From an uncultured Treponema sp. (GTDB lineage Bacteria; Spirochaetota; Spirochaetia; Treponematales; Treponemataceae): a stretch of 55,088 bases of DNA. The stretch lies in contig CAMOWQ010000002.1 of assembly GCA_946628495.1 (NCBI GenBank), forward strand, positions 1 to 55,088, in the 5' to 3' direction. The translations under genes and the position numbers were made by a program. The notes under the pieces are model-generated. The model was not told the DNA's origin and did no database searches. It worked only from the letters and a program-made list of their open reading frames with translations. This document shows positions 1 through 55,088 of the stretch, one piece after another; position 1 is the stretch's first letter, and each line of letters starts with the position of its first letter.

Positions 1-70
1 GACTGGCAGCGATTTTTTGTGTATGCCTGTATTTATAATGCGTTTGCCCTGTCAAATAAGCATTGTATAT

Positions 71-99
71 TTTACTTTTTTTTGCATTCCTATTATAAT
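71..99 (+). promoter_or_regulatory. Putative sigma-70 promoter of dnaX
   Basis: TTTACT at 71-76 and TATAAT at 94-99 are separated by 17 bp. The dnaX ATG at 107 lies only 7 nt after the -10 box, and no Shine-Dalgarno is visible before it. The transcript would therefore begin at or just before the start codon. Motif match only; no transcription start is known. Confidence 0.55.
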
Positions 100-106
100 T
101 TTGTTT

Positions 107-2119
107 ATGTCTTATGAAGTTACAGCCACACGGCGCAGACCGCAACGTTTTCAAGATTTAGTTGGTCAGGAATTCGTTGCAGAAACATTACGCAATTCCA
201 TAAAATCTGGAAAAATTGCCCATGCATATTTGTTTACAGGGCCTAGAGGATGTGGAAAAACCTCTACCGCCAGAATTCTTGCAAAAGCATTAAACTGTCA
301 GAACGGCCCTACAGAAGAACCTTGCGGACACTGTTCAAACTGTATGGAAATTACAAAAGGTTCCAGCCTTGATGTAATCGAAATAGACGGTGCTTCAAAT
401 ACAAGCGTAGAAAATATCCGCCAGATAAAAGAAGAAGTAATGTTCCCGCCGAACAACAGTAAATATAAAATTTACATCATCGACGAAGTTCATATGCTTT
501 CTCAGTCTGCCTTTAATGCACTTCTAAAGACAATAGAAGAACCTCCAGAGCACATCATTTTTATTTTTGCTACCACGGAACTTCAGAAAGTACCTGCAAC
601 TATAAAATCCCGCTGCCAGCAGTATAATTTCCGTCTGGTTGCAATCGATAAAATCAAGGAATGCCTTGCACAGGCTGCTGCAGAACTTAATATTCAAGCT
701 GATGACGAAGCTCTCTATTGGGTTGCAAGGGAATCTACAGGTTCCATGCGCGATGCATACACACTTTTTGATCAGGTTGTTGCATTCAGCGATGGTCACA
801 TAACTTACGAAAAAATCCGCGACAAACTTGGTCTTGTTGGCATTGAACGACTTAACACACTTTTTGAAGCGTGCACTCAAAGCGACACAAACAAAGTACT
901 TCAATTAATAGACGAACTGATTCAAAGCGGCGTTTCTATAGACCTTATTATTTCGAATGCGGCAGATTATCTCCGTTCACTCCTTCTTATAAAAAATGGA
1001 GTTACAAAAGAATCGCTGCTTGGTAATTCTTTGGAAAGATACAGTAAAACTGTTTTAGATGCCTGGAATGTCGTACAGATTGAACGGGCATTAAGTCTTT
1101 TCCTTCAACTTTTCCGTGATATAAGATATTCACTTTCGCAGAGATATGAACTTGAACTTGCATTCAGCCGTCTTTGCTGGCTTAATCAGTATGTTTCGCC
1201 TGCAGATGTAAAAAAGGCAATCGATGCAGCTTCAAGTCTGCTGGCAGGAGCAAAACCAGTAAACACAACCGCAAATGTAATTTCAGGAAATGTCGGCACA
1301 AATATTACAGCGGGAATATCGAACAACAATCTGCGAAATGCGGAAGTACCGCAAAATAATGATTCGCAAAATCCGTTGTTTACATTAAAAGTGCGGGAAG
1401 ACATCGATGATGCTCAAACCGAAGACGGACAGGCAAATCAGGAAGAACAAAACGCCCCTTTTTCTGATGGCGGGTCACTGCCGCCTGAACAAACAGTGAA
1501 TGATGAACTTCCATCATTAATGCAAATCGGACAGGCAAAGGCAGATAATAATCCGCTTTCAACTGCACAAAAACAGATTTACATTCCACAATCAGAAACC
1601 GGTTATACAGCAAACCCAGATGATGAAGACTGGTCGAACACCGAAGTTCCACCAGATGATTCATACTATCCGGAAAATACAGAATTTTCTGAAAAAGAAG
1701 CATTAGCATCTTTTGAAAATTCCATGAACGATTTTGGTTATGGAGAAGATTCAAAGCAGCTTGATGAAAAAATAACAACTGCAAACGGTCAGACAATTTC
1801 TATTGGACAATTAAGAGGAAACGTTACGGCAACAATTTCTATTAATGATGTAATAACCGCTTCTCTAATTGAACGCACCGGCAAATGGAAAATAAACAAT
1901 CAAACTGTAGAAACAACGGTTCCTTCTCAATATGAATATTCACTTCTTGAAAAAAAGATTCCAGTTGTTTCAGCAGCTTTGTCTCAGATTATTGGAACTG
2001 CAATGACTTTTTCTGTAAGCATTCAGCAGGCAGCAGAAGTTAAAGTTCAGCATGAAGTTCCGCCTATTGTTGAACGAATTGCCGATGTTTTCAAAGGCAC
2101 AATAGTTACAGGCGCATAA
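107..2119 (+). CDS. dnaX: DNA polymerase III subunit gamma/tau
   Basis: This is the clamp-loader ATPase that opens the sliding clamp and links replicative polymerases. The chosen ATG gives 670 aa; a longer reading from 17 would add a hydrophobic leader not found in this family. Visible: Walker A GPRGCGKTSTA near residues 45-55, a zinc-type CGHCSNC, Walker B DEVHMLS, and the SRC sensor motif (SRCQQYNF). The AAA+ and collar regions end near residue 370. A long acidic, Gln/Asn-rich linker (about 370-570) and a C-terminal domain follow, as in tau proteins. At codons 368-370 (gta aaa aag) the sequence is A AAA AAG, the classical dnaX slippery heptamer, so a short gamma form is possible (see separate entry). 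It is followed by ybaB and recR, a very common bacterial gene order that supports the identification. Confidence 0.96.
   Translation: MSYEVTATRRRPQRFQDLVGQEFVAETLRNSIKSGKIAHAYLFTGPRGCGKTSTARILAKALNCQNGPTEEPCGHCSNCMEITKGSSLDVIEIDGASNTSVENIRQIKEEVMFPPNNSKYKIYIIDEVHMLSQSAFNALLKTIEEPPEHIIFIFATTELQKVPATIKSRCQQYNFRLVAIDKIKECLAQAAAELNIQADDEALYWVARESTGSMRDAYTLFDQVVAFSDGHITYEKIRDKLGLVGIERLNTLFEACTQSDTNKVLQLIDELIQSGVSIDLIISNAADYLRSLLLIKNGVTKESLLGNSLERYSKTVLDAWNVVQIERALSLFLQLFRDIRYSLSQRYELELAFSRLCWLNQYVSPADVKKAIDAASSLLAGAKPVNTTANVISGNVGTNITAGISNNNLRNAEVPQNNDSQNPLFTLKVREDIDDAQTEDGQANQEEQNAPFSDGGSLPPEQTVNDELPSLMQIGQAKADNNPLSTAQKQIYIPQSETGYTANPDDEDWSNTEVPPDDSYYPENTEFSEKEALASFENSMNDFGYGEDSKQLDEKITTANGQTISIGQLRGNVTATISINDVITASLIERTGKWKINNQTVETTVPSQYEYSLLEKKIPVVSAALSQIIGTAMTFSVSIQQAAEVKVQHEVPPIVERIADVFKGTIVTGA
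1210..1246 (+). promoter_or_regulatory. Candidate -1 frameshift site (A AAA AAG) with stem-loop in dnaX
   Basis: The heptamer A AAA AAG occupies 1210-1216 in the correct phase (gta aaa aag). Eight bases further on, TGCAGC (1225-1230) can pair with GCTGGCA (1240-1246) with one bulged base. A -1 shift would read 47 more codons to a TAA at 1357-1359, giving about 417 aa, close to E. coli gamma (431 aa). The site sits at the end of the AAA+/collar part, where gamma is expected to end. I see no Shine-Dalgarno-like enhancer upstream. Confidence 0.45.
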
Positions 2120-2160
2120 AAGCAGATAAAAAATATATACGACGAAATACGAGGTAAAAT

Positions 2161-2472
2161 ATGAATCCATTTGAATTATTAAAAAACACACAGGCATTAA
2201 AAGAGCAGAGTGAAAAAATTCAGAACGAACTTGCAAATATTACAGCAGAAGGTTCCAGCGGTGGAAGAATGGTTACTGTAAAAGTAAACGGCCGTTTCGA
2301 AATGATTTCTATAAAACTCGATCCTATCTGCGTAGACAACCGCGATGTTCAGATGCTTCAGGATTTAATTGTTGCCGCACACAAAAGCGCAATGGAAAAC
2401 GTTCAGGAACAGATAAAATCAAAAACATCTTCTTTGCTTGGCGGCATGGATTTATCTCAGTTCGGACTTTAG
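2161..2472 (+). CDS. ybaB: YbaB/EbfC family nucleoid-associated DNA-binding protein
   Basis: Small 103-aa protein of the YbaB/EbfC family. These are dimeric, non-specific or weakly specific DNA-binding proteins, and EbfC was characterised in the spirochaete Borrelia. It starts MNPFELLKNTQALKEQ and shows the family layout: an N-terminal helix, a central strand segment (GRMVTVKVNGRFEMISIKLD), and a C-terminal helical part rich in Lys/Gln. GAGG at 2151-2154 sits 6 nt before the ATG. It lies 41 bp after dnaX and 3 bp before recR, the standard dnaX-ybaB-recR operon. Confidence 0.93.
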   Translation: MNPFELLKNTQALKEQSEKIQNELANITAEGSSGGRMVTVKVNGRFEMISIKLDPICVDNRDVQMLQDLIVAAHKSAMENVQEQIKSKTSSLLGGMDLSQFGL

Positions 2473-2475
2473 AAA

Positions 2476-3075
2476 ATGAATACCTTTGATGAACTTACGA
2501 ACAATTTTTCACGACTCCCAGGAATCGGCAAGAAGAGTGCCGTGCGTATTGTAAACTGGCTCTTGAATCAGGATAAGATGTATGTAAAAAAATTTGCATC
2601 AAACCTGAACAACCTGCAGGACAAAGTTTTTCCGTGCCCGATATGCGGAATGTGGACGGAAACTGATCCATGCCCTATTTGTTCCAACGAACTGCGCGAC
2701 AAAAGCCTGATATGCGTTGTAGAACAATCACAGGATGTAACAACGTTCGAAAATTTCGGTGAATTCAAAGGTTTATATCATATTCTGGGCGGACTTATCA
2801 AACCGCTGGAAGGCATAGGGCCTGGACAGCTTTCTATAAATTCCCTGCTGCAAAGAATCAAAGAAAACAACGTTACAGAAGTAATCATTGCAACAAATCC
2901 GACCGTCGAAGGTGATACAACCGCCCTTTATCTGAATAAAGTCATTACCGAGTTACAGATGCCGGTTCCTGTAAAAGTAACAAGGCTTGCAACAGGAATT
3001 CCTGTTGGCGGTGATTTGGAATATTTAGACCGAAGAACTCTTTCTTTAAGTTTCCGCGGACGCACAACATTTTAA
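2476..3075 (+). CDS. recR: Recombination mediator protein RecR
   Basis: RecR, 199 aa, works with RecO (and RecF) to load RecA at gaps. Domains in order: helix-hairpin-helix LPGIGKKSAVRI near residues 14-25; a four-cysteine zinc finger CPICGMW followed by CPICSNE near residues 54-73; then a Toprim domain ending in the conserved ATGIPVGGDLEYLD near residues 172-185. Length is normal for RecR. Only 3 bp separate it from ybaB, so it is presumably co-transcribed and translationally coupled. Confidence 0.96.
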   Translation: MNTFDELTNNFSRLPGIGKKSAVRIVNWLLNQDKMYVKKFASNLNNLQDKVFPCPICGMWTETDPCPICSNELRDKSLICVVEQSQDVTTFENFGEFKGLYHILGGLIKPLEGIGPGQLSINSLLQRIKENNVTEVIIATNPTVEGDTTALYLNKVITELQMPVPVKVTRLATGIPVGGDLEYLDRRTLSLSFRGRTTF

Positions 3076-3153
3076 ACTGTTTCAGCACTCACAAAAACAT
3101 ATCATCAATCTTCCCTATGGCGTTAAGCATATTTCTATTGTAGATTGTTAGAT

Positions 3154-6036
3154 ATGAAAATAACAAATTTAGACTCTTCAAACGAGCTGTATTTTATTTA
3201 TGACAAATCGGTTTTTTCCGGTGTTAAAAAAATTGCGGAAAAAGTAGCACAAGATATAGAGAGGGTTTTTGACTTTAAGCCGGAGTTTGCAGACTGCCTT
3301 TGTGACGTAAAAGAACATGCAGTTATTTTTGGAACCGTTGGCAAAAGTGATATTCTTGATAATCTTGAAAAATCTGGCAAAATCAAACTTGACGAAATAA
3401 GGGGCAAAAACGAAGTATACGGATTTTTTGTTCTCGACGAAGTGATTGTAATTGCCGGAAGCGATAAACGCGGAACAATTTACGGTCTTTTCCATCTTTC
3501 TGAATTGATCGGAGTTTCTCCACTTGTAAATTGGGCAAACATTCAGCCAAAAAAATTAAATGAATTCGACTTTACAAACGAGCACACATTTATTTCTAAA
3601 ACTCCATCAGTACGATTCCGCGGCTTTTTTATTAATGATGAATGGCCTGCATTCGGAAACTGGTGCAACAAACGTTTTGGCGGCTTTAATACAAAATGCT
3701 ACGAAAACATTTTTGAACTTCTGCTTCGTCTTAAAGGAAACTACCTTTGGCCGGCAATGTGGTCAAGCCGCTTTAGTGACGATGGTCCAGGCCTTGCAAA
3801 TGCAGAACTTGCAGATGAACTTGGCGTAATTATGGGTGCAAGCCATCACGAACCATGCTGCAGGGCAGGCGAGGAATACAGACATTTAAGAGGACCTGAT
3901 TCTATTTACGGCGATGCCTGGAATTTCCGTTCGAACCGCGATGGAATCACAAAATTCTGGGAAGACGGTCTTAAACGCAACGGCAAATTTGAAAATGTAA
4001 TTACCGTTGGTATGCGTGGCGAAGCCGATACTGCAATCCTTAAAAATGCAACTTTAAAAGACAACATTGAACTTTTACGAGACGTACTTAAAGTTCAGAA
4101 CGATTTAATCAAAAAGTATGTAAATCCAGATCTTACAAAAGTTCCGCGAATGCTTGCACTTTATAAAGAAGTTGAACCGTATTTTTATGGCGATGAAAAA
4201 ACACCTGGTCTTATGGACAGTCCTGAACTTGAAGGTGTAACCCTCATGCTTTGTGATGATAATCACGGAAACCTGCGTACAGTTCCAACAGAAAAGATGA
4301 GAAATCATAACGGTGGTTACGGAATGTACTATCATTTTGATTATCACGGTTCGCCTTTTTCTTATGAATGGATAAACACCTCTTATCTTCCAAAAGTTAA
4401 GGAACAGATGACAGCTGCCTATGATTTTGGAATCCGCGATTTGTGGATTGTAAACGTTGGTGATGTTGCAACAAATGAATTTCCGCTGTCTTATTTCCTT
4501 GATTTGGCTTACGATTACGAAAAATTCAGCGACCTTGAATATACTACAAGAAAATACACAGCTGAATGGGTAAAACGCCAGTTCAACAGACTTACAGACG
4601 AACAGCAGAAAAAAATTGAATACATTCTTAACGGTTACACAAAACTTGCGCATCTTCGCCGAACAGAATGTATCTGGCCGGAAACTTATCATCCTGTTAA
4701 TTTTAATGAAAGCGACATTATTCTTGAAAAAGCAGAAGACATCATAAAAACTGCCGAAGAACTGCGCAGCCAGATTTCCAGCGAAGATTTACCGGGATTC
4801 TATGCTCAGGTTTACTATCCTGCAATGGGAAACATGAATGTACTTAAAATGCAGCTTCTTACAGGAAAAAATCACTGGTTCGGTACAAAAAACCTTTATG
4901 TATCAAAAATCTATGCACAGAAAGTTCGCGAATGCCTTGAATTCGACAAAAAACTTGTTGATGAATACGACAAAATTGACAACGGACGCTGGTACGCAAT
5001 GGGCTGGTCGGAACATTTCGGCTTTACACATTGGAACGAAGAAGAAAATCAGTATCCTGTACTTGTAGAAACAACGCCTGTTCGCAAACGACGAATGATT
5101 GCCTGGGTAGACGGTAACGAAATTGCAACAAGCGGTCTTGACTGGTGCCGTATACCGCTTTTTGTAGATGCATTTAAAAATCCAGAAGCGACGGAAGCGA
5201 AAATTAAAATTGCACACTGCATAGAAGAAACTGTTCCTTACGAACTTAGTTTTGACGGCGAAGATTTTAAGAATGCTGATACAACATGGCTTTCTACAGA
5301 AGTTTCACATGACAAAGAACTTCTTATAGACACAGTTACCTTAAAAATTGACCGAAAAAAACTTACAGCAGTTTCCGAAAAAAATGCAATCATGAAAATT
5401 CAGGGTAACGACGGACGCGGCGGAAGAATTCTTGTAATTGTAAAGATTGACGCTGATGTACCTGACTGCAATTTTGAAAAAGGCACGTTCATTCAGACAA
5501 AGCCTTACATTGCTATAGAAGCGGAACATTTTGCAAGATGCACGGACGGTAAGAGTTGCGACGGTAAAAACGCATCATTCAAAGTTCTGGAAGGTTACGG
5601 AAAAACCCTTTCGGCAGTTAAGGCATATCCTGTTATCGAATACTTTGACCCGAAAAAAGCTGCACCGTCAGTTGAGTATGATTTTACGGTTACAGAAGAC
5701 GGCACATATAATTTCTATTATTATATGAATCCTTCAAATCCTGCCACAAAAGACAACAACTACAAATTTGCAGCCGGAGTAAACGGTTCTGTAAAAACTT
5801 TGGACATTGTTTCAAAAGATTTTGCAGTTGGTGATAATCAGGAACCTTGGGGAACAGACGTAACAAACAACATAAGGATTGTAACAACATCTGCTGAATG
5901 CAAAAAAGGAAAGAACACGCTTAAAGTTTATGCCGTAACTCCAAATCTTGTTCTGGAAAAGATTGTAATTGCAAAAGAAAATACAATCATTCCAGAATCT
6001 TATTTAGGACCGGCAGAAACTTATTTTGTAAAATAA
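3154..6036 (+). CDS. Glycoside hydrolase family 115 alpha-glucuronidase
   Basis: Probably removes (4-O-methyl-)glucuronic acid side chains from xylan or its oligomers, the known activity of GH115. With the ATG at 3154 it has 960 aa; a TTG three codons upstream (3145) is the alternative. The core carries GH115-like blocks: FFINDEWPAFGNWCNKRFGG near residue 165, GNYLWPAMW near 194, and GASHHEPCCRAGEEY near 229. The C-terminal third looks like the GH115_C beta-domain. No signal peptide is present, so it should act in the cytoplasm on imported aldouronic oligosaccharides. No Shine-Dalgarno is visible. Its 3' end overlaps the convergent aro fusion gene by 16 bp. It is the only plant-fibre enzyme recognised here; an LplABC-type importer is encoded 12 kb downstream. 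Confidence 0.88.
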   Translation: MKITNLDSSNELYFIYDKSVFSGVKKIAEKVAQDIERVFDFKPEFADCLCDVKEHAVIFGTVGKSDILDNLEKSGKIKLDEIRGKNEVYGFFVLDEVIVIAGSDKRGTIYGLFHLSELIGVSPLVNWANIQPKKLNEFDFTNEHTFISKTPSVRFRGFFINDEWPAFGNWCNKRFGGFNTKCYENIFELLLRLKGNYLWPAMWSSRFSDDGPGLANAELADELGVIMGASHHEPCCRAGEEYRHLRGPDSIYGDAWNFRSNRDGITKFWEDGLKRNGKFENVITVGMRGEADTAILKNATLKDNIELLRDVLKVQNDLIKKYVNPDLTKVPRMLALYKEVEPYFYGDEKTPGLMDSPELEGVTLMLCDDNHGNLRTVPTEKMRNHNGGYGMYYHFDYHGSPFSYEWINTSYLPKVKEQMTAAYDFGIRDLWIVNVGDVATNEFPLSYFLDLAYDYEKFSDLEYTTRKYTAEWVKRQFNRLTDEQQKKIEYILNGYTKLAHLRRTECIWPETYHPVNFNESDIILEKAEDIIKTAEELRSQISSEDLPGFYAQVYYPAMGNMNVLKMQLLTGKNHWFGTKNLYVSKIYAQKVRECLEFDKKLVDEYDKIDNGRWYAMGWSEHFGFTHWNEEENQYPVLVETTPVRKRRMIAWVDGNEIATSGLDWCRIPLFVDAFKNPEATEAKIKIAHCIEETVPYELSFDGEDFKNADTTWLSTEVSHDKELLIDTVTLKIDRKKLTAVSEKNAIMKIQGNDGRGGRILVIVKIDADVPDCNFEKGTFIQTKPYIAIEAEHFARCTDGKSCDGKNASFKVLEGYGKTLSAVKAYPVIEYFDPKKAAPSVEYDFTVTEDGTYNFYYYMNPSNPATKDNNYKFAAGVNGSVKTLDIVSKDFAVGDNQEPWGTDVTNNIRIVTTSAECKKGKNTLKVYAVTPNLVLEKIVIAKENTIIPESYLGPAETYFVK

Positions 6037-8516
6037 AGTGAGTTTTTGTTTTCTAACTCAATACCGAGTTCCGAAAGTGATGCATAATAACCCGGAAAGC
6101 TTTTGCTAACGGCATGTGCATCATCAACGGAACCGCCGGTAACTGTAAGAAGGGTTGCAAGGGCCATTACAATACGATGGTCATTGTAACCCTTTACTGT
6201 CTGTGCCGGTGCATGAAGTTCACCTTTTTTAATCACAATTTTATTTTCGGACCATTCAGTTTGAATACCGAATTTTTCCAATTCAGCACACATTATTTTA
6301 CCGCGGTCGCTTTCTTTTATTGCAAGACGCTTTGTACCTGTAAATACAGCGCCATTATGAACTGCCGCTAAAGCAAAAAGAACAGGACCTAAATCAGGAC
6401 AGTCGGAAATATCAAGTTCCGAGCATCCATCACAAAGACGCGGAAACATTTCTTTGTAAACCTTGTCGCCCTGAAGACTATTTTCACTCAAACCTTCAAC
6501 CTGAACATTTCCACCGATATAATTAAATACATCAAGGAAAGCCGCATTTGAATAATCACCTTCTACGCTGACTTTACACGGCTTATACTTTTGTCCGCCC
6601 GGAATATAAAGCGTTTCGGAATCTTTCCATTCAGCTTTTACACCATAAATAGACAATGCCTGTAATGTAAGGTTGATGTATGGTCTGCTTTCAACAGGCG
6701 GTTCAAGAACAATAAGGCTGTCTTTAGCCATAAGAGGCAGAACAAACAAAAGCCCCGTAATAAACTGACTGCTTATATTGCCTTTTAAGTGAAATTCACC
6801 GGCATTTAAGGCATTCTGTTCTGTGGTTTCAACACAAATATTATTTTCAGTTTTTAAGGTGATGCCGCGTTCCCTACAAATTTCTTCGTATATCGTAAGA
6901 GGCCGAGACATCAATACCTGACTGCCGCTGTAAAAAGCCTGTCTGCAGAATGCCAGTCCAAACGGAATAAAAAAGCGCAAAGTACTTCCACTTTCGCGGC
7001 AATCAAAATGAACTGCATCTTCAAAACGCGACAAATGCTTACCGGAAATGCGTACCTTGTTACCGTCAATCTGCGAGTCTATACCCATTGCTTTAAGGCA
7101 ATCTAAAGTTGCCAGTATATCCTGAGAAAAATCCACATTAGAAACTTCGCTTTCGCCTTCTGCAAGTGCCGCGCAAATGAGCATGCGGTGGGCCATGCTT
7201 TTTGAAGGTGGAGCAGAAATTTTACCGCATGCCTTCCCCGGTTTTATAATTGCAACATCATCATCACCGCTAAAATCAAGAATAATATTGCGTGCCATTA
7301 AAGAAAGTTCTTCTTTACCTTTTACAGTTACATCTGCAGCCGCCTTATACAAAGGATAACGGAATTCGTAGAGTGCCTTAATTTTTTCAATATTGTCGGC
7401 AGTTGGACGGTCACCTGTTGGAATAAGCTGTTCAAGCGGAGTGTCTATAAAATAAATTCTGCCGTTCATGCGGAGATTACGGACATTTTCCGGTTTTAGA
7501 ATTGCACCGCCGCCTGTTGCAATAATGCAGCCTGTTTTACTGGAAAGTTCTTTTATAACCTGCGATTCAACATTACGGAAATAAGGTTCTCCGTCTTTTG
7601 CAAAAATTTCGGTGATTTCGCGTCCTTCTTTTTTAACAATCTCTGCATCGCAATCAATAAATTCGCGGTTAAGATAACGTGCAAGCTGTTTGCCTACCGT
7701 CGATTTTCCAGATGCAGGCATTCCAACAAGAACAATATTCTGCTTGCGCGCTAAAATTGTCTTAAAAATCCTGTCTGCTTTTTGAACATCAACAGCTTTT
7801 CCAAAAAAGAATTCAGCAGCTTTTACGGCCTGCATTACAAGCATGTAAAGTCCGCCATCTGCCTTTAAACCGCGCGATTTTGCATCAAGAACAAGATTCG
7901 TACAATTTGGATTATAAATTGCATCTACAACACATTCCAGATTTGAAAAACCATCAAGTTTTATCGGGCATGCATCGGCTTTAGGAAACATTCCACAAGG
8001 AGTTGTATTTATAATAATTTGAGTCTGCGTTCTTTGGAGTGCCTCTTCATAAGTAATTACCTTAACAGAATCATTGTCAGTGTTTTCTGGTTTGCGGCTT
8101 ACTTTTACCACAGAGGAAGCGCCAAGGCTTTCTACCAATGCAGCGGCAGTTTTGCTTGTACCGCCCGTACCAAGAATTAGCACATTTTTTCCTTTTACAT
8201 CAACGTCAAGTTTTTGTAAAAGAGATTTCATTCCATAAAAATCTGTATTATAACCGTACAGTTTTCCATTTTTATTAACGACAGTATTTACAGCACCAAT
8301 GCGTTCAGCAGCTTCGTCTATTTCATCAAGATAAGGAATTACCGTCTGCTTATAAGGAATAGTTACGTTAATTCCGCAAAAATCACGGGCTTTCATAAAT
8401 GCATCTACATCACAAGGTGCAATTTCTTTTATTTCGTATTCATAGTTACCAATAAGATTGTGGATATCTTTTGAAAAACTATGTCCAAGATGTTCGCCTA
8501 TTAATCCGTACTCCAT
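6021..8516 (-). CDS. Trifunctional shikimate dehydrogenase / shikimate kinase / EPSP synthase
   Basis: An 831-aa fusion of three shikimate-pathway enzymes in reaction order. AroE, residues 1-255: HSFSKDIHN, catalytic Lys56 in NVTIPYKQ, NTDF with Asp92, NADP loop GTGGT at 116-120. AroK, about 258-420: P-loop GMPASGKST at 265-273, DCD at 288-290, GGGA at 335-338, lid GDRPT at 368-372. AroA, 424-831: SKSMAHR with Ser438-Lys439 and Arg444, SGSTLRF, SRPYINL, KESDR and DHRIVMALA. All key residues are present, so each activity should be intact. I chose ATG 8516, just after the aroC stop, with GGAGG at 8529-8533; the longer reading frame runs inside aroC. Last gene of the minus-strand mgtC-CM-aroC-aroEKA cluster. 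Confidence 0.93.
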   Translation of the reverse strand: MEYGLIGEHLGHSFSKDIHNLIGNYEYEIKEIAPCDVDAFMKARDFCGINVTIPYKQTVIPYLDEIDEAAERIGAVNTVVNKNGKLYGYNTDFYGMKSLLQKLDVDVKGKNVLILGTGGTSKTAAALVESLGASSVVKVSRKPENTDNDSVKVITYEEALQRTQTQIIINTTPCGMFPKADACPIKLDGFSNLECVVDAIYNPNCTNLVLDAKSRGLKADGGLYMLVMQAVKAAEFFFGKAVDVQKADRIFKTILARKQNIVLVGMPASGKSTVGKQLARYLNREFIDCDAEIVKKEGREITEIFAKDGEPYFRNVESQVIKELSSKTGCIIATGGGAILKPENVRNLRMNGRIYFIDTPLEQLIPTGDRPTADNIEKIKALYEFRYPLYKAAADVTVKGKEELSLMARNIILDFSGDDDVAIIKPGKACGKISAPPSKSMAHRMLICAALAEGESEVSNVDFSQDILATLDCLKAMGIDSQIDGNKVRISGKHLSRFEDAVHFDCRESGSTLRFFIPFGLAFCRQAFYSGSQVLMSRPLTIYEEICRERGITLKTENNICVETTEQNALNAGEFHLKGNISSQFITGLLFVLPLMAKDSLIVLEPPVESRPYINLTLQALSIYGVKAEWKDSETLYIPGGQKYKPCKVSVEGDYSNAAFLDVFNYIGGNVQVEGLSENSLQGDKVYKEMFPRLCDGCSELDISDCPDLGPVLFALAAVHNGAVFTGTKRLAIKESDRGKIMCAELEKFGIQTEWSENKIVIKKGELHAPAQTVKGYNDHRIVMALATLLTVTGGSVDDAHAVSKSFPGYYASLSELGIELENKNSLYFTK

Positions 8517-8520
8517 AATC

Positions 8521-9618
8521 TTACTCAGCCTCCATAAACCAGTCTGTACCGTAACGTCCCGCAAGAGCATCGTAAATAACAAGAGCTGCAACACTGTCTA
8601 CAACTACGCGTGCCCTGTGTATGATTGCAGGATCGTGTCTTCCCTGAATAACGAGTTTTGCATCCTGCATTTTATTCATATCGATAGTATTCTGTTCTTT
8701 ATAAATAGAAGGTGTTGGTTTTACGGCACATCTGAACGTTATTGGCATTCCGTTAGAAATTCCACCGTTTATGCCACCGTTATTATTGGTTTTTGTAACA
8801 ACCTTGCCGTTTTCCATATAAAAAGCATCGTTATACTGGCTGCCAAAACCGCAAACCATATCAAAACCTGCGCCAAACTGAACGCCTTTTATTGCAGGAA
8901 TACTGAACAACGCATAAGAAAGAACACTTTCCAGAGTGCCGAACCATGGTTCACCAACGCCCGCAGGCATTCCGACAACAGCAGTTTCTAAAACGCCACC
9001 AACGCTGTCACCGTCTGCGGCAACTTTTTCTGCAAAAGCTTTCATTTCCGATGCCTTTGATTCATCCAGAACTGCAAATTCCATATTGCCAAGAGCCGTA
9101 ATATCTTTTGAATAATCGTCAAAATCTCTGTCCTGAATGCCGCCAAGATTTTTTATGTGAGTGCCGATTGTAATGCCTTTTTTAGCAAGTGCCGGAATTA
9201 CAACACCGCCTGCCGCAACTAAAGCCGCAGTAATTCTTCCGCTAAAATGCCCGCCACCTCTATAATCCTGAAATCCATGATATTTTATGTTTGCCGTATA
9301 ATCTGCATGCCCCGGACGAGCAAGCATTGCAGTTTTTTCGTAATCTTTACTATGCTGTACCTGATTTGGAATAAGAATTGTAAGCGGAGTACCAGTTGTT
9401 TTTTCGTTGAAAGAACCACTCGCAATAATATATTCGTCTTTTTCAACGCGGGCAGTAGATATTTTTCCAGAAGGACGGCGTAACGACAGCTGATGATTGA
9501 TAAAATCTGAATCAACTTTCAGTCCTGGAGCAAGACCGTCAAGCACAACGCCGATATAAGAACCGTGACTTTCGCCAAAAAGTGTTACTGTAAGATTTTC
9601 TCCAATTGAATTCTTCAT
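8521..9618 (-). CDS. aroC: Chorismate synthase
   Basis: Converts EPSP to chorismate with reduced FMN, the last step of the shikimate pathway. It has 365 aa, a usual length. Signatures seen: GESHG near residue 15, RRPSGKIST with the following ARVEKDE, RPGHADY near residue 101, YRGGGHFSGR, and the late block GRHDPAIIHRARVV. CTCC at 9625-9628 (GGAG on the coding strand) precedes the ATG. It lies 30 bp after the chorismate mutase gene and 4 bp before the aroE-K-A fusion, so one mRNA covers shikimate to chorismate and on to prephenate. Confidence 0.97.
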   Translation of the reverse strand: MKNSIGENLTVTLFGESHGSYIGVVLDGLAPGLKVDSDFINHQLSLRRPSGKISTARVEKDEYIIASGSFNEKTTGTPLTILIPNQVQHSKDYEKTAMLARPGHADYTANIKYHGFQDYRGGGHFSGRITAALVAAGGVVIPALAKKGITIGTHIKNLGGIQDRDFDDYSKDITALGNMEFAVLDESKASEMKAFAEKVAADGDSVGGVLETAVVGMPAGVGEPWFGTLESVLSYALFSIPAIKGVQFGAGFDMVCGFGSQYNDAFYMENGKVVTKTNNNGGINGGISNGMPITFRCAVKPTPSIYKEQNTIDMNKMQDAKLVIQGRHDPAIIHRARVVVDSVAALVIYDALAGRYGTDWFMEAE

Positions 9619-9648
9619 TTTTAACTCCGTATGTTTTGGATTTTTAGA

Positions 9649-9951
9649 TTATTGAGGACTCTGAGAATCAGCTGATACGGCTGCATCGATTCTGTTCTGT
9701 TCATATTCTTTTGAAATATCCATCATGCCATGAATGAATTTTACATAGTATGATTTAAAGGCAGGATTTTTTATATATGCGGTACATCGCTCTACAACCT
9801 GATTTTCGCGCGAAGAATCAAAAACCGGCATATTATTCTTTTTTTTATAATCTGCAATCTGCACTACAAGATTCATGCGTTTTTCAAAAAGTTCCGCCAT
9901 CATCTTGTCTACTTTATTTATTTCTTCCCTTGCCTGTTCAAGTTTTGTCAT
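9649..9951 (-). CDS. Chorismate mutase, AroQ class (stand-alone)
   Basis: A 100-aa all-helical chorismate mutase that should form prephenate for Phe/Tyr synthesis. It follows the AroQ pattern: an N-terminal helix with Arg (LEQAREEINKVDKMM), the basic FEKRMNLVVQIADYKKKN, then the VFDSSRENQVVER block carrying the conserved RE pair. No dehydratase, dehydrogenase or DAHP synthase domain is attached. GGAG lies about 7 nt before the ATG. It sits 25 bp after the MgtC-like gene and 30 bp before aroC. The last residues (DAAVSADSQSPQ) look like a disordered tail. Confidence 0.88.
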   Translation of the reverse strand: MTKLEQAREEINKVDKMMAELFEKRMNLVVQIADYKKKNNMPVFDSSRENQVVERCTAYIKNPAFKSYYVKFIHGMMDISKEYEQNRIDAAVSADSQSPQ

Positions 9952-9976
9952 ATAATCTCCATGAAATCAAGTGATT

Positions 9977-10666
9977 TTACTTTCTAAGAACAGAAACTTC
10001 AATAACACCTTCGAATTTTGCAATTTTTTCTGTAAGGCCAATTAAATCCAAAGCATCGGGAGTTTTTACGCTGTAAGTCAGTGAAGTAACTTTATCAGGG
10101 ATTGAACTTGAAATATCCAGATCATGAACGATTATTCCGTATTCCGAAAGCGTTTTTCGCAATGCAAGCTCATCAATTTTGTAAAGATTTTCAGGATTAT
10201 GGAAATCAATCCGTATAAATTTGCGTTTTTCGGCAGGAAAAAATCTATGTTCAAGTTTGCCCATTACATAAACAAATGTAAGGCTTATTATAAGCGTAAT
10301 GATTGCAGGAATATAAAGGCCTACACCACAAGCAAGTCCCACTGCCGCAACCGTAAAAATGATTGCCGATGAAGTAAGCCCCCTGATATTCATGCCCTGA
10401 TGAAAAATTGCACCGGCTCCAAGAAAACCGATGCCTGTTACAACTGCAGCTATAACACGTCCAGGATCTCCGTTTACCGGTGAATTAGAAGCAACGTACA
10501 CCGAAAGAATGCCAAGCAGACAGGAAGAAACGCACAGCAAAATCAAAGTGCGCAAACCTACAGTATGATGCCTGATTTTTCTTTCAAGACCAAAACAGAA
10601 ACCACATACAAGGCTTACTAAAAGCCGCAAAAGGTAATCGTAATATATATTAGAAAAAAAAGTCAT
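9977..10666 (-). CDS. MgtC/SapB family membrane protein
   Basis: 229-aa membrane protein of the MgtC family, which is linked to magnesium limitation and, in some pathogens, to inhibition of ATP synthase. About five hydrophobic segments fill residues 8-150, with the family blocks GLERKIRHHTVGLRTL near residue 26 and GFLGAGAIFHQG near 78. A soluble C-terminal ACT-like region (about 150-229) follows, as in longer members. It is the first gene of the aro cluster, 25 bp before the chorismate mutase. No biochemical link to aromatic synthesis is known to me, so this may be simple co-transcription. Confidence 0.87.
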   Translation of the reverse strand: MTFFSNIYYDYLLRLLVSLVCGFCFGLERKIRHHTVGLRTLILLCVSSCLLGILSVYVASNSPVNGDPGRVIAAVVTGIGFLGAGAIFHQGMNIRGLTSSAIIFTVAAVGLACGVGLYIPAIITLIISLTFVYVMGKLEHRFFPAEKRKFIRIDFHNPENLYKIDELALRKTLSEYGIIVHDLDISSSIPDKVTSLTYSVKTPDALDLIGLTEKIAKFEGVIEVSVLRK

Positions 10667-10701
10667 AGGCTCATTCCGTTTATTTCAGTTTGATTTTTAA
10701 G

Positions 10702-10739
10702 CCGGCTCAAAAAATGGAAGTTATTAGAGCCGGTTTTTT
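10702..10739 (+). terminator. Hairpin with U-tract pointing right, between two minus-strand genes
   Basis: CCGGCTC (10702-10708) pairs with GAGCCGG (10727-10733), and six T follow on the plus strand. In plus orientation the stem extends by a G-T and two A-T pairs. Both flanking genes (10743-11477 and 9977-10666) are on the minus strand, where only a poor CTTAAAAATC follows the stem. It may still act as a weak terminator of the 10743-11477 gene, or block antisense transcription. Confidence 0.5.
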
Positions 10740-10742
10740 ATT

Positions 10743-11477
10743 TTATTTGAACAGAGAAAATCCTGTAGAAAGTTTTGCACCAACTTTATTCCAGGAAGTT
10801 GCCTGTTTTACACCGTATTTCAGTTTAGGCTCTTTTAAAGCATCAAAACTGCTTATCATCCAGCGGGCAATTTCCTGCTCATTCTTATAAAGTTCGTTTG
10901 TTGCGTTACATTGAGCAAGGAAAACTGTACACAACTGAGAATCTCCATAAAATGCCGCAATGTTTTCTGCAAGGGCAATAAAGGCACATTCCGAAGAAAT
11001 AACAATATTGCTTGCAGGCATGATACTTGTATTTTTATAAGAATAAGTGTGAATCATATCATATTTTGAAGGACACGAACGTACCAAAAAAGACAACGCC
11101 GTCTTTTCCTGCCTCTGATTCAATCTGAACAAGAATTCATTTATAAAAAGCTGATATCCGCTTATCATCATGTCTACCGCAGCAGAAACATTTTCCGTTT
11201 TATCTGTATCAAATTTTGCGGCATAAGCAGGAGCATCAAAATAAACAATAACTTCGTTTATATCCTGAATTTTTGTTTCGGCTTTTATTATAAGGGAACG
11301 GGCAGAAATTGCAGAACTTCTGTTCCAGCTTGTAGAATAAATTTCCTCTGCTTCAAAATTAGAAACATTAGAATCAGGCTTGCTTGCAACAAAAACCTTC
11401 CTGCCGGAATTAGCAAAAACTTCTGCAAATTCAAGACTGTCCGGCAAATCTTTTCCAATAATTAATGTATTTGACAT
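10743..11477 (-). CDS. Conserved hypothetical protein, possibly Rossmann-like
   Basis: I do not recognise a specific family. With ATG 11477 the protein has 244 aa. It begins with a short beta-strand-like stretch MSNTLIIGKDLPDSLEFAEV that resembles the start of a nucleotide-binding Rossmann fold. It contains ASKPDSN where a cofactor-selecting loop would sit and INEVIVYFDAPAYAAKFD near residue 85, as in degenerate short-chain dehydrogenases. No clear Tyr-x3-Lys catalytic pair is visible. No signal peptide or TM segment. TGTTATAAT on the minus strand lies 7 nt before the ATG, with no Shine-Dalgarno. The longer reading to 11507 would cross that promoter box. It is divergent from the symporter gene, with 60 bp between start codons. 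Confidence 0.6.
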   Translation of the reverse strand: MSNTLIIGKDLPDSLEFAEVFANSGRKVFVASKPDSNVSNFEAEEIYSTSWNRSSAISARSLIIKAETKIQDINEVIVYFDAPAYAAKFDTDKTENVSAAVDMMISGYQLFINEFLFRLNQRQEKTALSFLVRSCPSKYDMIHTYSYKNTSIMPASNIVISSECAFIALAENIAAFYGDSQLCTVFLAQCNATNELYKNEQEIARWMISSFDALKEPKLKYGVKQATSWNKVGAKLSTGFSLFK

Positions 11478-11484
11478 AGTTACA

Positions 11485-11493
11485 ATTATAACA
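11485..11493 (-). promoter_or_regulatory. Extended -10 (TGTTATAAT) of the 10743-11477 gene
   Basis: On the minus strand TGT directly precedes TATAAT, the extended -10 form that can work without a good -35. The ATG at 11477 begins 7 nt downstream, so the mRNA would have almost no leader. Confidence 0.55.
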
Positions 11494-11521
11494 AAGTCTA
11501 GTACCACATTCTAGAGTATTA

Positions 11522-11530
11522 TGGTATAAT
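11522..11530 (+). promoter_or_regulatory. Extended -10 (TGGTATAAT) of the symporter gene
   Basis: TGG plus TATAAT at 11525-11530 lies 7 nt before the ATG at 11538. It mirrors the box serving the divergent gene; the two -10 boxes lie about 35 bp apart, so the two polymerases probably compete. Confidence 0.55.
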
Positions 11531-11537
11531 AATTATT

Positions 11538-12767
11538 ATGAAAGTTTGGATAAAATATTTAATCGGAATTGCACTTGGAATTTTGAGCTCACTGATTCTC
11601 CCTATACAAAATCCTGTATGCGCCAGTGCCTTAGCATTTCTTACAAATCTGTTCATCAGATTCGGACGTTATATAGTCATACCTTTAATTTTCTTTACAG
11701 GAATCGTTTCAATAAACAAATTAAGAACTTCAAAACTTCTTGTAAAAACAACATTATGGACTTTTACACTTATAATTCTTTCTTCTTTGCTTCTTACATT
11801 AATAGGTTTAATTTCCATCGTACTTATAAAATTGCCGCGTATTCCAATTACAGCAGACACAATCGCCGAAGTTCCAGGAATTGATGTAAAAAATCTTGTA
11901 CTTTCACTTTTTCCTGATTCCGCATTTGCTGCCTTACACGAAGGTTCATTTCTTTTAACTTCATGCCTTTTTGCAGCGGCAATAGGTTGGGCAAGTGCTT
12001 CAGATTTTACTGCTTACAGACCTGTTTTTTCACTGGTAAATTCATTTTCAAAACTTTTTTATAATATTGCAGCATTCTTTACAGAAATTATGTCTGTTTG
12101 TGTAATTGCAATTATGTGCAATAAAATGATTTCGTTCAGAAACACACTTTCGACAGGAATCTATACACCAATTATCATAATGCTTTTTGTAGATTTCTTA
12201 ATCGTTACAGGTATAATTTATCCTCTTATCCTAAAATTCCTTTGCCACGATCCGCATCCATACCGTGTAATATTTGCAAGCCTTGCACCAATCATGCTTG
12301 CATTCGTTGGCGGTGATGCAAACCTGAGCATTCCGCTGAACATAAGGCACGGTAAAGAAAGCCTTGGAATCCGCAGACGCATAAACGGTTTTACATTCCC
12401 GTTATTTTCTATATTTGCACGCGGTGGTTCTGCTCTTGTAAGCGTAATATGTTTTATCGTAATCTGGAGATCTTATTCTACGCTTACAATTCCTTTTTAT
12501 GATATACTATGGATTGCAGGCCTTTCGTTTGGACTATCATTCTTACTGGGAGGCATTCCTTCTGGCGGAACATACATTCTGTTAACAATTCTCTGTTCTC
12601 GATATGGACGCGGATTTGAAAACAGTTTTCTTATGCTTGAACCAGCTTCTATAATCATCTGTTCGTTTGCAACAATGTTTGATTGTGTAACAACAATGGT
12701 TGGAAGTTATATCGTAGCGGTAAAAACAAAAATGATTGAACATTATTCAATTACACACTTTATTTAA
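11538..12767 (+). CDS. Dicarboxylate/amino acid:cation symporter (SLC1/DAACS family)
   Basis: 409-aa inner-membrane transporter of the sodium/proton:dicarboxylate or amino acid symporter family. Eight or more hydrophobic segments are visible, beginning at residue 5. Family-like regions: FIRFGRYIVIPLIFFTGIVS near residue 39, the re-entrant region with IFARGGSALVSVI near residue 290, and GGIPSGGTYILL near residue 335. The late motif, usually D-x3-T-x2-N-V-x-G-D, appears only as MFDCVTTMVGSYI: the Asp is kept but the Asn and final Asp are not. Substrate range may therefore differ from GltP/DctA. No Shine-Dalgarno; a promoter box abuts the start. Confidence 0.82.
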   Translation: MKVWIKYLIGIALGILSSLILPIQNPVCASALAFLTNLFIRFGRYIVIPLIFFTGIVSINKLRTSKLLVKTTLWTFTLIILSSLLLTLIGLISIVLIKLPRIPITADTIAEVPGIDVKNLVLSLFPDSAFAALHEGSFLLTSCLFAAAIGWASASDFTAYRPVFSLVNSFSKLFYNIAAFFTEIMSVCVIAIMCNKMISFRNTLSTGIYTPIIIMLFVDFLIVTGIIYPLILKFLCHDPHPYRVIFASLAPIMLAFVGGDANLSIPLNIRHGKESLGIRRRINGFTFPLFSIFARGGSALVSVICFIVIWRSYSTLTIPFYDILWIAGLSFGLSFLLGGIPSGGTYILLTILCSRYGRGFENSFLMLEPASIIICSFATMFDCVTTMVGSYIVAVKTKMIEHYSITHFI

Positions 12768-12851
12768 TAAATAGATTATTTTTCAGGAGAGAACTGGAGT
12801 TTAGTTTTTGATTAGAAATCTTTAAGAGTGGATTACCAAAATATAATATTC

Positions 12852-12860
12852 TGTTATAAT
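12852..12860 (+). promoter_or_regulatory. Extended -10 (TGTTATAAT) of the PilZ-like gene
   Basis: TGT followed by TATAAT (12855-12860). A Shine-Dalgarno GGAGG at 12870-12874 and the GTG start at 12881 follow, so this gene has a short normal leader, unlike its neighbours. Confidence 0.55.
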
Positions 12861-12880
12861 TAAAAAAGTGGAGGATTTTA

Positions 12881-13783
12881 GTGGCTATTACGCTGAATGA
12901 GATTGCAACAGGTCGCAAAACATTTTTTATTGCACCAGATACAAGTCTTATGCCTGAATCTTTTCTGGAAGATTTTTTTGCATTAGGATATGAATGCTAC
13001 TATATCGAAAATGACAAAAAAATAAATCTTAGAAAGAAACTCGATGTATTGATTTCGCTTTTTCATGATGTAATTATCTTTTTTAATATCGACGCAGAAA
13101 TTAACGGTATTGACGAATGGACTGTATTCATTAGAAATCTTATTGACTCATATAATAATCAGGCTGAAATCGGAATTTTGTATACAAAGCGTCAGAACAA
13201 AAACGACAGAATAATGCTCGAAAGAAAATACCTCTACGAAATGGGTCTTAGCTGCGGTTGTATTCAGCTTGAACATCAGAAAAAGAATAACTTTGAAATT
13301 ATAGAAAAAATTCTTTATATGAATCAGGCACAGGGTAGGCGTAAAACAATTCGTGCAATCTGTCCTAAATCCTGCACTTTTAGTTTTACAATTGACGAAC
13401 GCAACTACAGCGGCAATCTTCAGGATATAAGCCTTTCGCATTTTTCGTTTACATGTCCAGAAGGATATTTTAACTCGCAGATGTACGAAAAAATCGAAGA
13501 CATTCATTTTAACATCAAAGGATATATTTTCCGTTCAAGTGCTATCCTTATTATGAAACGTAATTTGAATTTTGAAACACTTTATATCATGGCATTTTTA
13601 TCTTCTACAGGTACAAACGGTCTTGATGAACGCATTAGAGTCCAGCTTATTCCAAATATCTATCAATTGATGTCTACGAATTTTAAAACAATGATGAATC
13701 AGGTTTATGCAAAAATGGGACTTGGCGTAACAAACACTTCTCATATAGAAATTGCAGACTCAACCGAAGACGATTTTTCGTGA
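12881..13783 (+). CDS. PilZ-domain-like protein
   Basis: 300-aa soluble protein with a GTG start and GGAGG 6 nt upstream. The N-terminal half (about 1-150) is unrecognised, with a receiver-like alternation of strands and helices (TFFIAPDTSLMPESFLEDFF, then DVIIFFNIDAEING). Residues about 150-260 resemble a PilZ domain: GRRKTIRAICP matches the Arg-rich entry (R-x3-R) and LQDISLSHFSF matches D-x-S-x2-G except that the final Gly is Phe. PilZ domains bind cyclic di-GMP, but with that residue changed binding is uncertain. The EAL-domain gene at 28.2-31.1 kb shows that c-di-GMP turnover is encoded nearby. It precedes tex by 69 bp. Confidence 0.55.
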   Translation: MAITLNEIATGRKTFFIAPDTSLMPESFLEDFFALGYECYYIENDKKINLRKKLDVLISLFHDVIIFFNIDAEINGIDEWTVFIRNLIDSYNNQAEIGILYTKRQNKNDRIMLERKYLYEMGLSCGCIQLEHQKKNNFEIIEKILYMNQAQGRRKTIRAICPKSCTFSFTIDERNYSGNLQDISLSHFSFTCPEGYFNSQMYEKIEDIHFNIKGYIFRSSAILIMKRNLNFETLYIMAFLSSTGTNGLDERIRVQLIPNIYQLMSTNFKTMMNQVYAKMGLGVTNTSHIEIADSTEDDFS

Positions 13784-13814
13784 TGATTTTTGCATTTTAG
13801 CAGCTTATTTTATA

Positions 13815-13843
13815 TTTACAGTTCCTTTGTTTTTCCTTAAAAT
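13815..13843 (+). promoter_or_regulatory. Putative sigma-70 promoter of tex
   Basis: TTTACA at 13815-13820 and TAAAAT at 13838-13843 are 17 bp apart. The tex ATG at 13853 is 9 nt after the -10 box with no Shine-Dalgarno, again nearly leaderless. Confidence 0.55.
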
Positions 13844-13852
13844 GACAAAACT

Positions 13853-16249
13853 ATGGAATTTACACAAGAATCAATTGACGCACTCGTTGTTAACGAAGTG
13901 GAAATCATGAAAAAAATTGCCACAGAATTGAATATTCGCGTGGCACAAGTCAGTGCAGTTATCAGCCTTATTGAAGAAGGTTGTACAATTGCCTTTATCA
14001 GCCGATACCGAAAAGATAAAACAGACAATCTTGATGAAGTTCAGGTTCGTGACTGCGACCATCTTTTCAAATCATATAAGAATCTTGAAGAACGTCGACT
14101 GGAAATTGTAAAAGGCGTTTTTGCTCAGGGAAAACTTACAGAAAGCCTTTACAATGCTATTATGTCTGCCACAACTCTTACAGCTCTTGAAGATTTGTGG
14201 GCACCATTCAAGAAAAAGAAGAAGACACGCGGTATGGTCGCTGCAGAAAAAGGTCTTGAACCGCTTGCAGATGCAATGCTCACAATGAATGATGCAGACA
14301 TCGAAAAAGAAGCAGAAAAATACATCAAAACAGACAACGAAGATTCTGCCCTGAATGTTGAAACAGCAGCCGAAGCTCTTGCTGGTGCGCAGGATATTAT
14401 TGCAGAACGCGTTAGTCAGGATACAGCAAACCGCGAATCTGTTCATAAGCTTTATATTCAGGACGGATTTATTGTTACAAAAGGTATTGTTCCAGACGGA
14501 CAGGATGAAGAAACTGCACAGAAAACTTCTACTTACCAGATGTACTGGGATTATAAAGAACCTTTAAGTCAGGTAAAACCACACAGAATTCTTGCCATTA
14601 ACCGTGGTGAACGCGAAGGAGCTCTTGAAGTTACAATCGATGTAAATGTTGATTCTGCTGTTGAAATGCTTCAGAAAAAAGCTGTAATCAATAATAACTA
14701 TCATAAAGATGCAATCGAAGACGGTGTTGTAAGACTTCTTTCACCGGCAGTTGTTAGAGAAATCCGCAGCGACGAAGCTGATTCTGCAGATGCACATGGA
14801 ATTGGTGTATTCAGCGAAAACCTTAAAAACCTTTTGATGACACAGCCAATTAAAGGAAGCCGCGTTCTTGGTGTTGACCCTGGATACAGAAACGGAACAA
14901 AATGTGCCGCTTTGGACGAAACAGGAAAATATCTTGGATTCTTTAAGATTTTCCAGGAACAGGATCCAAAAGGCGCATACGACGCAATTAACGATGCAAT
15001 TGATAAATATGACATTCAGGTTCTTGCAGTTGGAAACGGAACAGGAAGTCAGGAAGTTCAGGCAATTGTAAGCAAGGTAATCAGCGAAAACTATGCAGAC
15101 TCTGATGTAAAATACACTGTAGTTGATGAATCTGGTGCTTCTGTTTATTCAGCAAGCCCTGTTGCTACCGAAGAATTCCCTGATTTGGACGTTATGATTC
15201 GTGGTGCAATCTCTATGGGACGCCGTTTGCAGGATCCGCTTGCAGAACTTGTTAAAATTGACCCTAAAGCTATTGGTGTTGGTCTTTATCAGCATGATGT
15301 AAATCAGAAGAAACTTGCAGAACAGCTTGATGAAGTTGTAAGTTCTGTTGTAAACAACGTTGGTGTAAACCTTAACACCGCTTCTTACATGCTTTTGAAA
15401 TATGTTTCTGGTATTAATATTTCTACTGCAAAAAAGATTGTTGCATATCGCGATGCCAACGGAAAAATTACAAGCCGCGAAGATTTAAAGAAAGTTCCTG
15501 GACTTGGACCAAAGGCATTTGAACAGTGCGCAGGATTCCTTAAAATTGCAGAAAGCTCTGACCCTCTTGATAACACATGGGTTCATCCGGAAAATTATGA
15601 TACAGCACGCGAAGTTCTGCCATTAATTCAGAAAGGTGAAAAAATTTCTGCTGATATGATTAAACAGCTTGCCGAAAAATACAATCTTGGTGAAACTACC
15701 GTTCGTGATATTGTAGACGAACTTCAGAAACCAAACCGCGACCCACGCGACGGCTACCCGGCTCCAATCATGCAGAAAGGCGTACTTCAGTTTGAAGACC
15801 TTAAAGAAGGCATGAAAGTTACAGGTAAAATTAAAAACGTTGTAGACTTTGGTGCATTCGTTGATATCGGTTTGCACGAAACTGGTTTGGTACACCTTAG
15901 CGAAATGAGCGACAACTATGTTGAAAATCCAATGGATGTTGTAAAAGTTGGCGATGTATTCGAATTTACTATCATCCAGCTTGATGTAGACAGAAGAAGA
16001 ATAGGTCTTTCGCTTAAATCTGATGCAGCTAGCAGAATTGGAAGCATTGCAAAACCAGGTGCAAAATCTGAAAACGGAGAAGGCAGCGGAAAGAAACGCG
16101 TTGTTGTAGTAAAGAAGGGAAGTTCTTCCAGCAACCGCAGCGGCGACTTTAACAAAAACCGCAGCAACGATAACCGTTCAAGAAATCAGAATTCTGGTTC
16201 TGATGATGGAATGAGTTACAATCCGTTTGCAGCATTCTTTAATAAATAA
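13853..16249 (+). CDS. tex: Tex family transcription accessory / S1 RNA-binding protein
   Basis: 798-aa nucleic-acid-binding protein related to bacterial Tex and eukaryotic Spt6, thought to act in transcription. Layout: an N-terminal helical region with SRYRKDKTDNLDEVQVRD near residue 45; a YqgF/RNase H-like domain starting RVLGVDPGYRNGTKCAALD near residue 338; helix-hairpin-helix repeats around GINISTAKKIVAYRD and KKVPGLGPKAFEQCAGFLKI (residues 520-560); and an S1 domain from GMKVTGKIKNVVDFGAFVDI to RIGLSLKS (about 653-723). The last 70 residues form a Lys/Arg/Ser/Asn-rich disordered tail with several NRS/NRSR units, a plausible extra RNA-binding extension. Confidence 0.95.
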   Translation: MEFTQESIDALVVNEVEIMKKIATELNIRVAQVSAVISLIEEGCTIAFISRYRKDKTDNLDEVQVRDCDHLFKSYKNLEERRLEIVKGVFAQGKLTESLYNAIMSATTLTALEDLWAPFKKKKKTRGMVAAEKGLEPLADAMLTMNDADIEKEAEKYIKTDNEDSALNVETAAEALAGAQDIIAERVSQDTANRESVHKLYIQDGFIVTKGIVPDGQDEETAQKTSTYQMYWDYKEPLSQVKPHRILAINRGEREGALEVTIDVNVDSAVEMLQKKAVINNNYHKDAIEDGVVRLLSPAVVREIRSDEADSADAHGIGVFSENLKNLLMTQPIKGSRVLGVDPGYRNGTKCAALDETGKYLGFFKIFQEQDPKGAYDAINDAIDKYDIQVLAVGNGTGSQEVQAIVSKVISENYADSDVKYTVVDESGASVYSASPVATEEFPDLDVMIRGAISMGRRLQDPLAELVKIDPKAIGVGLYQHDVNQKKLAEQLDEVVSSVVNNVGVNLNTASYMLLKYVSGINISTAKKIVAYRDANGKITSREDLKKVPGLGPKAFEQCAGFLKIAESSDPLDNTWVHPENYDTAREVLPLIQKGEKISADMIKQLAEKYNLGETTVRDIVDELQKPNRDPRDGYPAPIMQKGVLQFEDLKEGMKVTGKIKNVVDFGAFVDIGLHETGLVHLSEMSDNYVENPMDVVKVGDVFEFTIIQLDVDRRRIGLSLKSDAASRIGSIAKPGAKSENGEGSGKKRVVVVKKGSSSSNRSGDFNKNRSNDNRSRNQNSGSDDGMSYNPFAAFFNK

Positions 16250-16264
16250 AAAATCAAATTATAA

Positions 16265-16440
16265 ACAATCCAGCTGCGCCGAGCGTGAAACCGCGCCGGA
16301 GGCGGCCACTAGAGCGAGCAGCGTTTACGATGGTTGAGCATGGCGAAACTGTCGTAAACGCTGCGAGTGAAGCGGCTGAGGGTTACCGAACGGTGGAAGG
16401 CGAGTTGGTAGAGGGACTGCGCCATAATTCCTGCCGGCGT
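16265..16440 (+). repeat. GC-rich REP-like palindromic island
   Basis: The 110 bases at 16271-16380 are 63% G+C, clearly above the surrounding genes. GCAGCGTTTACGA (16318-16330) and TCGTAAACGCTGC (16352-16364) form a perfect 13-bp inverted repeat. The 21-nt loop is itself palindromic (GTT-GA-GC-ATG-GC-GA-AAC). From memory, GGTTGAGC...GCGAAAC resembles palindromes dispersed in several bacterial genomes; I cannot confirm the family here. The block runs into the 3' end of the metallophosphoesterase gene. An ORF across it on the plus strand (16285-16485) looks like a by-product of the composition. Confidence 0.6.
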
Positions 16441-17045
16441 TTTTCGTCTAAAGCAATCCATTCTTTTAAAGAAAGCGGTGTATAATCGCTGAACATACAG
16501 AAACAATTTATTAAATTGCACGGAATTTTACGTTCGCGGCCTTTTGAATCGATAACCTGAGTTTCGCGGGTTTGACGGATATAGCTGTTTATGCAAGTTT
16601 CATCGTGCGTATTGTGAACATGCCCGTAAAGCATATAAGTTTGTGGAGAACCGTCGCTTTTCAGCTGATACTGATGGTTATAGCATAAAATAGGGTAGTG
16701 ACTTGCAACTACAGTGCGCCCGTGGTCGTCGAATTCGGCATAAGGCTTTACCCATTCAAAGCGGTTCATATCTACACCAGATTTATTAAGCCATACATAA
16801 TCGTGATTGCCTTCTATAAGACAGATTTTTCCTTTTAGCTGATGTAAAATGCGGTTTACCTGCTCGGGTTCTTTTGAACCGATAAAATCGCCAAGAACTA
16901 TTACGATATCTCCGCCGCGTATTTTATTGTTCCAGCGTTCTATCATATAACGGTTCATTTCGTCGCCGCTTGGAAAATTCCGTTTGTCGTGTTTTTCTAT
17001 TAATGTATCTTGAAAAAAATGAAGGTCAGCAATGTACAATTTCAT
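16383..17045 (-). CDS. Calcineurin-like metallophosphoesterase
   Basis: 220-aa cytoplasmic phosphoesterase of the YfcE/MJ0936-like type. Metal-binding motifs: ADLHF near residue 6 (D-x-H), VLGDFIGS near residue 51 (GD), EGNHDYVW near residue 77 (GNHD), SHYPI near residue 114, and YGHVHN near residue 139 (GHxH). The substrate (a phosphodiester or nucleotide) cannot be told. The last dozen codons, LWRSPSTNSPSTVR, are encoded by the neighbouring GC-rich repeat, so the natural C-terminus was probably rewritten by that element. It lies 32 bp after the DUF624 gene on the same strand. Confidence 0.85.
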   Translation of the reverse strand: MKLYIADLHFFQDTLIEKHDKRNFPSGDEMNRYMIERWNNKIRGGDIVIVLGDFIGSKEPEQVNRILHQLKGKICLIEGNHDYVWLNKSGVDMNRFEWVKPYAEFDDHGRTVVASHYPILCYNHQYQLKSDGSPQTYMLYGHVHNTHDETCINSYIRQTRETQVIDSKGRERKIPCNLINCFCMFSDYTPLSLKEWIALDEKRRQELWRSPSTNSPSTVR

Positions 17046-17077
17046 AAAATGAATATCGGTGGCAAGTGTGGGCGACG

Positions 17078-17686
17078 TTAAGTATTTTCGATTTTAAGGA
17101 AGATTTTTTTTGCAATGCCGCTTATCGTAAGAATAATGAATTCGGGGCCGAATAGTATGCCTGCAATCTGTGTCCAGCGGTTGAACATTATAATAAGCAC
17201 TTCGAGAGCAACAAGAGCAAGAATAAGAACGGAACGGCCAAAATACTGCATGAAAATTCCAAACGAATTGCGAACGGTATTTTTTAAGGTGTTTTCGTAA
17301 CGTGCAAGCAATGGATATGCATACAACGAAAGGCTTGCGAAAACCGCAGTAACGACTATGCATCCTATTAGTGCCAGTGTGTTTACATCGTCGGCCTTTA
17401 AGCAAACCTGCCAGGCAAGAAACAGAAGATAGATTACCGGCATGGAAATGCACCAGAGGATTGTTCCCTGCTTAAAATTGTCGCGGAAGGCCTTAAAAAA
17501 GGATTTTGCAATATAACCTTCTTCGTCATCAACCATTTTTAACGATACATAAAACGCTGCACAAGTTGAAGCGCCGATTGTTATGATTGGAAGGCTGCAT
17601 AATATCCATAAAAGATTCAGGACAAAAACATCTGCCGCCTTGCTTACGAATTTAAAGAATTTACTGTCGATACTAAAAAATGCCAT
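17078..17686 (-). CDS. YesL-type membrane protein (DUF624)
   Basis: 202-aa integral membrane protein of the DUF624 family, often encoded beside LplABC-type sugar importers (yesL in Bacillus); its molecular role is unknown. About five hydrophobic segments are visible, including VFVLNLLWILCSLPIITIGA near residue 19, whose LCSLPIxTIGASTxA block is the family hallmark. The location just downstream of the sugar-binding protein and permeases, in the same orientation, fits that association. A strong hairpin lies between it and the importer genes, so it probably receives only read-through or has its own promoter. Confidence 0.85.
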   Translation of the reverse strand: MAFFSIDSKFFKFVSKAADVFVLNLLWILCSLPIITIGASTCAAFYVSLKMVDDEEGYIAKSFFKAFRDNFKQGTILWCISMPVIYLLFLAWQVCLKADDVNTLALIGCIVVTAVFASLSLYAYPLLARYENTLKNTVRNSFGIFMQYFGRSVLILALVALEVLIIMFNRWTQIAGILFGPEFIILTISGIAKKIFLKIENT

Positions 17687-17716
17687 ACTTTTCTAATAAT
17701 AAACTAAAACAAAACT

Positions 17717-17761
17717 CCCCGGCAATATCAAATTCCTTATAAAAATCTGATATAACCGGGG
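17717..17761 (-). terminator. Rho-independent terminator after the sugar-importer operon
   Basis: CCCCGG (17717-17722) with CCGGGG (17756-17761), plus ATATCA (17725-17730) with TGATAT (17748-17753), form a long two-part stem. On the minus strand it is followed by AGTTTTGTTTTAGTTT. It ends transcription coming from the solute-binding protein gene. Confidence 0.75.
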
Positions 17762-17776
17762 AAGTTCTAAATTGAT

Positions 17777-17845
17777 TTAAGGTTGGCTCGAAAAACTTAT
17801 GTTTTAACCTTACGTTCCAAACTTACGTTCCAAAGCCAGCCTTAA
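17777..17845. repeat. 12-bp inverted repeat enclosing a 13-bp tandem duplication
   Basis: TTAAGGTTGGCT (17777-17788) pairs with AGCCAGCCTTAA (17834-17845) with one G-T pair. Inside, CTTACGTTCCAAA occurs twice back to back (17809-17821 and 17822-17834) without mismatch. It lies between the binding-protein stop codon and the main terminator. No U-tract follows on the minus strand; TTTTT follows on the plus strand. The duplication looks recent. Confidence 0.55.
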
Positions 17846-17855
17846 TTTTTCAAAA

Positions 17856-19550
17856 CTACTGTCTTGCGAGTTTTTCTGCTGCAGCACGTTTTTCTGCCTG
17901 CTTGCGGGTATGAGCACAACATTCTTCATAACCGTAAGATTTTGCATCAGAAATCATCTTCTTAACAATTGTATCGAATTCTGCATCTGACTTAGCATAG
18001 ATTGCATTCCATGTTTCTGTTCTGATACATTCAGCAACCTGATTCCATTTCATTGTAAGTTCGTCTGGTACACCTGCACCTGTGTACAATGAACCTGGAG
18101 CTACACGATATGTTGTTTTCTGAAGATATTTGTCTGGAGTTGCAGCTTTTGCCCAATCACGCCAGTGCTGTTCGATATCGCTCTTAGCTGGAAGCTGTTC
18201 TGAATCCCAGTTGCTCTTGTTGTATGTTTCGCCGTTTGTTAAAGGATTGAGAGCGTCTGCACACCAAGTAATGTTGTTAATCTGGAATGAACCGTCAGAG
18301 AATGTTCCTGAATATGGAGCCGGCATGTTTGTTTTTGCATCTGCAGAAGTTTTCTTTCCGAGTTCTGTAAAATATGTTTTGCCGTTCTTGATATCCCAGG
18401 TAACACCGCGTGGACCATACTGAGTTGTCATGTATCCTTCTGGAGTACAGAACCAGTTGATGATTGCCATACAAAGTTCTGGGTAAGCTGTTTTAGAACC
18501 GATTGTCCAAAGTCTGTTTCCACCGTAAACGCTCTGACCATAAACGATTGTATGAGCATTTTCTGGGCAAACCGGGTACATTGCCTTGCCAGCTTTAACA
18601 TGAGCGTCAGAGTTGTAAGTTCCAGATGCCATCCAGTTAAAGATGTTCCAGAAAGCTGTACCGTTCTGATAGTCTTCTGACATACCATCATATTTCTGTG
18701 TCATTGAGTCTGGATCTACAAGACCTTTCTGATTAAGTTTGTTGATGAATTTGAGTGTGTACATGTAAGGACCATCTGGATCAAGACAATCATAGAATTT
18801 GCCTGTATCTGGGTCGAAAAGACCAAAGTCGAATTCATCATATCCGAAATATGCTGTTGCAAGTGATTTTACGAACATTACCATGTTTCCGTCCCAGTCG
18901 TTGAACAAAGAAACACCGTATGTTGGATTTCCATTATCATCTTTAGGACATATTTCCTTCATTTTTGCGAGTACGTCAATCAAATCATAAAGATCTTTTA
19001 CACGTGGCTTACCGATTTTTTCGTACAAGTCAAAACGCAAATCCCATGTATAGAAGAATCCCTGAATATCTTTTGCTGATGTAGAAACTCCGTGACCAAA
19101 TCCGTGAAGTTTGTTATCAGGTGAATCCATTTTCTTGTTCTTGCTCAATGCAAGTTTCATGTTGGAATACATGTAAGGACCATACTTTTTAATAAGGTCG
19201 TCTTCTTCCCAGTCGAGGAGCAAACCTTTTTTACATGCCTGAGCATATTTGTCAGTATTGTCGCCCCAAACAACGATGTCTCCAAGGTTGCCTGCTTCCA
19301 TTCTTGTCTGATATGCACCACCAGTTTCTGGAATGATGTTAATCTTTACGTTGAATTTCTCCAGCATAACATCTGCAAACCAACCTGTCTGCAAACCTGA
19401 ATAGTTTGCAAGCTGTGAATAAACATCAAGAGTTACAGTCTTCTTAGGCTTAATTTTCTTGATGTTTCCTTCGGATTTTGGAGCCGCAAAGGCAGCGCTT
19501 GAAATAAGAGCTGCACAAACGATAGCTCCCAAAACTTTTACTCGTTTCAT
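17856..19550 (-). CDS. Extracellular (periplasmic) sugar-binding protein, LplA/YtcQ type
   Basis: 564-aa family 1 solute-binding protein that should deliver an oligosaccharide to the permeases encoded upstream. Signal peptide: MKRVKVLG followed by a hydrophobic stretch ending SSAAFA, with probable cleavage after AFA. There is no lipobox Cys, so it should be free in the periplasm, unlike the Gram-positive lipoproteins. Family features include NFLGDIVVWGD-like (here GNLGDIVVWGDNTD) near residue 87 and the NWFCTPEGYMTTQYGPRGVT block near residue 373. The C-terminus is Lys/Ala-rich (RKQAEKRAAAEKLARQ). A strong AGGAGG precedes the ATG. Last gene of the LplB-LplC-LplA operon. Confidence 0.9.
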   Translation of the reverse strand: MKRVKVLGAIVCAALISSAAFAAPKSEGNIKKIKPKKTVTLDVYSQLANYSGLQTGWFADVMLEKFNVKINIIPETGGAYQTRMEAGNLGDIVVWGDNTDKYAQACKKGLLLDWEEDDLIKKYGPYMYSNMKLALSKNKKMDSPDNKLHGFGHGVSTSAKDIQGFFYTWDLRFDLYEKIGKPRVKDLYDLIDVLAKMKEICPKDDNGNPTYGVSLFNDWDGNMVMFVKSLATAYFGYDEFDFGLFDPDTGKFYDCLDPDGPYMYTLKFINKLNQKGLVDPDSMTQKYDGMSEDYQNGTAFWNIFNWMASGTYNSDAHVKAGKAMYPVCPENAHTIVYGQSVYGGNRLWTIGSKTAYPELCMAIINWFCTPEGYMTTQYGPRGVTWDIKNGKTYFTELGKKTSADAKTNMPAPYSGTFSDGSFQINNITWCADALNPLTNGETYNKSNWDSEQLPAKSDIEQHWRDWAKAATPDKYLQKTTYRVAPGSLYTGAGVPDELTMKWNQVAECIRTETWNAIYAKSDAEFDTIVKKMISDAKSYGYEECCAHTRKQAEKRAAAEKLARQ

Positions 19551-19583
19551 TTTTTCCTCCTAACGAAACTTTAATATAATTCT

Positions 19584-20486
19584 CTAGCCTTTTACGGCAC
19601 CGAGCATAAGACCTTTTACAAAATACTTCTGCATGAACGGATAAACACACAAAATAGGAATTGCAGTTACCATCGCAACAGTGTATTTAATTGTTGTTGT
19701 ATTCAATAATTCCTGACGCTGAGCTTCGGTAAGACCTGTTGTTGAAGTAGACATGGAAGCGGCAAGATTTGAAGACTGATTCAAATACATATAAAGTCGT
19801 TCCTGCAAAGTTTTAAGATGAGGTGCACCAGACATCAAAATAAGGGAATCCTGAAATGAATTCCAATGTCCTACTGCTGTCCAGATTGCAATTGTTGCAA
19901 GAATCGGTTTACTAAGCGGCCAGATAATTTTTATAAAGATTGTAAAATATGAAGCACCGTCTATCTGAGCACTTTCTTCAAGTTCTGCCGGAATAGATTC
20001 TATATAAGTTTTTACCATGATGATGTTGTAAACGCTTACAAGACTTGGAATGATGTATCCCAAGAAATTGTTTGTAAGACCAAGCATCTGCATTGTCGTA
20101 AACCAAGGAATCAATCCTGCATTAAAGTACATTGTAACAATCATAAAACGGTAAGCAATTTTTCTGTGCCACATTTCCTGTTTTGTTACAAGATAGCCTG
20201 CAAATCCGGAAACTGCTGTAGAAGTTGCAGTACCGATTAAAGTTCTTGCAAGAGTTACTATAAAAGCTGTTCCCAAATCGTGAACATTACGCAATGCAAT
20301 ATAGTTTTTGATGTTCAATCCGCGCGGATAAAAATCGATTAATCCTTTGGAAACCAGTCCCTGATCTGAAATTGTATTTATAAACAGATAATAAAACGGA
20401 AAAACGCAGAACAGAGTAAAAATCACAAAGAATGTATAATTAAAAATATTAAAAAGCATATCATTTAATGAACGTCGCTCTACCAT
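19584..20486 (-). CDS. Carbohydrate ABC transporter permease, LplC/YtcP type
   Basis: 300-aa inner-membrane permease with six hydrophobic segments. The cytoplasmic EAA loop that docks the ATPase is EESAQIDGASYFTIFIKIIW near residue 190. The C-terminal end YFVKGLMLGAVKG is typical of this subfamily. It lies 33 bp before the binding-protein gene and 28 bp after the LplB gene, so the three form one operon. No ATP-binding subunit is encoded nearby; such importers usually share an MsmX/MalK-type ATPase encoded elsewhere. Confidence 0.92.
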   Translation of the reverse strand: MVERRSLNDMLFNIFNYTFFVIFTLFCVFPFYYLFINTISDQGLVSKGLIDFYPRGLNIKNYIALRNVHDLGTAFIVTLARTLIGTATSTAVSGFAGYLVTKQEMWHRKIAYRFMIVTMYFNAGLIPWFTTMQMLGLTNNFLGYIIPSLVSVYNIIMVKTYIESIPAELEESAQIDGASYFTIFIKIIWPLSKPILATIAIWTAVGHWNSFQDSLILMSGAPHLKTLQERLYMYLNQSSNLAASMSTSTTGLTEAQRQELLNTTTIKYTVAMVTAIPILCVYPFMQKYFVKGLMLGAVKG

Positions 20487-20514
20487 ATAAATACCTCCAT
20501 TTTTGAAATTAACA

Positions 20515-22809
20515 TTAGAATATTGCCGTTCCGCGAATCCATTTAGAAATCTTATTTGTTATAACAAGAAGGATTACGCTTACGAGTGATTTGAACATAC
20601 TTACTACAGTTGAGAACGGAATGTTGCTGTTAGTAGTAGAACCAAAACTAATCTGATATACATACAAATCAAGAACTTCTATTGGTCCTTTATTCGTTGG
20701 ATTTTTAAAACACAAATACTGATCCATGCCGTTACTAAGAATGCCCGAAATTGAAAGAATAAGAAGAACAAGATATGTCGGTAAAAGTTCAGGTACGGTA
20801 ATATGCATGATTTTCTGGAAACGATTTGCACCATCAACTGTAGCAGCTTCGTATAACTGCTGGTCGATTCCTGCAATTGCCGCAATATACATAATTGCAG
20901 ACCAGCCAAGGCCTTTCCATATTCCCCAAAGCCACATTTTTATCCAGATTGCCTTGTCACCCATCAGCATGTTAACGCCGCTTTCCCAGAATCCATGATT
21001 AACCATAAAGCTGGAAATGAATCCCTGTGTACCAAAAATACAGAAGGCAATTGCATAAACCAGAACCCAGGAAATAAAGTTTGGAACTGTTGTTAATGTC
21101 TGAATGATTTTTCGTGCAGTTGTATTTTTAATTTCTGCAAGAAGAATTGCAAAAGCCATTGGAAGCCAGCTTCCAAGAATTCCAAGACCGCTCATTGCAA
21201 GAGTATTTCCAAGAACGCGGATAATATCTGCACGGGTAGCAGCATTTGTAAACGGATATTTAAACCATTTTAAGCCCACCCAGGAATCCATACTCAAAGT
21301 ATCACCCGGATTATAATCGAACAATGCATATCGCCAGCCCCACAAAGGCAGGTAGCTGAACAGGAATACAAGAATAAGACAAGGCAACAGCATAAGGAAC
21401 AACTGATACTGAGGTTCCATCTTACATTTTTCATCTGCCTCTGGTTTTGGTGTAAAGAGGAATGAGATTAAGGCACACGCAAAAATCACCATAAGCAGAA
21501 CAAAATAAAAGGCAATAATTGAAGGCTGCATTGGACCAACTCGTCCTACATTCTTACAGTTGCACATAAGATTATAAGCATGTCGAATACCAAAAAGGCT
21601 TATAAAACTTGCAAAACTTCCGCCCAAAAGTGCAAAATGACCTAAACGCTTCATCTTATTGTTGCCAACAGACATACAAGAACCGGCAACACATGCTGCA
21701 ATGCCTAAACATGCCAATAAACTGAAAAGCCATGCACCAACCATAACAGATTCAGGAAGCCAGCCACGGATAAAAATACGTTCCATATTTTCGGTATATG
21801 TGCCGTAAGAAAAACCTGATGTAAACAACGAAACGTTGCGGCTGATATTTTCAGAAATGCGGGCAGGGTTTACAGAAGGAATAAACAAAAGGATAAACAA
21901 AAGCATTGAAACAAGTCTGTAAGTAACCTGGAACGGGAACAATGCAATTGGTGATGATTCTTTTGCAGTTGCTTTTGAACCGTTTGAAGAATCTGCAGAA
22001 ACCTCATCCTTATCATATATAATAGAAAGAATTGAACAAATAATTGCAAGGCAAGAAAGGATAATTAAAACTGGAACGCCCGACTGTTCAAGAGGTTCTG
22101 TGTCCATCATGTCGAGTGTATCAGAAAACATAAAGAAGGCTTTGCCAAAGAAAAGAGACAGCACGGCAACTGCAAAACTGCCTGCACAAACCAAAATATT
22201 TGCTATTTTCTTTAACAAGCCTTTATTATAAGAAAGGAATGCACCGGCAGCACAAACAAGAGCCGAAACAAACAGGAAAATGCTCAAAACTCTGTCTAAA
22301 AGAATTGCAGAAGCAATTTCTTTATGATTTTCTTTAAATGATTTCCATTCTTTTTCAAAAGATTTGATTTTGATTTTTTCTTTTTCTTCGTCTTCATTTT
22401 CAAAATCGTCGTCGAAGTCATCATCAAAATCGTCTAAATCGTCGGCAAAATCATTACCAAGTAAATCATCTCCGGCAGAATCTTCCATCATCTGAGCGAA
22501 GGCAGCATAAAAATCTTCGTAGGAATCGGAATCTGAACCGGAAACATCACCGCCCAAATCATCTAAAGCAGAACTGCCAGATTTTTCGGAAGTGGCGGCC
22601 GCGTTTAGAAAGCCTTCGACTGCACCCTTAAAATAAAACACAGTTTTAACAACGGATGCATTATTTCCCATTTTTTTTGATAATCTACCAGGATTGAGTA
22701 CGGAAGCAAACATGCATAAAAACAATAGCAGTGCAAAAATTTTAGTACCGTAATTTCCACAAACAGCAAATGTTTTGTCCGAAAACAACTTTTTTTCTGT
22801 TAATTTCAC
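20515..22809 (-). CDS. Carbohydrate ABC permease, LplB type, with duplicated N-terminal membrane module
   Basis: 764 aa, against about 300 for ordinary LplB. The permease core is the last third (from about residue 460): PQYQLFLMLLPCLILVFLFS, six TM segments, and an EAA loop LYEAATVDGANRFQKIMHIT. The first 455 residues are extra. They hold two related units, each starting with a TM helix ending in LNPGRLSKKMGNN (about 38-50) or VNPARISENISRN (about 311-323), then further TM helices with CAGSFAVAVLSLFFG versus LLGGSFASFISLFG. Between the TM helices of unit 1 lies an Asp/Glu-rich stretch, about residues 110-142. The start is GTG at 22809 with GGGG 8 nt upstream. First gene of the importer operon. 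Confidence 0.88.
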   Translation of the reverse strand: MKLTEKKLFSDKTFAVCGNYGTKIFALLLFLCMFASVLNPGRLSKKMGNNASVVKTVFYFKGAVEGFLNAAATSEKSGSSALDDLGGDVSGSDSDSYEDFYAAFAQMMEDSAGDDLLGNDFADDLDDFDDDFDDDFENEDEEKEKIKIKSFEKEWKSFKENHKEIASAILLDRVLSIFLFVSALVCAAGAFLSYNKGLLKKIANILVCAGSFAVAVLSLFFGKAFFMFSDTLDMMDTEPLEQSGVPVLIILSCLAIICSILSIIYDKDEVSADSSNGSKATAKESSPIALFPFQVTYRLVSMLLFILLFIPSVNPARISENISRNVSLFTSGFSYGTYTENMERIFIRGWLPESVMVGAWLFSLLACLGIAACVAGSCMSVGNNKMKRLGHFALLGGSFASFISLFGIRHAYNLMCNCKNVGRVGPMQPSIIAFYFVLLMVIFACALISFLFTPKPEADEKCKMEPQYQLFLMLLPCLILVFLFSYLPLWGWRYALFDYNPGDTLSMDSWVGLKWFKYPFTNAATRADIIRVLGNTLAMSGLGILGSWLPMAFAILLAEIKNTTARKIIQTLTTVPNFISWVLVYAIAFCIFGTQGFISSFMVNHGFWESGVNMLMGDKAIWIKMWLWGIWKGLGWSAIMYIAAIAGIDQQLYEAATVDGANRFQKIMHITVPELLPTYLVLLILSISGILSNGMDQYLCFKNPTNKGPIEVLDLYVYQISFGSTTNSNIPFSTVVSMFKSLVSVILLVITNKISKWIRGTAIF

Positions 22810-22843
22810 AACATTACCCCAACTTTATAAATTCATTAAGGTA

Positions 22844-22849
22844 ATTATA
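22844..22849 (-). promoter_or_regulatory. Candidate -10 box of the sugar-importer operon
   Basis: TATAAT on the minus strand, 34 nt before the GTG start of the LplB gene. I see no convincing -35 at 16-18 bp, so either an activator or another element helps, or the box is fortuitous. Confidence 0.35.
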
Positions 22850-22938
22850 TGTCATGATTATTTTAAATAAATTGAATTGTAATTAGTTTTTTAAACGAAA
22901 TTTATGCAGAATTTTTAGGAAAATAAAGGAAATAAATA

Positions 22939-22989
22939 GAAATACGAGGAAAACTATTGTGTTTGGTTTCACGCTTATCCCCGTATTTC
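22939..22989 (-). terminator. Weak terminator-like hairpin after the hydrolase gene
   Basis: GAAATACG (22939-22946) pairs with CGTATTTC (22982-22989), extended by GG/CC beyond one A-C mismatch; the loop is about 29 nt. On the minus strand it is followed by TATTTATTT. A plausible but weak terminator for the 23017-24500 gene pair. Confidence 0.4.
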
Positions 22990-23016
22990 ATTGAATCTAA
23001 ATTTGCTATATCAAAT

Positions 23017-23637
23017 CTATTTTTTTTCCTGATTCAAATACCAGCCGGAACGTTTCTTTACAAATTCAAATGCTTCTTTTATTGCAGGCGTAAGCTGGTC
23101 TTTTGTAAGCTTATGATGTCCGCCTTCAACAAAAAATATGTTGTCTTTGTACATTGTAAAATCTGAATACATTTGCGAAAAGAATGCACTGTAAGAAAAA
23201 AGTTCATCATCAGTTCCAAAAATTCCGCAGGTTGTATTTTTCATGGCAGGCGTTTTTTCGCCATGATTATAAGACTTTATACCGTAGGTTTTTGCTTCAA
23301 GAGCAAACAGTTCCTTTACAACATTTTCCGGCATAGATTCATCCAATTTAGGAATTTCTATAGAAGGAGCCATACACGGATTGATAACAATTCTAAACGG
23401 AGTTGCTTTACGGCTTAGTACATAAAATGCGCCAAAAGAACTTCCTATCAAAGTTCCAATTTTCTTTTCCTGAATAATACTTTCAATTTTGTCCTGAGTT
23501 CCCTGAACATCAAACAAATCAAAATCTTCTGCATAAATTGTGCAATCTGTCAGGATTTCCCGTAGATTTTTACACGTTGTAGATTCTTTACTACCACCAA
23601 GTCCGTGTACATACAAAATGTTGTGAATTTCTGCCAT
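23017..23637 (-). CDS. YqiA/UPF0227-like alpha/beta hydrolase
   Basis: 206-aa cytoplasmic esterase-like protein. It opens with NILYVHGLGGSKES (oxyanion-hole HG), has the nucleophile elbow GSSFGAFY with Ser near residue 69, the acid in FGTDDELF near residue 138, and a late His in EGGHHKLT near residue 172. This order matches YqiA-type short esterases with no lid. The substrate is unknown. Its ATG overlaps the stop of the upstream gene (TAATG), so the two are translationally coupled. Confidence 0.8.
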   Translation of the reverse strand: MAEIHNILYVHGLGGSKESTTCKNLREILTDCTIYAEDFDLFDVQGTQDKIESIIQEKKIGTLIGSSFGAFYVLSRKATPFRIVINPCMAPSIEIPKLDESMPENVVKELFALEAKTYGIKSYNHGEKTPAMKNTTCGIFGTDDELFSYSAFFSQMYSDFTMYKDNIFFVEGGHHKLTKDQLTPAIKEAFEFVKKRSGWYLNQEKK

Positions 23638-24500
23638 TATTTACCTCCAATTCGTCTTTGTGCAAAATACCGACTTAAAGTACTGTTTTCGTCTTTTAAC
23701 TGTTCGTGCATCCATTCCCTTACAGTTTCAATTTCTTTTGAAGTAAAACAAGTTTCTTCATCCTCATTAGAATTCCAGAATTTTTCTATTTCGCGAGCAT
23801 CGTCTTCCTGTTTATAATCCGAAGGAAAAAGGCAAAATTCTTCCTTATCCTTTTTAAGCACAATGTATTCCATCCGGCCTAATTCCGCTGTAACCCACGA
23901 CTGAACATCAGAAATATCTACAGGAAGTCCTGTCTGACTGCGTGGAAGACTAAGCGGTTTTTCCTTCTTTTCGCGTTTCACAGTTTTTATAAAAACTTTC
24001 TTTCGCTGTTCAACAAAATAAATCGCTTCCTGCAAACTATTTGCTGCATCAGTTTTATCGGTCAGATTTTTTTCATCAGAAATTCCCGCTTTATATACAT
24101 TGCGGATTCGGCCATCACCAAAAATTTTCCCATCAAAATTCTTCACGATTTCTAGAAATTCATTATGATGAATATTATCACATTTTTTCCATTCTACATG
24201 ATTCGCAAAATTAAAAAGGTAATAGATAAGACTATCATAAAAATGATACACATCCGACAAATCTGACGAAACACTTGCTGTCATAACAACATCTAAAATC
24301 GTGCATTTTTTACCGTCCACCAAAACAGCCGCAACACCACTTGTATTCCAGCGTTCACCGGTAAAATAACGGATATCTAATACTTTCTGCGTGCCCTCAG
24401 ACAAATTCGAAATCAGATTTTTCACAACCTTTGAATGTTCCGAAAACAACGTCTTTTCTTCATCCGTCGATTCCTTAAAATGAAAACTTAAATCAATCAT
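23637..24500 (-). CDS. Hypothetical protein coupled to the alpha/beta hydrolase
   Basis: I do not recognise this 287-aa protein. It is soluble and rich in charged residues, with no signal peptide or TM helix. A Trp/Tyr-rich block near residue 80 (HFYDSLIYYLFNFANHVEW) precedes a Lys/Arg-rich stretch (FIKTVKREKKEKPLSL) around residue 170, and an acidic C-terminal third contains EKFWNSNEDEETCF. The stop codon shares its final A with the start of the hydrolase gene, which suggests the two proteins act together or in fixed ratio. Codon use looks like its neighbours. Confidence 0.6.
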   Translation of the reverse strand: MIDLSFHFKESTDEEKTLFSEHSKVVKNLISNLSEGTQKVLDIRYFTGERWNTSGVAAVLVDGKKCTILDVVMTASVSSDLSDVYHFYDSLIYYLFNFANHVEWKKCDNIHHNEFLEIVKNFDGKIFGDGRIRNVYKAGISDEKNLTDKTDAANSLQEAIYFVEQRKKVFIKTVKREKKEKPLSLPRSQTGLPVDISDVQSWVTAELGRMEYIVLKKDKEEFCLFPSDYKQEDDAREIEKFWNSNEDEETCFTSKEIETVREWMHEQLKDENSTLSRYFAQRRIGGK

Positions 24501-24641
24501 TGCAATTTCTCTATCAATTTTTCATCACAAATAAATATCATATATATAGAACATTATAGTGCAAAAATCTGAATTGTAAGAAAAAAACAGCATTATTTAT
24601 CTTTAATTGAAATTCAGACTGATTTTTACTATTATATTGCT

Positions 24642-25817
24642 ATGAAAGAACTCGAACTCAAATATGGATGTAATCCGAATCAGAAACCTGCAAGGGTTTT
24701 TATGGAAAATGGCGATCTCCCAATAACAGTTGTAAATGGAAGACCGGGATATATCAACCTTCTTGATGCTTTGAATGGCTGGCAGCTTGTTAAGGAATTA
24801 AAGGAAGCTACAGGACTTCCTGCTGCTACTTCTTTTAAGCATGTTTCTCCTGCTGGTGCTGCTGTTGGACTTCCTCTTTCAGATACGTTGAAGCAGATTT
24901 ATTTTACTGATAACGTTGAACTTACACCGCTTGCCTGTGCTTATGCTCGTGCCCGCGGTGCAGACCGAATGAGTTCATTCGGTGATTTTATTTCTTTGAG
25001 TGATGAATGTGATGAAGCAACTGCACTTTTGATTAAGAAAGAAGTTTCTGATGGTATTATCGCTCCTGGCTATTCTGCAAAAGCCCTTGAGATTTTGAAG
25101 GCTAAGAAGGGCGGAAATTATTGTGTAATTCAGATTGACCCTTCATACGTTCCGGCAGAGCTTGAACGCAAACAGGTTTTCGGCGTAACTTTTGAACAGG
25201 GACACAACTTCCTTAAGATTGATGAAAAATCTGCTCTTTCTAACATCGTAACTAAAAACAAAACTTTAAGCGAAGATGATAAACGCAATCTTATTATTTC
25301 TCTGATTGTTTTGAAATACACTCAGTCTAACAGCGTTTGTTTTGTAAAAGACGGTCAGGCTATTGGTATTGGTGCCGGACAGCAGAGCCGTGTTCACTGT
25401 ACCCGTCTTGCAGGACAGAAGGCTGATAACTGGTGGTTGCGACAGTCTCCGCAGGTTCTTGGCTTACAGTTTGTAGACGGAATTAAACGCGCAGACCGCG
25501 ATAACGCAATTGATGTTTACATTGGTGAAGAATATATGGACGTTCTTGCAGAAGGCAAATGGCAGAATATTTTCAAGGTAAAACCGGAAGTATTCACACG
25601 CGAAGCAAAGGCAGAATGGATTTCTAAAAATACAAACGTTGCACTTGGTTCAGATGCATTCTTCCCATTCGGCGACAACATCGACCGCGCAAAGAAGTCT
25701 GGTGTAACTGTTATTGCTCAGCCGGGCGGATCTGTTCGCGACGACCTCGTAATCGAGGCAGCCGACGGATATGGCATGGTTATGTGCTTTAATGGTATTA
25801 GACTTTTCCACCATTAA
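24642..25817 (+). CDS. purH: AICAR transformylase without an IMP cyclohydrolase domain
   Basis: 391-aa phosphoribosylaminoimidazolecarboxamide formyltransferase that adds the last carbon in purine synthesis. It begins directly with the transformylase part (MKELELKYGCNPNQKPARV). It carries the catalytic region SFKHVSPAGAAVG near residue 65, then SNSVCFVKDGQAIGIGAGQQ near 228, RVHCTRLAGQKADNWWLRQ, and the end SDAFFPFGDNIDRAKKSGV. The roughly 200-aa MGS-like cyclohydrolase domain of standard PurH is absent, so IMP closure must be encoded elsewhere. Such stand-alone enzymes occur in some clostridia and spirochaetes. No Shine-Dalgarno; TACTAT/TATATT at 24627-24638 is a possible -10, 3-9 nt before the ATG. 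Confidence 0.9.
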   Translation: MKELELKYGCNPNQKPARVFMENGDLPITVVNGRPGYINLLDALNGWQLVKELKEATGLPAATSFKHVSPAGAAVGLPLSDTLKQIYFTDNVELTPLACAYARARGADRMSSFGDFISLSDECDEATALLIKKEVSDGIIAPGYSAKALEILKAKKGGNYCVIQIDPSYVPAELERKQVFGVTFEQGHNFLKIDEKSALSNIVTKNKTLSEDDKRNLIISLIVLKYTQSNSVCFVKDGQAIGIGAGQQSRVHCTRLAGQKADNWWLRQSPQVLGLQFVDGIKRADRDNAIDVYIGEEYMDVLAEGKWQNIFKVKPEVFTREAKAEWISKNTNVALGSDAFFPFGDNIDRAKKSGVTVIAQPGGSVRDDLVIEAADGYGMVMCFNGIRLFHH

Positions 25818-25825
25818 TTAAAACC

Positions 25826-25938
25826 AGTTTTGCTTGCAAAACTTGAGGGCGTGGTTCGATGCATAAAATGAGTACATAAGTTTTGCGACCACGCCGATTC
25901 CATCACTAATCGATAGTTGCGGTGGGCTATACCTGCCG
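25826..25938 (+). ncRNA. Candidate structured RNA or palindromic repeat downstream of purH
   Basis: Several pairings are possible. AGTTTTGC (25826-25833) pairs with GCAAAACT (25836-25843). GCAAAACTT (25836-25844) also pairs with AAGTTTTGC (25878-25886), and GGCGTGGT (25848-25855) with ACCACGCC (25888-25895). The last two interleave (A-B-A'-B'), which is pseudoknot topology. CGGTGGG (25920-25926) and CCTGCCG (25932-25938) form a third stem with a CTATA loop. A terminator follows 9 nt later. It could be a small RNA, a structured 3' UTR, or a dispersed repeat. Confidence 0.4.
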
Positions 25939-25947
25939 ACTTGTTAG

Positions 25948-25984
25948 AAACTTCCGTTCTTTTTTTTGAACGGAAGTTTTTTTT
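25948..25984 (+). terminator. Strong rho-independent terminator
   Basis: AAACTTCCGTTC (25948-25959) and GAACGGAAGTTT (25968-25979) form a perfect 12-bp stem around a loop of eight T, and the T-run continues to 25984. It ends transcription from purH or from the structured stretch before it. Confidence 0.85.
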
Positions 25985-26116
25985 ATTAGACAGGAAGTTT
26001 CGAGCTGCTTATATACTTTATCTTAAAAAACTTACCCTTTAAAAAATTAATAATCCTCTGGATAATCATCCGTGTAAAAAGCTTTTAAAACAGTATAAGG
26101 GGGTACAAAATAAAAG

Positions 26117-26159
26117 GAATTTTTGAATTAAATTCAAACAATTTCCAATTCGAAAATTC
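26117..26159. promoter_or_regulatory. Operator-like inverted repeat upstream of the macro-domain operon
   Basis: GAATTTTTGAATT (26117-26129) and AATTCGAAAATTC (26147-26159) are complementary at 12 of 13 positions with a 17-nt spacer. The right arm ends 18 bp before the -35 box. The spacing suits an activator or a dimeric repressor site, but no regulator gene adjoins. Confidence 0.4.
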
Positions 26160-26177
26160 AAATTCTGCCTGAAAATT

Positions 26178-26206
26178 TTGACGATGCATCATCTTGTTCC
26201 TATATT
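26178..26206 (+). promoter_or_regulatory. Sigma-70 promoter of the macro-domain / clamp-like operon
   Basis: TTGACG (26178-26183) and TATATT (26201-26206) with 17-bp spacing. A start near 26213 would leave a 15-nt leader containing the Shine-Dalgarno GAGG at 26218-26221. One of the best -35 boxes in the window. Confidence 0.65.
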
Positions 26207-26228
26207 AAAAATATAGCGAGGAATTCTT

Positions 26229-26777
26229 ATGACAATTTATCTTTTATGCCGGAATCTGGAAATGTTTCTTGAATGGAAACATCAGTTTGCAGAATGTGAT
26301 GATGTTGATGTTGTGATGGATGATTTTGCGCATTTTATGGATACTCATAAAGTGCAGTGTGTGGTTTCGCCGGCCAATTCTTATGGCTGCATGGATGGCG
26401 GTTATGATGCTGCAATCACCGGGTATTTTGGCACAGCCTTAATGAAAAATGTTCAAAAATATATTCTGGAAAATTATTACGGCGAACAGCCTGTAGGTAC
26501 AAGTTTTATTATTGATATTCCCGAAACTGACAAAAAATTAATTCATACACCCACAATGCGCATTCCTTCAAAAATCAGGGAGCCTGAAATTGTTTATCAG
26601 TGTATGCGCACAACTTTAATGGAAGCACTAAAAAATAATATAGAAAGCATAGTTATTCCAGCCTTTGGCGGTGCAACAGGCATGGTGCCCTACAGAAACA
26701 TTGCAAAACTGATGAAAATGGGTTACGACCAGATTACAAATCCTCCCACAGAAATATTTAATTATGATATAATATAA
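26229..26777 (+). CDS. Macro-domain protein (ADP-ribose-binding type)
   Basis: 182-aa protein made of little more than a macro domain. Macro domains bind ADP-ribose or remove it from proteins or nucleic acids; some act as antitoxins. Seen: VVSPANSYGCMDGGYDAAI near residue 43, the usual N-x2-N...GGx(D)xAI loop that grips ADP-ribose, and IPAFGGATGMVPYR near residue 143, a late substrate loop. GAGG lies 7 nt before the ATG. It is followed after 15 bp by the clamp-like gene and shares its promoter. No ART or toxin gene adjoins, so an ADP-ribose function is from family only. Confidence 0.8.
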   Translation: MTIYLLCRNLEMFLEWKHQFAECDDVDVVMDDFAHFMDTHKVQCVVSPANSYGCMDGGYDAAITGYFGTALMKNVQKYILENYYGEQPVGTSFIIDIPETDKKLIHTPTMRIPSKIREPEIVYQCMRTTLMEALKNNIESIVIPAFGGATGMVPYRNIAKLMKMGYDQITNPPTEIFNYDII

Positions 26778-26792
26778 AAAAGAGGCAATTTT

Positions 26793-28142
26793 ATGACTAA
26801 TGAAGAAGCAATGTCGTATTGGAAGGGCGGTGACCCTTCTGAAGTTTTGAGATTTACGAATCCTTATGATTACGAGGGATGTATTGTTGGCGTTTCTACG
26901 GACGGGCGTGCAGTTTATGATATTTTTGAAGTGTTTGCCTATGCCCAGGAACAGGAAGAAGCCAGTGATGATGATGAAAATTTCGTGCATCAAATTTTAG
27001 ATATGATAAATCATGATTTGAGACTTTATAATCCTAACGATAAAATTCCAGTCTTTTTCCGCCCCGATGTTGAAGATATTGATGAAAATCTTTGTATCGA
27101 TGACAGCCCTTATGGAAATTTTGAAGATTGCGTTTTAGGTGCTGATTTTAGGGAAGAACGATATGTTTTTTCTCTGTCCAAAATGGTAGATGAACTTGTA
27201 ATATCTCACGAAATGACAAAAGAAGAAGCCGTAAACTATGTTTATTCCCTAAAAGATGCAGGCTGCGTTATTAATGGCGTTTGTAACTATGTAATTGTCG
27301 ATGATTTGTATGAGCATATTTCCTTAAGCGTGGAAACTAATCAGACATATAATAGTTTTTATTCACCTGATTTTGAAAAAGACTGTTTTGAATTTAGCGG
27401 CAAGGATTTCCTGTCTGTACTTGATTTAGCTAGAATTATGGAATTCAACACACCACATCATGAAGCAACATCACATATTCAGATAATAAAAAAAGAAGAT
27501 GATGATTCAAAGGTTTTTGTTAATGCTACTGATGGAAGAATGTTATGCAGGCTGATTTTAATGCCACTTAATAAATCAACACTTGCAAAACCAATCTATT
27601 TGTCTTTGCATTTTTTATGTTATTTTTTGACTACAAAGAAAATCTCAGAAACCGATACAGTAAAGATATTTGAAGGCAAAGGTTATTTGTTTTTGAAAGT
27701 GAATGATGAGCTCTATAGCACGATTTTCAAAGATATCATCTATGCTAAAATCGAAAAGGTAATTCCAACAAATCAGCCCTATAAGGCAGAATTTAGTGCA
27801 AAAGAATTAAAAACTTTTATTGATTCAATTTATAATGACTATAATAATCTTGAAAACTATGAAGATGAAAATGGAAAAGTCATTACAGACTACCATGGAA
27901 TTGATTGCACCTTTGAAAATGGCCAGCTTTCATTACACTTTGTAAAAAGCGAAAAATCTATTCCATGTACATATAACTGCGAAGAAGGATTCCATTTCAA
28001 AATAGGTGCACGATATGCTGCATTATTAACTAGTTTCTATAAGGAAAAAATTGTCTTTGAAATGAAGGGTGCTGAATCAGCGTTTAAAATTGATATGGAT
28101 AATCTTATGACGGTCTTTATGCCTATGCGTCTGGATGTCTAA
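26793..28142 (+). CDS. Beta-sliding-clamp-like protein with an extra N-terminal domain
   Basis: 449 aa. Residues about 195-449 resemble DnaN domains II-III: NATDGRMLCRLIL near 243 (compare ATDGHRLA), AKIEKVIPTN near 316 (compare Y-x-K/R-VIP), a final-domain strand pattern with HFKIGARYAALLTSF near 408, and the C-terminus FMPMRLDV, almost the E. coli beta ending MPMRL. The first 190 residues are unrecognised. They contain GCIVGVSTDGRAVYDIFEV near residue 30, an Asp/Glu cluster (EEASDDDENF), and a repeat-like TKEEAVNYVYSLKDAGCV near 150 that recalls the opening NEEAMSYW. The replicative dnaN is not in this window. GAGG precedes the ATG. Role unknown; it could bind DNA or clamp-binding partners, or be a clamp decoy. 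Confidence 0.6.
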   Translation: MTNEEAMSYWKGGDPSEVLRFTNPYDYEGCIVGVSTDGRAVYDIFEVFAYAQEQEEASDDDENFVHQILDMINHDLRLYNPNDKIPVFFRPDVEDIDENLCIDDSPYGNFEDCVLGADFREERYVFSLSKMVDELVISHEMTKEEAVNYVYSLKDAGCVINGVCNYVIVDDLYEHISLSVETNQTYNSFYSPDFEKDCFEFSGKDFLSVLDLARIMEFNTPHHEATSHIQIIKKEDDDSKVFVNATDGRMLCRLILMPLNKSTLAKPIYLSLHFLCYFLTTKKISETDTVKIFEGKGYLFLKVNDELYSTIFKDIIYAKIEKVIPTNQPYKAEFSAKELKTFIDSIYNDYNNLENYEDENGKVITDYHGIDCTFENGQLSLHFVKSEKSIPCTYNCEEGFHFKIGARYAALLTSFYKEKIVFEMKGAESAFKIDMDNLMTVFMPMRLDV

Positions 28143-28175
28143 AAAAATAGTCGCTATATAAGCAGTTCAGTTATA

Positions 28176-31112
28176 TTATTCGTTCATATTATCAGCCAGC
28201 GTGGTTTCGCCAGAAATGTCAGATGCCTTTGCATAACGATGTTTTTGCGTTGTTTTTACAACTGTGCCTTTTCCCTGCTGGCTGGTAATTTCAATTGTAC
28301 CGCCCATTAGGTTCATAAGTTTTTTAGTAACATTAAGGCCAAGTCCTGAACTTCCGTTCTTTCTGTTTATTTCGTTATCTTCGCGCAAAAATTCATCGTA
28401 AATTTTTGGAAGGAATTCTTCAGAAATACCAATGCCTGTATCTTCGCAAAGGAATTCAACAATGCATTCATCATCATTTACCGGAATCTGTTTAATGCTG
28501 TATTTTATTGTGCCGCCTTTAGGTGTATATTTTATGGCATTCATTACAATATTCATTACAACATCCGTAGTAAGGAACAAATCCTGATAAACATACGGAT
28601 ATGAAATTTCTGAACTGTATTCAACTTTAATTTTGTTTCGTTCAACAGTATCTTTTATAATTTCATAAATGCGTTCAACTGCATGTGAAATATCGCTAGG
28701 GGTTTCAGTAACATGAATAGCATCTGTTTCGAGCCTGCTGAATTCAAGGACATTATTTATAAAATTCAGCATGTATTCTTCTGACTGCTTTGCTTTTGCA
28801 AGATTCTTTTTTATTAAATCAGCATTTTCGATGTTATTCTGCATTTTTTCCGTATATTCAATAATACGTCGCATTGGTGAAAGAATATCTTTTGCCATAT
28901 TCAGCATAAAAACATTCTTTGCCTGACTTGCAGCCGTAACATTTTCAACAGCACGAACTAAATCATCTTTTTGAATACGTTCTTTTTCTTCGATTTCTTT
29001 TCTAGTCTTTTCTTCAGTAACATCGGTAACAAAAACATAATAAATATCACCATATTTTTCGGTATGAAGTCTTCTTCCTATACTATGAAGATATTTTATT
29101 GTACCGTTACGTGTTTTTGTCCTAAAATCAATGTTGCAAATTGTAGAACCAGTTGCAACCTGTGTCTTAATGCTTTTTACAACTGAATCATAATCTTCTG
29201 GAAGAACAAGCCCCGTAAAATTATTGTTTGTATGCTTTCGGAATTCTTCGGCAGACGTACAATCAAACATTTTCATAATTGTTTTATTAAATGCAACAAT
29301 TTCGAAATCGCCGTCTGCATGACAAGAAAAATAACCACCAGGAAAACTTTCTGCTACTTCATTTGCGGCAAGAAGCATATTTTCGCTAAGATCAAGTTTT
29401 GTAGAATTTGCTTCGGTTTCAAACAATGACCGCTCATCATTATTATTAGTCATTGTCATTACCGTTGTCTTTTTAAGATAATCTTCGAATTTATAAACAG
29501 GAAGCGGCTTTGAAAAATAAAAACCCTGAATAAAATCGCATCCAAGACTTTTTAACATTCTAAACTGTTCGCTAGATTCCGCACCTTCGGCAACCGTAAG
29601 AAGTCCAAGTTTATGTGCCATTTTTATAACACTTTCTATTACAACTTCGTTTGCCTTTATATTTTTTACAAAACTGATATCAAGTTTTAGTATATCCAAA
29701 GGAAAAGATGAAAGCATTCCGAGTGAAGAATAACCAGAACCAAAATCATCCATCTCAATCATAAAACCCATTTCCTGAGTTCGTTTTACCTGAGATATAA
29801 TTACATCAGTTTTTTCGGTATACAACGATTCGGTAACTTCCATGTGAAGAAGACTGTGATCAATATTATACGAATCAATTGTCTGAAAAAGATTTTCAAG
29901 CCATCCATCTTCTAGCAAATCATGCCGCGAAACATTAACCGAAACAGGAACAAGCGGAAAACCATTATCCTGCCAGCGTTTAATATCTTTACAAACCTGA
30001 CTTATGATGAATAAATCCAGCTTTGAAATAAAACCGTTTCGTTCAAAAAGCGGAATAAAATGACTCGGTGCTAAAAAACCATATTCAGGATGTTCCCAGC
30101 GAACCAACGCTTCTGCACCGGCAATCTTTCCTGTTATAGCTTCATGCTTTGGCTGATAAAAAACACGGAATTCTTCGTTTACAAGCCCACGTTCCATTGT
30201 TTCGCTTATGCGTTGTTCATCAAGAAGTTGCTGCTGAAGACTGTCTTCATAAAAAGCAATGTCTTTTCCGTAAATGCCCTTAATCTGACTTAACGCAAGA
30301 AAAGCCCTGTCGCAACAAAGAATCATAGGACATTCAGCATCAACAGGCGCATATACACCAATCTTTACAATCTGTCTTGGAATAGGTGCAGTATCAAGGA
30401 TGTTCTGCTTTATTCGTATAAGACGGTCAACATCAACTTTTTCTTTATATTCATAAAAAAGAATATACTGGTCGCCGCCAAAACGTCCGCTTATGCCGTC
30501 TGGCATTGCATTACGAAGCATACGAGCCGTATAAGCAAGAAAATCGTTACATTTTTTTTCGCCATAAAGTGAATTCGAAGTCTTAAAATTGTAAAAATCA
30601 AAGGCAATTATACAAAAGCGTTTCTGCGGATTATTTCGAATAATAAGTTCTGCCTTATGAAGAAAAGCCTGCCTTGTATAAAGCCCCGTAAGTTCATCGC
30701 GTTCAAGCTCGTAAATTTCGTTATTAACTTCTACAAGTTTTAAGGTTGTACGGATTCTGTTTACAACACGTTTTTCGTTATAAGGATATTTTAGAAAATC
30801 AATTACGCCAAATTCTAAAAGTTCATCTTCTAAATCGGGATATTCACCTTCAGTGGTAATAAGTACAGGAATATTTTCTATGGTAGACAGGCTGCGAATT
30901 ACTTTTAAAATGGAAATAGACAGTTGAATATCAATGATTACAATAGAAAAATCATGAACACCATCCTGGAGTAAAGACAACGCATCGTTTTCTGAAGTTG
31001 TTTCTGTAATTTCAAATTGAGAAGCTAATATTTCTTTTAACTGGTTGGCATTTTCCTTATTGCGTTCGACTAATAGGATTTCATGCCTATGCCCTGTCTT
31101 AAAATACCCCAT
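28176..31112 (-). CDS. REC-GGDEF-EAL-PAS-histidine-kinase-like hybrid protein
   Basis: 978-aa cytoplasmic signalling protein. Order: receiver (about 8-125, phospho-Asp in VIIDIQL, Lys in FLKYPY); GGDEF-like (about 135-290) with GRFGGDQY, so the signature is changed to GGDQY; EAL (about 300-550) with AEALVRWEH, VNVSRHDL, EVTES, MDDFGSGYSS, LKLDISF and AEGAES all present, so cyclic di-GMP phosphodiesterase activity is likely; PAS (about 590-710); a HisKA-like coiled region whose usual S-H-E-x-R-T-P is AKDILSP, lacking the phospho-His; and an ATPase domain with NAIKYTP, DTGIGIS and GSSGLGL. A longer reading from 31139 would start inside the promoter box, so ATG 31112 is chosen. Followed by no co-oriented gene; the cyclase gene lies upstream. 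Confidence 0.88.
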   Translation of the reverse strand: MGYFKTGHRHEILLVERNKENANQLKEILASQFEITETTSENDALSLLQDGVHDFSIVIIDIQLSISILKVIRSLSTIENIPVLITTEGEYPDLEDELLEFGVIDFLKYPYNEKRVVNRIRTTLKLVEVNNEIYELERDELTGLYTRQAFLHKAELIIRNNPQKRFCIIAFDFYNFKTSNSLYGEKKCNDFLAYTARMLRNAMPDGISGRFGGDQYILFYEYKEKVDVDRLIRIKQNILDTAPIPRQIVKIGVYAPVDAECPMILCCDRAFLALSQIKGIYGKDIAFYEDSLQQQLLDEQRISETMERGLVNEEFRVFYQPKHEAITGKIAGAEALVRWEHPEYGFLAPSHFIPLFERNGFISKLDLFIISQVCKDIKRWQDNGFPLVPVSVNVSRHDLLEDGWLENLFQTIDSYNIDHSLLHMEVTESLYTEKTDVIISQVKRTQEMGFMIEMDDFGSGYSSLGMLSSFPLDILKLDISFVKNIKANEVVIESVIKMAHKLGLLTVAEGAESSEQFRMLKSLGCDFIQGFYFSKPLPVYKFEDYLKKTTVMTMTNNNDERSLFETEANSTKLDLSENMLLAANEVAESFPGGYFSCHADGDFEIVAFNKTIMKMFDCTSAEEFRKHTNNNFTGLVLPEDYDSVVKSIKTQVATGSTICNIDFRTKTRNGTIKYLHSIGRRLHTEKYGDIYYVFVTDVTEEKTRKEIEEKERIQKDDLVRAVENVTAASQAKNVFMLNMAKDILSPMRRIIEYTEKMQNNIENADLIKKNLAKAKQSEEYMLNFINNVLEFSRLETDAIHVTETPSDISHAVERIYEIIKDTVERNKIKVEYSSEISYPYVYQDLFLTTDVVMNIVMNAIKYTPKGGTIKYSIKQIPVNDDECIVEFLCEDTGIGISEEFLPKIYDEFLREDNEINRKNGSSGLGLNVTKKLMNLMGGTIEITSQQGKGTVVKTTQKHRYAKASDISGETTLADNMNE

Positions 31113-31137
31113 AACTTTTTTCCATCCAATAAAAAAC

Positions 31138-31146
31138 ATTATAACA
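31138..31146 (-). promoter_or_regulatory. Extended -10 (TGTTATAAT) of the EAL-hybrid gene
   Basis: TGT followed by TATAAT on the minus strand, 25 nt before the ATG at 31112. The alternative upstream ATG at 31139 overlaps this box and so cannot be on the mRNA it would produce. Confidence 0.55.
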
Positions 31147-31202
31147 TATTTTTATCATAATACAATGTATTTTTCAGACGCTTATAATGCAATTTTTAAG
31201 AC

Positions 31203-32441
31203 TTAGATATTATCATATAATTCGTATGTTGTCATAACTCCATGATTTTTTATCTGTTCATTCTTTGGCATAGAAATATTAAAACCTTTACCAAGCAATT
31301 CTGAACGCACGCTTTCGGTAATTCGGATTGTATCAGTATCTGCAACAGCCTGCATTCTGCTTGCAACATTAACAGTATCGCCCCAAACATCGTATATGAA
31401 TTTTGTTGTTCCAATAACACCAGCCGTAACAGGTCCTGAACTAACTCCAATCCTTAATTTGAATTTTATCTTTGCATTTTTATTGTAATCATTTAAATCT
31501 TCTTTCATGCCTAATGCAAACAGTGCAAGTCTTGAAGCATTATCTTCCGACGCTTCTGGCAAACCGGCAGCAACCATATACGCATCGCCAATAGTCTTAA
31601 TTTTTTCAATTCCTTCAAGTTTTGCACGCAAATCAAATCTACAGAACAAATCATTCAATGCATCAACGAGTTCCTTTGCATCATAATGCTGGGAAATTTC
31701 TGTAAAACCGACAATATCAGCAAAAAGAATACTTACATTTTCATAATCTTCTGCAATTACATGTTCATTGAACGATTTTCGTGCCTTTAAATCTTCTGCA
31801 ATCTTATCTGGAAAAATTGAATGAAGCAGTCTGTCGCTTTTTAACATTTCGGATCTAAGTCTGTCTTCAAATTCATTTTTCTTTAATCTAAGTTTATGCC
31901 TTTCGAACATAAGCAGGAACGTACAGGAAAAATCTGCAAAATATAAAACAGGAAATCTGGAAAGAAAACTTTGAGTATAAAACTCTGTAAAATTATTTCG
32001 TAACGGCGTACAAAACAGAACAATAAGAACAATCTGAAAAAATAAGCTTAGCAAAAATCCCCAGCCCATATCAAGAAACCCCATGAACATGGAAGGAATT
32101 ATCATAATCCAAAGAATTGCAAAACCTTCATTTGCTCCTGTTACAGCAAAAAAAGTCAGTACAAAGGCAAATAAAATGGTTAACAGCAGTGTAATTATAC
32201 GTAACTCTACTTTTAAGAAATTCAAAAGGATACACAGGGACATCATAAAAATTATAAAGGAAGTTAAAATTCCTGTAACAATATATCCTTTTACAAAATT
32301 TAAGATTGTAACAAGCAAAACTGCTATATCAAGAAAAATTAACGCTTTAGTTAAGATTTTTTTTGTCTGCTGAATATATTCAAAATCGGTATTCGGCGTA
32401 AATATTATTTTAAATACATTCTTAATTGAATCTGATTTCAT
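31203..32441 (-). CDS. Membrane-bound class III adenylate cyclase
   Basis: 412 aa. The N-terminal half (about 28-185) has six hydrophobic helices. A short coiled linker (HKLRLKKNEFEDRLRSEML) leads to a class III cyclase domain (about 215-412). Metal-binding Asps are in SILFADIVGFT and IGDAYM. Lys of EKIKTIGDAY and the Asp of YDVWGDTVNVASRM match the adenine-selecting and transition-state (N-x3-R) positions, so cAMP is the likely product. There is no periplasmic sensor or HAMP domain. Adjacent to the c-di-GMP hybrid on the same strand, 90 bp apart, probably a separate transcript. Confidence 0.88.
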   Translation of the reverse strand: MKSDSIKNVFKIIFTPNTDFEYIQQTKKILTKALIFLDIAVLLVTILNFVKGYIVTGILTSFIIFMMSLCILLNFLKVELRIITLLLTILFAFVLTFFAVTGANEGFAILWIMIIPSMFMGFLDMGWGFLLSLFFQIVLIVLFCTPLRNNFTEFYTQSFLSRFPVLYFADFSCTFLLMFERHKLRLKKNEFEDRLRSEMLKSDRLLHSIFPDKIAEDLKARKSFNEHVIAEDYENVSILFADIVGFTEISQHYDAKELVDALNDLFCRFDLRAKLEGIEKIKTIGDAYMVAAGLPEASEDNASRLALFALGMKEDLNDYNKNAKIKFKLRIGVSSGPVTAGVIGTTKFIYDVWGDTVNVASRMQAVADTDTIRITESVRSELLGKGFNISMPKNEQIKNHGVMTTYELYDNI

Positions 32442-32593
32442 TTATAGCGATAAACTCCTCTTCTCCTAAAATTATGAACTTTATGTAAAATCACAACCGC
32501 AGGCCATATTATAGATTATCGGTATAAACAAAGTTTTAAACACGCTTATTAAAATAAATATTTATAGCGTTTGCTCATTAAAATTAAAAAAAA

Positions 32594-33184
32594 TTAAAAC
32601 CTTATAGAAACACCTATACTCAATATGAGATTCCACAAAAGAATAGACTCCCATTTTTTTATTACATTTCCTTTTTCGTCATAAGTATCATCATAAAATG
32701 AAAACGTATTAGCAAAATACCCAAACTCAAATTTTGGTACACAGGCTTTGTTTTTTCTTGCTCCAGGTTCCCATCCCAATCTTACATCGAATGGAACATA
32801 TAAAAAAGTTCCTGCAGTTGTACAACAAAATCCGGTTCCATACGTAAGATATAAATCATAAAACCAGAAAGAAGTATCTGCCAGAAAATTAAAAGTTCTT
32901 TGGTAATATTCTAAAGATTTTTCACCATCAAAAATTAAACCCAAAATAATTAACCCCATATTAGCTTCACGACAATTAACATTTATTCCAGCATCAAAAC
33001 TAAAGATATTATTTATAGGAAAAGACCAGGCAACTTTTACATCTGCACTGAAAGCTGGAACATAAGAAACTTCTAAACGAAGCGGTGTTTTTAAATAATT
33101 TGCATCAGACTCAGAATTTTCTTTTGCAGACAGTCCTGCAAAACAGGCAAAAAGAATTGTAAAAATACAGAATAATTTTTTCAT
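32594..33184 (-). CDS. Exported, probable outer-membrane/envelope protein
   Basis: 196 aa from ATG 33184, which overlaps the stop of the clostripain-like gene as ATGA. Signal peptide MKKLFCIFTILFACFAGLSA with likely cleavage after LSA. The mature part alternates aromatic and polar residues (RLEVSYVPAFSADVKVAW, then KFEFGYFANTFSFYDD) and ends SIGVSIRF with a terminal Phe, the pattern of a small outer-membrane beta-barrel. No family recognised. Last gene of the five-gene exported operon. Confidence 0.65.
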   Translation of the reverse strand: MKKLFCIFTILFACFAGLSAKENSESDANYLKTPLRLEVSYVPAFSADVKVAWSFPINNIFSFDAGINVNCREANMGLIILGLIFDGEKSLEYYQRTFNFLADTSFWFYDLYLTYGTGFCCTTAGTFLYVPFDVRLGWEPGARKNKACVPKFEFGYFANTFSFYDDTYDEKGNVIKKWESILLWNLILSIGVSIRF

Positions 33185-34530
33185 AAAATATCTCCCCAAA
33201 TTTCCAAATAATAAGGTTCATACTGATTATAAAATCCAAATGCCGAATAGATTTTTACAAATATTTCATCAAAATCTTTCTCATTCAGATTAATACTTTC
33301 ATTTTTATCGGAATACAAAATTTCTGATAATCCACTACTCTTATACAGAAAAACTTGAAAATCAAATTCAATAGAAGAATACAAATTTACTTCTTTTATT
33401 CTTTCAGCAGCGCTAACTCTAAACCAATCAATATCTTTAGAACACCACAAATATGATTCAACTTTTGTTACTTCTTTATCCAATTGAATTTCATGCGCCA
33501 GTGATTGAAAATTATTATTTTCGTAATTATCTACATTTTCCAAATCTGATGCAGATAGTTGATACTTTTGCAAAAAACTTAAATATGATGGACAATAAGA
33601 AAGAAAGTTTAATCTTTGCTGAGTATATTCCCAAGAATCAGGCGAATAATTAAAATATTGAGGAAAGAAAATTGAAAGCCCATAAGAATTATACGCCTTA
33701 TTGCATATTAGAATTTCATCAAATGATTTACAAATAGATTCATCCAAAAGAAACTTTAAATCAATTACTTCGCTTGTATACTCTCCTGCATAAAAAGAAT
33801 TATCTTTTACAAAATTAACATCTACGGAAGTTCCAAAATATTCTTCTAATGAACTAAGAAAATTCTTAAGCAAAGAATTTTTATCTATATAGATAGAAGA
33901 AATTGTTGATTTTTTGCTCTGATATTCTGAATCATAAGTATCGCAGATTGCAATACATTTTTCTTCAACAGTTGAATCCGAAAATAATAGGGGAACAATT
34001 TTATCATAAGGCATACCATCTTCTGGAATTGACTTCTGAGAAAATATTACAGAATCTGTAAAACCTATTAATTCTGAAGCGACTTCTATCGTTGCCATAT
34101 TACATGCATCAAATAAAATAATGTCAAAATGACCTATTCCTGAATCTTTTATAGCAGAAGAAATATCTGACAAAGACAAAGATTTTTTTCCCTTTTCGTC
34201 AAAACATACACTTCTACTTTTAGGTGTAAATTGTTCACCAGATTTCCAGCCGCCACCATGATTCCATAAATCCAGAAAAATTTTATCTGCCTTATAATTT
34301 TTTGATGCATATTGTAGAATTTTCTCCAGAATAATTTTATCACCAGAATTTACATCATCATCAAGCCATTCTAAAGTTATTCCAATTTCCGGATATTCTA
34401 ATTCTGTTACATTTGTTTTTTCTCCATCATAAGCAATTTCATACAAACGTGCTTCATCCCAATCATCAGTATAAAAATCTCCAGTATGTCTGTCGGCAAA
34501 CATAAGTACAATATCATTTTCTGCTGTCAT
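33181..34530 (-). CDS. Clostripain-family (peptidase C11) protein, N-terminus broken or shortened
   Basis: 449 aa as an open frame. Catalytic pair of the C11 family: His in FLDLWNHGGGWKSG near residue 91 and Cys in LFDACNMATIEVA near residue 142. The domain starts abruptly (ENDIVLMFADRH), without the usual preceding strand and without a signal peptide, and no Shine-Dalgarno precedes ATG 34530. An ATG at 34586 overlaps the upstream stop as ATGA, like the other junctions here. Its frame closes at 34530 unless one T is added to the T7 run at 34561-34567; with eight T it would continue into this protein. The C-terminal part (about 330-449) resembles a small beta-sandwich. It may be a pseudogene, a phase-variable gene, or a sequencing slip. 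Confidence 0.65.
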   Translation of the reverse strand: MTAENDIVLMFADRHTGDFYTDDWDEARLYEIAYDGEKTNVTELEYPEIGITLEWLDDDVNSGDKIILEKILQYASKNYKADKIFLDLWNHGGGWKSGEQFTPKSRSVCFDEKGKKSLSLSDISSAIKDSGIGHFDIILFDACNMATIEVASELIGFTDSVIFSQKSIPEDGMPYDKIVPLLFSDSTVEEKCIAICDTYDSEYQSKKSTISSIYIDKNSLLKNFLSSLEEYFGTSVDVNFVKDNSFYAGEYTSEVIDLKFLLDESICKSFDEILICNKAYNSYGLSIFFPQYFNYSPDSWEYTQQRLNFLSYCPSYLSFLQKYQLSASDLENVDNYENNNFQSLAHEIQLDKEVTKVESYLWCSKDIDWFRVSAAERIKEVNLYSSIEFDFQVFLYKSSGLSEILYSDKNESINLNEKDFDEIFVKIYSAFGFYNQYEPYYLEIWGDIL

Positions 34531-34582
34531 ACCAGTAACAATTTCTTTAAAATCAGAATAAAAAAAGCACTATCCTTGAAGT

Positions 34583-35887
34583 TCATTTAAATTTTATCCT
34601 GTTTATTGTGTAACAATCTGTAATATAAAGAGTATTCTTTTCACCAAAGCAAGTTGCTCCGGCTGTTCCTGTATACATAGGTATTTCACACTCAATTGTT
34701 CCTCTCTTTAAATCTAATACGGAAACCTTATTATCACTTGACGGCTGAACATAGTATTTTCCGACAATACAGCCTTGCTGAAGGGCATTCATATTACCCT
34801 GACCAGAATTTGTCAGTAAGGTCTTCCAGTCCAGATTTCCGTCTTCCGTATTAAAACAATACACGCATCCGTAATCTGCCGGTACATAAAGTTTTTTATC
34901 TTTTAGTGTAATCATGCCAACTCCGTCATAATCCCAATCCAAAAGCTGTTCCCACTGAAGCTCATAGGTATCCAGTGACATTGCTCCAATATATGCCCTG
35001 TCTTTTAGGTCCGGACTTGGCTTCCAGTATGCAAAATAGGCATTCTTTTCATCCAGCACAATATTATTGTATACCGTAGTACTTACCTCATCGAACTTAA
35101 ATTCAATACAGTCCTCGAACGGAATTTCTGAATTCATAAGTGATTTTATATTGTACACTGTAAACGGTGAACTTCCGTGATGAAGAAATAACTTATCATC
35201 TCTAATCTGAAGAAATCCGTAATCCATTGGCATATAACGTTCCATAAAGCGATTTGTAATAACATTGCCTGATTTATCAAGAACAAGGAAATAGAAATAT
35301 CCATGTTCATATACAAATACATATTTATCTTCCCACGGAGTAACATAGGCTTCGTCAACTAAAGACAGTCCATGCCAACCGTTATCCTCAGGCATCCATC
35401 TCCATTTTATGGATAAATCATTTTTATCTAAACAAAATATTTCTATCCATATATTATCGAACATCAAATGCGTACGTTTTGTAAGGATTATAAGATTATC
35501 TGCGTTCATTACAATACTCGAAAGATTATATGCCTGACTATCTGTATAACCATAAGCCTGTGCAAGATCCTGTAGAGCAAAACATTCATAAGAAAAATCA
35601 TCTTTCTTTATTTTAAAGATTTTTCCAGGACTCTTTTCTGTTCCATTAGAAATTGCATATACATACTTATCATCATTAATTATACTACGCGGAGTAAAAA
35701 AACAGCTTTCTATTCCAAGATGCCCGTCAGCATAAATGTCAAGAGATCTCTTCTCATAATCTATATTTTTTATGTATGAGGGCTTCCGATTTTGCCTCCT
35801 AATATAATAACTACAGGATACACTGCTAAAAATGTATATACAGCAGACAAACAAGACCAATGATTTTATAAAAACGTTTCTTTGCAT
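34583..35887 (-). CDS. Beta-propeller (PQQ-like) lipoprotein
   Basis: 434 aa from ATG 35887, with the Shine-Dalgarno AAAGGAA just upstream; the ATG at 35902 lies before it. The hydrophobic leader ends FSSVSC, a lipobox, so the mature protein starts with a lipidated Cys. The body has repeated four-strand units with Trp/Asp-rich turns (NDLSIKWRWMPED, TYELQWEQLLDWDYD, EDGNLDWKTLLTNSG), as in PQQ-binding-like or YncE-like propellers. The unit YVPADYGCVYCFNTEDGNLDW is a typical PQQ repeat. There is no catalytic motif, so it is probably a scaffold or binding protein. Its stop overlaps an ATG (ATGA) leading into the protease gene. Confidence 0.75.
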   Translation of the reverse strand: MQRNVFIKSLVLFVCCIYIFSSVSCSYYIRRQNRKPSYIKNIDYEKRSLDIYADGHLGIESCFFTPRSIINDDKYVYAISNGTEKSPGKIFKIKKDDFSYECFALQDLAQAYGYTDSQAYNLSSIVMNADNLIILTKRTHLMFDNIWIEIFCLDKNDLSIKWRWMPEDNGWHGLSLVDEAYVTPWEDKYVFVYEHGYFYFLVLDKSGNVITNRFMERYMPMDYGFLQIRDDKLFLHHGSSPFTVYNIKSLMNSEIPFEDCIEFKFDEVSTTVYNNIVLDEKNAYFAYWKPSPDLKDRAYIGAMSLDTYELQWEQLLDWDYDGVGMITLKDKKLYVPADYGCVYCFNTEDGNLDWKTLLTNSGQGNMNALQQGCIVGKYYVQPSSDNKVSVLDLKRGTIECEIPMYTGTAGATCFGEKNTLYITDCYTINRIKFK

Positions 35888-35888
35888 T

Positions 35889-37160
35889 TTATTCCTTTCC
35901 ATACATAAAATTTACAGCATGTAGAATACTATCTTTTTGCTGATCTGCCGATTCAGCCCTGCAATAACTCCTTCCATACACATTATATAATTCAGAAAAA
36001 CTTAAGCCATAATCCAAATGAGATGTCGCAGGACAAGAATACGTTCTATCAAGTTTTTTGCCTCTATCATTCTGAGCTGTCATACCTAATTCCTCACCAT
36101 TGAAGGAATCATAAACAGGAACAAAACAATCGTTAGAACTCATATTTGTTGAACCAGATACACAGTATGACCATTCTACTGGTATGCATTCTATGCTTTC
36201 TATTGAAGCTGAAATAGCAAGAGCCCTCAGGCTCCAGTAAGGAAACAGCCACCACTGAACAGATGCATTCGTCCAATAACTGTCTCGTTCCCGATACAGA
36301 TTTGTGAGCAAAGGTCCTACATAATTCCATACCTGTGTTTCAAAAAGATTTCCGTTATGTGAAGTAATAAACGCTCGTTTTATATTCGGTTTTGTCTCTT
36401 TTGCAATTTCTGACGGTGCATTAAGTACATTTTTCATGAAATTGCCTTTCGGATCCAAATCCTTTACATTATTCTTTGATGAAAGAAACACTGATTTTAG
36501 ATATTCCGTACGATCTATATTCTCTTCTTCGCCAAATACTGCTTCAAGTAATGGTAGTGCCATATTATCAACTATACTTTCTGCATTTGACCTGTCGACA
36601 TTTCTGTCATTTCCTATTTCACAAAGAGTCCTTAAAACGGTTTCAGATGAAGTTCCTTTCATTACATCAAATTCATTTCGTGGTAATATTATATCTATAA
36701 GAGAACACAATGCATTGAATCCAACGCCGCCTAAAAATGCAGCCAGACCAATTACTGTAGACGCAATCAGCAAACCCGCAGAAGAAGCTGCCCAGGAAGT
36801 ATTAGCAAGTCTGTCTCCTCTAAGAGGGCTTGACTGTGCTATATAACCGACAACATTCTTACCCCTTTCTTCTGCTATTTGCGTCATTCGTCTGGATACC
36901 GTACCTCCAAGAGATATTCCATACAAAATATATGGCGCATTACTTGGCAGCATATCTACGAATTTTGCAGCCGTTGCATCTATTCCATCCCCGCTGAAAT
37001 ACCAGTTGTCCGTACAGCCTGTCGAAAAATTAGTTATTCCTGCCGCTGTCAGCAGTTCACCTTCGTATGCCGTATTTATTGTTTTTATTTCTATATCTGC
37101 AAATACAAAATTTGAAATTATACTCAGAACTAACAATATGCTTATTACTTGTTTTTTCAT
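35889..37160 (-). CDS. Secreted serine hydrolase, lipase/esterase-like
   Basis: 423 aa with signal peptide MKKQVISILLVLSIISNFVFA. A nucleophile elbow YGISLGGTVSRR lies near residue 82 (G-x-S-x-G-G). A hydrophobic insertion (SAGLLIASTVIGLAAFLGG near 128) is a possible lid or membrane-contact helix. A late His in ATSHLDYGL near residue 390 could complete the triad. This resembles PGAP1/triacylglycerol-lipase-like hydrolases, but I cannot name the subfamily. The start overlaps the previous stop (ATGA, 37157-37160), and the next gene begins 1 nt after its stop codon. Confidence 0.7.
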   Translation of the reverse strand: MKKQVISILLVLSIISNFVFADIEIKTINTAYEGELLTAAGITNFSTGCTDNWYFSGDGIDATAAKFVDMLPSNAPYILYGISLGGTVSRRMTQIAEERGKNVVGYIAQSSPLRGDRLANTSWAASSAGLLIASTVIGLAAFLGGVGFNALCSLIDIILPRNEFDVMKGTSSETVLRTLCEIGNDRNVDRSNAESIVDNMALPLLEAVFGEEENIDRTEYLKSVFLSSKNNVKDLDPKGNFMKNVLNAPSEIAKETKPNIKRAFITSHNGNLFETQVWNYVGPLLTNLYRERDSYWTNASVQWWLFPYWSLRALAISASIESIECIPVEWSYCVSGSTNMSSNDCFVPVYDSFNGEELGMTAQNDRGKKLDRTYSCPATSHLDYGLSFSELYNVYGRSYCRAESADQQKDSILHAVNFMYGKE

Positions 37161-38122
37161 AAGGTCACTCCTTCATTTATTACTACGTCTTTTATTTCCT
37201 GTTCTATCTCTGTAGAGAACAGTTCTCCGCATATCTTATATGTTACGGTTCCTTTTATTTTCTTTGGCACAATGAATCCATCAAGAACATCATATTCCAT
37301 TTCTATATCACTTACTTCCATATTCTCAATGTTTTCATTTCGTATTCGCGTTATCACCCCAAGCTTAGAATCATATTCTACCAGAGCACTCTTTGTTTCT
37401 GAATTCTGTGTAAATGTATATGTTCTACCATCATTAGTGTAATCTGCACCTGAATTAATTAATGCAGATAAACCAATCATTTTTACATGAGGAATTGTTT
37501 CATCAACAGGATTACGCCTTGATATCAGCTCCCGTTTTCCATCTGGATTTATACTGTAAAATGCCTCTTCATCGGAACAGCTTCTAGTTACCTCTCCATT
37601 TGATTCTATTGTTTCAACATAAACGCTTCCATCCTGCCTCATATCTATGACAGAAGTTGTTTTCTTCAATTCATCACCTAAAAGCTTATTTTTTATTCTT
37701 ATGCCTGTTTCAACAGTACATTTAAACGTATCAGGCTTTGCAGAAACCAGATTATCCGAAACCATTATTTCCATACTTTTTTCGGAAAACTTTTGATTTT
37801 CATTATCTACAGCTTTTACACCTATAGTATATTTTCCCTCTTCAGATGGAACTGTCCACACAATCCTGTTCTCATCTATTTTTTTCCATTCTCCGTCCAG
37901 CTGCCATTCAATATCCACATTACTTCTTTTGTTCGCTCTTGCAAGAATCTCTATTTTCTCTCCTGGTGCAAAATAATTTTCATAATCCGATTTTATTCCA
38001 AGATAAGTTACTTTTATTTCTTTCCCAGAATCCAACTTCTCGTTACCGTTTTTGCATGATACAAAAACTCCTGCAAAAACCAGTATAACACTTACCAATT
38101 TTCTTCTTTGATTTTTTAACAT
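37157..38122 (-). CDS. Lipoprotein with a PKD/Ig-like domain
   Basis: 321 aa. The leader KLVSVILVFAGVFVSC ends in a lipobox Cys. An Ig/PKD-like beta domain spans about 35-125 (APGEKIEILARANKRSNVDI, then VWTVPSEEGKYTIGVKAVD). The second half (about 130-321) is all-beta and resembles proteins that bind lipoproteins or outer-membrane partners (MRQDGSVYVETIESNGE). GGGAG precedes ATG 38122 at normal distance; the ATG at 38134 has none. First gene of the five-gene operon, divergent from the repeat array at 38201-38255. Confidence 0.7.
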   Translation of the reverse strand: MLKNQRRKLVSVILVFAGVFVSCKNGNEKLDSGKEIKVTYLGIKSDYENYFAPGEKIEILARANKRSNVDIEWQLDGEWKKIDENRIVWTVPSEEGKYTIGVKAVDNENQKFSEKSMEIMVSDNLVSAKPDTFKCTVETGIRIKNKLLGDELKKTTSVIDMRQDGSVYVETIESNGEVTRSCSDEEAFYSINPDGKRELISRRNPVDETIPHVKMIGLSALINSGADYTNDGRTYTFTQNSETKSALVEYDSKLGVITRIRNENIENMEVSDIEMEYDVLDGFIVPKKIKGTVTYKICGELFSTEIEQEIKDVVINEGVTL

Positions 38123-38200
38123 AACCTCTCCCATATGAAAAAAGTTTGAATCAAATGATTCATTAACAAATATTATCCGCTTGTTTTATTCATGGGAACG

Positions 38201-38255
38201 TAATAAAATGTAATAAAATGTAATAAAACGTAATAAAAATGTAATATTTTATTAC
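38201..38255. repeat. 10-bp tandem repeats with terminal palindrome between divergent genes
   Basis: TAATAAAAYG is repeated at 38201, 38211 and 38221 with a period of exactly 10 bp. An 11-bp copy at 38231 and a half copy that closes as the palindrome GTAATA-TTT-TATTAC (38241-38255) follow. Repeats on one face of the helix are typical of cooperative regulator binding. They lie about 79 bp from the start of the exported operon and about 55 bp from the start of the divergent gene. Confidence 0.6.
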
Positions 38256-38310
38256 TTGAATAGACATTTCTTGCGTAGTCGGATTTAAATATTAAGGAGA
38301 GAATATCAGT

Positions 38311-38854
38311 ATGACAAATTTAGCTTATAAAACAGATTCGTGGTTCTTAAAAGAATGGGATTATCTGGTAGATGAATGTGTAAAAGTTTTTCCGCCTTAC
38401 ACAGGAAGAAAAAGAAACTTTATATTCAAGTACAACTGCAAGAATTATTGCAACAATACCTTTTGAAGCTGGTTGCAACGAACCTGAAAGAACAGCAATT
38501 GCACATTTAGGTATATATCTTATGGAATTAAAAGGATTCCAGAAATATTATGCACATTTACCATGCGATGATGCAAATATTTTTAACAGACTTTCATTTA
38601 TTTCTACTTTTGACGGTGGAAATCAGGCTGTAATTGAGCATGGAATGTATATGCTTGCATTAATTATGCTTGAAGGCTATAGAAAATCCATGAAAAAAGA
38701 TATTCAAGATAAAATTTACAATCCACTAAATTCTAGTAAATGGAATTACAAAAAATTACATCAAATAATTATAAATAAAATAAATAGTTTTTCTTGTCAA
38801 AATCTTGATAGCTTATTCGATTATAATTTCAATTCCTATATGTTTATTTGGTAA
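38311..38854 (+). pseudogene. Frameshifted hypothetical gene
   Basis: AAGGAG (38294-38299) and ATG 38311 open a frame encoding MTNLAYKTDSWFLKEWDYLV, but it ends early. The continuation is in the +1 frame from about 38384: KFFRLTQEEKETLYSSTTAR, then the segment running to the stop at 38854. Dropping one base from the A4 run at 38382-38385 would join them into about 180 aa. Family unknown; no TM or signal peptide, with a Met/Leu-rich block YMLALIMLEGYRKS. It directly precedes the membrane HTH gene (4 bp). Either it has decayed or the sequence has a homopolymer error. Confidence 0.6.
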
Positions 38855-38858
38855 ATAA

Positions 38859-39671
38859 ATGAAAATAAATAAAAACGTTTTTTTTAGAATTGTTGGAATA
38901 GCTGGTTTTTTACTTCTTTCATTAAATTTAATTCTGCATTTTTTGGGAATACGCGTATATGATTCACAAATTGATATGCTATTCGTTTTCCTTCTTGATA
39001 TTTATTTTTTTATTGTAATCTTTTACCCTTATAAACTTGAGTACCTATCTTTTATTTGTTTTTTATTATCTGCTCGAATAATAATTTCTGAAGAAATCGA
39101 TTTTATGGGAATAGCTATATATCACTTAGCGATTATTGCATTATTTGCAAGAGGATATTTTTATAAAAACAAAAATATGAAACTAATAATTCTATTTTTT
39201 GTATACATATCTCTGATTACGCTTAAATATTTTTTATTTCCAACTCCTTTTATTTATAGCATAGTTAATCACATTGGAATGAATATTGTCTTAATTCTTA
39301 TTGAGTTTTTCGTTAATTTAACAGCAAAAAACTATAACAATAGAAATTCAGTTTTAAACCTGAATGAATTTGATTCATTAAAAAAACGTGATGCAGACTG
39401 GCTGATAATGATACAACAATATAAATCTTATAAAGAAATTGCAAAAGAATATTATCTAACCGATGGAAGCGTAAGAAATAGAATTAACCAAATTTATGAA
39501 ACTATAGGCGTAAAAGACAAACAGGATTTTCTATTTAGATATGGAAAACACAAGATACTTTTCGAAACTAATAACATTGACCCAAACACAAACAACGACG
39601 TACCTTCAGACAATACATCTATGCCCTTAAATCAACCACAAGAATTAATTCAACCAGAAACCTTATCTTAA
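38859..39671 (+). CDS. Membrane-anchored HTH (LuxR/GerE-like) regulator
   Basis: 270 aa. Residues 8-160 hold about six short hydrophobic helices rich in Phe, Ile and Leu. Residues about 172-228 look like a LuxR-type DNA-binding domain: RDADWLIMIQQYKSYKEIAK, then YYLTDGSVRNRINQIYETIG, the S-x2-T-V-x3-hydrophobic helix pattern of GerE domains in slightly changed form, then VKDKQDFLFRYGKH. The Asn/Pro/Gln-rich tail is probably disordered. It is a good candidate to bind the repeats at 38201-38255. No clear Shine-Dalgarno; it starts 4 bp after the frameshifted gene and may be coupled to it. Confidence 0.62.
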   Translation: MKINKNVFFRIVGIAGFLLLSLNLILHFLGIRVYDSQIDMLFVFLLDIYFFIVIFYPYKLEYLSFICFLLSARIIISEEIDFMGIAIYHLAIIALFARGYFYKNKNMKLIILFFVYISLITLKYFLFPTPFIYSIVNHIGMNIVLILIEFFVNLTAKNYNNRNSVLNLNEFDSLKKRDADWLIMIQQYKSYKEIAKEYYLTDGSVRNRINQIYETIGVKDKQDFLFRYGKHKILFETNNIDPNTNNDVPSDNTSMPLNQPQELIQPETLS

Positions 39672-39710
39672 ATAACCCGGTTATTTCTTATTAACTTCGG
39701 TTATTTTTTT
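39670..39710 (+). terminator. Rho-independent terminator after the HTH gene
   Basis: AAATAACC (39670-39677) pairs with GGTTATTT (39699-39706), followed by further T to 39710. The left arm can also pair with the nearer GGTTATTT at 39679-39686, forming a small competing hairpin. Confidence 0.65.
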
Positions 39711-39756
39711 CTACCACCTATTTATTAATCTTAAAAAAAACATTACATATTAAAAT

Positions 39757-42006
39757 ATGTTTTTTAAATCAACTTATAATCTAAAACTTAGAGCCGCTAT
39801 TATAGCAGGTATTTTTTTTGCACATAGTGCATATTCTTCAGACTCTTTACCGAATACAAACGAAAAACTTGCAAAGCCAGTAAAAAAACCGGTAATTGCA
39901 CTTGTACTTAGCGGCGGTGCTGCAAACGGTATTGCAGAAATTCCTCTTTTGGAAGCTATAGAAGAGGAAGGTATTCCTGTTGATATGGTGCTTGGTGTAA
40001 GCATGGGGTCCATTATCGGCTCGTTTTATGCTTCGGGGTATAGTCCAAAAGAAATCCGCGAAGTTTTTACAACACTTGATATTCCGGGCTTTCTTAATCA
40101 AAAATCATCTACTGCAAAAATCCTTGCGCCTGTTTCCGGTAAGCCGTATTCATCAAATTTCTTTTCGCTCGATTTTTCCCGCGACGGAATTGGTTCACAG
40201 ACAGGCATTTTAGGCGATCAGAAAATCACAAATATAATTGCTTCATGCATTGTAAAAACATCTTATATAGAAGATTTTGACAAACTTCCAAAAATTTTCC
40301 GTGCAGTTTCTACAGATGTTTTTACAGGCGACCGCATTATTTCATCAAACGATTCAATTCTTTCGGCAGTGCGCGGAAGCATGGCTATTCCTATTATTTT
40401 TCCACCATTCCCAACAGGAACAGGAAGTCTTGCCTTTGACGGAGGCCTTGCCGACAATCTGCCAATTCAACTTGCAAGAGATATGGGTGCCGACATTGTT
40501 ATTGCAATTGACGTTGTTTCTAAAATTGGTGTGTCGCAGGAAGATTTTTCTTCTATAAATTCAAGCATAGTTCAATCTATAAATCTTATTATTTCCCACA
40601 ATGCAAAACGCCAGTATAATCAGGCAGATATTCTTCTTACTCCCGATTTGTCTGGACTTACCGCATTACGGTTTGGACATCCTAAAGAAATTCTTGAAAT
40701 AGGACAAAAAGAAGTTGATGCTCACAGACAGGAAATTCACGAACTTGCACTTAAACTGCAGGAAGCTGGCGTTGTATTGGACAAAAAGCCTTATGACTAT
40801 GAAAGTGAATATTCAAAAATGCCGTTCCCGATTGTTGGAAGCATAAGCATAAAAGATATTTCTATGGAAAAGGGCAGGGTATTACCAAATGAAGATGCAT
40901 TTAAATCTTTCTTAGGAAAAGAACTTAATGATGAGGAAATGTTACACTTAACTTCTCTATTGGAACAGTTAAGGTATGAATATAATCTTTCTACACTTAC
41001 ATTTCAGATGCGAAAGATGCATGGACATCACAAAGAAAACGAATACGAACTCCAGATTCTTGCAAATCATCATCCGCAGGCAAACAACAGGCTTTATGCA
41101 GGTGGACGTCCGATTTTTGAATCTACCTTTGGAAGCGGCGAAAAATGTGCATTTAAAGTTTTTCCATTCTTTTCTTTTGGCGTAAAACTTTCTGATGTAA
41201 TTCCTTTTACTTTTAATGCTTCTACCGATGAATTTTTTAATGCGGATTTATCCTTCAATCCGTTAATTTATCAGTCGGAACTATATAAAATACGTGCAGT
41301 TGTTTCTGGCGGTGCAAAATATGGAACCCTTCATCCGGAAAACGTTATTACATATTCAACGCTTTTTGCCGACGATGATTTTGGTTTTGACGGTTCGGCT
41401 TCCGTGAATATTCAGCGTAAAGATACAATGACAGCCGATGCAGGTCTTATTTATGATTTTAACTATCTGCATAATTCAAAACAGTTTTTTAATGATCTTT
41501 CGCTTTTTGTAGATTTTGCCGCTGACACTTTAAAAAATGATGTAACATCTCTAAAAGGTTATAAAATTGATACTCAACTGCTAGCCGGTGTTGATTTTTC
41601 AAAAGGCTTTGTTTACGCAGGACGTTTTTCACTCAAAAAGAATTACGAACTTACACAAAACTTAAACAGTATTGGCTTAGAAGCCGGTGGATTCTGGAAC
41701 CGATACCAACCCGAATTATTAAAAGGCTGGTACGATGCAGGAACATTTGACGGAATGTGCGGCCACGGTTACGGAACATTCAGCCAGAATTTTATTTTTG
41801 CAGGTGTTTCTTACCGCCACGTTCTTTTTACAATTGCTGACATGCCGTTTTTATTTATAGCCCAGGCAAAACTCGGATTTTCCGACACTTTTGATGCAGG
41901 CACAGGCACATACTTAGCACTTTCCACTCCAGTTGGAACCGTTCTTTTAGGCGGAAGCTGGTCTTTTGTAAAAAACAACTGGTGTCTTGAATTGTCGTTT
42001 AGATAA
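39757..42006 (+). CDS. Patatin-like phospholipase with POTRA and outer-membrane barrel (type Vd-like)
   Basis: 749 aa. The leader ends about AHSAYS. The patatin domain (about 45-320) has LSGGAANGIAEI (oxyanion Gly loop), GVSMGSIIGS with nucleophile Ser near residue 82, and DGGLADNLP with the catalytic Asp near residue 228. A POTRA-like domain follows (about 350-420: GSISIKDISM, then FLGKELNDEEM). The last 320 residues are barrel-like, ending LELSFR. This order matches PlpD-type (type Vd) autotransporters, in which the lipase is exported or kept on the surface. It has its own transcript after the preceding terminator. No Shine-Dalgarno is obvious. Confidence 0.82.
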   Translation: MFFKSTYNLKLRAAIIAGIFFAHSAYSSDSLPNTNEKLAKPVKKPVIALVLSGGAANGIAEIPLLEAIEEEGIPVDMVLGVSMGSIIGSFYASGYSPKEIREVFTTLDIPGFLNQKSSTAKILAPVSGKPYSSNFFSLDFSRDGIGSQTGILGDQKITNIIASCIVKTSYIEDFDKLPKIFRAVSTDVFTGDRIISSNDSILSAVRGSMAIPIIFPPFPTGTGSLAFDGGLADNLPIQLARDMGADIVIAIDVVSKIGVSQEDFSSINSSIVQSINLIISHNAKRQYNQADILLTPDLSGLTALRFGHPKEILEIGQKEVDAHRQEIHELALKLQEAGVVLDKKPYDYESEYSKMPFPIVGSISIKDISMEKGRVLPNEDAFKSFLGKELNDEEMLHLTSLLEQLRYEYNLSTLTFQMRKMHGHHKENEYELQILANHHPQANNRLYAGGRPIFESTFGSGEKCAFKVFPFFSFGVKLSDVIPFTFNASTDEFFNADLSFNPLIYQSELYKIRAVVSGGAKYGTLHPENVITYSTLFADDDFGFDGSASVNIQRKDTMTADAGLIYDFNYLHNSKQFFNDLSLFVDFAADTLKNDVTSLKGYKIDTQLLAGVDFSKGFVYAGRFSLKKNYELTQNLNSIGLEAGGFWNRYQPELLKGWYDAGTFDGMCGHGYGTFSQNFIFAGVSYRHVLFTIADMPFLFIAQAKLGFSDTFDAGTGTYLALSTPVGTVLLGGSWSFVKNNWCLELSFR

Positions 42007-42019
42007 ACATTTGTACTAT

Positions 42020-42910
42020 CTACTTTTTATTTTCTTCATCAACCCCAAGCCCGAATAATGCATAGTCGGCACGGCTGGGGTCACCAGGAAAAACCTGCTG
42101 CATTGCGGAAGTAAGTTGCAGTGCAGTTTTGCGGGATGCAGTGGCATTTTTCGGAATTAAACCTAATTCTGCGGCCTGCTGCATTACATGCACATCAAGC
42201 GGAATAATCAATTTTGCAGGCTCTGCCCATGTCCATAACCCAAGATCAACAGGAGAATTTTTTCTAACCATCCAGCGTAACAACATGTGAATGCGTTTGT
42301 TTGCAGAGTTTTTTCCTTTTGGTACAATTTTTGATTTTGGAAAGGCTGCAGAAATTACATCAGCATACAATAAATTGCAACTACCATTTTTTAAGGCATC
42401 GCAAACCGCCCGCTCATATTCCAAATGGAAATATTCACCGAGCGACGGCGCTTTTTGTAAAATGCCTGTAAGTTCTTCAAAAAAAACGTGCATATCTTCA
42501 TAAGAATAAAACCTGTAGAATTTCTGCGTGCCAGTTGCAAAGCCCGTTTTATATGCCGACGATTTTATCCAACTGGAAATTGAACCGCTTTGCGAATCTG
42601 CACTTTCCAGAATCTGTTTTATTTTAGGAATAAACTGACGGCGGTTTCCAAAAGCAAGCATGGCTGCTATAAAAGAAGCAAGTTCTGTATCAACTACATT
42701 TTGAGGAAGGGCAGAAGGCACGGACGTTTTGAAATATGCCTCTGTGCTTTCTGTTGTCTCGTTTTTTTTATACCATCTTAAAAATTGCGAAGGGTCTTCC
42801 TTTGTAAAAGCTGCAACTTCGTATTTATCTGCAAGCTGTCTAAGTTTATTAACAAGCTGCTGAGGAACAACCTCTGAAATACCTTGCGCTGTTTTATTTA
42901 ATAAAGCCAT
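42020..42910 (-). CDS. TIGR02757 (DUF2400) family protein
   Basis: 296-aa cytoplasmic protein of unknown function found in many Bacteroidetes and spirochaetes. Family features: DTELASFIAAMLAFGNRRQF near residue 75, then helical repeats, PLDVHVMQQAAELGLI near residue 240, and the end DPSRADYALFGLGVDEE, which recalls the last helix of HhH-GPD glycosylases (a distant similarity). Its ATG follows the stop of the FGE-domain gene directly (42911/42910), so the two are translationally coupled although they look functionally unrelated. Confidence 0.82.
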   Translation of the reverse strand: MALLNKTAQGISEVVPQQLVNKLRQLADKYEVAAFTKEDPSQFLRWYKKNETTESTEAYFKTSVPSALPQNVVDTELASFIAAMLAFGNRRQFIPKIKQILESADSQSGSISSWIKSSAYKTGFATGTQKFYRFYSYEDMHVFFEELTGILQKAPSLGEYFHLEYERAVCDALKNGSCNLLYADVISAAFPKSKIVPKGKNSANKRIHMLLRWMVRKNSPVDLGLWTWAEPAKLIIPLDVHVMQQAAELGLIPKNATASRKTALQLTSAMQQVFPGDPSRADYALFGLGVDEENKK

Positions 42911-45862
42911 CTAATTAGAAGTACGGACAATTCTGAATCCTATTTCATTACTCTTTGTTATCGAGTTTTGAGAATTTCGTAACCTAAAATAAGCTTCACT
43001 ATCCTCTGTATTATAAGCCCCGCCACGCACAACTCTTTTTGCGCCTGATGATGGCGGTGTCGCAGGTCCTTCAGATATTATCGAAGGTGATAAACTTTCA
43101 GCATACCAATCCCAACACCATTCTTTAACATTTCCTGTCATATCATATATTTTTAATGCATTTGAGGCTTTTCTTTTAACTTCGTGAGTTTCATCGTCAG
43201 AATTAACCTTTATCCAAGAAACGATAGTAGCATCACTATCTCCGCTAAAATCAGGTAGCCCTGTATTACTTGACAAGTCTACGCCGCCTCTTGCTAACCA
43301 TTCCCATTCCGCTTCTGTCGGAAGCCTCCAGCCGTTAGCAGTAAAGTCGCATCTTATTCCACCGTCTGTATCAGATGTACCTGTATAATAGAGCTTAGAC
43401 GGCTCCAAAGATCCAGAATAATAATATTTTCCAGAAATATCTTGTTGTATGCTACCACCAGCAAACTCTACATCATTCTTCCAGGTTGAAACAAGTCTAC
43501 CATCCTTTACTTTTGTCCCTGTAGAATCAACCAGATAATATGCAGGAGTAAGACCATCTGCCTCGCTTTTTAAATTGCAGTACATAACGGCTTCATACCA
43601 GTTAACACCATAAGCCGGAAAATATTCTCCAACTCCGACCTTTGTATTCGTAGGTTCATAATGCATATACTGCATGTACTCCCCCTGCGTTACTTCATGG
43701 TCGCTTGCTATTAGATTTGGAATATCAAACTGTCTATCTTTTATAAATACATCACTGAGAGTATTACTTCCACTCCAAGATACACCTAGCACACTAACAT
43801 AGTCCAAACTTGGTGCACTATATGTATGGTTTATTTTTGCATGATAAGAATATTTTTTAGTAACTCCTCCGGCTCCTGCAAAAGTTTTTGTTACTGTAAG
43901 ATGTATATCATAAACTCCAGTTCGCCAGCTCATCATATCAAGTACAAGTTCATTTTCAGGAGAATCATTCTTTTTTATTCCAATATAAGGTATATTATTT
44001 GCTACATTCCCTGTACTTGTTGTTTTATCAAGCACTGTATCATCAATTTTCCATTCATATTGCCATGTATTTTCTGTATCGTATGGAGCTGTAAAAGTAA
44101 CAATTTTTGTTGTTGTATCAGAAGTATTTGTTACCGTTATATCAGATTCTGTTTCAAATACCGTTACGTTAATTCCACCATTAGGTATTGTTACAAGCTG
44201 TGCAAGTTTGCCTTCTTTATCTACAATCCATCTTGCATTATCAGGTGTAGTTTCTCCTGCATCGTCGTCAATAACACGAATTCTACCATTAACAGGATCT
44301 TTCCAATCACCACAGTTATCAGTAACAAAGGCAGCTGATTCAGGTTCATTAACAACAACAATTTTTCCAACAGTCCATACATCAGGTTTAATTGTTGCAG
44401 CAGTAGAAGCAGTAAGATTTCCTTTTAATGCAATTTTTCCGCTTCCGTTTAATGCAAAATTTTGTTGTACAATAGCACTTCCGTTCATTTTAAGAAGACC
44501 AGAAACAGCGGCATTTTTAACGGTAGCTCCATCTGTTATAGATGCGACCCCATTTTCTTGAACCGTTAATGTACCTTCAATCGTTACGTTTTCAAATAAA
44601 ACACCCGAACTAGCAGAAGAACTTATCGTAACATCATTTATGCTGTCTGTTCCACCTTCATTCAAACCCTTTACCAAAAATGACTTTACATCGCCGTCAG
44701 CATAATCAATTGTTGCATTGCCAGCAGTTCCGCTAAGCGTTTGAATAATAAATATTTTCCAGTCAACTGCACCGGTATCAAGTCCCTGTCCTTTCCAATC
44801 TTTTATGCTTTGAACCGCCTTTGCTAAAGTTGCAAAAGCCAAAGCTTGTGTACAACCAAGTTTCGTATCATCACCATTAGAAGAAACATAAATTGTATCG
44901 GTATAACATGCATAATAGGTTTTATTTCCTGTTGTTCCCGTAGAAATTTCTGTAATTCTGTTTCCGCTAAAATCTTCGTTTTCATACCATCCAAGAAAAA
45001 CTTTTCCGGTTTTCTGCATTGCAGGAAGCGTATAATTACTTCGACGTGAATAACTAAGATACTTAACTTGTCCAGCTGCAAGTTCACCTTCGTTATCGTT
45101 ATAGGTAATTGTATATGTATCGTTAAGACTTAAACTTAAAGATGCTTTTGTTGTAATTCCACCTGTTACTCTAACATAAGTATCGAAGGTATTTTTAAGT
45201 TCGCGGCCATTTGCCGTTGCACCTGTTGCAACATCAGTTCCATTTGTTTTATAAAATTCAAAACGTATAAAATAAGTGCCTTCTTCCAAAGCTTCAGCAC
45301 TGTTTGTAATATCTTTTGCATACGAAAAAGTAGATGTTGTAAGGGCTCTTGTTTCTGTAGCAATTGCTTGTGTTTGATTTGCATTCTTCAAGGTTATATC
45401 AACAGAATCAGATTCACCTTCAAACTCAAACTGAATTTCAAATCCACCTTTTGTATTGGTAGATTTCATATTGAACGAAAGCGTATTTGTAATGCCACCT
45501 GTTATCGATTTTGTAATTGTACTTGTAAAAGGCTGTCCGTCTAGATTTGCAGTTAATGTAAACGACCAGTTTCCTGTTCTAAGATTTAATGTTTTGGCAA
45601 AAAGTTCCGTTGTATTTGCTGCTTCTGCAAGAGTTGTGCTTGCTTCAGATTCAAATGCACCTTTTAGAACAAAGCCCGAAAGTTCCTGTGTAAGATTTCT
45701 TGAATTTGCAATTGTTCGGGCAGAATCAGTATAAAGTTCTATTCGTACCGCAGCCATTTCTTGAATTTCATTTATGCTTTTCTGATTATTGTCCTGATTA
45801 TTCAGACCGTGAGTACAGCCTGCAAATAACAAAATACTAAGTATAGCTGAAAGGATTAACAT
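42911..45862 (-). CDS. Large lipoprotein with a formylglycine-generating-enzyme-like domain
   Basis: 983 aa. The leader LSAILSILLFAGC is a lipobox. The first 250 residues are beta-rich. A Listeria-Bacteroides (Flg_new)-type repeat YTITYNDNEGELAAGQVKYL ending VFLGWYENEDFSGN follows near residue 250-300, then a right-handed-beta-like section (about 330-520) and an Ig-like section. The last 260 residues are an FGE/SUMF1 domain: SDHEVTQGEYMQYM, GVNWYEAVMYCN, WRLPTEAEWEWLARGG, GNVKEWCWDWY, RVVRGGAYN. No sulfatase gene is nearby, so it is more likely a surface binding or structural protein than a true sulfatase activator. AGAGGG precedes the ATG. Confidence 0.85.
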   Translation of the reverse strand: MLILSAILSILLFAGCTHGLNNQDNNQKSINEIQEMAAVRIELYTDSARTIANSRNLTQELSGFVLKGAFESEASTTLAEAANTTELFAKTLNLRTGNWSFTLTANLDGQPFTSTITKSITGGITNTLSFNMKSTNTKGGFEIQFEFEGESDSVDITLKNANQTQAIATETRALTTSTFSYAKDITNSAEALEEGTYFIRFEFYKTNGTDVATGATANGRELKNTFDTYVRVTGGITTKASLSLSLNDTYTITYNDNEGELAAGQVKYLSYSRRSNYTLPAMQKTGKVFLGWYENEDFSGNRITEISTGTTGNKTYYACYTDTIYVSSNGDDTKLGCTQALAFATLAKAVQSIKDWKGQGLDTGAVDWKIFIIQTLSGTAGNATIDYADGDVKSFLVKGLNEGGTDSINDVTISSSASSGVLFENVTIEGTLTVQENGVASITDGATVKNAAVSGLLKMNGSAIVQQNFALNGSGKIALKGNLTASTAATIKPDVWTVGKIVVVNEPESAAFVTDNCGDWKDPVNGRIRVIDDDAGETTPDNARWIVDKEGKLAQLVTIPNGGINVTVFETESDITVTNTSDTTTKIVTFTAPYDTENTWQYEWKIDDTVLDKTTSTGNVANNIPYIGIKKNDSPENELVLDMMSWRTGVYDIHLTVTKTFAGAGGVTKKYSYHAKINHTYSAPSLDYVSVLGVSWSGSNTLSDVFIKDRQFDIPNLIASDHEVTQGEYMQYMHYEPTNTKVGVGEYFPAYGVNWYEAVMYCNLKSEADGLTPAYYLVDSTGTKVKDGRLVSTWKNDVEFAGGSIQQDISGKYYYSGSLEPSKLYYTGTSDTDGGIRCDFTANGWRLPTEAEWEWLARGGVDLSSNTGLPDFSGDSDATIVSWIKVNSDDETHEVKRKASNALKIYDMTGNVKEWCWDWYAESLSPSIISEGPATPPSSGAKRVVRGGAYNTEDSEAYFRLRNSQNSITKSNEIGFRIVRTSN

Positions 45863-46070
45863 ATTTTTCCCTCTTTCCTTTAAATGATTCTAATTTAAAA
45901 TATATGCTGAAAAATGGAATATTTCAATAATCTATTGTTATATTATAGAAGAAAATAACAATATTACAAATTTCTTAAAAGTTAACCTGCTTTTTTAAAA
46001 TACGCTTATTGATTTATGAACTATGTTAGAGTGGTTTTAAAATATAAGCGAAGAAAATTACGAGGATTTT

Positions 46071-49000
46071 ATGAAAAAAGCAAAAGGTTATTTTACCACT
46101 TTGGATGGAGAACAATTCTACAAAATCGAAAATTACGACTGCATGGAAGATTTTTTTATGACAATCACAAGTGCATCGGATATATGGAATTTCTGCTGGG
46201 CACAAGGAGGAATTACAGCGGGCCGTATAGACTGCGACCATGCAGTTTTTCCATATTACACTGCCGACAAAGTAAGTGATGCAAAAAATTACACGGGCGC
46301 CTATACTGCAATTTTAATCCAAGACAAGAATTTAAGTGGCAATGCAGACAGAAATTCAAACGGCACAGATATTTTTTGGGAACCTTTTGCTTCTTTAAGT
46401 GCAAGTCCTGCAATCCGCAGAATGGTAGAAAAAAACATAACACGCAATATATATAAAAACACAACGGGAACCCAGGTTTGGTTCGAAGAAATCAACAATG
46501 ATTTGCAGCTTTCTTTCCGTTACGGCTGGACTTCTTCAGAAAAATACGGTCTTGTCCGCAAAGTAGTTATAGAAAATCTTGGAAGTAAAGACGTTTCTCT
46601 TAAAATATTAGACGGTTGCCGAAACATTCTTCCTGCATGCGTAACCGCAGATTTTCAGAATAATAAAAGCGTTTTATTAGATGCCTATAAAAAAACAGAT
46701 TTAGATGAAAAATCAAACCTCGCAATTTTTGCAGTTTCTTCTATAGTAACAGACCGTGCTGAACCAAGCGAAGGCCTTTTTGCAAACACCTGCTGGTTTT
46801 CTTGTAACGAAAAACTTATTCTTACACCGGAAGCACCACTGCAGTTTGCAGAAAATAGTTGTGTTGAAGAAACACGCATTGTAAAGGGAAAACGCCCGGC
46901 AGCATATATTTGCAAATCCCTGACATTAGCAGGAAACCTTTCGCTCGCTGCCTGGTATCAGGTTTTTGATACCCGTTTGAATACCGCAAAAATTGCAGAC
47001 CTTAAAAAAGAACTTTCAGACAGAAAGACACTTACCTTAAACCTTGAAGCAGACATTGCAGCCGGCAAAAAACTTATGCAGACTTATATTGCACAGGCAG
47101 ACGGTTTACAACAGACTGCACAGACAATGACCTGCGTACATCATTCAGAAAACGTAATGTTCAACATTATGCGCGGCGGCTTTTTTGCAAACAATGGAAA
47201 AATAAGCCTTGCAGATTTTGTAAAATTTGTTGGCATCCGAAACAAGGCATTGGCAGCTCAGGCAGAAAAGATTGCAAAAACATTTGATGTATGCAATGTA
47301 TGCACAAAAAATTCAAACAGTAACGATATTTCAAATAAGAACGACCTTGTAAATTACAGCGAGCTCGAATCCGCAGTTCAAAAAGAAATGAATCCACAGC
47401 TTTCACGCCTGTTCTATGAATACATGCCTCTTACATTCAGCCGCCGCCACGGAGATCCAAGCCGCCCTTGGAACCGTTTTAACATTCATCTGCACGACAA
47501 CGACGGAAATCCTATTTTGAACTACGAAGGAAACTGGCGCGACATTTTTCAAAACTGGGAAGCACTTGCCTGGTCTTATCCTCAGTACATCAAAAATATG
47601 ACGGCAAAATTCTTAAATGCCATGACAATCGACGGTTTTAATCCGTACCGCATTTCGCGCGAAGGAATCGACTGGGAAATTCCTAATCCTGATGATCCTT
47701 GGGCACAAATCGGTTATTGGGGCGATCATCAGGTAATTTATCTGCAAAAACTGCTTGAAGTATATGCAAAACTTAATAAAAACCAGCTCGTAGGTGAACT
47801 TTCAGAAAAAATTTACGCAAGTTCCAATGTGCCTTACAGAATAAAATCTTATGCAGAAATTGTTCATGACCCGCGTAATTCAATTTTCTTTGATTATGAA
47901 TTAAGCAGCAAACTTAAAAAACGAGCAGAAGAATTCGGTTCAGACGCAAAACTTGTTACAACAAACGAAAAAAATGCTTCGGACAATGAAAATGTTGCGC
48001 TCGTAACGCTTACAACAAAACTCATTCAAATTGTAATTGCAAAAATGGCAAACTTTGTGCCTGGCGGCGGAATCTGGTTGAATACCCAACGCCCGGAATG
48101 GAACGATGCAAACAACGCGCTTGCAGGCTACGGTCTTTCTATGGTCACTTTGTACTACCTGCACCGCTTTATAAAATTCTTAATCACTCTTTTTGAATCT
48201 TCCAGTGCTATAGAATTTAGTCTTCCTTCTGATGTTGCAGAATGTTTTGTTTCACTTGGCAAACTGTATACAGAAAATTCTGCAGAAAAAACCGCAAAAG
48301 ATGCGCAACTACGCAAAAACTTTTTAGATGCCGAAGGTACAATTTTTGAAACAGAACGCAGCAATTTATACAAAAACGGCTACGGAAACAACGAAAAATC
48401 ACTTAAAAAAGACGAAATTCTTTCTATTTTGAATGCAATTCTTACTTCCATTAAAACAACAATTTCTCTAAATCACCGCAAAGACGGACTTTATCATGCC
48501 TACAACACCATGAAAATTAACGGTCAAAATGCAGATGGCACGGGCGGTACAATAGAGATTGAATATCTTCAGGAAATGCTGGAAGGGCAGGTTGCAGTAC
48601 TTTCAGCAGGCGTTTTAAAACCTGAAGATGCCCTGAATGTTTTAAAATCTCTTCGTGCAAGTAAAATGTATGAACCTCGGCAGAATTCATACATGCTTTA
48701 TCCGAACAAAGACCTTGCAGATTTCGAAGATAAAAACTGCATATCAGAATCGGATGCCGCACAGTTTAAGGCATTTACCGACCGAACAGGCACGTCAATT
48801 TTACAGAAAGACTGCAATGGAATATGGCACTTTAACGGAGAATTCCGCAACGTAAGTTATTTACAGGAAGCATGTGCAAAACTGCCGGAAAAACTTCGCC
48901 CTAATAAACAGGAACTTGAAGCACTTGAATCCCTCTACGAAAAAACATTCAATCATCAGAGTTTTACAGGCCGTAGCGGAACTTTCTATGCATACGAAGG

Positions 49001-49637
49001 TCTTGGCAGCATCTACTGGCACATGGTTTCAAAACTTCTGCTCGCCGCACAGGAAAACACCCTTTCCGCAATTGCAGAACTTGCAGACGGAACAACAGAC
49101 ACGGCAACCGTAAACGCACTTACACAAGCTTACTACGAAATCCGTTCAGGCATAGGCTTTAACAAAGAAGCAGAAATTTACGGTGCATTCCCTGCAGACC
49201 CATATTCGCATACACCAATCGGGCAGGGCGCAAAACAGCCTGGTATGACGGGTCAGGTAAAAGAAGAAATTCTAACACGATGGGGCGAACTTGGCGTAAA
49301 CATTACAGACGGATGTGCAAGTTTCAAGCCAAAAATTTTAAAAACAAGTGAATTCTTTAAAGAAGGGAACCAGAAAGATACATTGCAGTTTACCTGGTGC
49401 GGAACGCCAATAACATATAGGCTTGTTCAAAACACGAACAGTAACAATAAAAGCAACCTCAACGAAGAACTAAAAATCACTATTACAAATACAGAAAATT
49501 GCAGCAGCAAAGCTAAAAACCATACCGTTCGTACCTACAAAGCTGGCACGCCGGCATTTCTTACCGCAGCCGAAACCGCAGACCTTTTTGCGCGAAACGG
49601 AAAAATCAGCAGCATCGAAGTGGAAGTTGCATTATAA
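46071..49637 (+). CDS. Very large uncharacterised protein, probably carbohydrate-active (alpha-toroid-like)
   Basis: 1188 aa, no signal peptide, GAGG 6-9 nt before the ATG. I do not recognise a named family. The N-terminal third is beta-rich (compare glycoside phosphorylase super-sandwich domains). The middle is helical with striking conserved-looking blocks: SRRHGDPSRPWNRFNIHLHD near residue 458, NYEGNWRDIFQNWEALAWSY near 485, DGFNPYRISREGIDWE near 520, and WAQIGYWGDHQVIYLQKLLE near 545. Further on are GGGIWLNTQRPEWNDANNAL and FTGRSGTFYAYEGLGSIYWH. The Trp/Asp/Glu-rich blocks and helical spacing suggest an (alpha/alpha)6 enzyme such as GH94-like phosphorylases, but length and motifs differ. 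Monocistronic, closed by a bidirectional terminator. Confidence 0.55.
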   Translation: MKKAKGYFTTLDGEQFYKIENYDCMEDFFMTITSASDIWNFCWAQGGITAGRIDCDHAVFPYYTADKVSDAKNYTGAYTAILIQDKNLSGNADRNSNGTDIFWEPFASLSASPAIRRMVEKNITRNIYKNTTGTQVWFEEINNDLQLSFRYGWTSSEKYGLVRKVVIENLGSKDVSLKILDGCRNILPACVTADFQNNKSVLLDAYKKTDLDEKSNLAIFAVSSIVTDRAEPSEGLFANTCWFSCNEKLILTPEAPLQFAENSCVEETRIVKGKRPAAYICKSLTLAGNLSLAAWYQVFDTRLNTAKIADLKKELSDRKTLTLNLEADIAAGKKLMQTYIAQADGLQQTAQTMTCVHHSENVMFNIMRGGFFANNGKISLADFVKFVGIRNKALAAQAEKIAKTFDVCNVCTKNSNSNDISNKNDLVNYSELESAVQKEMNPQLSRLFYEYMPLTFSRRHGDPSRPWNRFNIHLHDNDGNPILNYEGNWRDIFQNWEALAWSYPQYIKNMTAKFLNAMTIDGFNPYRISREGIDWEIPNPDDPWAQIGYWGDHQVIYLQKLLEVYAKLNKNQLVGELSEKIYASSNVPYRIKSYAEIVHDPRNSIFFDYELSSKLKKRAEEFGSDAKLVTTNEKNASDNENVALVTLTTKLIQIVIAKMANFVPGGGIWLNTQRPEWNDANNALAGYGLSMVTLYYLHRFIKFLITLFESSSAIEFSLPSDVAECFVSLGKLYTENSAEKTAKDAQLRKNFLDAEGTIFETERSNLYKNGYGNNEKSLKKDEILSILNAILTSIKTTISLNHRKDGLYHAYNTMKINGQNADGTGGTIEIEYLQEMLEGQVAVLSAGVLKPEDALNVLKSLRASKMYEPRQNSYMLYPNKDLADFEDKNCISESDAAQFKAFTDRTGTSILQKDCNGIWHFNGEFRNVSYLQEACAKLPEKLRPNKQELEALESLYEKTFNHQSFTGRSGTFYAYEGLGSIYWHMVSKLLLAAQENTLSAIAELADGTTDTATVNALTQAYYEIRSGIGFNKEAEIYGAFPADPYSHTPIGQGAKQPGMTGQVKEEILTRWGELGVNITDGCASFKPKILKTSEFFKEGNQKDTLQFTWCGTPITYRLVQNTNSNNKSNLNEELKITITNTENCSSKAKNHTVRTYKAGTPAFLTAAETADLFARNGKISSIEVEVAL

Positions 49638-49644
49638 ACCTTAA

Positions 49645-49691
49645 AAAAAAGTTCGGGAACATCCAACAAACCGTTGCTCCCGAACTTTTTT
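49645..49691. terminator. Bidirectional terminator between convergent genes
   Basis: AAAAAAGTTCGGGA (49645-49658) pairs perfectly with TCCCGAACTTTTTT (49678-49691). A-runs on the left and T-runs on the right make it work in both directions, for the 46071-49637 gene and for the 49699-50559 gene. Confidence 0.85.
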
Positions 49692-49698
49692 CTAAAGC

Positions 49699-50559
49699 TT
49701 AGAATAGATAAACATCGTCTTCTTTACAGTATTTCGAAGAAGATTTTAATTTGTTTGAAACATATTCATTAACATAAAATTCTTCCAAACCATCCTGATA
49801 CTTTTTATATACAAGACCACCTTTTGCATCGTACTCGAGCCAGTATTCTAAAAGTCCATTACTATGTCTGTAATGAATCATATTGCCTTTATTGTTATAT
49901 TCGGCCCACCACTCAGATTGACCATCAACTCCAGGGGATACAGATTTCTGATTAACACAATTGCCTTTTGCATCGTAAGAACTCCATGTCTCATATCCTG
50001 AATTTGTTTTGTGATGAATATTCTTACCTTTTGCATTATATTCATACCACTCTTCAAAATCGTTATTGGACTTTGCATGAACTAAATTACCTTTTGCATC
50101 ATAATCATACCAAAACTCAATTCCCAAGCTGTTTTCTTCATAAATCATATTACCTTTTGAATCGTATTCATATCGGGTTTCTATGAATTCTTCATCATTT
50201 GATTCCCATTCTTTTTCGTAAACCTTATTGCCTTTTGCATCATATTCTAGCCAAATTTCTCCAGAAAGAGAAAGAACATCTTCATAGTCATTAGTTTCAG
50301 AATTGTATTCCGAGTCCATTAAATAATATTGAGCATGTATGTTTCTACCTTTATCATCATATTCATTAATGGTTTTACTACCTGCGGTTTCGGTAATTAT
50401 ATATTTTGGATCAAAATTCTTTTTTTCTACAAGAACAACCCATTTACCTAATTTTTTACCACCAACAGTTACTTCTTTATAAACTTTGTCGCCAATTTTT
50501 TCCTGTGCAAACAATAAAGCTGTACAACAAAGTGCAATAGCAATAAATAATTTTTTCAT
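49699..50559 (-). CDS. Secreted protein with eight YD-like repeats
   Basis: 286 aa with signal peptide MKKLFIAIALCCTALLFA. The mature protein is built of about eight repeats of 20-25 residues with the core Y-D-A-K-G-N-x-V-x-x-K (YDDKGRNIHAQ, YDAKGNKVYEK, YDSKGNMIYEE, YDAKGNLVHAK, YNAKGKNIHHK, YDAKGNCVNQK, YNNKGNMIHYR, YDAKGGLVYKK). These resemble RHS/YD repeats, which form beta-strand shells or bind sugars. There is no toxin tip or protease motif and it is far too short for a polymorphic toxin, so an adhesin or structural role is more likely. Confidence 0.8.
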   Translation of the reverse strand: MKKLFIAIALCCTALLFAQEKIGDKVYKEVTVGGKKLGKWVVLVEKKNFDPKYIITETAGSKTINEYDDKGRNIHAQYYLMDSEYNSETNDYEDVLSLSGEIWLEYDAKGNKVYEKEWESNDEEFIETRYEYDSKGNMIYEENSLGIEFWYDYDAKGNLVHAKSNNDFEEWYEYNAKGKNIHHKTNSGYETWSSYDAKGNCVNQKSVSPGVDGQSEWWAEYNNKGNMIHYRHSNGLLEYWLEYDAKGGLVYKKYQDGLEEFYVNEYVSNKLKSSSKYCKEDDVYLF

Positions 50560-50639
50560 AAAGTTACCTCACTAAAAACTTATTATAGTGTAAAGGAGAG
50601 ACGTGTAAATATATTCTAAAGATAAATGGAAAGAAAAAT

Positions 50640-52508
50640 TTAAACAATCTTAAATTTGCCAACTTCCCCTTTAAGATTGTTGAAATTCCTCTGGTTATCG
50701 TTTGTAAGGTTATAGCAAAGTTCAACAGATTTTGTTATCTGACCAGAACCAGAAGCCATTTCGTTCATAGAATCATTAATCTCGCGGGTAATATTTGCGA
50801 GAATTCCCATCTCTTCACCAATCTGCTTGCCGCCTTCAAGAAGAATTCCTGCATTTTCCTTTACGATGTCCGTCGAAGTCTGAATTTCACTTATAAATTG
50901 TAAAACCTGCGTACTTCCAGCATTCTGCTCGTCCATTGCATTTTTAATAACCGATTCCTGCTGTTGAACTTTATTTGTAAGGTCAAAAATTACTTCAAAC
51001 TGATTTTGTACCGATTTTGTATTTTCAGAAACGTTCTTAATAATTTCCTGGAATTCATTCAACTGCGAACTGATTTTTTTACCCTGAACATTTGACTGTT
51101 CTGCAAGCTTACGAATTTCGTCGGCAACAACCGCAAAACCTTTTCCCGCATCACCGGCATGCGCAGCTTCAATTGCAGCGTTCATGGCAAGAAGGTTTGT
51201 CTGCGAAGCAATATTCTGAACAACATTCGAAGCTTCTACAAGTCCTGCAGATTTTTCAAGAATTACAGCAGCAAGCTGCGCAGATTCGTTAATTCTGTTT
51301 CGTCCTGTTTCTGACTCAACACCAAGTTCTTTAACTGTTTTTGTATTATTATCAAGAATCTGACCAACCGAACGTATATTCGCAACCATTTCTTCAACCG
51401 CACTTGAAGATGTAGCAACTCCGTTTACCTGAGCCGTTACACTTTCATTCAATTCGTTGATTTTTGTAATCATATTGCGGATTGTATTGTCGCTTTTTTT
51501 AACACCTTCTGCCTGATTTTCTACACGACTTCGTACGCTGTTTATGTTAGCATTAATCTGTTCAATTGCTGTTGACGTTTCAGACATGCTGGAACTTACA
51601 TTGTATGCCGAATTGGCTGCAACCGAAACTGATTTATCAATATTTTCCAAAAGACTTTTTGTTACGTCTTTAAATGAATTCAAATCATTAATCAAAAGAC
51701 CGAATTCATCGCGGCTTTCTACCAAAAGATTTTTTCCCGTATAATCATTATCAGCAACCTGACGGGTAAAATCGGTAATCATTTTTACACGCTTGCTCTG
51801 ACCTTTTGCCTGAAGAAGGCTACATATTACAATAAACGTTGCGCCAAGAATTCCTTCCGGGAGAATATAACGAAGAAACAAAGTTGCAACAGGAAGAGCG
51901 CTTAGATTTTTAATAAAAACAGGAGAAAGTGTAACCATCAGCGAACCTAAAGCCGTAAATCCACTAACCAATCCGCTTCGCATTATTAAACTAAGTGATT
52001 TAAATTCCTCTTTGAACGGAACTGAATAAAGTGCTTCTTCCAAAGTCTGAAGGAAACGGATATAACATGCCGCAGAAATCAAAATAACATTACCAATACA
52101 GATTGTATAAAGCGGAGCAGTATCAAAAGCAATTCCCTTAATTGTAAATGTAATCTGAATTAATGCGGCACAAACAGCGCCATTAGAAATTGCAGTTGCA
52201 AGGGTAATATTCTGGAAACGCTTTCCCAAATTATTCATCTTTTTTACTGATTCATAATCATTCGGATTAAAATTATCGAACTTTTTTTTCTGTGTGTACC
52301 ACCAAACCAGGACAAAGGCCAATACTATCAAAAATCCAAAAATTCCTATTGGATGTGTAAGACCTCTAACGGTATCGGCAAAAGTAATTTCCTTAAGATA
52401 AACAAAAGCAAGCCAGCTTGTAAAAATAGGAACATAATAAGTTGCAAGATAAATAATGAATAATTTACGACTGAATACAATATCAGATAATTTTTGTGTA
52501 TCACTCAT
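50640..52508 (-). CDS. Methyl-accepting chemotaxis protein with a multi-TM N-terminus
   Basis: 622 aa. Six or more hydrophobic helices occupy residues about 13-230 with only short loops and no periplasmic ligand domain. A HAMP-like stretch ([20 protein letters not shown]) leads to a long coiled coil with the conserved hairpin tip near residue 435: [20 protein letters not shown], then [17 protein letters not shown], which docks CheA/CheW. It probably senses membrane state or a small hydrophobic signal. AGGGG precedes the ATG. No che genes adjoin. Confidence 0.93.
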
Positions 52509-52690
52509 GCTGTAAACCCCTTTAGTTAATTAATTTACTTTAGAATTCTATTGTACAAAACAGAATTAAATAAAGCAAATTTAAAAATCATTTGATATTA
52601 TAAAATTCAGTACAGTATCAGCACAAATTTATCTGCAATCGAAAAAAAATTGCAGAAAGTGTTCTTATTGATTTTACTGCAAAAAAGCTT

Positions 52691-52699
52691 TGTTATAAT
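52691..52699 (+). promoter_or_regulatory. Extended -10 (TGTTATAAT) upstream of the short ORF and GH18 gene
   Basis: TGT plus TATAAT at 52694-52699. Transcription would start near 52706, exactly at the ATG of a 23-codon ORF, and could continue into the GH18-like gene. An 8-bp hairpin TCTGCAAT/ATTGCAGA (52632-52656) lies upstream. Confidence 0.5.
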
Positions 52700-52705
52700 T
52701 CGCTA

Positions 52706-52777
52706 ATGATTAAGCGTTTTCAGAAAGGCTACAAAATAATATTCAACAGGATAACGCTCAAAATTCAAAATAGTTGA
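52706..52777 (+). CDS. Possible 23-residue basic leader peptide
   Basis: ATG 52706 to TGA 52777 encodes MIKRFQKGYKIIFNRITLKI plus QNS. It is rich in Lys/Arg and Ile. The ATG is 6 nt after an extended -10 box. No Shine-Dalgarno, so it would have to be read from a leaderless mRNA. It could be an upstream ORF of the GH18 transcript or chance; ORFs this short occur often in AT-rich DNA. Confidence 0.2.
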   Translation: MIKRFQKGYKIIFNRITLKIQNS

Positions 52778-52839
52778 AGTTAAAAACATATTCTCATATT
52801 TCTATCACTTTCATACATTTTTTTACCGATATAAAATTT

Positions 52840-53937
52840 ATGAGAAATACTAATCACTTATTGCACAAAAGCTTATTTACAATCCTTCTATTTTTAATTC
52901 CCTACAATGCATTTTCAAATGGAAAGCCCGATCCAATAACTCCGGACGAAGATGTTGAATATGCACTGGCAGCCGAAGATATAATAGAAGAAGAACCTCT
53001 TACTCCAAAATACACATTAAAAACTCCAGAAGGCGAGCCTGTTGTTGTAAAAGAATGCTGGAGTTATGTAATGGCAGGCCGCGAAAACGAATACAATGAG
53101 CATCCGGAAATTAAATTATCCGATATATGTTATTTTGGTGCAGAAATCGGCATTTATGGAAGCCTTGTAAACGTTCCGAACCGCTCAAAACTAAAAACTC
53201 AAAACGAACGGTGCCACATGGTAATAACCTGCGATAGCCGTTCACTTTCACATTTTATACTTGATCCCGAATTCAATCTTAGAAATAAATTATTAAAAGA
53301 TATTGTAAAAGCAGCAGCCCCTTACGACGGCGTACAAATTGATTTTGAACTTGTTCCCGCCCGCGACCGCAAAAACTATATAAAATTTCTTGCCGACCTT
53401 CGATACATGCTCGGAAAGAAAAAATGGTTCACTGTATGTGTTCCTGCACGTTTTAAACTGCTTAGCGAAGACATTTATCCGTATCAGGAAATTTCACAAT
53501 ATGCCGACCGCGTTTTTGTTATGGCCTACGATGAACATTGGTCCAGCAGTAAACCAGGTGCTATTGCAAACATAGAATGGAGCAAAAAAGTTGCTGAATA
53601 TGCAAAAAGTGCCATTCCAGAACGCAAACTTATAATGGGAATGCCGTTTTACGGTCGCACATGGTCAAATAAAACAACTGCCGGCGCGTGGTATTTCAGC
53701 GGCATAGACAGAATATTGACGGAAAATCGCGTGGAAAACATTGAATACGAGGATGATATTCCAAAATTTACATATACAACTGAAGTTCAGATAACAGGTT
53801 ACTTCAACGATATTTCTTCGGTTCTTGCACTTGCCCGTGCATATCAGGAAATGGATATTAAAAAAATAGGCTTTTGGCGACTTGGAATGGAACCTCCTGA
53901 TTTCTGGAACTGGATAGAAATACAAAAAAAGGATTAA
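52840..53937 (+). CDS. Exported GH18-like glycoside hydrolase
   Basis: 365 aa from ATG 52840; the reading from TTG 52774 is less likely because the signal peptide starts at the ATG (MRNTNHLLHKSLFTILLFLI, cleavage after NAFS). The GH18 active-site motif D-G-x3-D-x-E is YDGVQIDFELV near residue 168, with the catalytic Glu. Other barrel marks are VFVMAYDEHW near residue 225, LIMGMPFYGRTW near 266, and IGFWRLGME near the end. Family activities are chitinase and endo-N-acetylglucosaminidase; YaaH/SleL-type cell-wall hydrolases also share this short, lid-poor form. A TATAAA box ends 4 nt before the ATG. Confidence 0.82.
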   Translation: MRNTNHLLHKSLFTILLFLIPYNAFSNGKPDPITPDEDVEYALAAEDIIEEEPLTPKYTLKTPEGEPVVVKECWSYVMAGRENEYNEHPEIKLSDICYFGAEIGIYGSLVNVPNRSKLKTQNERCHMVITCDSRSLSHFILDPEFNLRNKLLKDIVKAAAPYDGVQIDFELVPARDRKNYIKFLADLRYMLGKKKWFTVCVPARFKLLSEDIYPYQEISQYADRVFVMAYDEHWSSSKPGAIANIEWSKKVAEYAKSAIPERKLIMGMPFYGRTWSNKTTAGAWYFSGIDRILTENRVENIEYEDDIPKFTYTTEVQITGYFNDISSVLALARAYQEMDIKKIGFWRLGMEPPDFWNWIEIQKKD

Positions 53938-54058
53938 CAAAACCTTCTATACAATAATAAATAAAACAGCACTTAAAACCGCGTACAGAACAAAATGCAA
54001 TACAAATAAAAGTCCATTTGCATAAAAATCCGAAATGCATTATCTTATTCAAACTCAA

Positions 54059-54085
54059 CGGGCAGTTCGCAGTCCTTCCTGCCCG
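54059..54085. repeat. GC-rich hairpin upstream of the queuosine-precursor transporter
   Basis: CGGGCAG (54059-54065) pairs with CTGCCCG (54079-54085) around a 13-nt loop, inside a GC-rich patch (54058-54105) in otherwise AT-rich DNA. No U-tract follows. It may be a second dispersed repeat type or a leader structure of the transporter mRNA. Confidence 0.4.
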
Positions 54086-54183
54086 CGGTCTGTGCGAGTT
54101 TCCGACAACATTACATGTCATACTACACCACACACGAATCCGCAAAACAAAACCAGGTCAATTCTTTTTTTCGAGGTCATTTT

Positions 54184-54876
54184 ATGAATGAACTTTTACT
54201 CATTATCACACTTTTAGTGTCTTTTGGTGGAACATTGTTGTTCCTCAAAGTTTTTGGCAAAGGCGGACTTTTCGCCTGGATTGGTATTGCTACAGTTTTT
54301 GCAAACATCGAAGTTACAATTGTAGTACATGCGTTTGGAATGGATCAGACACTTGGAAACACACTCTTTGCAGCAACTTTCCTTGCAACTGATATCCTGA
54401 GCGAACTTTACGGCAAAAAAGAAGCAAACAAAGGTGTACTCGCCGGCGTATTCACAAGCCTTACCTTCATTCTTCTTAGTTTTATGTGGGTACATTACAT
54501 CCCTGCAGAAAGCGACTGGGCAAGCGAATTTATTCACGGACTTTTCTCAAACACTCCACGTATGCTTCTTGCAAGTCTGATTGCATACATCGTTTCAGAA
54601 TACATTGATGTTACTTTGTATCACGCCTGGTGGAAACTCACAGAAAAGAAAACCGGAAGTCACGACAAAATGCTTTGGTTCCGTAACAACTTTTCTACAC
54701 TTATTTCACAGTTTGTAAACATCGTGCTCTTTAACTTTGGTGCATTCCTCGGCATTTACAGCTTTAAAGAACTTCTAGCAATTACAGGTTCTTGCTACGT
54801 AATCTATATTGCAACAAGTTTGCTTGATACACCATTTGTTTATATTGCACGTAAAATTAATTCAAAAAACGAATAG
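54184..54876 (+). CDS. Queuosine precursor transporter, YhhQ/VUT family
   Basis: 230 aa from ATG 54184, chosen because GAGG (54173-54176) lies 7 nt upstream; the longer reading from 54115 adds a polar, unlikely leader. Six hydrophobic helices are visible. Family blocks: FANIEVTIVVHAFGMDQTLG near residue 40, FLATDILSELYGKKEANKGV near residue 70 (the hallmark TDILSExYG), and WFRNNFSTLISQFVN near residue 163. It imports queuine or preQ0/preQ1 for tRNA modification. Upstream I do not see a recognisable preQ1 riboswitch. Confidence 0.9.
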   Translation: MNELLLIITLLVSFGGTLLFLKVFGKGGLFAWIGIATVFANIEVTIVVHAFGMDQTLGNTLFAATFLATDILSELYGKKEANKGVLAGVFTSLTFILLSFMWVHYIPAESDWASEFIHGLFSNTPRMLLASLIAYIVSEYIDVTLYHAWWKLTEKKTGSHDKMLWFRNNFSTLISQFVNIVLFNFGAFLGIYSFKELLAITGSCYVIYIATSLLDTPFVYIARKINSKNE

Positions 54877-54901
54877 ACAAATCCATATTTTGTAAAACAA
54901 A

Positions 54902-54942
54902 TAGTGCCAAAGACATCTAGTGTCAAAATGTCTACTGTCAAA
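54902..54942 (+). repeat. Three 10-bp direct repeats upstream of the rpsD-like promoter
   Basis: TAGTGCCAAA (54902), TAGTGTCAAA (54918) and TACTGTCAAA (54933) are spaced 16 and 15 bp apart. A GACA...TGTC inverted pair (54912-54924) overlaps the second. They end 9 bp before the -35 box. Possibly a regulator site for the ribosomal-protein gene. Confidence 0.45.
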
Positions 54943-54951
54943 GGCATCTAC

Positions 54952-54980
54952 TTGAATTTATTTTGTGCTTACATTAGAAT
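54952..54980 (+). promoter_or_regulatory. Putative promoter of the rpsD-like gene
   Basis: TTGAAT (54952-54957) and TAGAAT (54975-54980) with 17-bp spacing. An alternative is TTGTGC (54963-54968) with TACTAT (54987-54992) at 18 bp. Either gives a leader of about 40-50 nt that contains the Shine-Dalgarno AAGGAG. Confidence 0.5.
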
Positions 54981-55035
54981 ATTTGCTACTATAGTCGGTT
55001 GTGTGCCGGCTTTTAAAATTTTTAAGGAGTCCTAA

Positions 55036-55088
55036 ATGGCAACAAGAAGAAGTCCTAGATTCAAAGAATGTAGAAGACTTGGTGTAAA
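55036..55088 (+). CDS. rpsD: Start of a probable 30S ribosomal protein S4 gene (cut by window end)
   Basis: Only 17 codons are present: MATRRSPRFKECRRLGV. The Arg/Lys-rich start with K-x-C-R-R-L-G resembles the N-terminus of S4 (R-x-C-R-R-x-G), which binds 16S rRNA. AAGGAG at 55024-55029 is well placed. The rest lies outside, so another basic ribosomal protein cannot be excluded. Confidence 0.5.
   Translation, partial: MATRRSPRFKECRRLGV

What the first reader, a model, noticed from the sequence alone, without database searches (positions are those of the whole stretch)
26117..28142. Macro-domain protein paired with a divergent beta-clamp-like protein
A 182-aa macro protein and a 449-aa protein with DnaN-like domains II-III (ending MPMRLDV) plus an unknown N-terminal domain form one operon, with a good promoter and an operator-like repeat. 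ADP-ribose handling coupled to a clamp-like module would fit a DNA-damage or phage-response role. I know of no described system of this make-up.
Basis: partly seen in the sequence, partly recalled or inferred. Interest (0 to 1): 0.6.

Follow-up and report, generated by a model that had tools for sequence, protein, structure and literature searches.

The report
Cut-down DNA clamp with phage-like head
A gut Treponema carries, beside an ADP-ribose-processing (macro) gene, a protein made of two thirds of the bacterial DNA sliding clamp joined to two copies of a small module otherwise seen in phages; the clamp resemblance is real and unusual, but the two genes are not a fixed pair.

Summary
ORF 26229-26777 is a macro-domain protein. 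ORF 26793-28142 ends in beta-clamp (DnaN) domains II-III: profile comparison with 28 DnaN scores 93.4 against at most 32.8 in 200 shuffles, and a model of residues 190-449 (alignment included DnaN rows) matches bacterial beta clamps (Z about 21, clamp residues 119-377). Clamp domain I is missing. The 'unknown' N-terminus (1-185) is, at least in its first half, a small module found as 84-103-aa phage proteins; the second half is a weaker second copy.

Interpretation is only partly supported. Among 200 genomes of the genus, 9 carry the macro gene (one a remnant) and 2 the clamp fusion. In the second fusion carrier the macro gene lies 2.65 kb away on the other strand, behind unrelated genes; the other seven macro carriers have no clamp fusion. 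So there is loose linkage, not a conserved operon. The macro gene's most frequent neighbour is another unknown family (window 23637-24500).

Best reading: a DnaN-derived, domain-I-less clamp mimic keeping about half of the partner-binding cleft and losing conserved residues of the DNA-side loop and helix; it probably binds clamp-binding-motif proteins instead of acting as the replicative clamp. Function inferred. New variant of a known kind.

The parts
25946..25981 (+). intrinsic terminator-like hairpin with T run, downstream of the AICAR-transformylase-like gene
   Evidence: 14-pair stem, T tail
26117..26159 (.). inverted repeat GAATTTTTGAATT-N17-AATTCGAAAATTC (possible operator)
   Evidence: 12/13 paired, 2 of 200 shuffles as good
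26178..26206 (+). sigma-70-like promoter match TTGACG-17-TATATT
   Evidence: 10/12, but matches are common in this region
26229..26777 (+). macro-domain protein, 182 aa, closest solved relative 1njr (yeast 32.1 kDa protein); SPANSYG..DGGYD and LIHTPTMR motifs
26793..27350 (+). N-terminal part (about residues 1-186) of the 449-aa protein: a phage-type 'GVxTDGRxVYDY' module (copy 1, about 20-90) and a diverged second copy (about 107-178); stands where clamp domain I would be
27360..28142 (+). C-terminal part (residues 190-449): DnaN domains II and III, ending VFMPMRLDV
23637..24500 (-). 287-aa protein of unknown family that recurs near macro genes of this type in G014, next to a macro remnant in G243, and (partial, 31%) in G059

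Best explanation
The 449-aa protein is a diverged DnaN derivative that has lost clamp domain I and carries instead a phage-type module in one clear and one weak copy. It no longer serves as the replicative clamp (the genome has ordinary dnaN genes) and most likely acts off the DNA as a clamp mimic: through the partly retained cleft between domains II and III it binds proteins with clamp-binding motifs (polymerases, clamp loader, repair proteins) and titrates or redirects them, with the N-terminal module giving a second contact. The macro protein next to it is an ADP-ribose-processing enzyme, probably co-transcribed here, but a mobile, optional neighbour and not a fixed partner. Shown by computation: fold and homology of the C-terminus, absence of domain I, phage relatives of the first N-terminal repeat, partial retention of cleft residues, loss of conserved residues of the RYF loop and K198, non-conserved adjacency. 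Inferred: clamp-binding-motif binding, lack of a ring on DNA, biological role.
For: hhalign of the C-terminus against DnaN far above shuffles; N-terminus against DnaN only 15 columns at probability 5. Ortholog hits phrog_947 at 6.1e-9 over residues 285-436. AlphaFold model of residues 190-449: pLDDT 86.7, pTM 0.83; the 50 best PDB matches listed are bacterial beta clamps, E down to 4.7e-14, Z up to 21.7 over clamp residues 119-377. Of the cleft residues listed in PMC11139829, T172, G174, L177, V247, V360, M362, P363, M364 and R365 (E. coli numbering) are kept in the window protein; 8 of 14 strongly conserved cleft columns match against 19 of 66 other conserved columns (p=0.045; relative in G245 7/14 against 13/66, p=0.025). 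Lost: R152, Y153, F154 and K198, which are constant or nearly so in spirochaete DnaN, and N320, Y323 of subsite II. The segment aligned to the I272/L273 dimer-interface stretch carries an insertion in one protein and a deletion in the other. Ordinary dnaN found twice in the assembly. First N-terminal repeat against phage module: probability 97, E 3.6e-11.
Against: Only two full-length members are known, so conservation statistics are thin and the p values modest; the cleft is only half kept (R176, N320, Y323 lost). The model alignment contained DnaN sequences, so its fold match is not independent of the homology; the unbiased two-sequence model was poor (pLDDT 37.8). A ring of another make-up (for example a PCNA-like trimer) is not excluded. 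Which lost residues contact DNA is recalled, not tested. No binding or expression data.
Confidence: 0.45

Rival explanations
1. It is a working auxiliary sliding clamp: three copies of the two clamp domains form a six-domain ring, as in PCNA, with the N-terminal modules hanging outside, used by a repair or mobile-element polymerase.
For: Two clamp domains per chain is the PCNA layout, and beta domains II-III align with PCNA (PMC8357120). From memory, E. coli makes a shorter damage-induced DnaN form, beta*, of the same two domains, reported to assemble trimer-like; the papers were not in the library.
Against: The constant R152 and F154, the near-constant Y153 and the constant basic K198 are replaced; the interface stretch around I272/L273 is rebuilt differently in the two proteins. 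No polymerase gene was recognised next to it.
Confidence: 0.25
2. Macro protein and clamp fusion form one functional system (ADP-ribosylation control of replication, a damage or phage response).
For: Same strand, 15 bp apart. In the only other fusion carrier the macro gene is 2.65 kb away although only 9 of 200 genomes have it.
Against: Opposite strands and unrelated genes between in that genome; seven macro carriers lack the fusion; another gene family neighbours the macro gene more often. No ART partner found.
Confidence: 0.12
3. A mobile-element remnant: a phage- or plasmid-borne clamp derivative captured by the chromosome, with a function specific to the element (host replisome takeover or superinfection exclusion).
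For: N-terminal module is phage-type; rare, patchy distribution (2 of 200 genus genomes; no further hit among 393 genomes of the phylum).
Against: No match to the fusion in phage or plasmid records; no phage genes recognised around it; the C-terminus shares a cysteine that is constant in the spirochaete DnaN set but absent from the P. aeruginosa clamp, which points to a spirochaete dnaN origin.
Confidence: 0.15

Closest known systems
Bacterial beta sliding clamp (DnaN)
   Same: Domains II and III end to end, including the TDG, VIP and C-terminal MPMR motifs and predicted fold
   Different: No domain I; extra N-terminal module; conserved RYF loop and K198 residues lost; not in the dnaA-dnaN-recF locus; 16-22% identity to spirochaete DnaN over this part
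E. coli beta* (short damage-induced form of DnaN; from memory, not found in the library)
   Same: Domains II-III only, as a separate product from the normal clamp
   Different: beta* comes from inside dnaN itself; this is a separate, strongly diverged gene with an added module
PCNA
   Same: Two clamp domains per chain (PMC8357120)
   Different: Sequence is DnaN-like, best PDB matches are beta clamps; ring formation untested
Phage 84-103-aa 'GVTTDGRVVYDYDKMVEEL' proteins (IMG/VR L068-L071; weak link to phrog_13182 through L021)
   Same: The module in the first N-terminal repeat (probability 97)
   Different: Mostly stand-alone in phages; here fused to a clamp
Macro proteins of the 1njr kind (yeast 32.1 kDa protein; by memory the ADP-ribose-1''-phosphatase YMR087W) and Gifsy-1/SEN phage macro proteins
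   Same: SPxNSYG..xGGxD motif; D60 and H106 align with D90 and H145 of 1njr; 39% identity to Gifsy-1
   Different: Activity not tested
DarTG
   Same: DarG also has a macro domain (weak hit)
   Different: No DarT neighbour; far below the DarG cut-off

Membership tests
DnaN beta clamp | clamp domains II and III | tested here: met
DnaN beta clamp | clamp domain I (three domains per chain) | tested here: not met
   N-terminal profile against DnaN aligns 15 columns at probability 5.1; it matches a phage module instead
DnaN beta clamp | match above the curated family cut-off | tested here: not met
   no Pfam or NCBIfam family for the window protein; best for the relative is PF02768 at 0.097
DnaN beta clamp | dimeric ring around DNA | not testable with these tools
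   needs protein
DnaN beta clamp | partner-binding cleft residues | tested here: inconclusive
   8 of 14 conserved cleft columns kept, subsite II N320/Y323 lost
Macro domain proteins | PF01661 above gathering score | tested here: met
   55.7 bits against cut-off 22
Macro domain proteins | ADP-ribose binding or hydrolysis | not testable with these tools
   motif D60/H106 present, activity unknown
DarTG toxin-antitoxin | adjacent DarT ADP-ribosyltransferase | tested here: not met
   neighbour 449-aa gene is clamp-like; no ART family in either gene
DarTG toxin-antitoxin | DarG model above cut-off | tested here: not met
   13.5 bits against 250
A conserved macro/clamp two-gene system | adjacency conserved in other genomes | tested here: not met
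   0 of 8 other macro carriers adjacent; one within 2.65 kb

The most novel reading that the evidence does not exclude
A chromosomal clamp mimic, built from DnaN domains II-III and a phage-type module, works with an ADP-ribose hydrolase to control replisome partners under ADP-ribosylation stress or phage attack: a system with no described counterpart.
Probability: 0.1. Interest if true: 0.75.

Novelty: new variant of a known kind. Interest (0 to 1): 0.45.

Why it matters
Bacterial clamps are described as three-domain proteins. A natural, separately encoded two-domain version with part of its partner-binding cleft kept would be a ready-made test of what domain I is for, and possibly a natural regulator or inhibitor of clamp traffic, acting at a site that is also a drug target. 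The small phage module has no assigned function, and its fusion to a clamp is the first hint I have that it may act at the replisome.

Tried and rejected
Direct searches of the 449-aa protein in phages, plasmids and PDB found no relative, and the single-sequence scans of viral and genome contigs found none. The two-sequence AlphaFold model of the full protein was too poor to use; a full-length alignment with DnaN rows was misaligned in the N-terminal half and dropped. The idea that the N-terminus is a worn-down domain I was tested and rejected. Association of this macro type with KptA (12 of 196 genomes; 2 of the macro carriers) or with DUF3990 ART-clan proteins (127 of 186 genomes) gave no useful signal; the window's own genome showed neither. 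DarTG membership rejected. No Rfam hit in the region. Literature searches for a macro/clamp pairing found none. The G022 hit to the N-terminus (E 2.9e-4) was taken as chance: no comparable ORF is seen there.

Full report
What is there. The window is one whole contig (G000:C2) of a metagenome assembly (2.57 Mb, 82% complete), by its relatives a Treponema; the record with the second copy of the fusion is titled uncultured Treponema sp.. ORF 26229-26777 encodes a 182-aa macro protein and ORF 26793-28142 a 449-aa protein, 15 bp apart on the same strand. Upstream lie a terminator, an inverted repeat and a promoter-like site of modest weight; downstream is a convergent gene that reads as a GGDEF/EAL-type protein.

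The clamp claim. The 449-aa protein has no Pfam or NCBIfam match. Searching 200 genomes of the genus with its C-terminus found one ortholog (G245, 437 aa, 47% identity) and, at 1.6e-4, the genuine DnaN of G243 sitting between dnaA and recF. A profile of the two C-termini against 28 spirochaete DnaN gives probability 97.9 and score 93.4; 200 column shuffles reach at most 32.8, the reversed profile 13.1. The alignment is co-linear with DnaN 127-375 up to the terminal MPM. The ortholog hits the phage clamp family phrog_947 at 6.1e-9. A model of residues 190-449 on an alignment with DnaN rows has pLDDT 86.7 and pTM 0.83, and its PDB matches are bacterial beta clamps over residues 119-377, Z up to 21.7. 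Because DnaN rows went into the alignment, the model illustrates rather than independently proves the fold; the statistics carry the claim.

What replaces domain I. Residues 1-185 do not resemble DnaN. They match, without a clamp attached, the end of a 336-aa protein in G014 and the end of a 211-aa protein in a 195-kb viral contig. That led to 84-103-aa phage proteins GVTTDGRVVYDYDKMVEEL..EEAxEFIxYNT. The first repeat matches this module at probability 97; the second repeat only at 60, so a tandem duplication is likely but not proven. In phage contigs the module's neighbours include what look by eye like a replicative-helicase-like protein, a ClpA-type ATPase and a KptA-like protein; no function is assigned.

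What the sequence says about function. Cleft residues named in a recent review (PMC11139829) are partly kept: T172, G174, L177, V247, V360, M362, P363, M364, R365, whereas R152, R176, N320 and Y323 are lost. The retention exceeds that of other conserved columns by a modest margin in both proteins (p 0.01-0.045, not independent). R152, Y153, F154 and K198, constant or nearly constant in spirochaete DnaN, are replaced; that this loop and helix face DNA in the ordinary clamp is my own knowledge. The stretch holding I272/L273, whose mutation gives a monomeric E. coli clamp (PMC11139829), carries an insertion in one protein and a deletion in the other. I therefore favour a non-ring partner-binding clamp mimic over a working clamp, at moderate confidence. 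A cysteine invariant in the DnaN rows and in both fusions but not in P. aeruginosa suggests descent from a spirochaete dnaN; a broad tree was not made.

Is there a pair? The macro gene occurs in 9 of 200 genus genomes (one, G243, apparently a remnant), the fusion in 2, and in no further one of 393 genomes drawn from the phylum at E 1e-9. In G245 both are within 3 kb but on opposite strands with unrelated genes between. A rough estimate for such proximity by chance is about 1 in 10,000 (0.045 times 6 kb/3 Mb; own arithmetic), so some linkage, perhaps a shared insertion region, is likely; an operon is not conserved. The macro gene's surroundings change from genome to genome; a 98%-identical 116-aa-plus-macro cassette sits in different flanks in G224 and G245, which points to transfer. 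Its most recurrent neighbour is the family of window ORF 23637-24500 (G014, G243, and partially G059).

The macro protein. It matches 1njr over the SPxNSYG..xGGxD motif with D60 and H106 aligned to D90 and H145; that these are catalytic in the yeast phosphatase is from memory and was not confirmed in the library. Relatives occur in Gifsy-1 and other phages, where some records label them tail proteins.

Verdict. A real and unusual protein, a new variant of the beta clamp; the macro coupling is unproven and mostly unsupported.

Noticed in passing
G000 contigs C17 and C120 (L001, L002): The assembly holds two different dnaA-dnaN-recF loci (DnaN 52% identical), so the bin probably includes a second Treponema.
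   Followed up: partly
window 23637-24500: A 287-aa protein without any family match recurs beside macro genes of this type in G014 and G243 (52% identity) and partially in G059; a better candidate partner of the macro gene than the clamp fusion.
   Followed up: partly
L035:364-1344 and L037:15262-16260: A 116-aa gene plus macro gene, 98% identical between two genomes but with different flanks on one side: recent transfer.
   Followed up: partly
L014:7186-9559: In G059 the macro gene lies near a DUF3990 (ADP-ribosyltransferase clan) gene and a small partner; DUF3990 is common in the genus (127 of 186), so no association is shown.
   Followed up: partly
L068:1459-3085: A phage contig has the GVTTDGRVVYDY module 0.85 kb upstream of a protein that looks by eye like an RNA 2'-phosphotransferase (KptA).
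   Followed up: no
L036:10091-10222: G243 keeps only a fragment of the macro gene (residues 131-174, 80% identity) in front of the 155-aa and 299-aa genes: an apparent remnant.
   Followed up: no
window 24642-25817: A separate 391-aa AICAR-transformylase-like gene (PF01808), upstream of the terminator.
   Followed up: no
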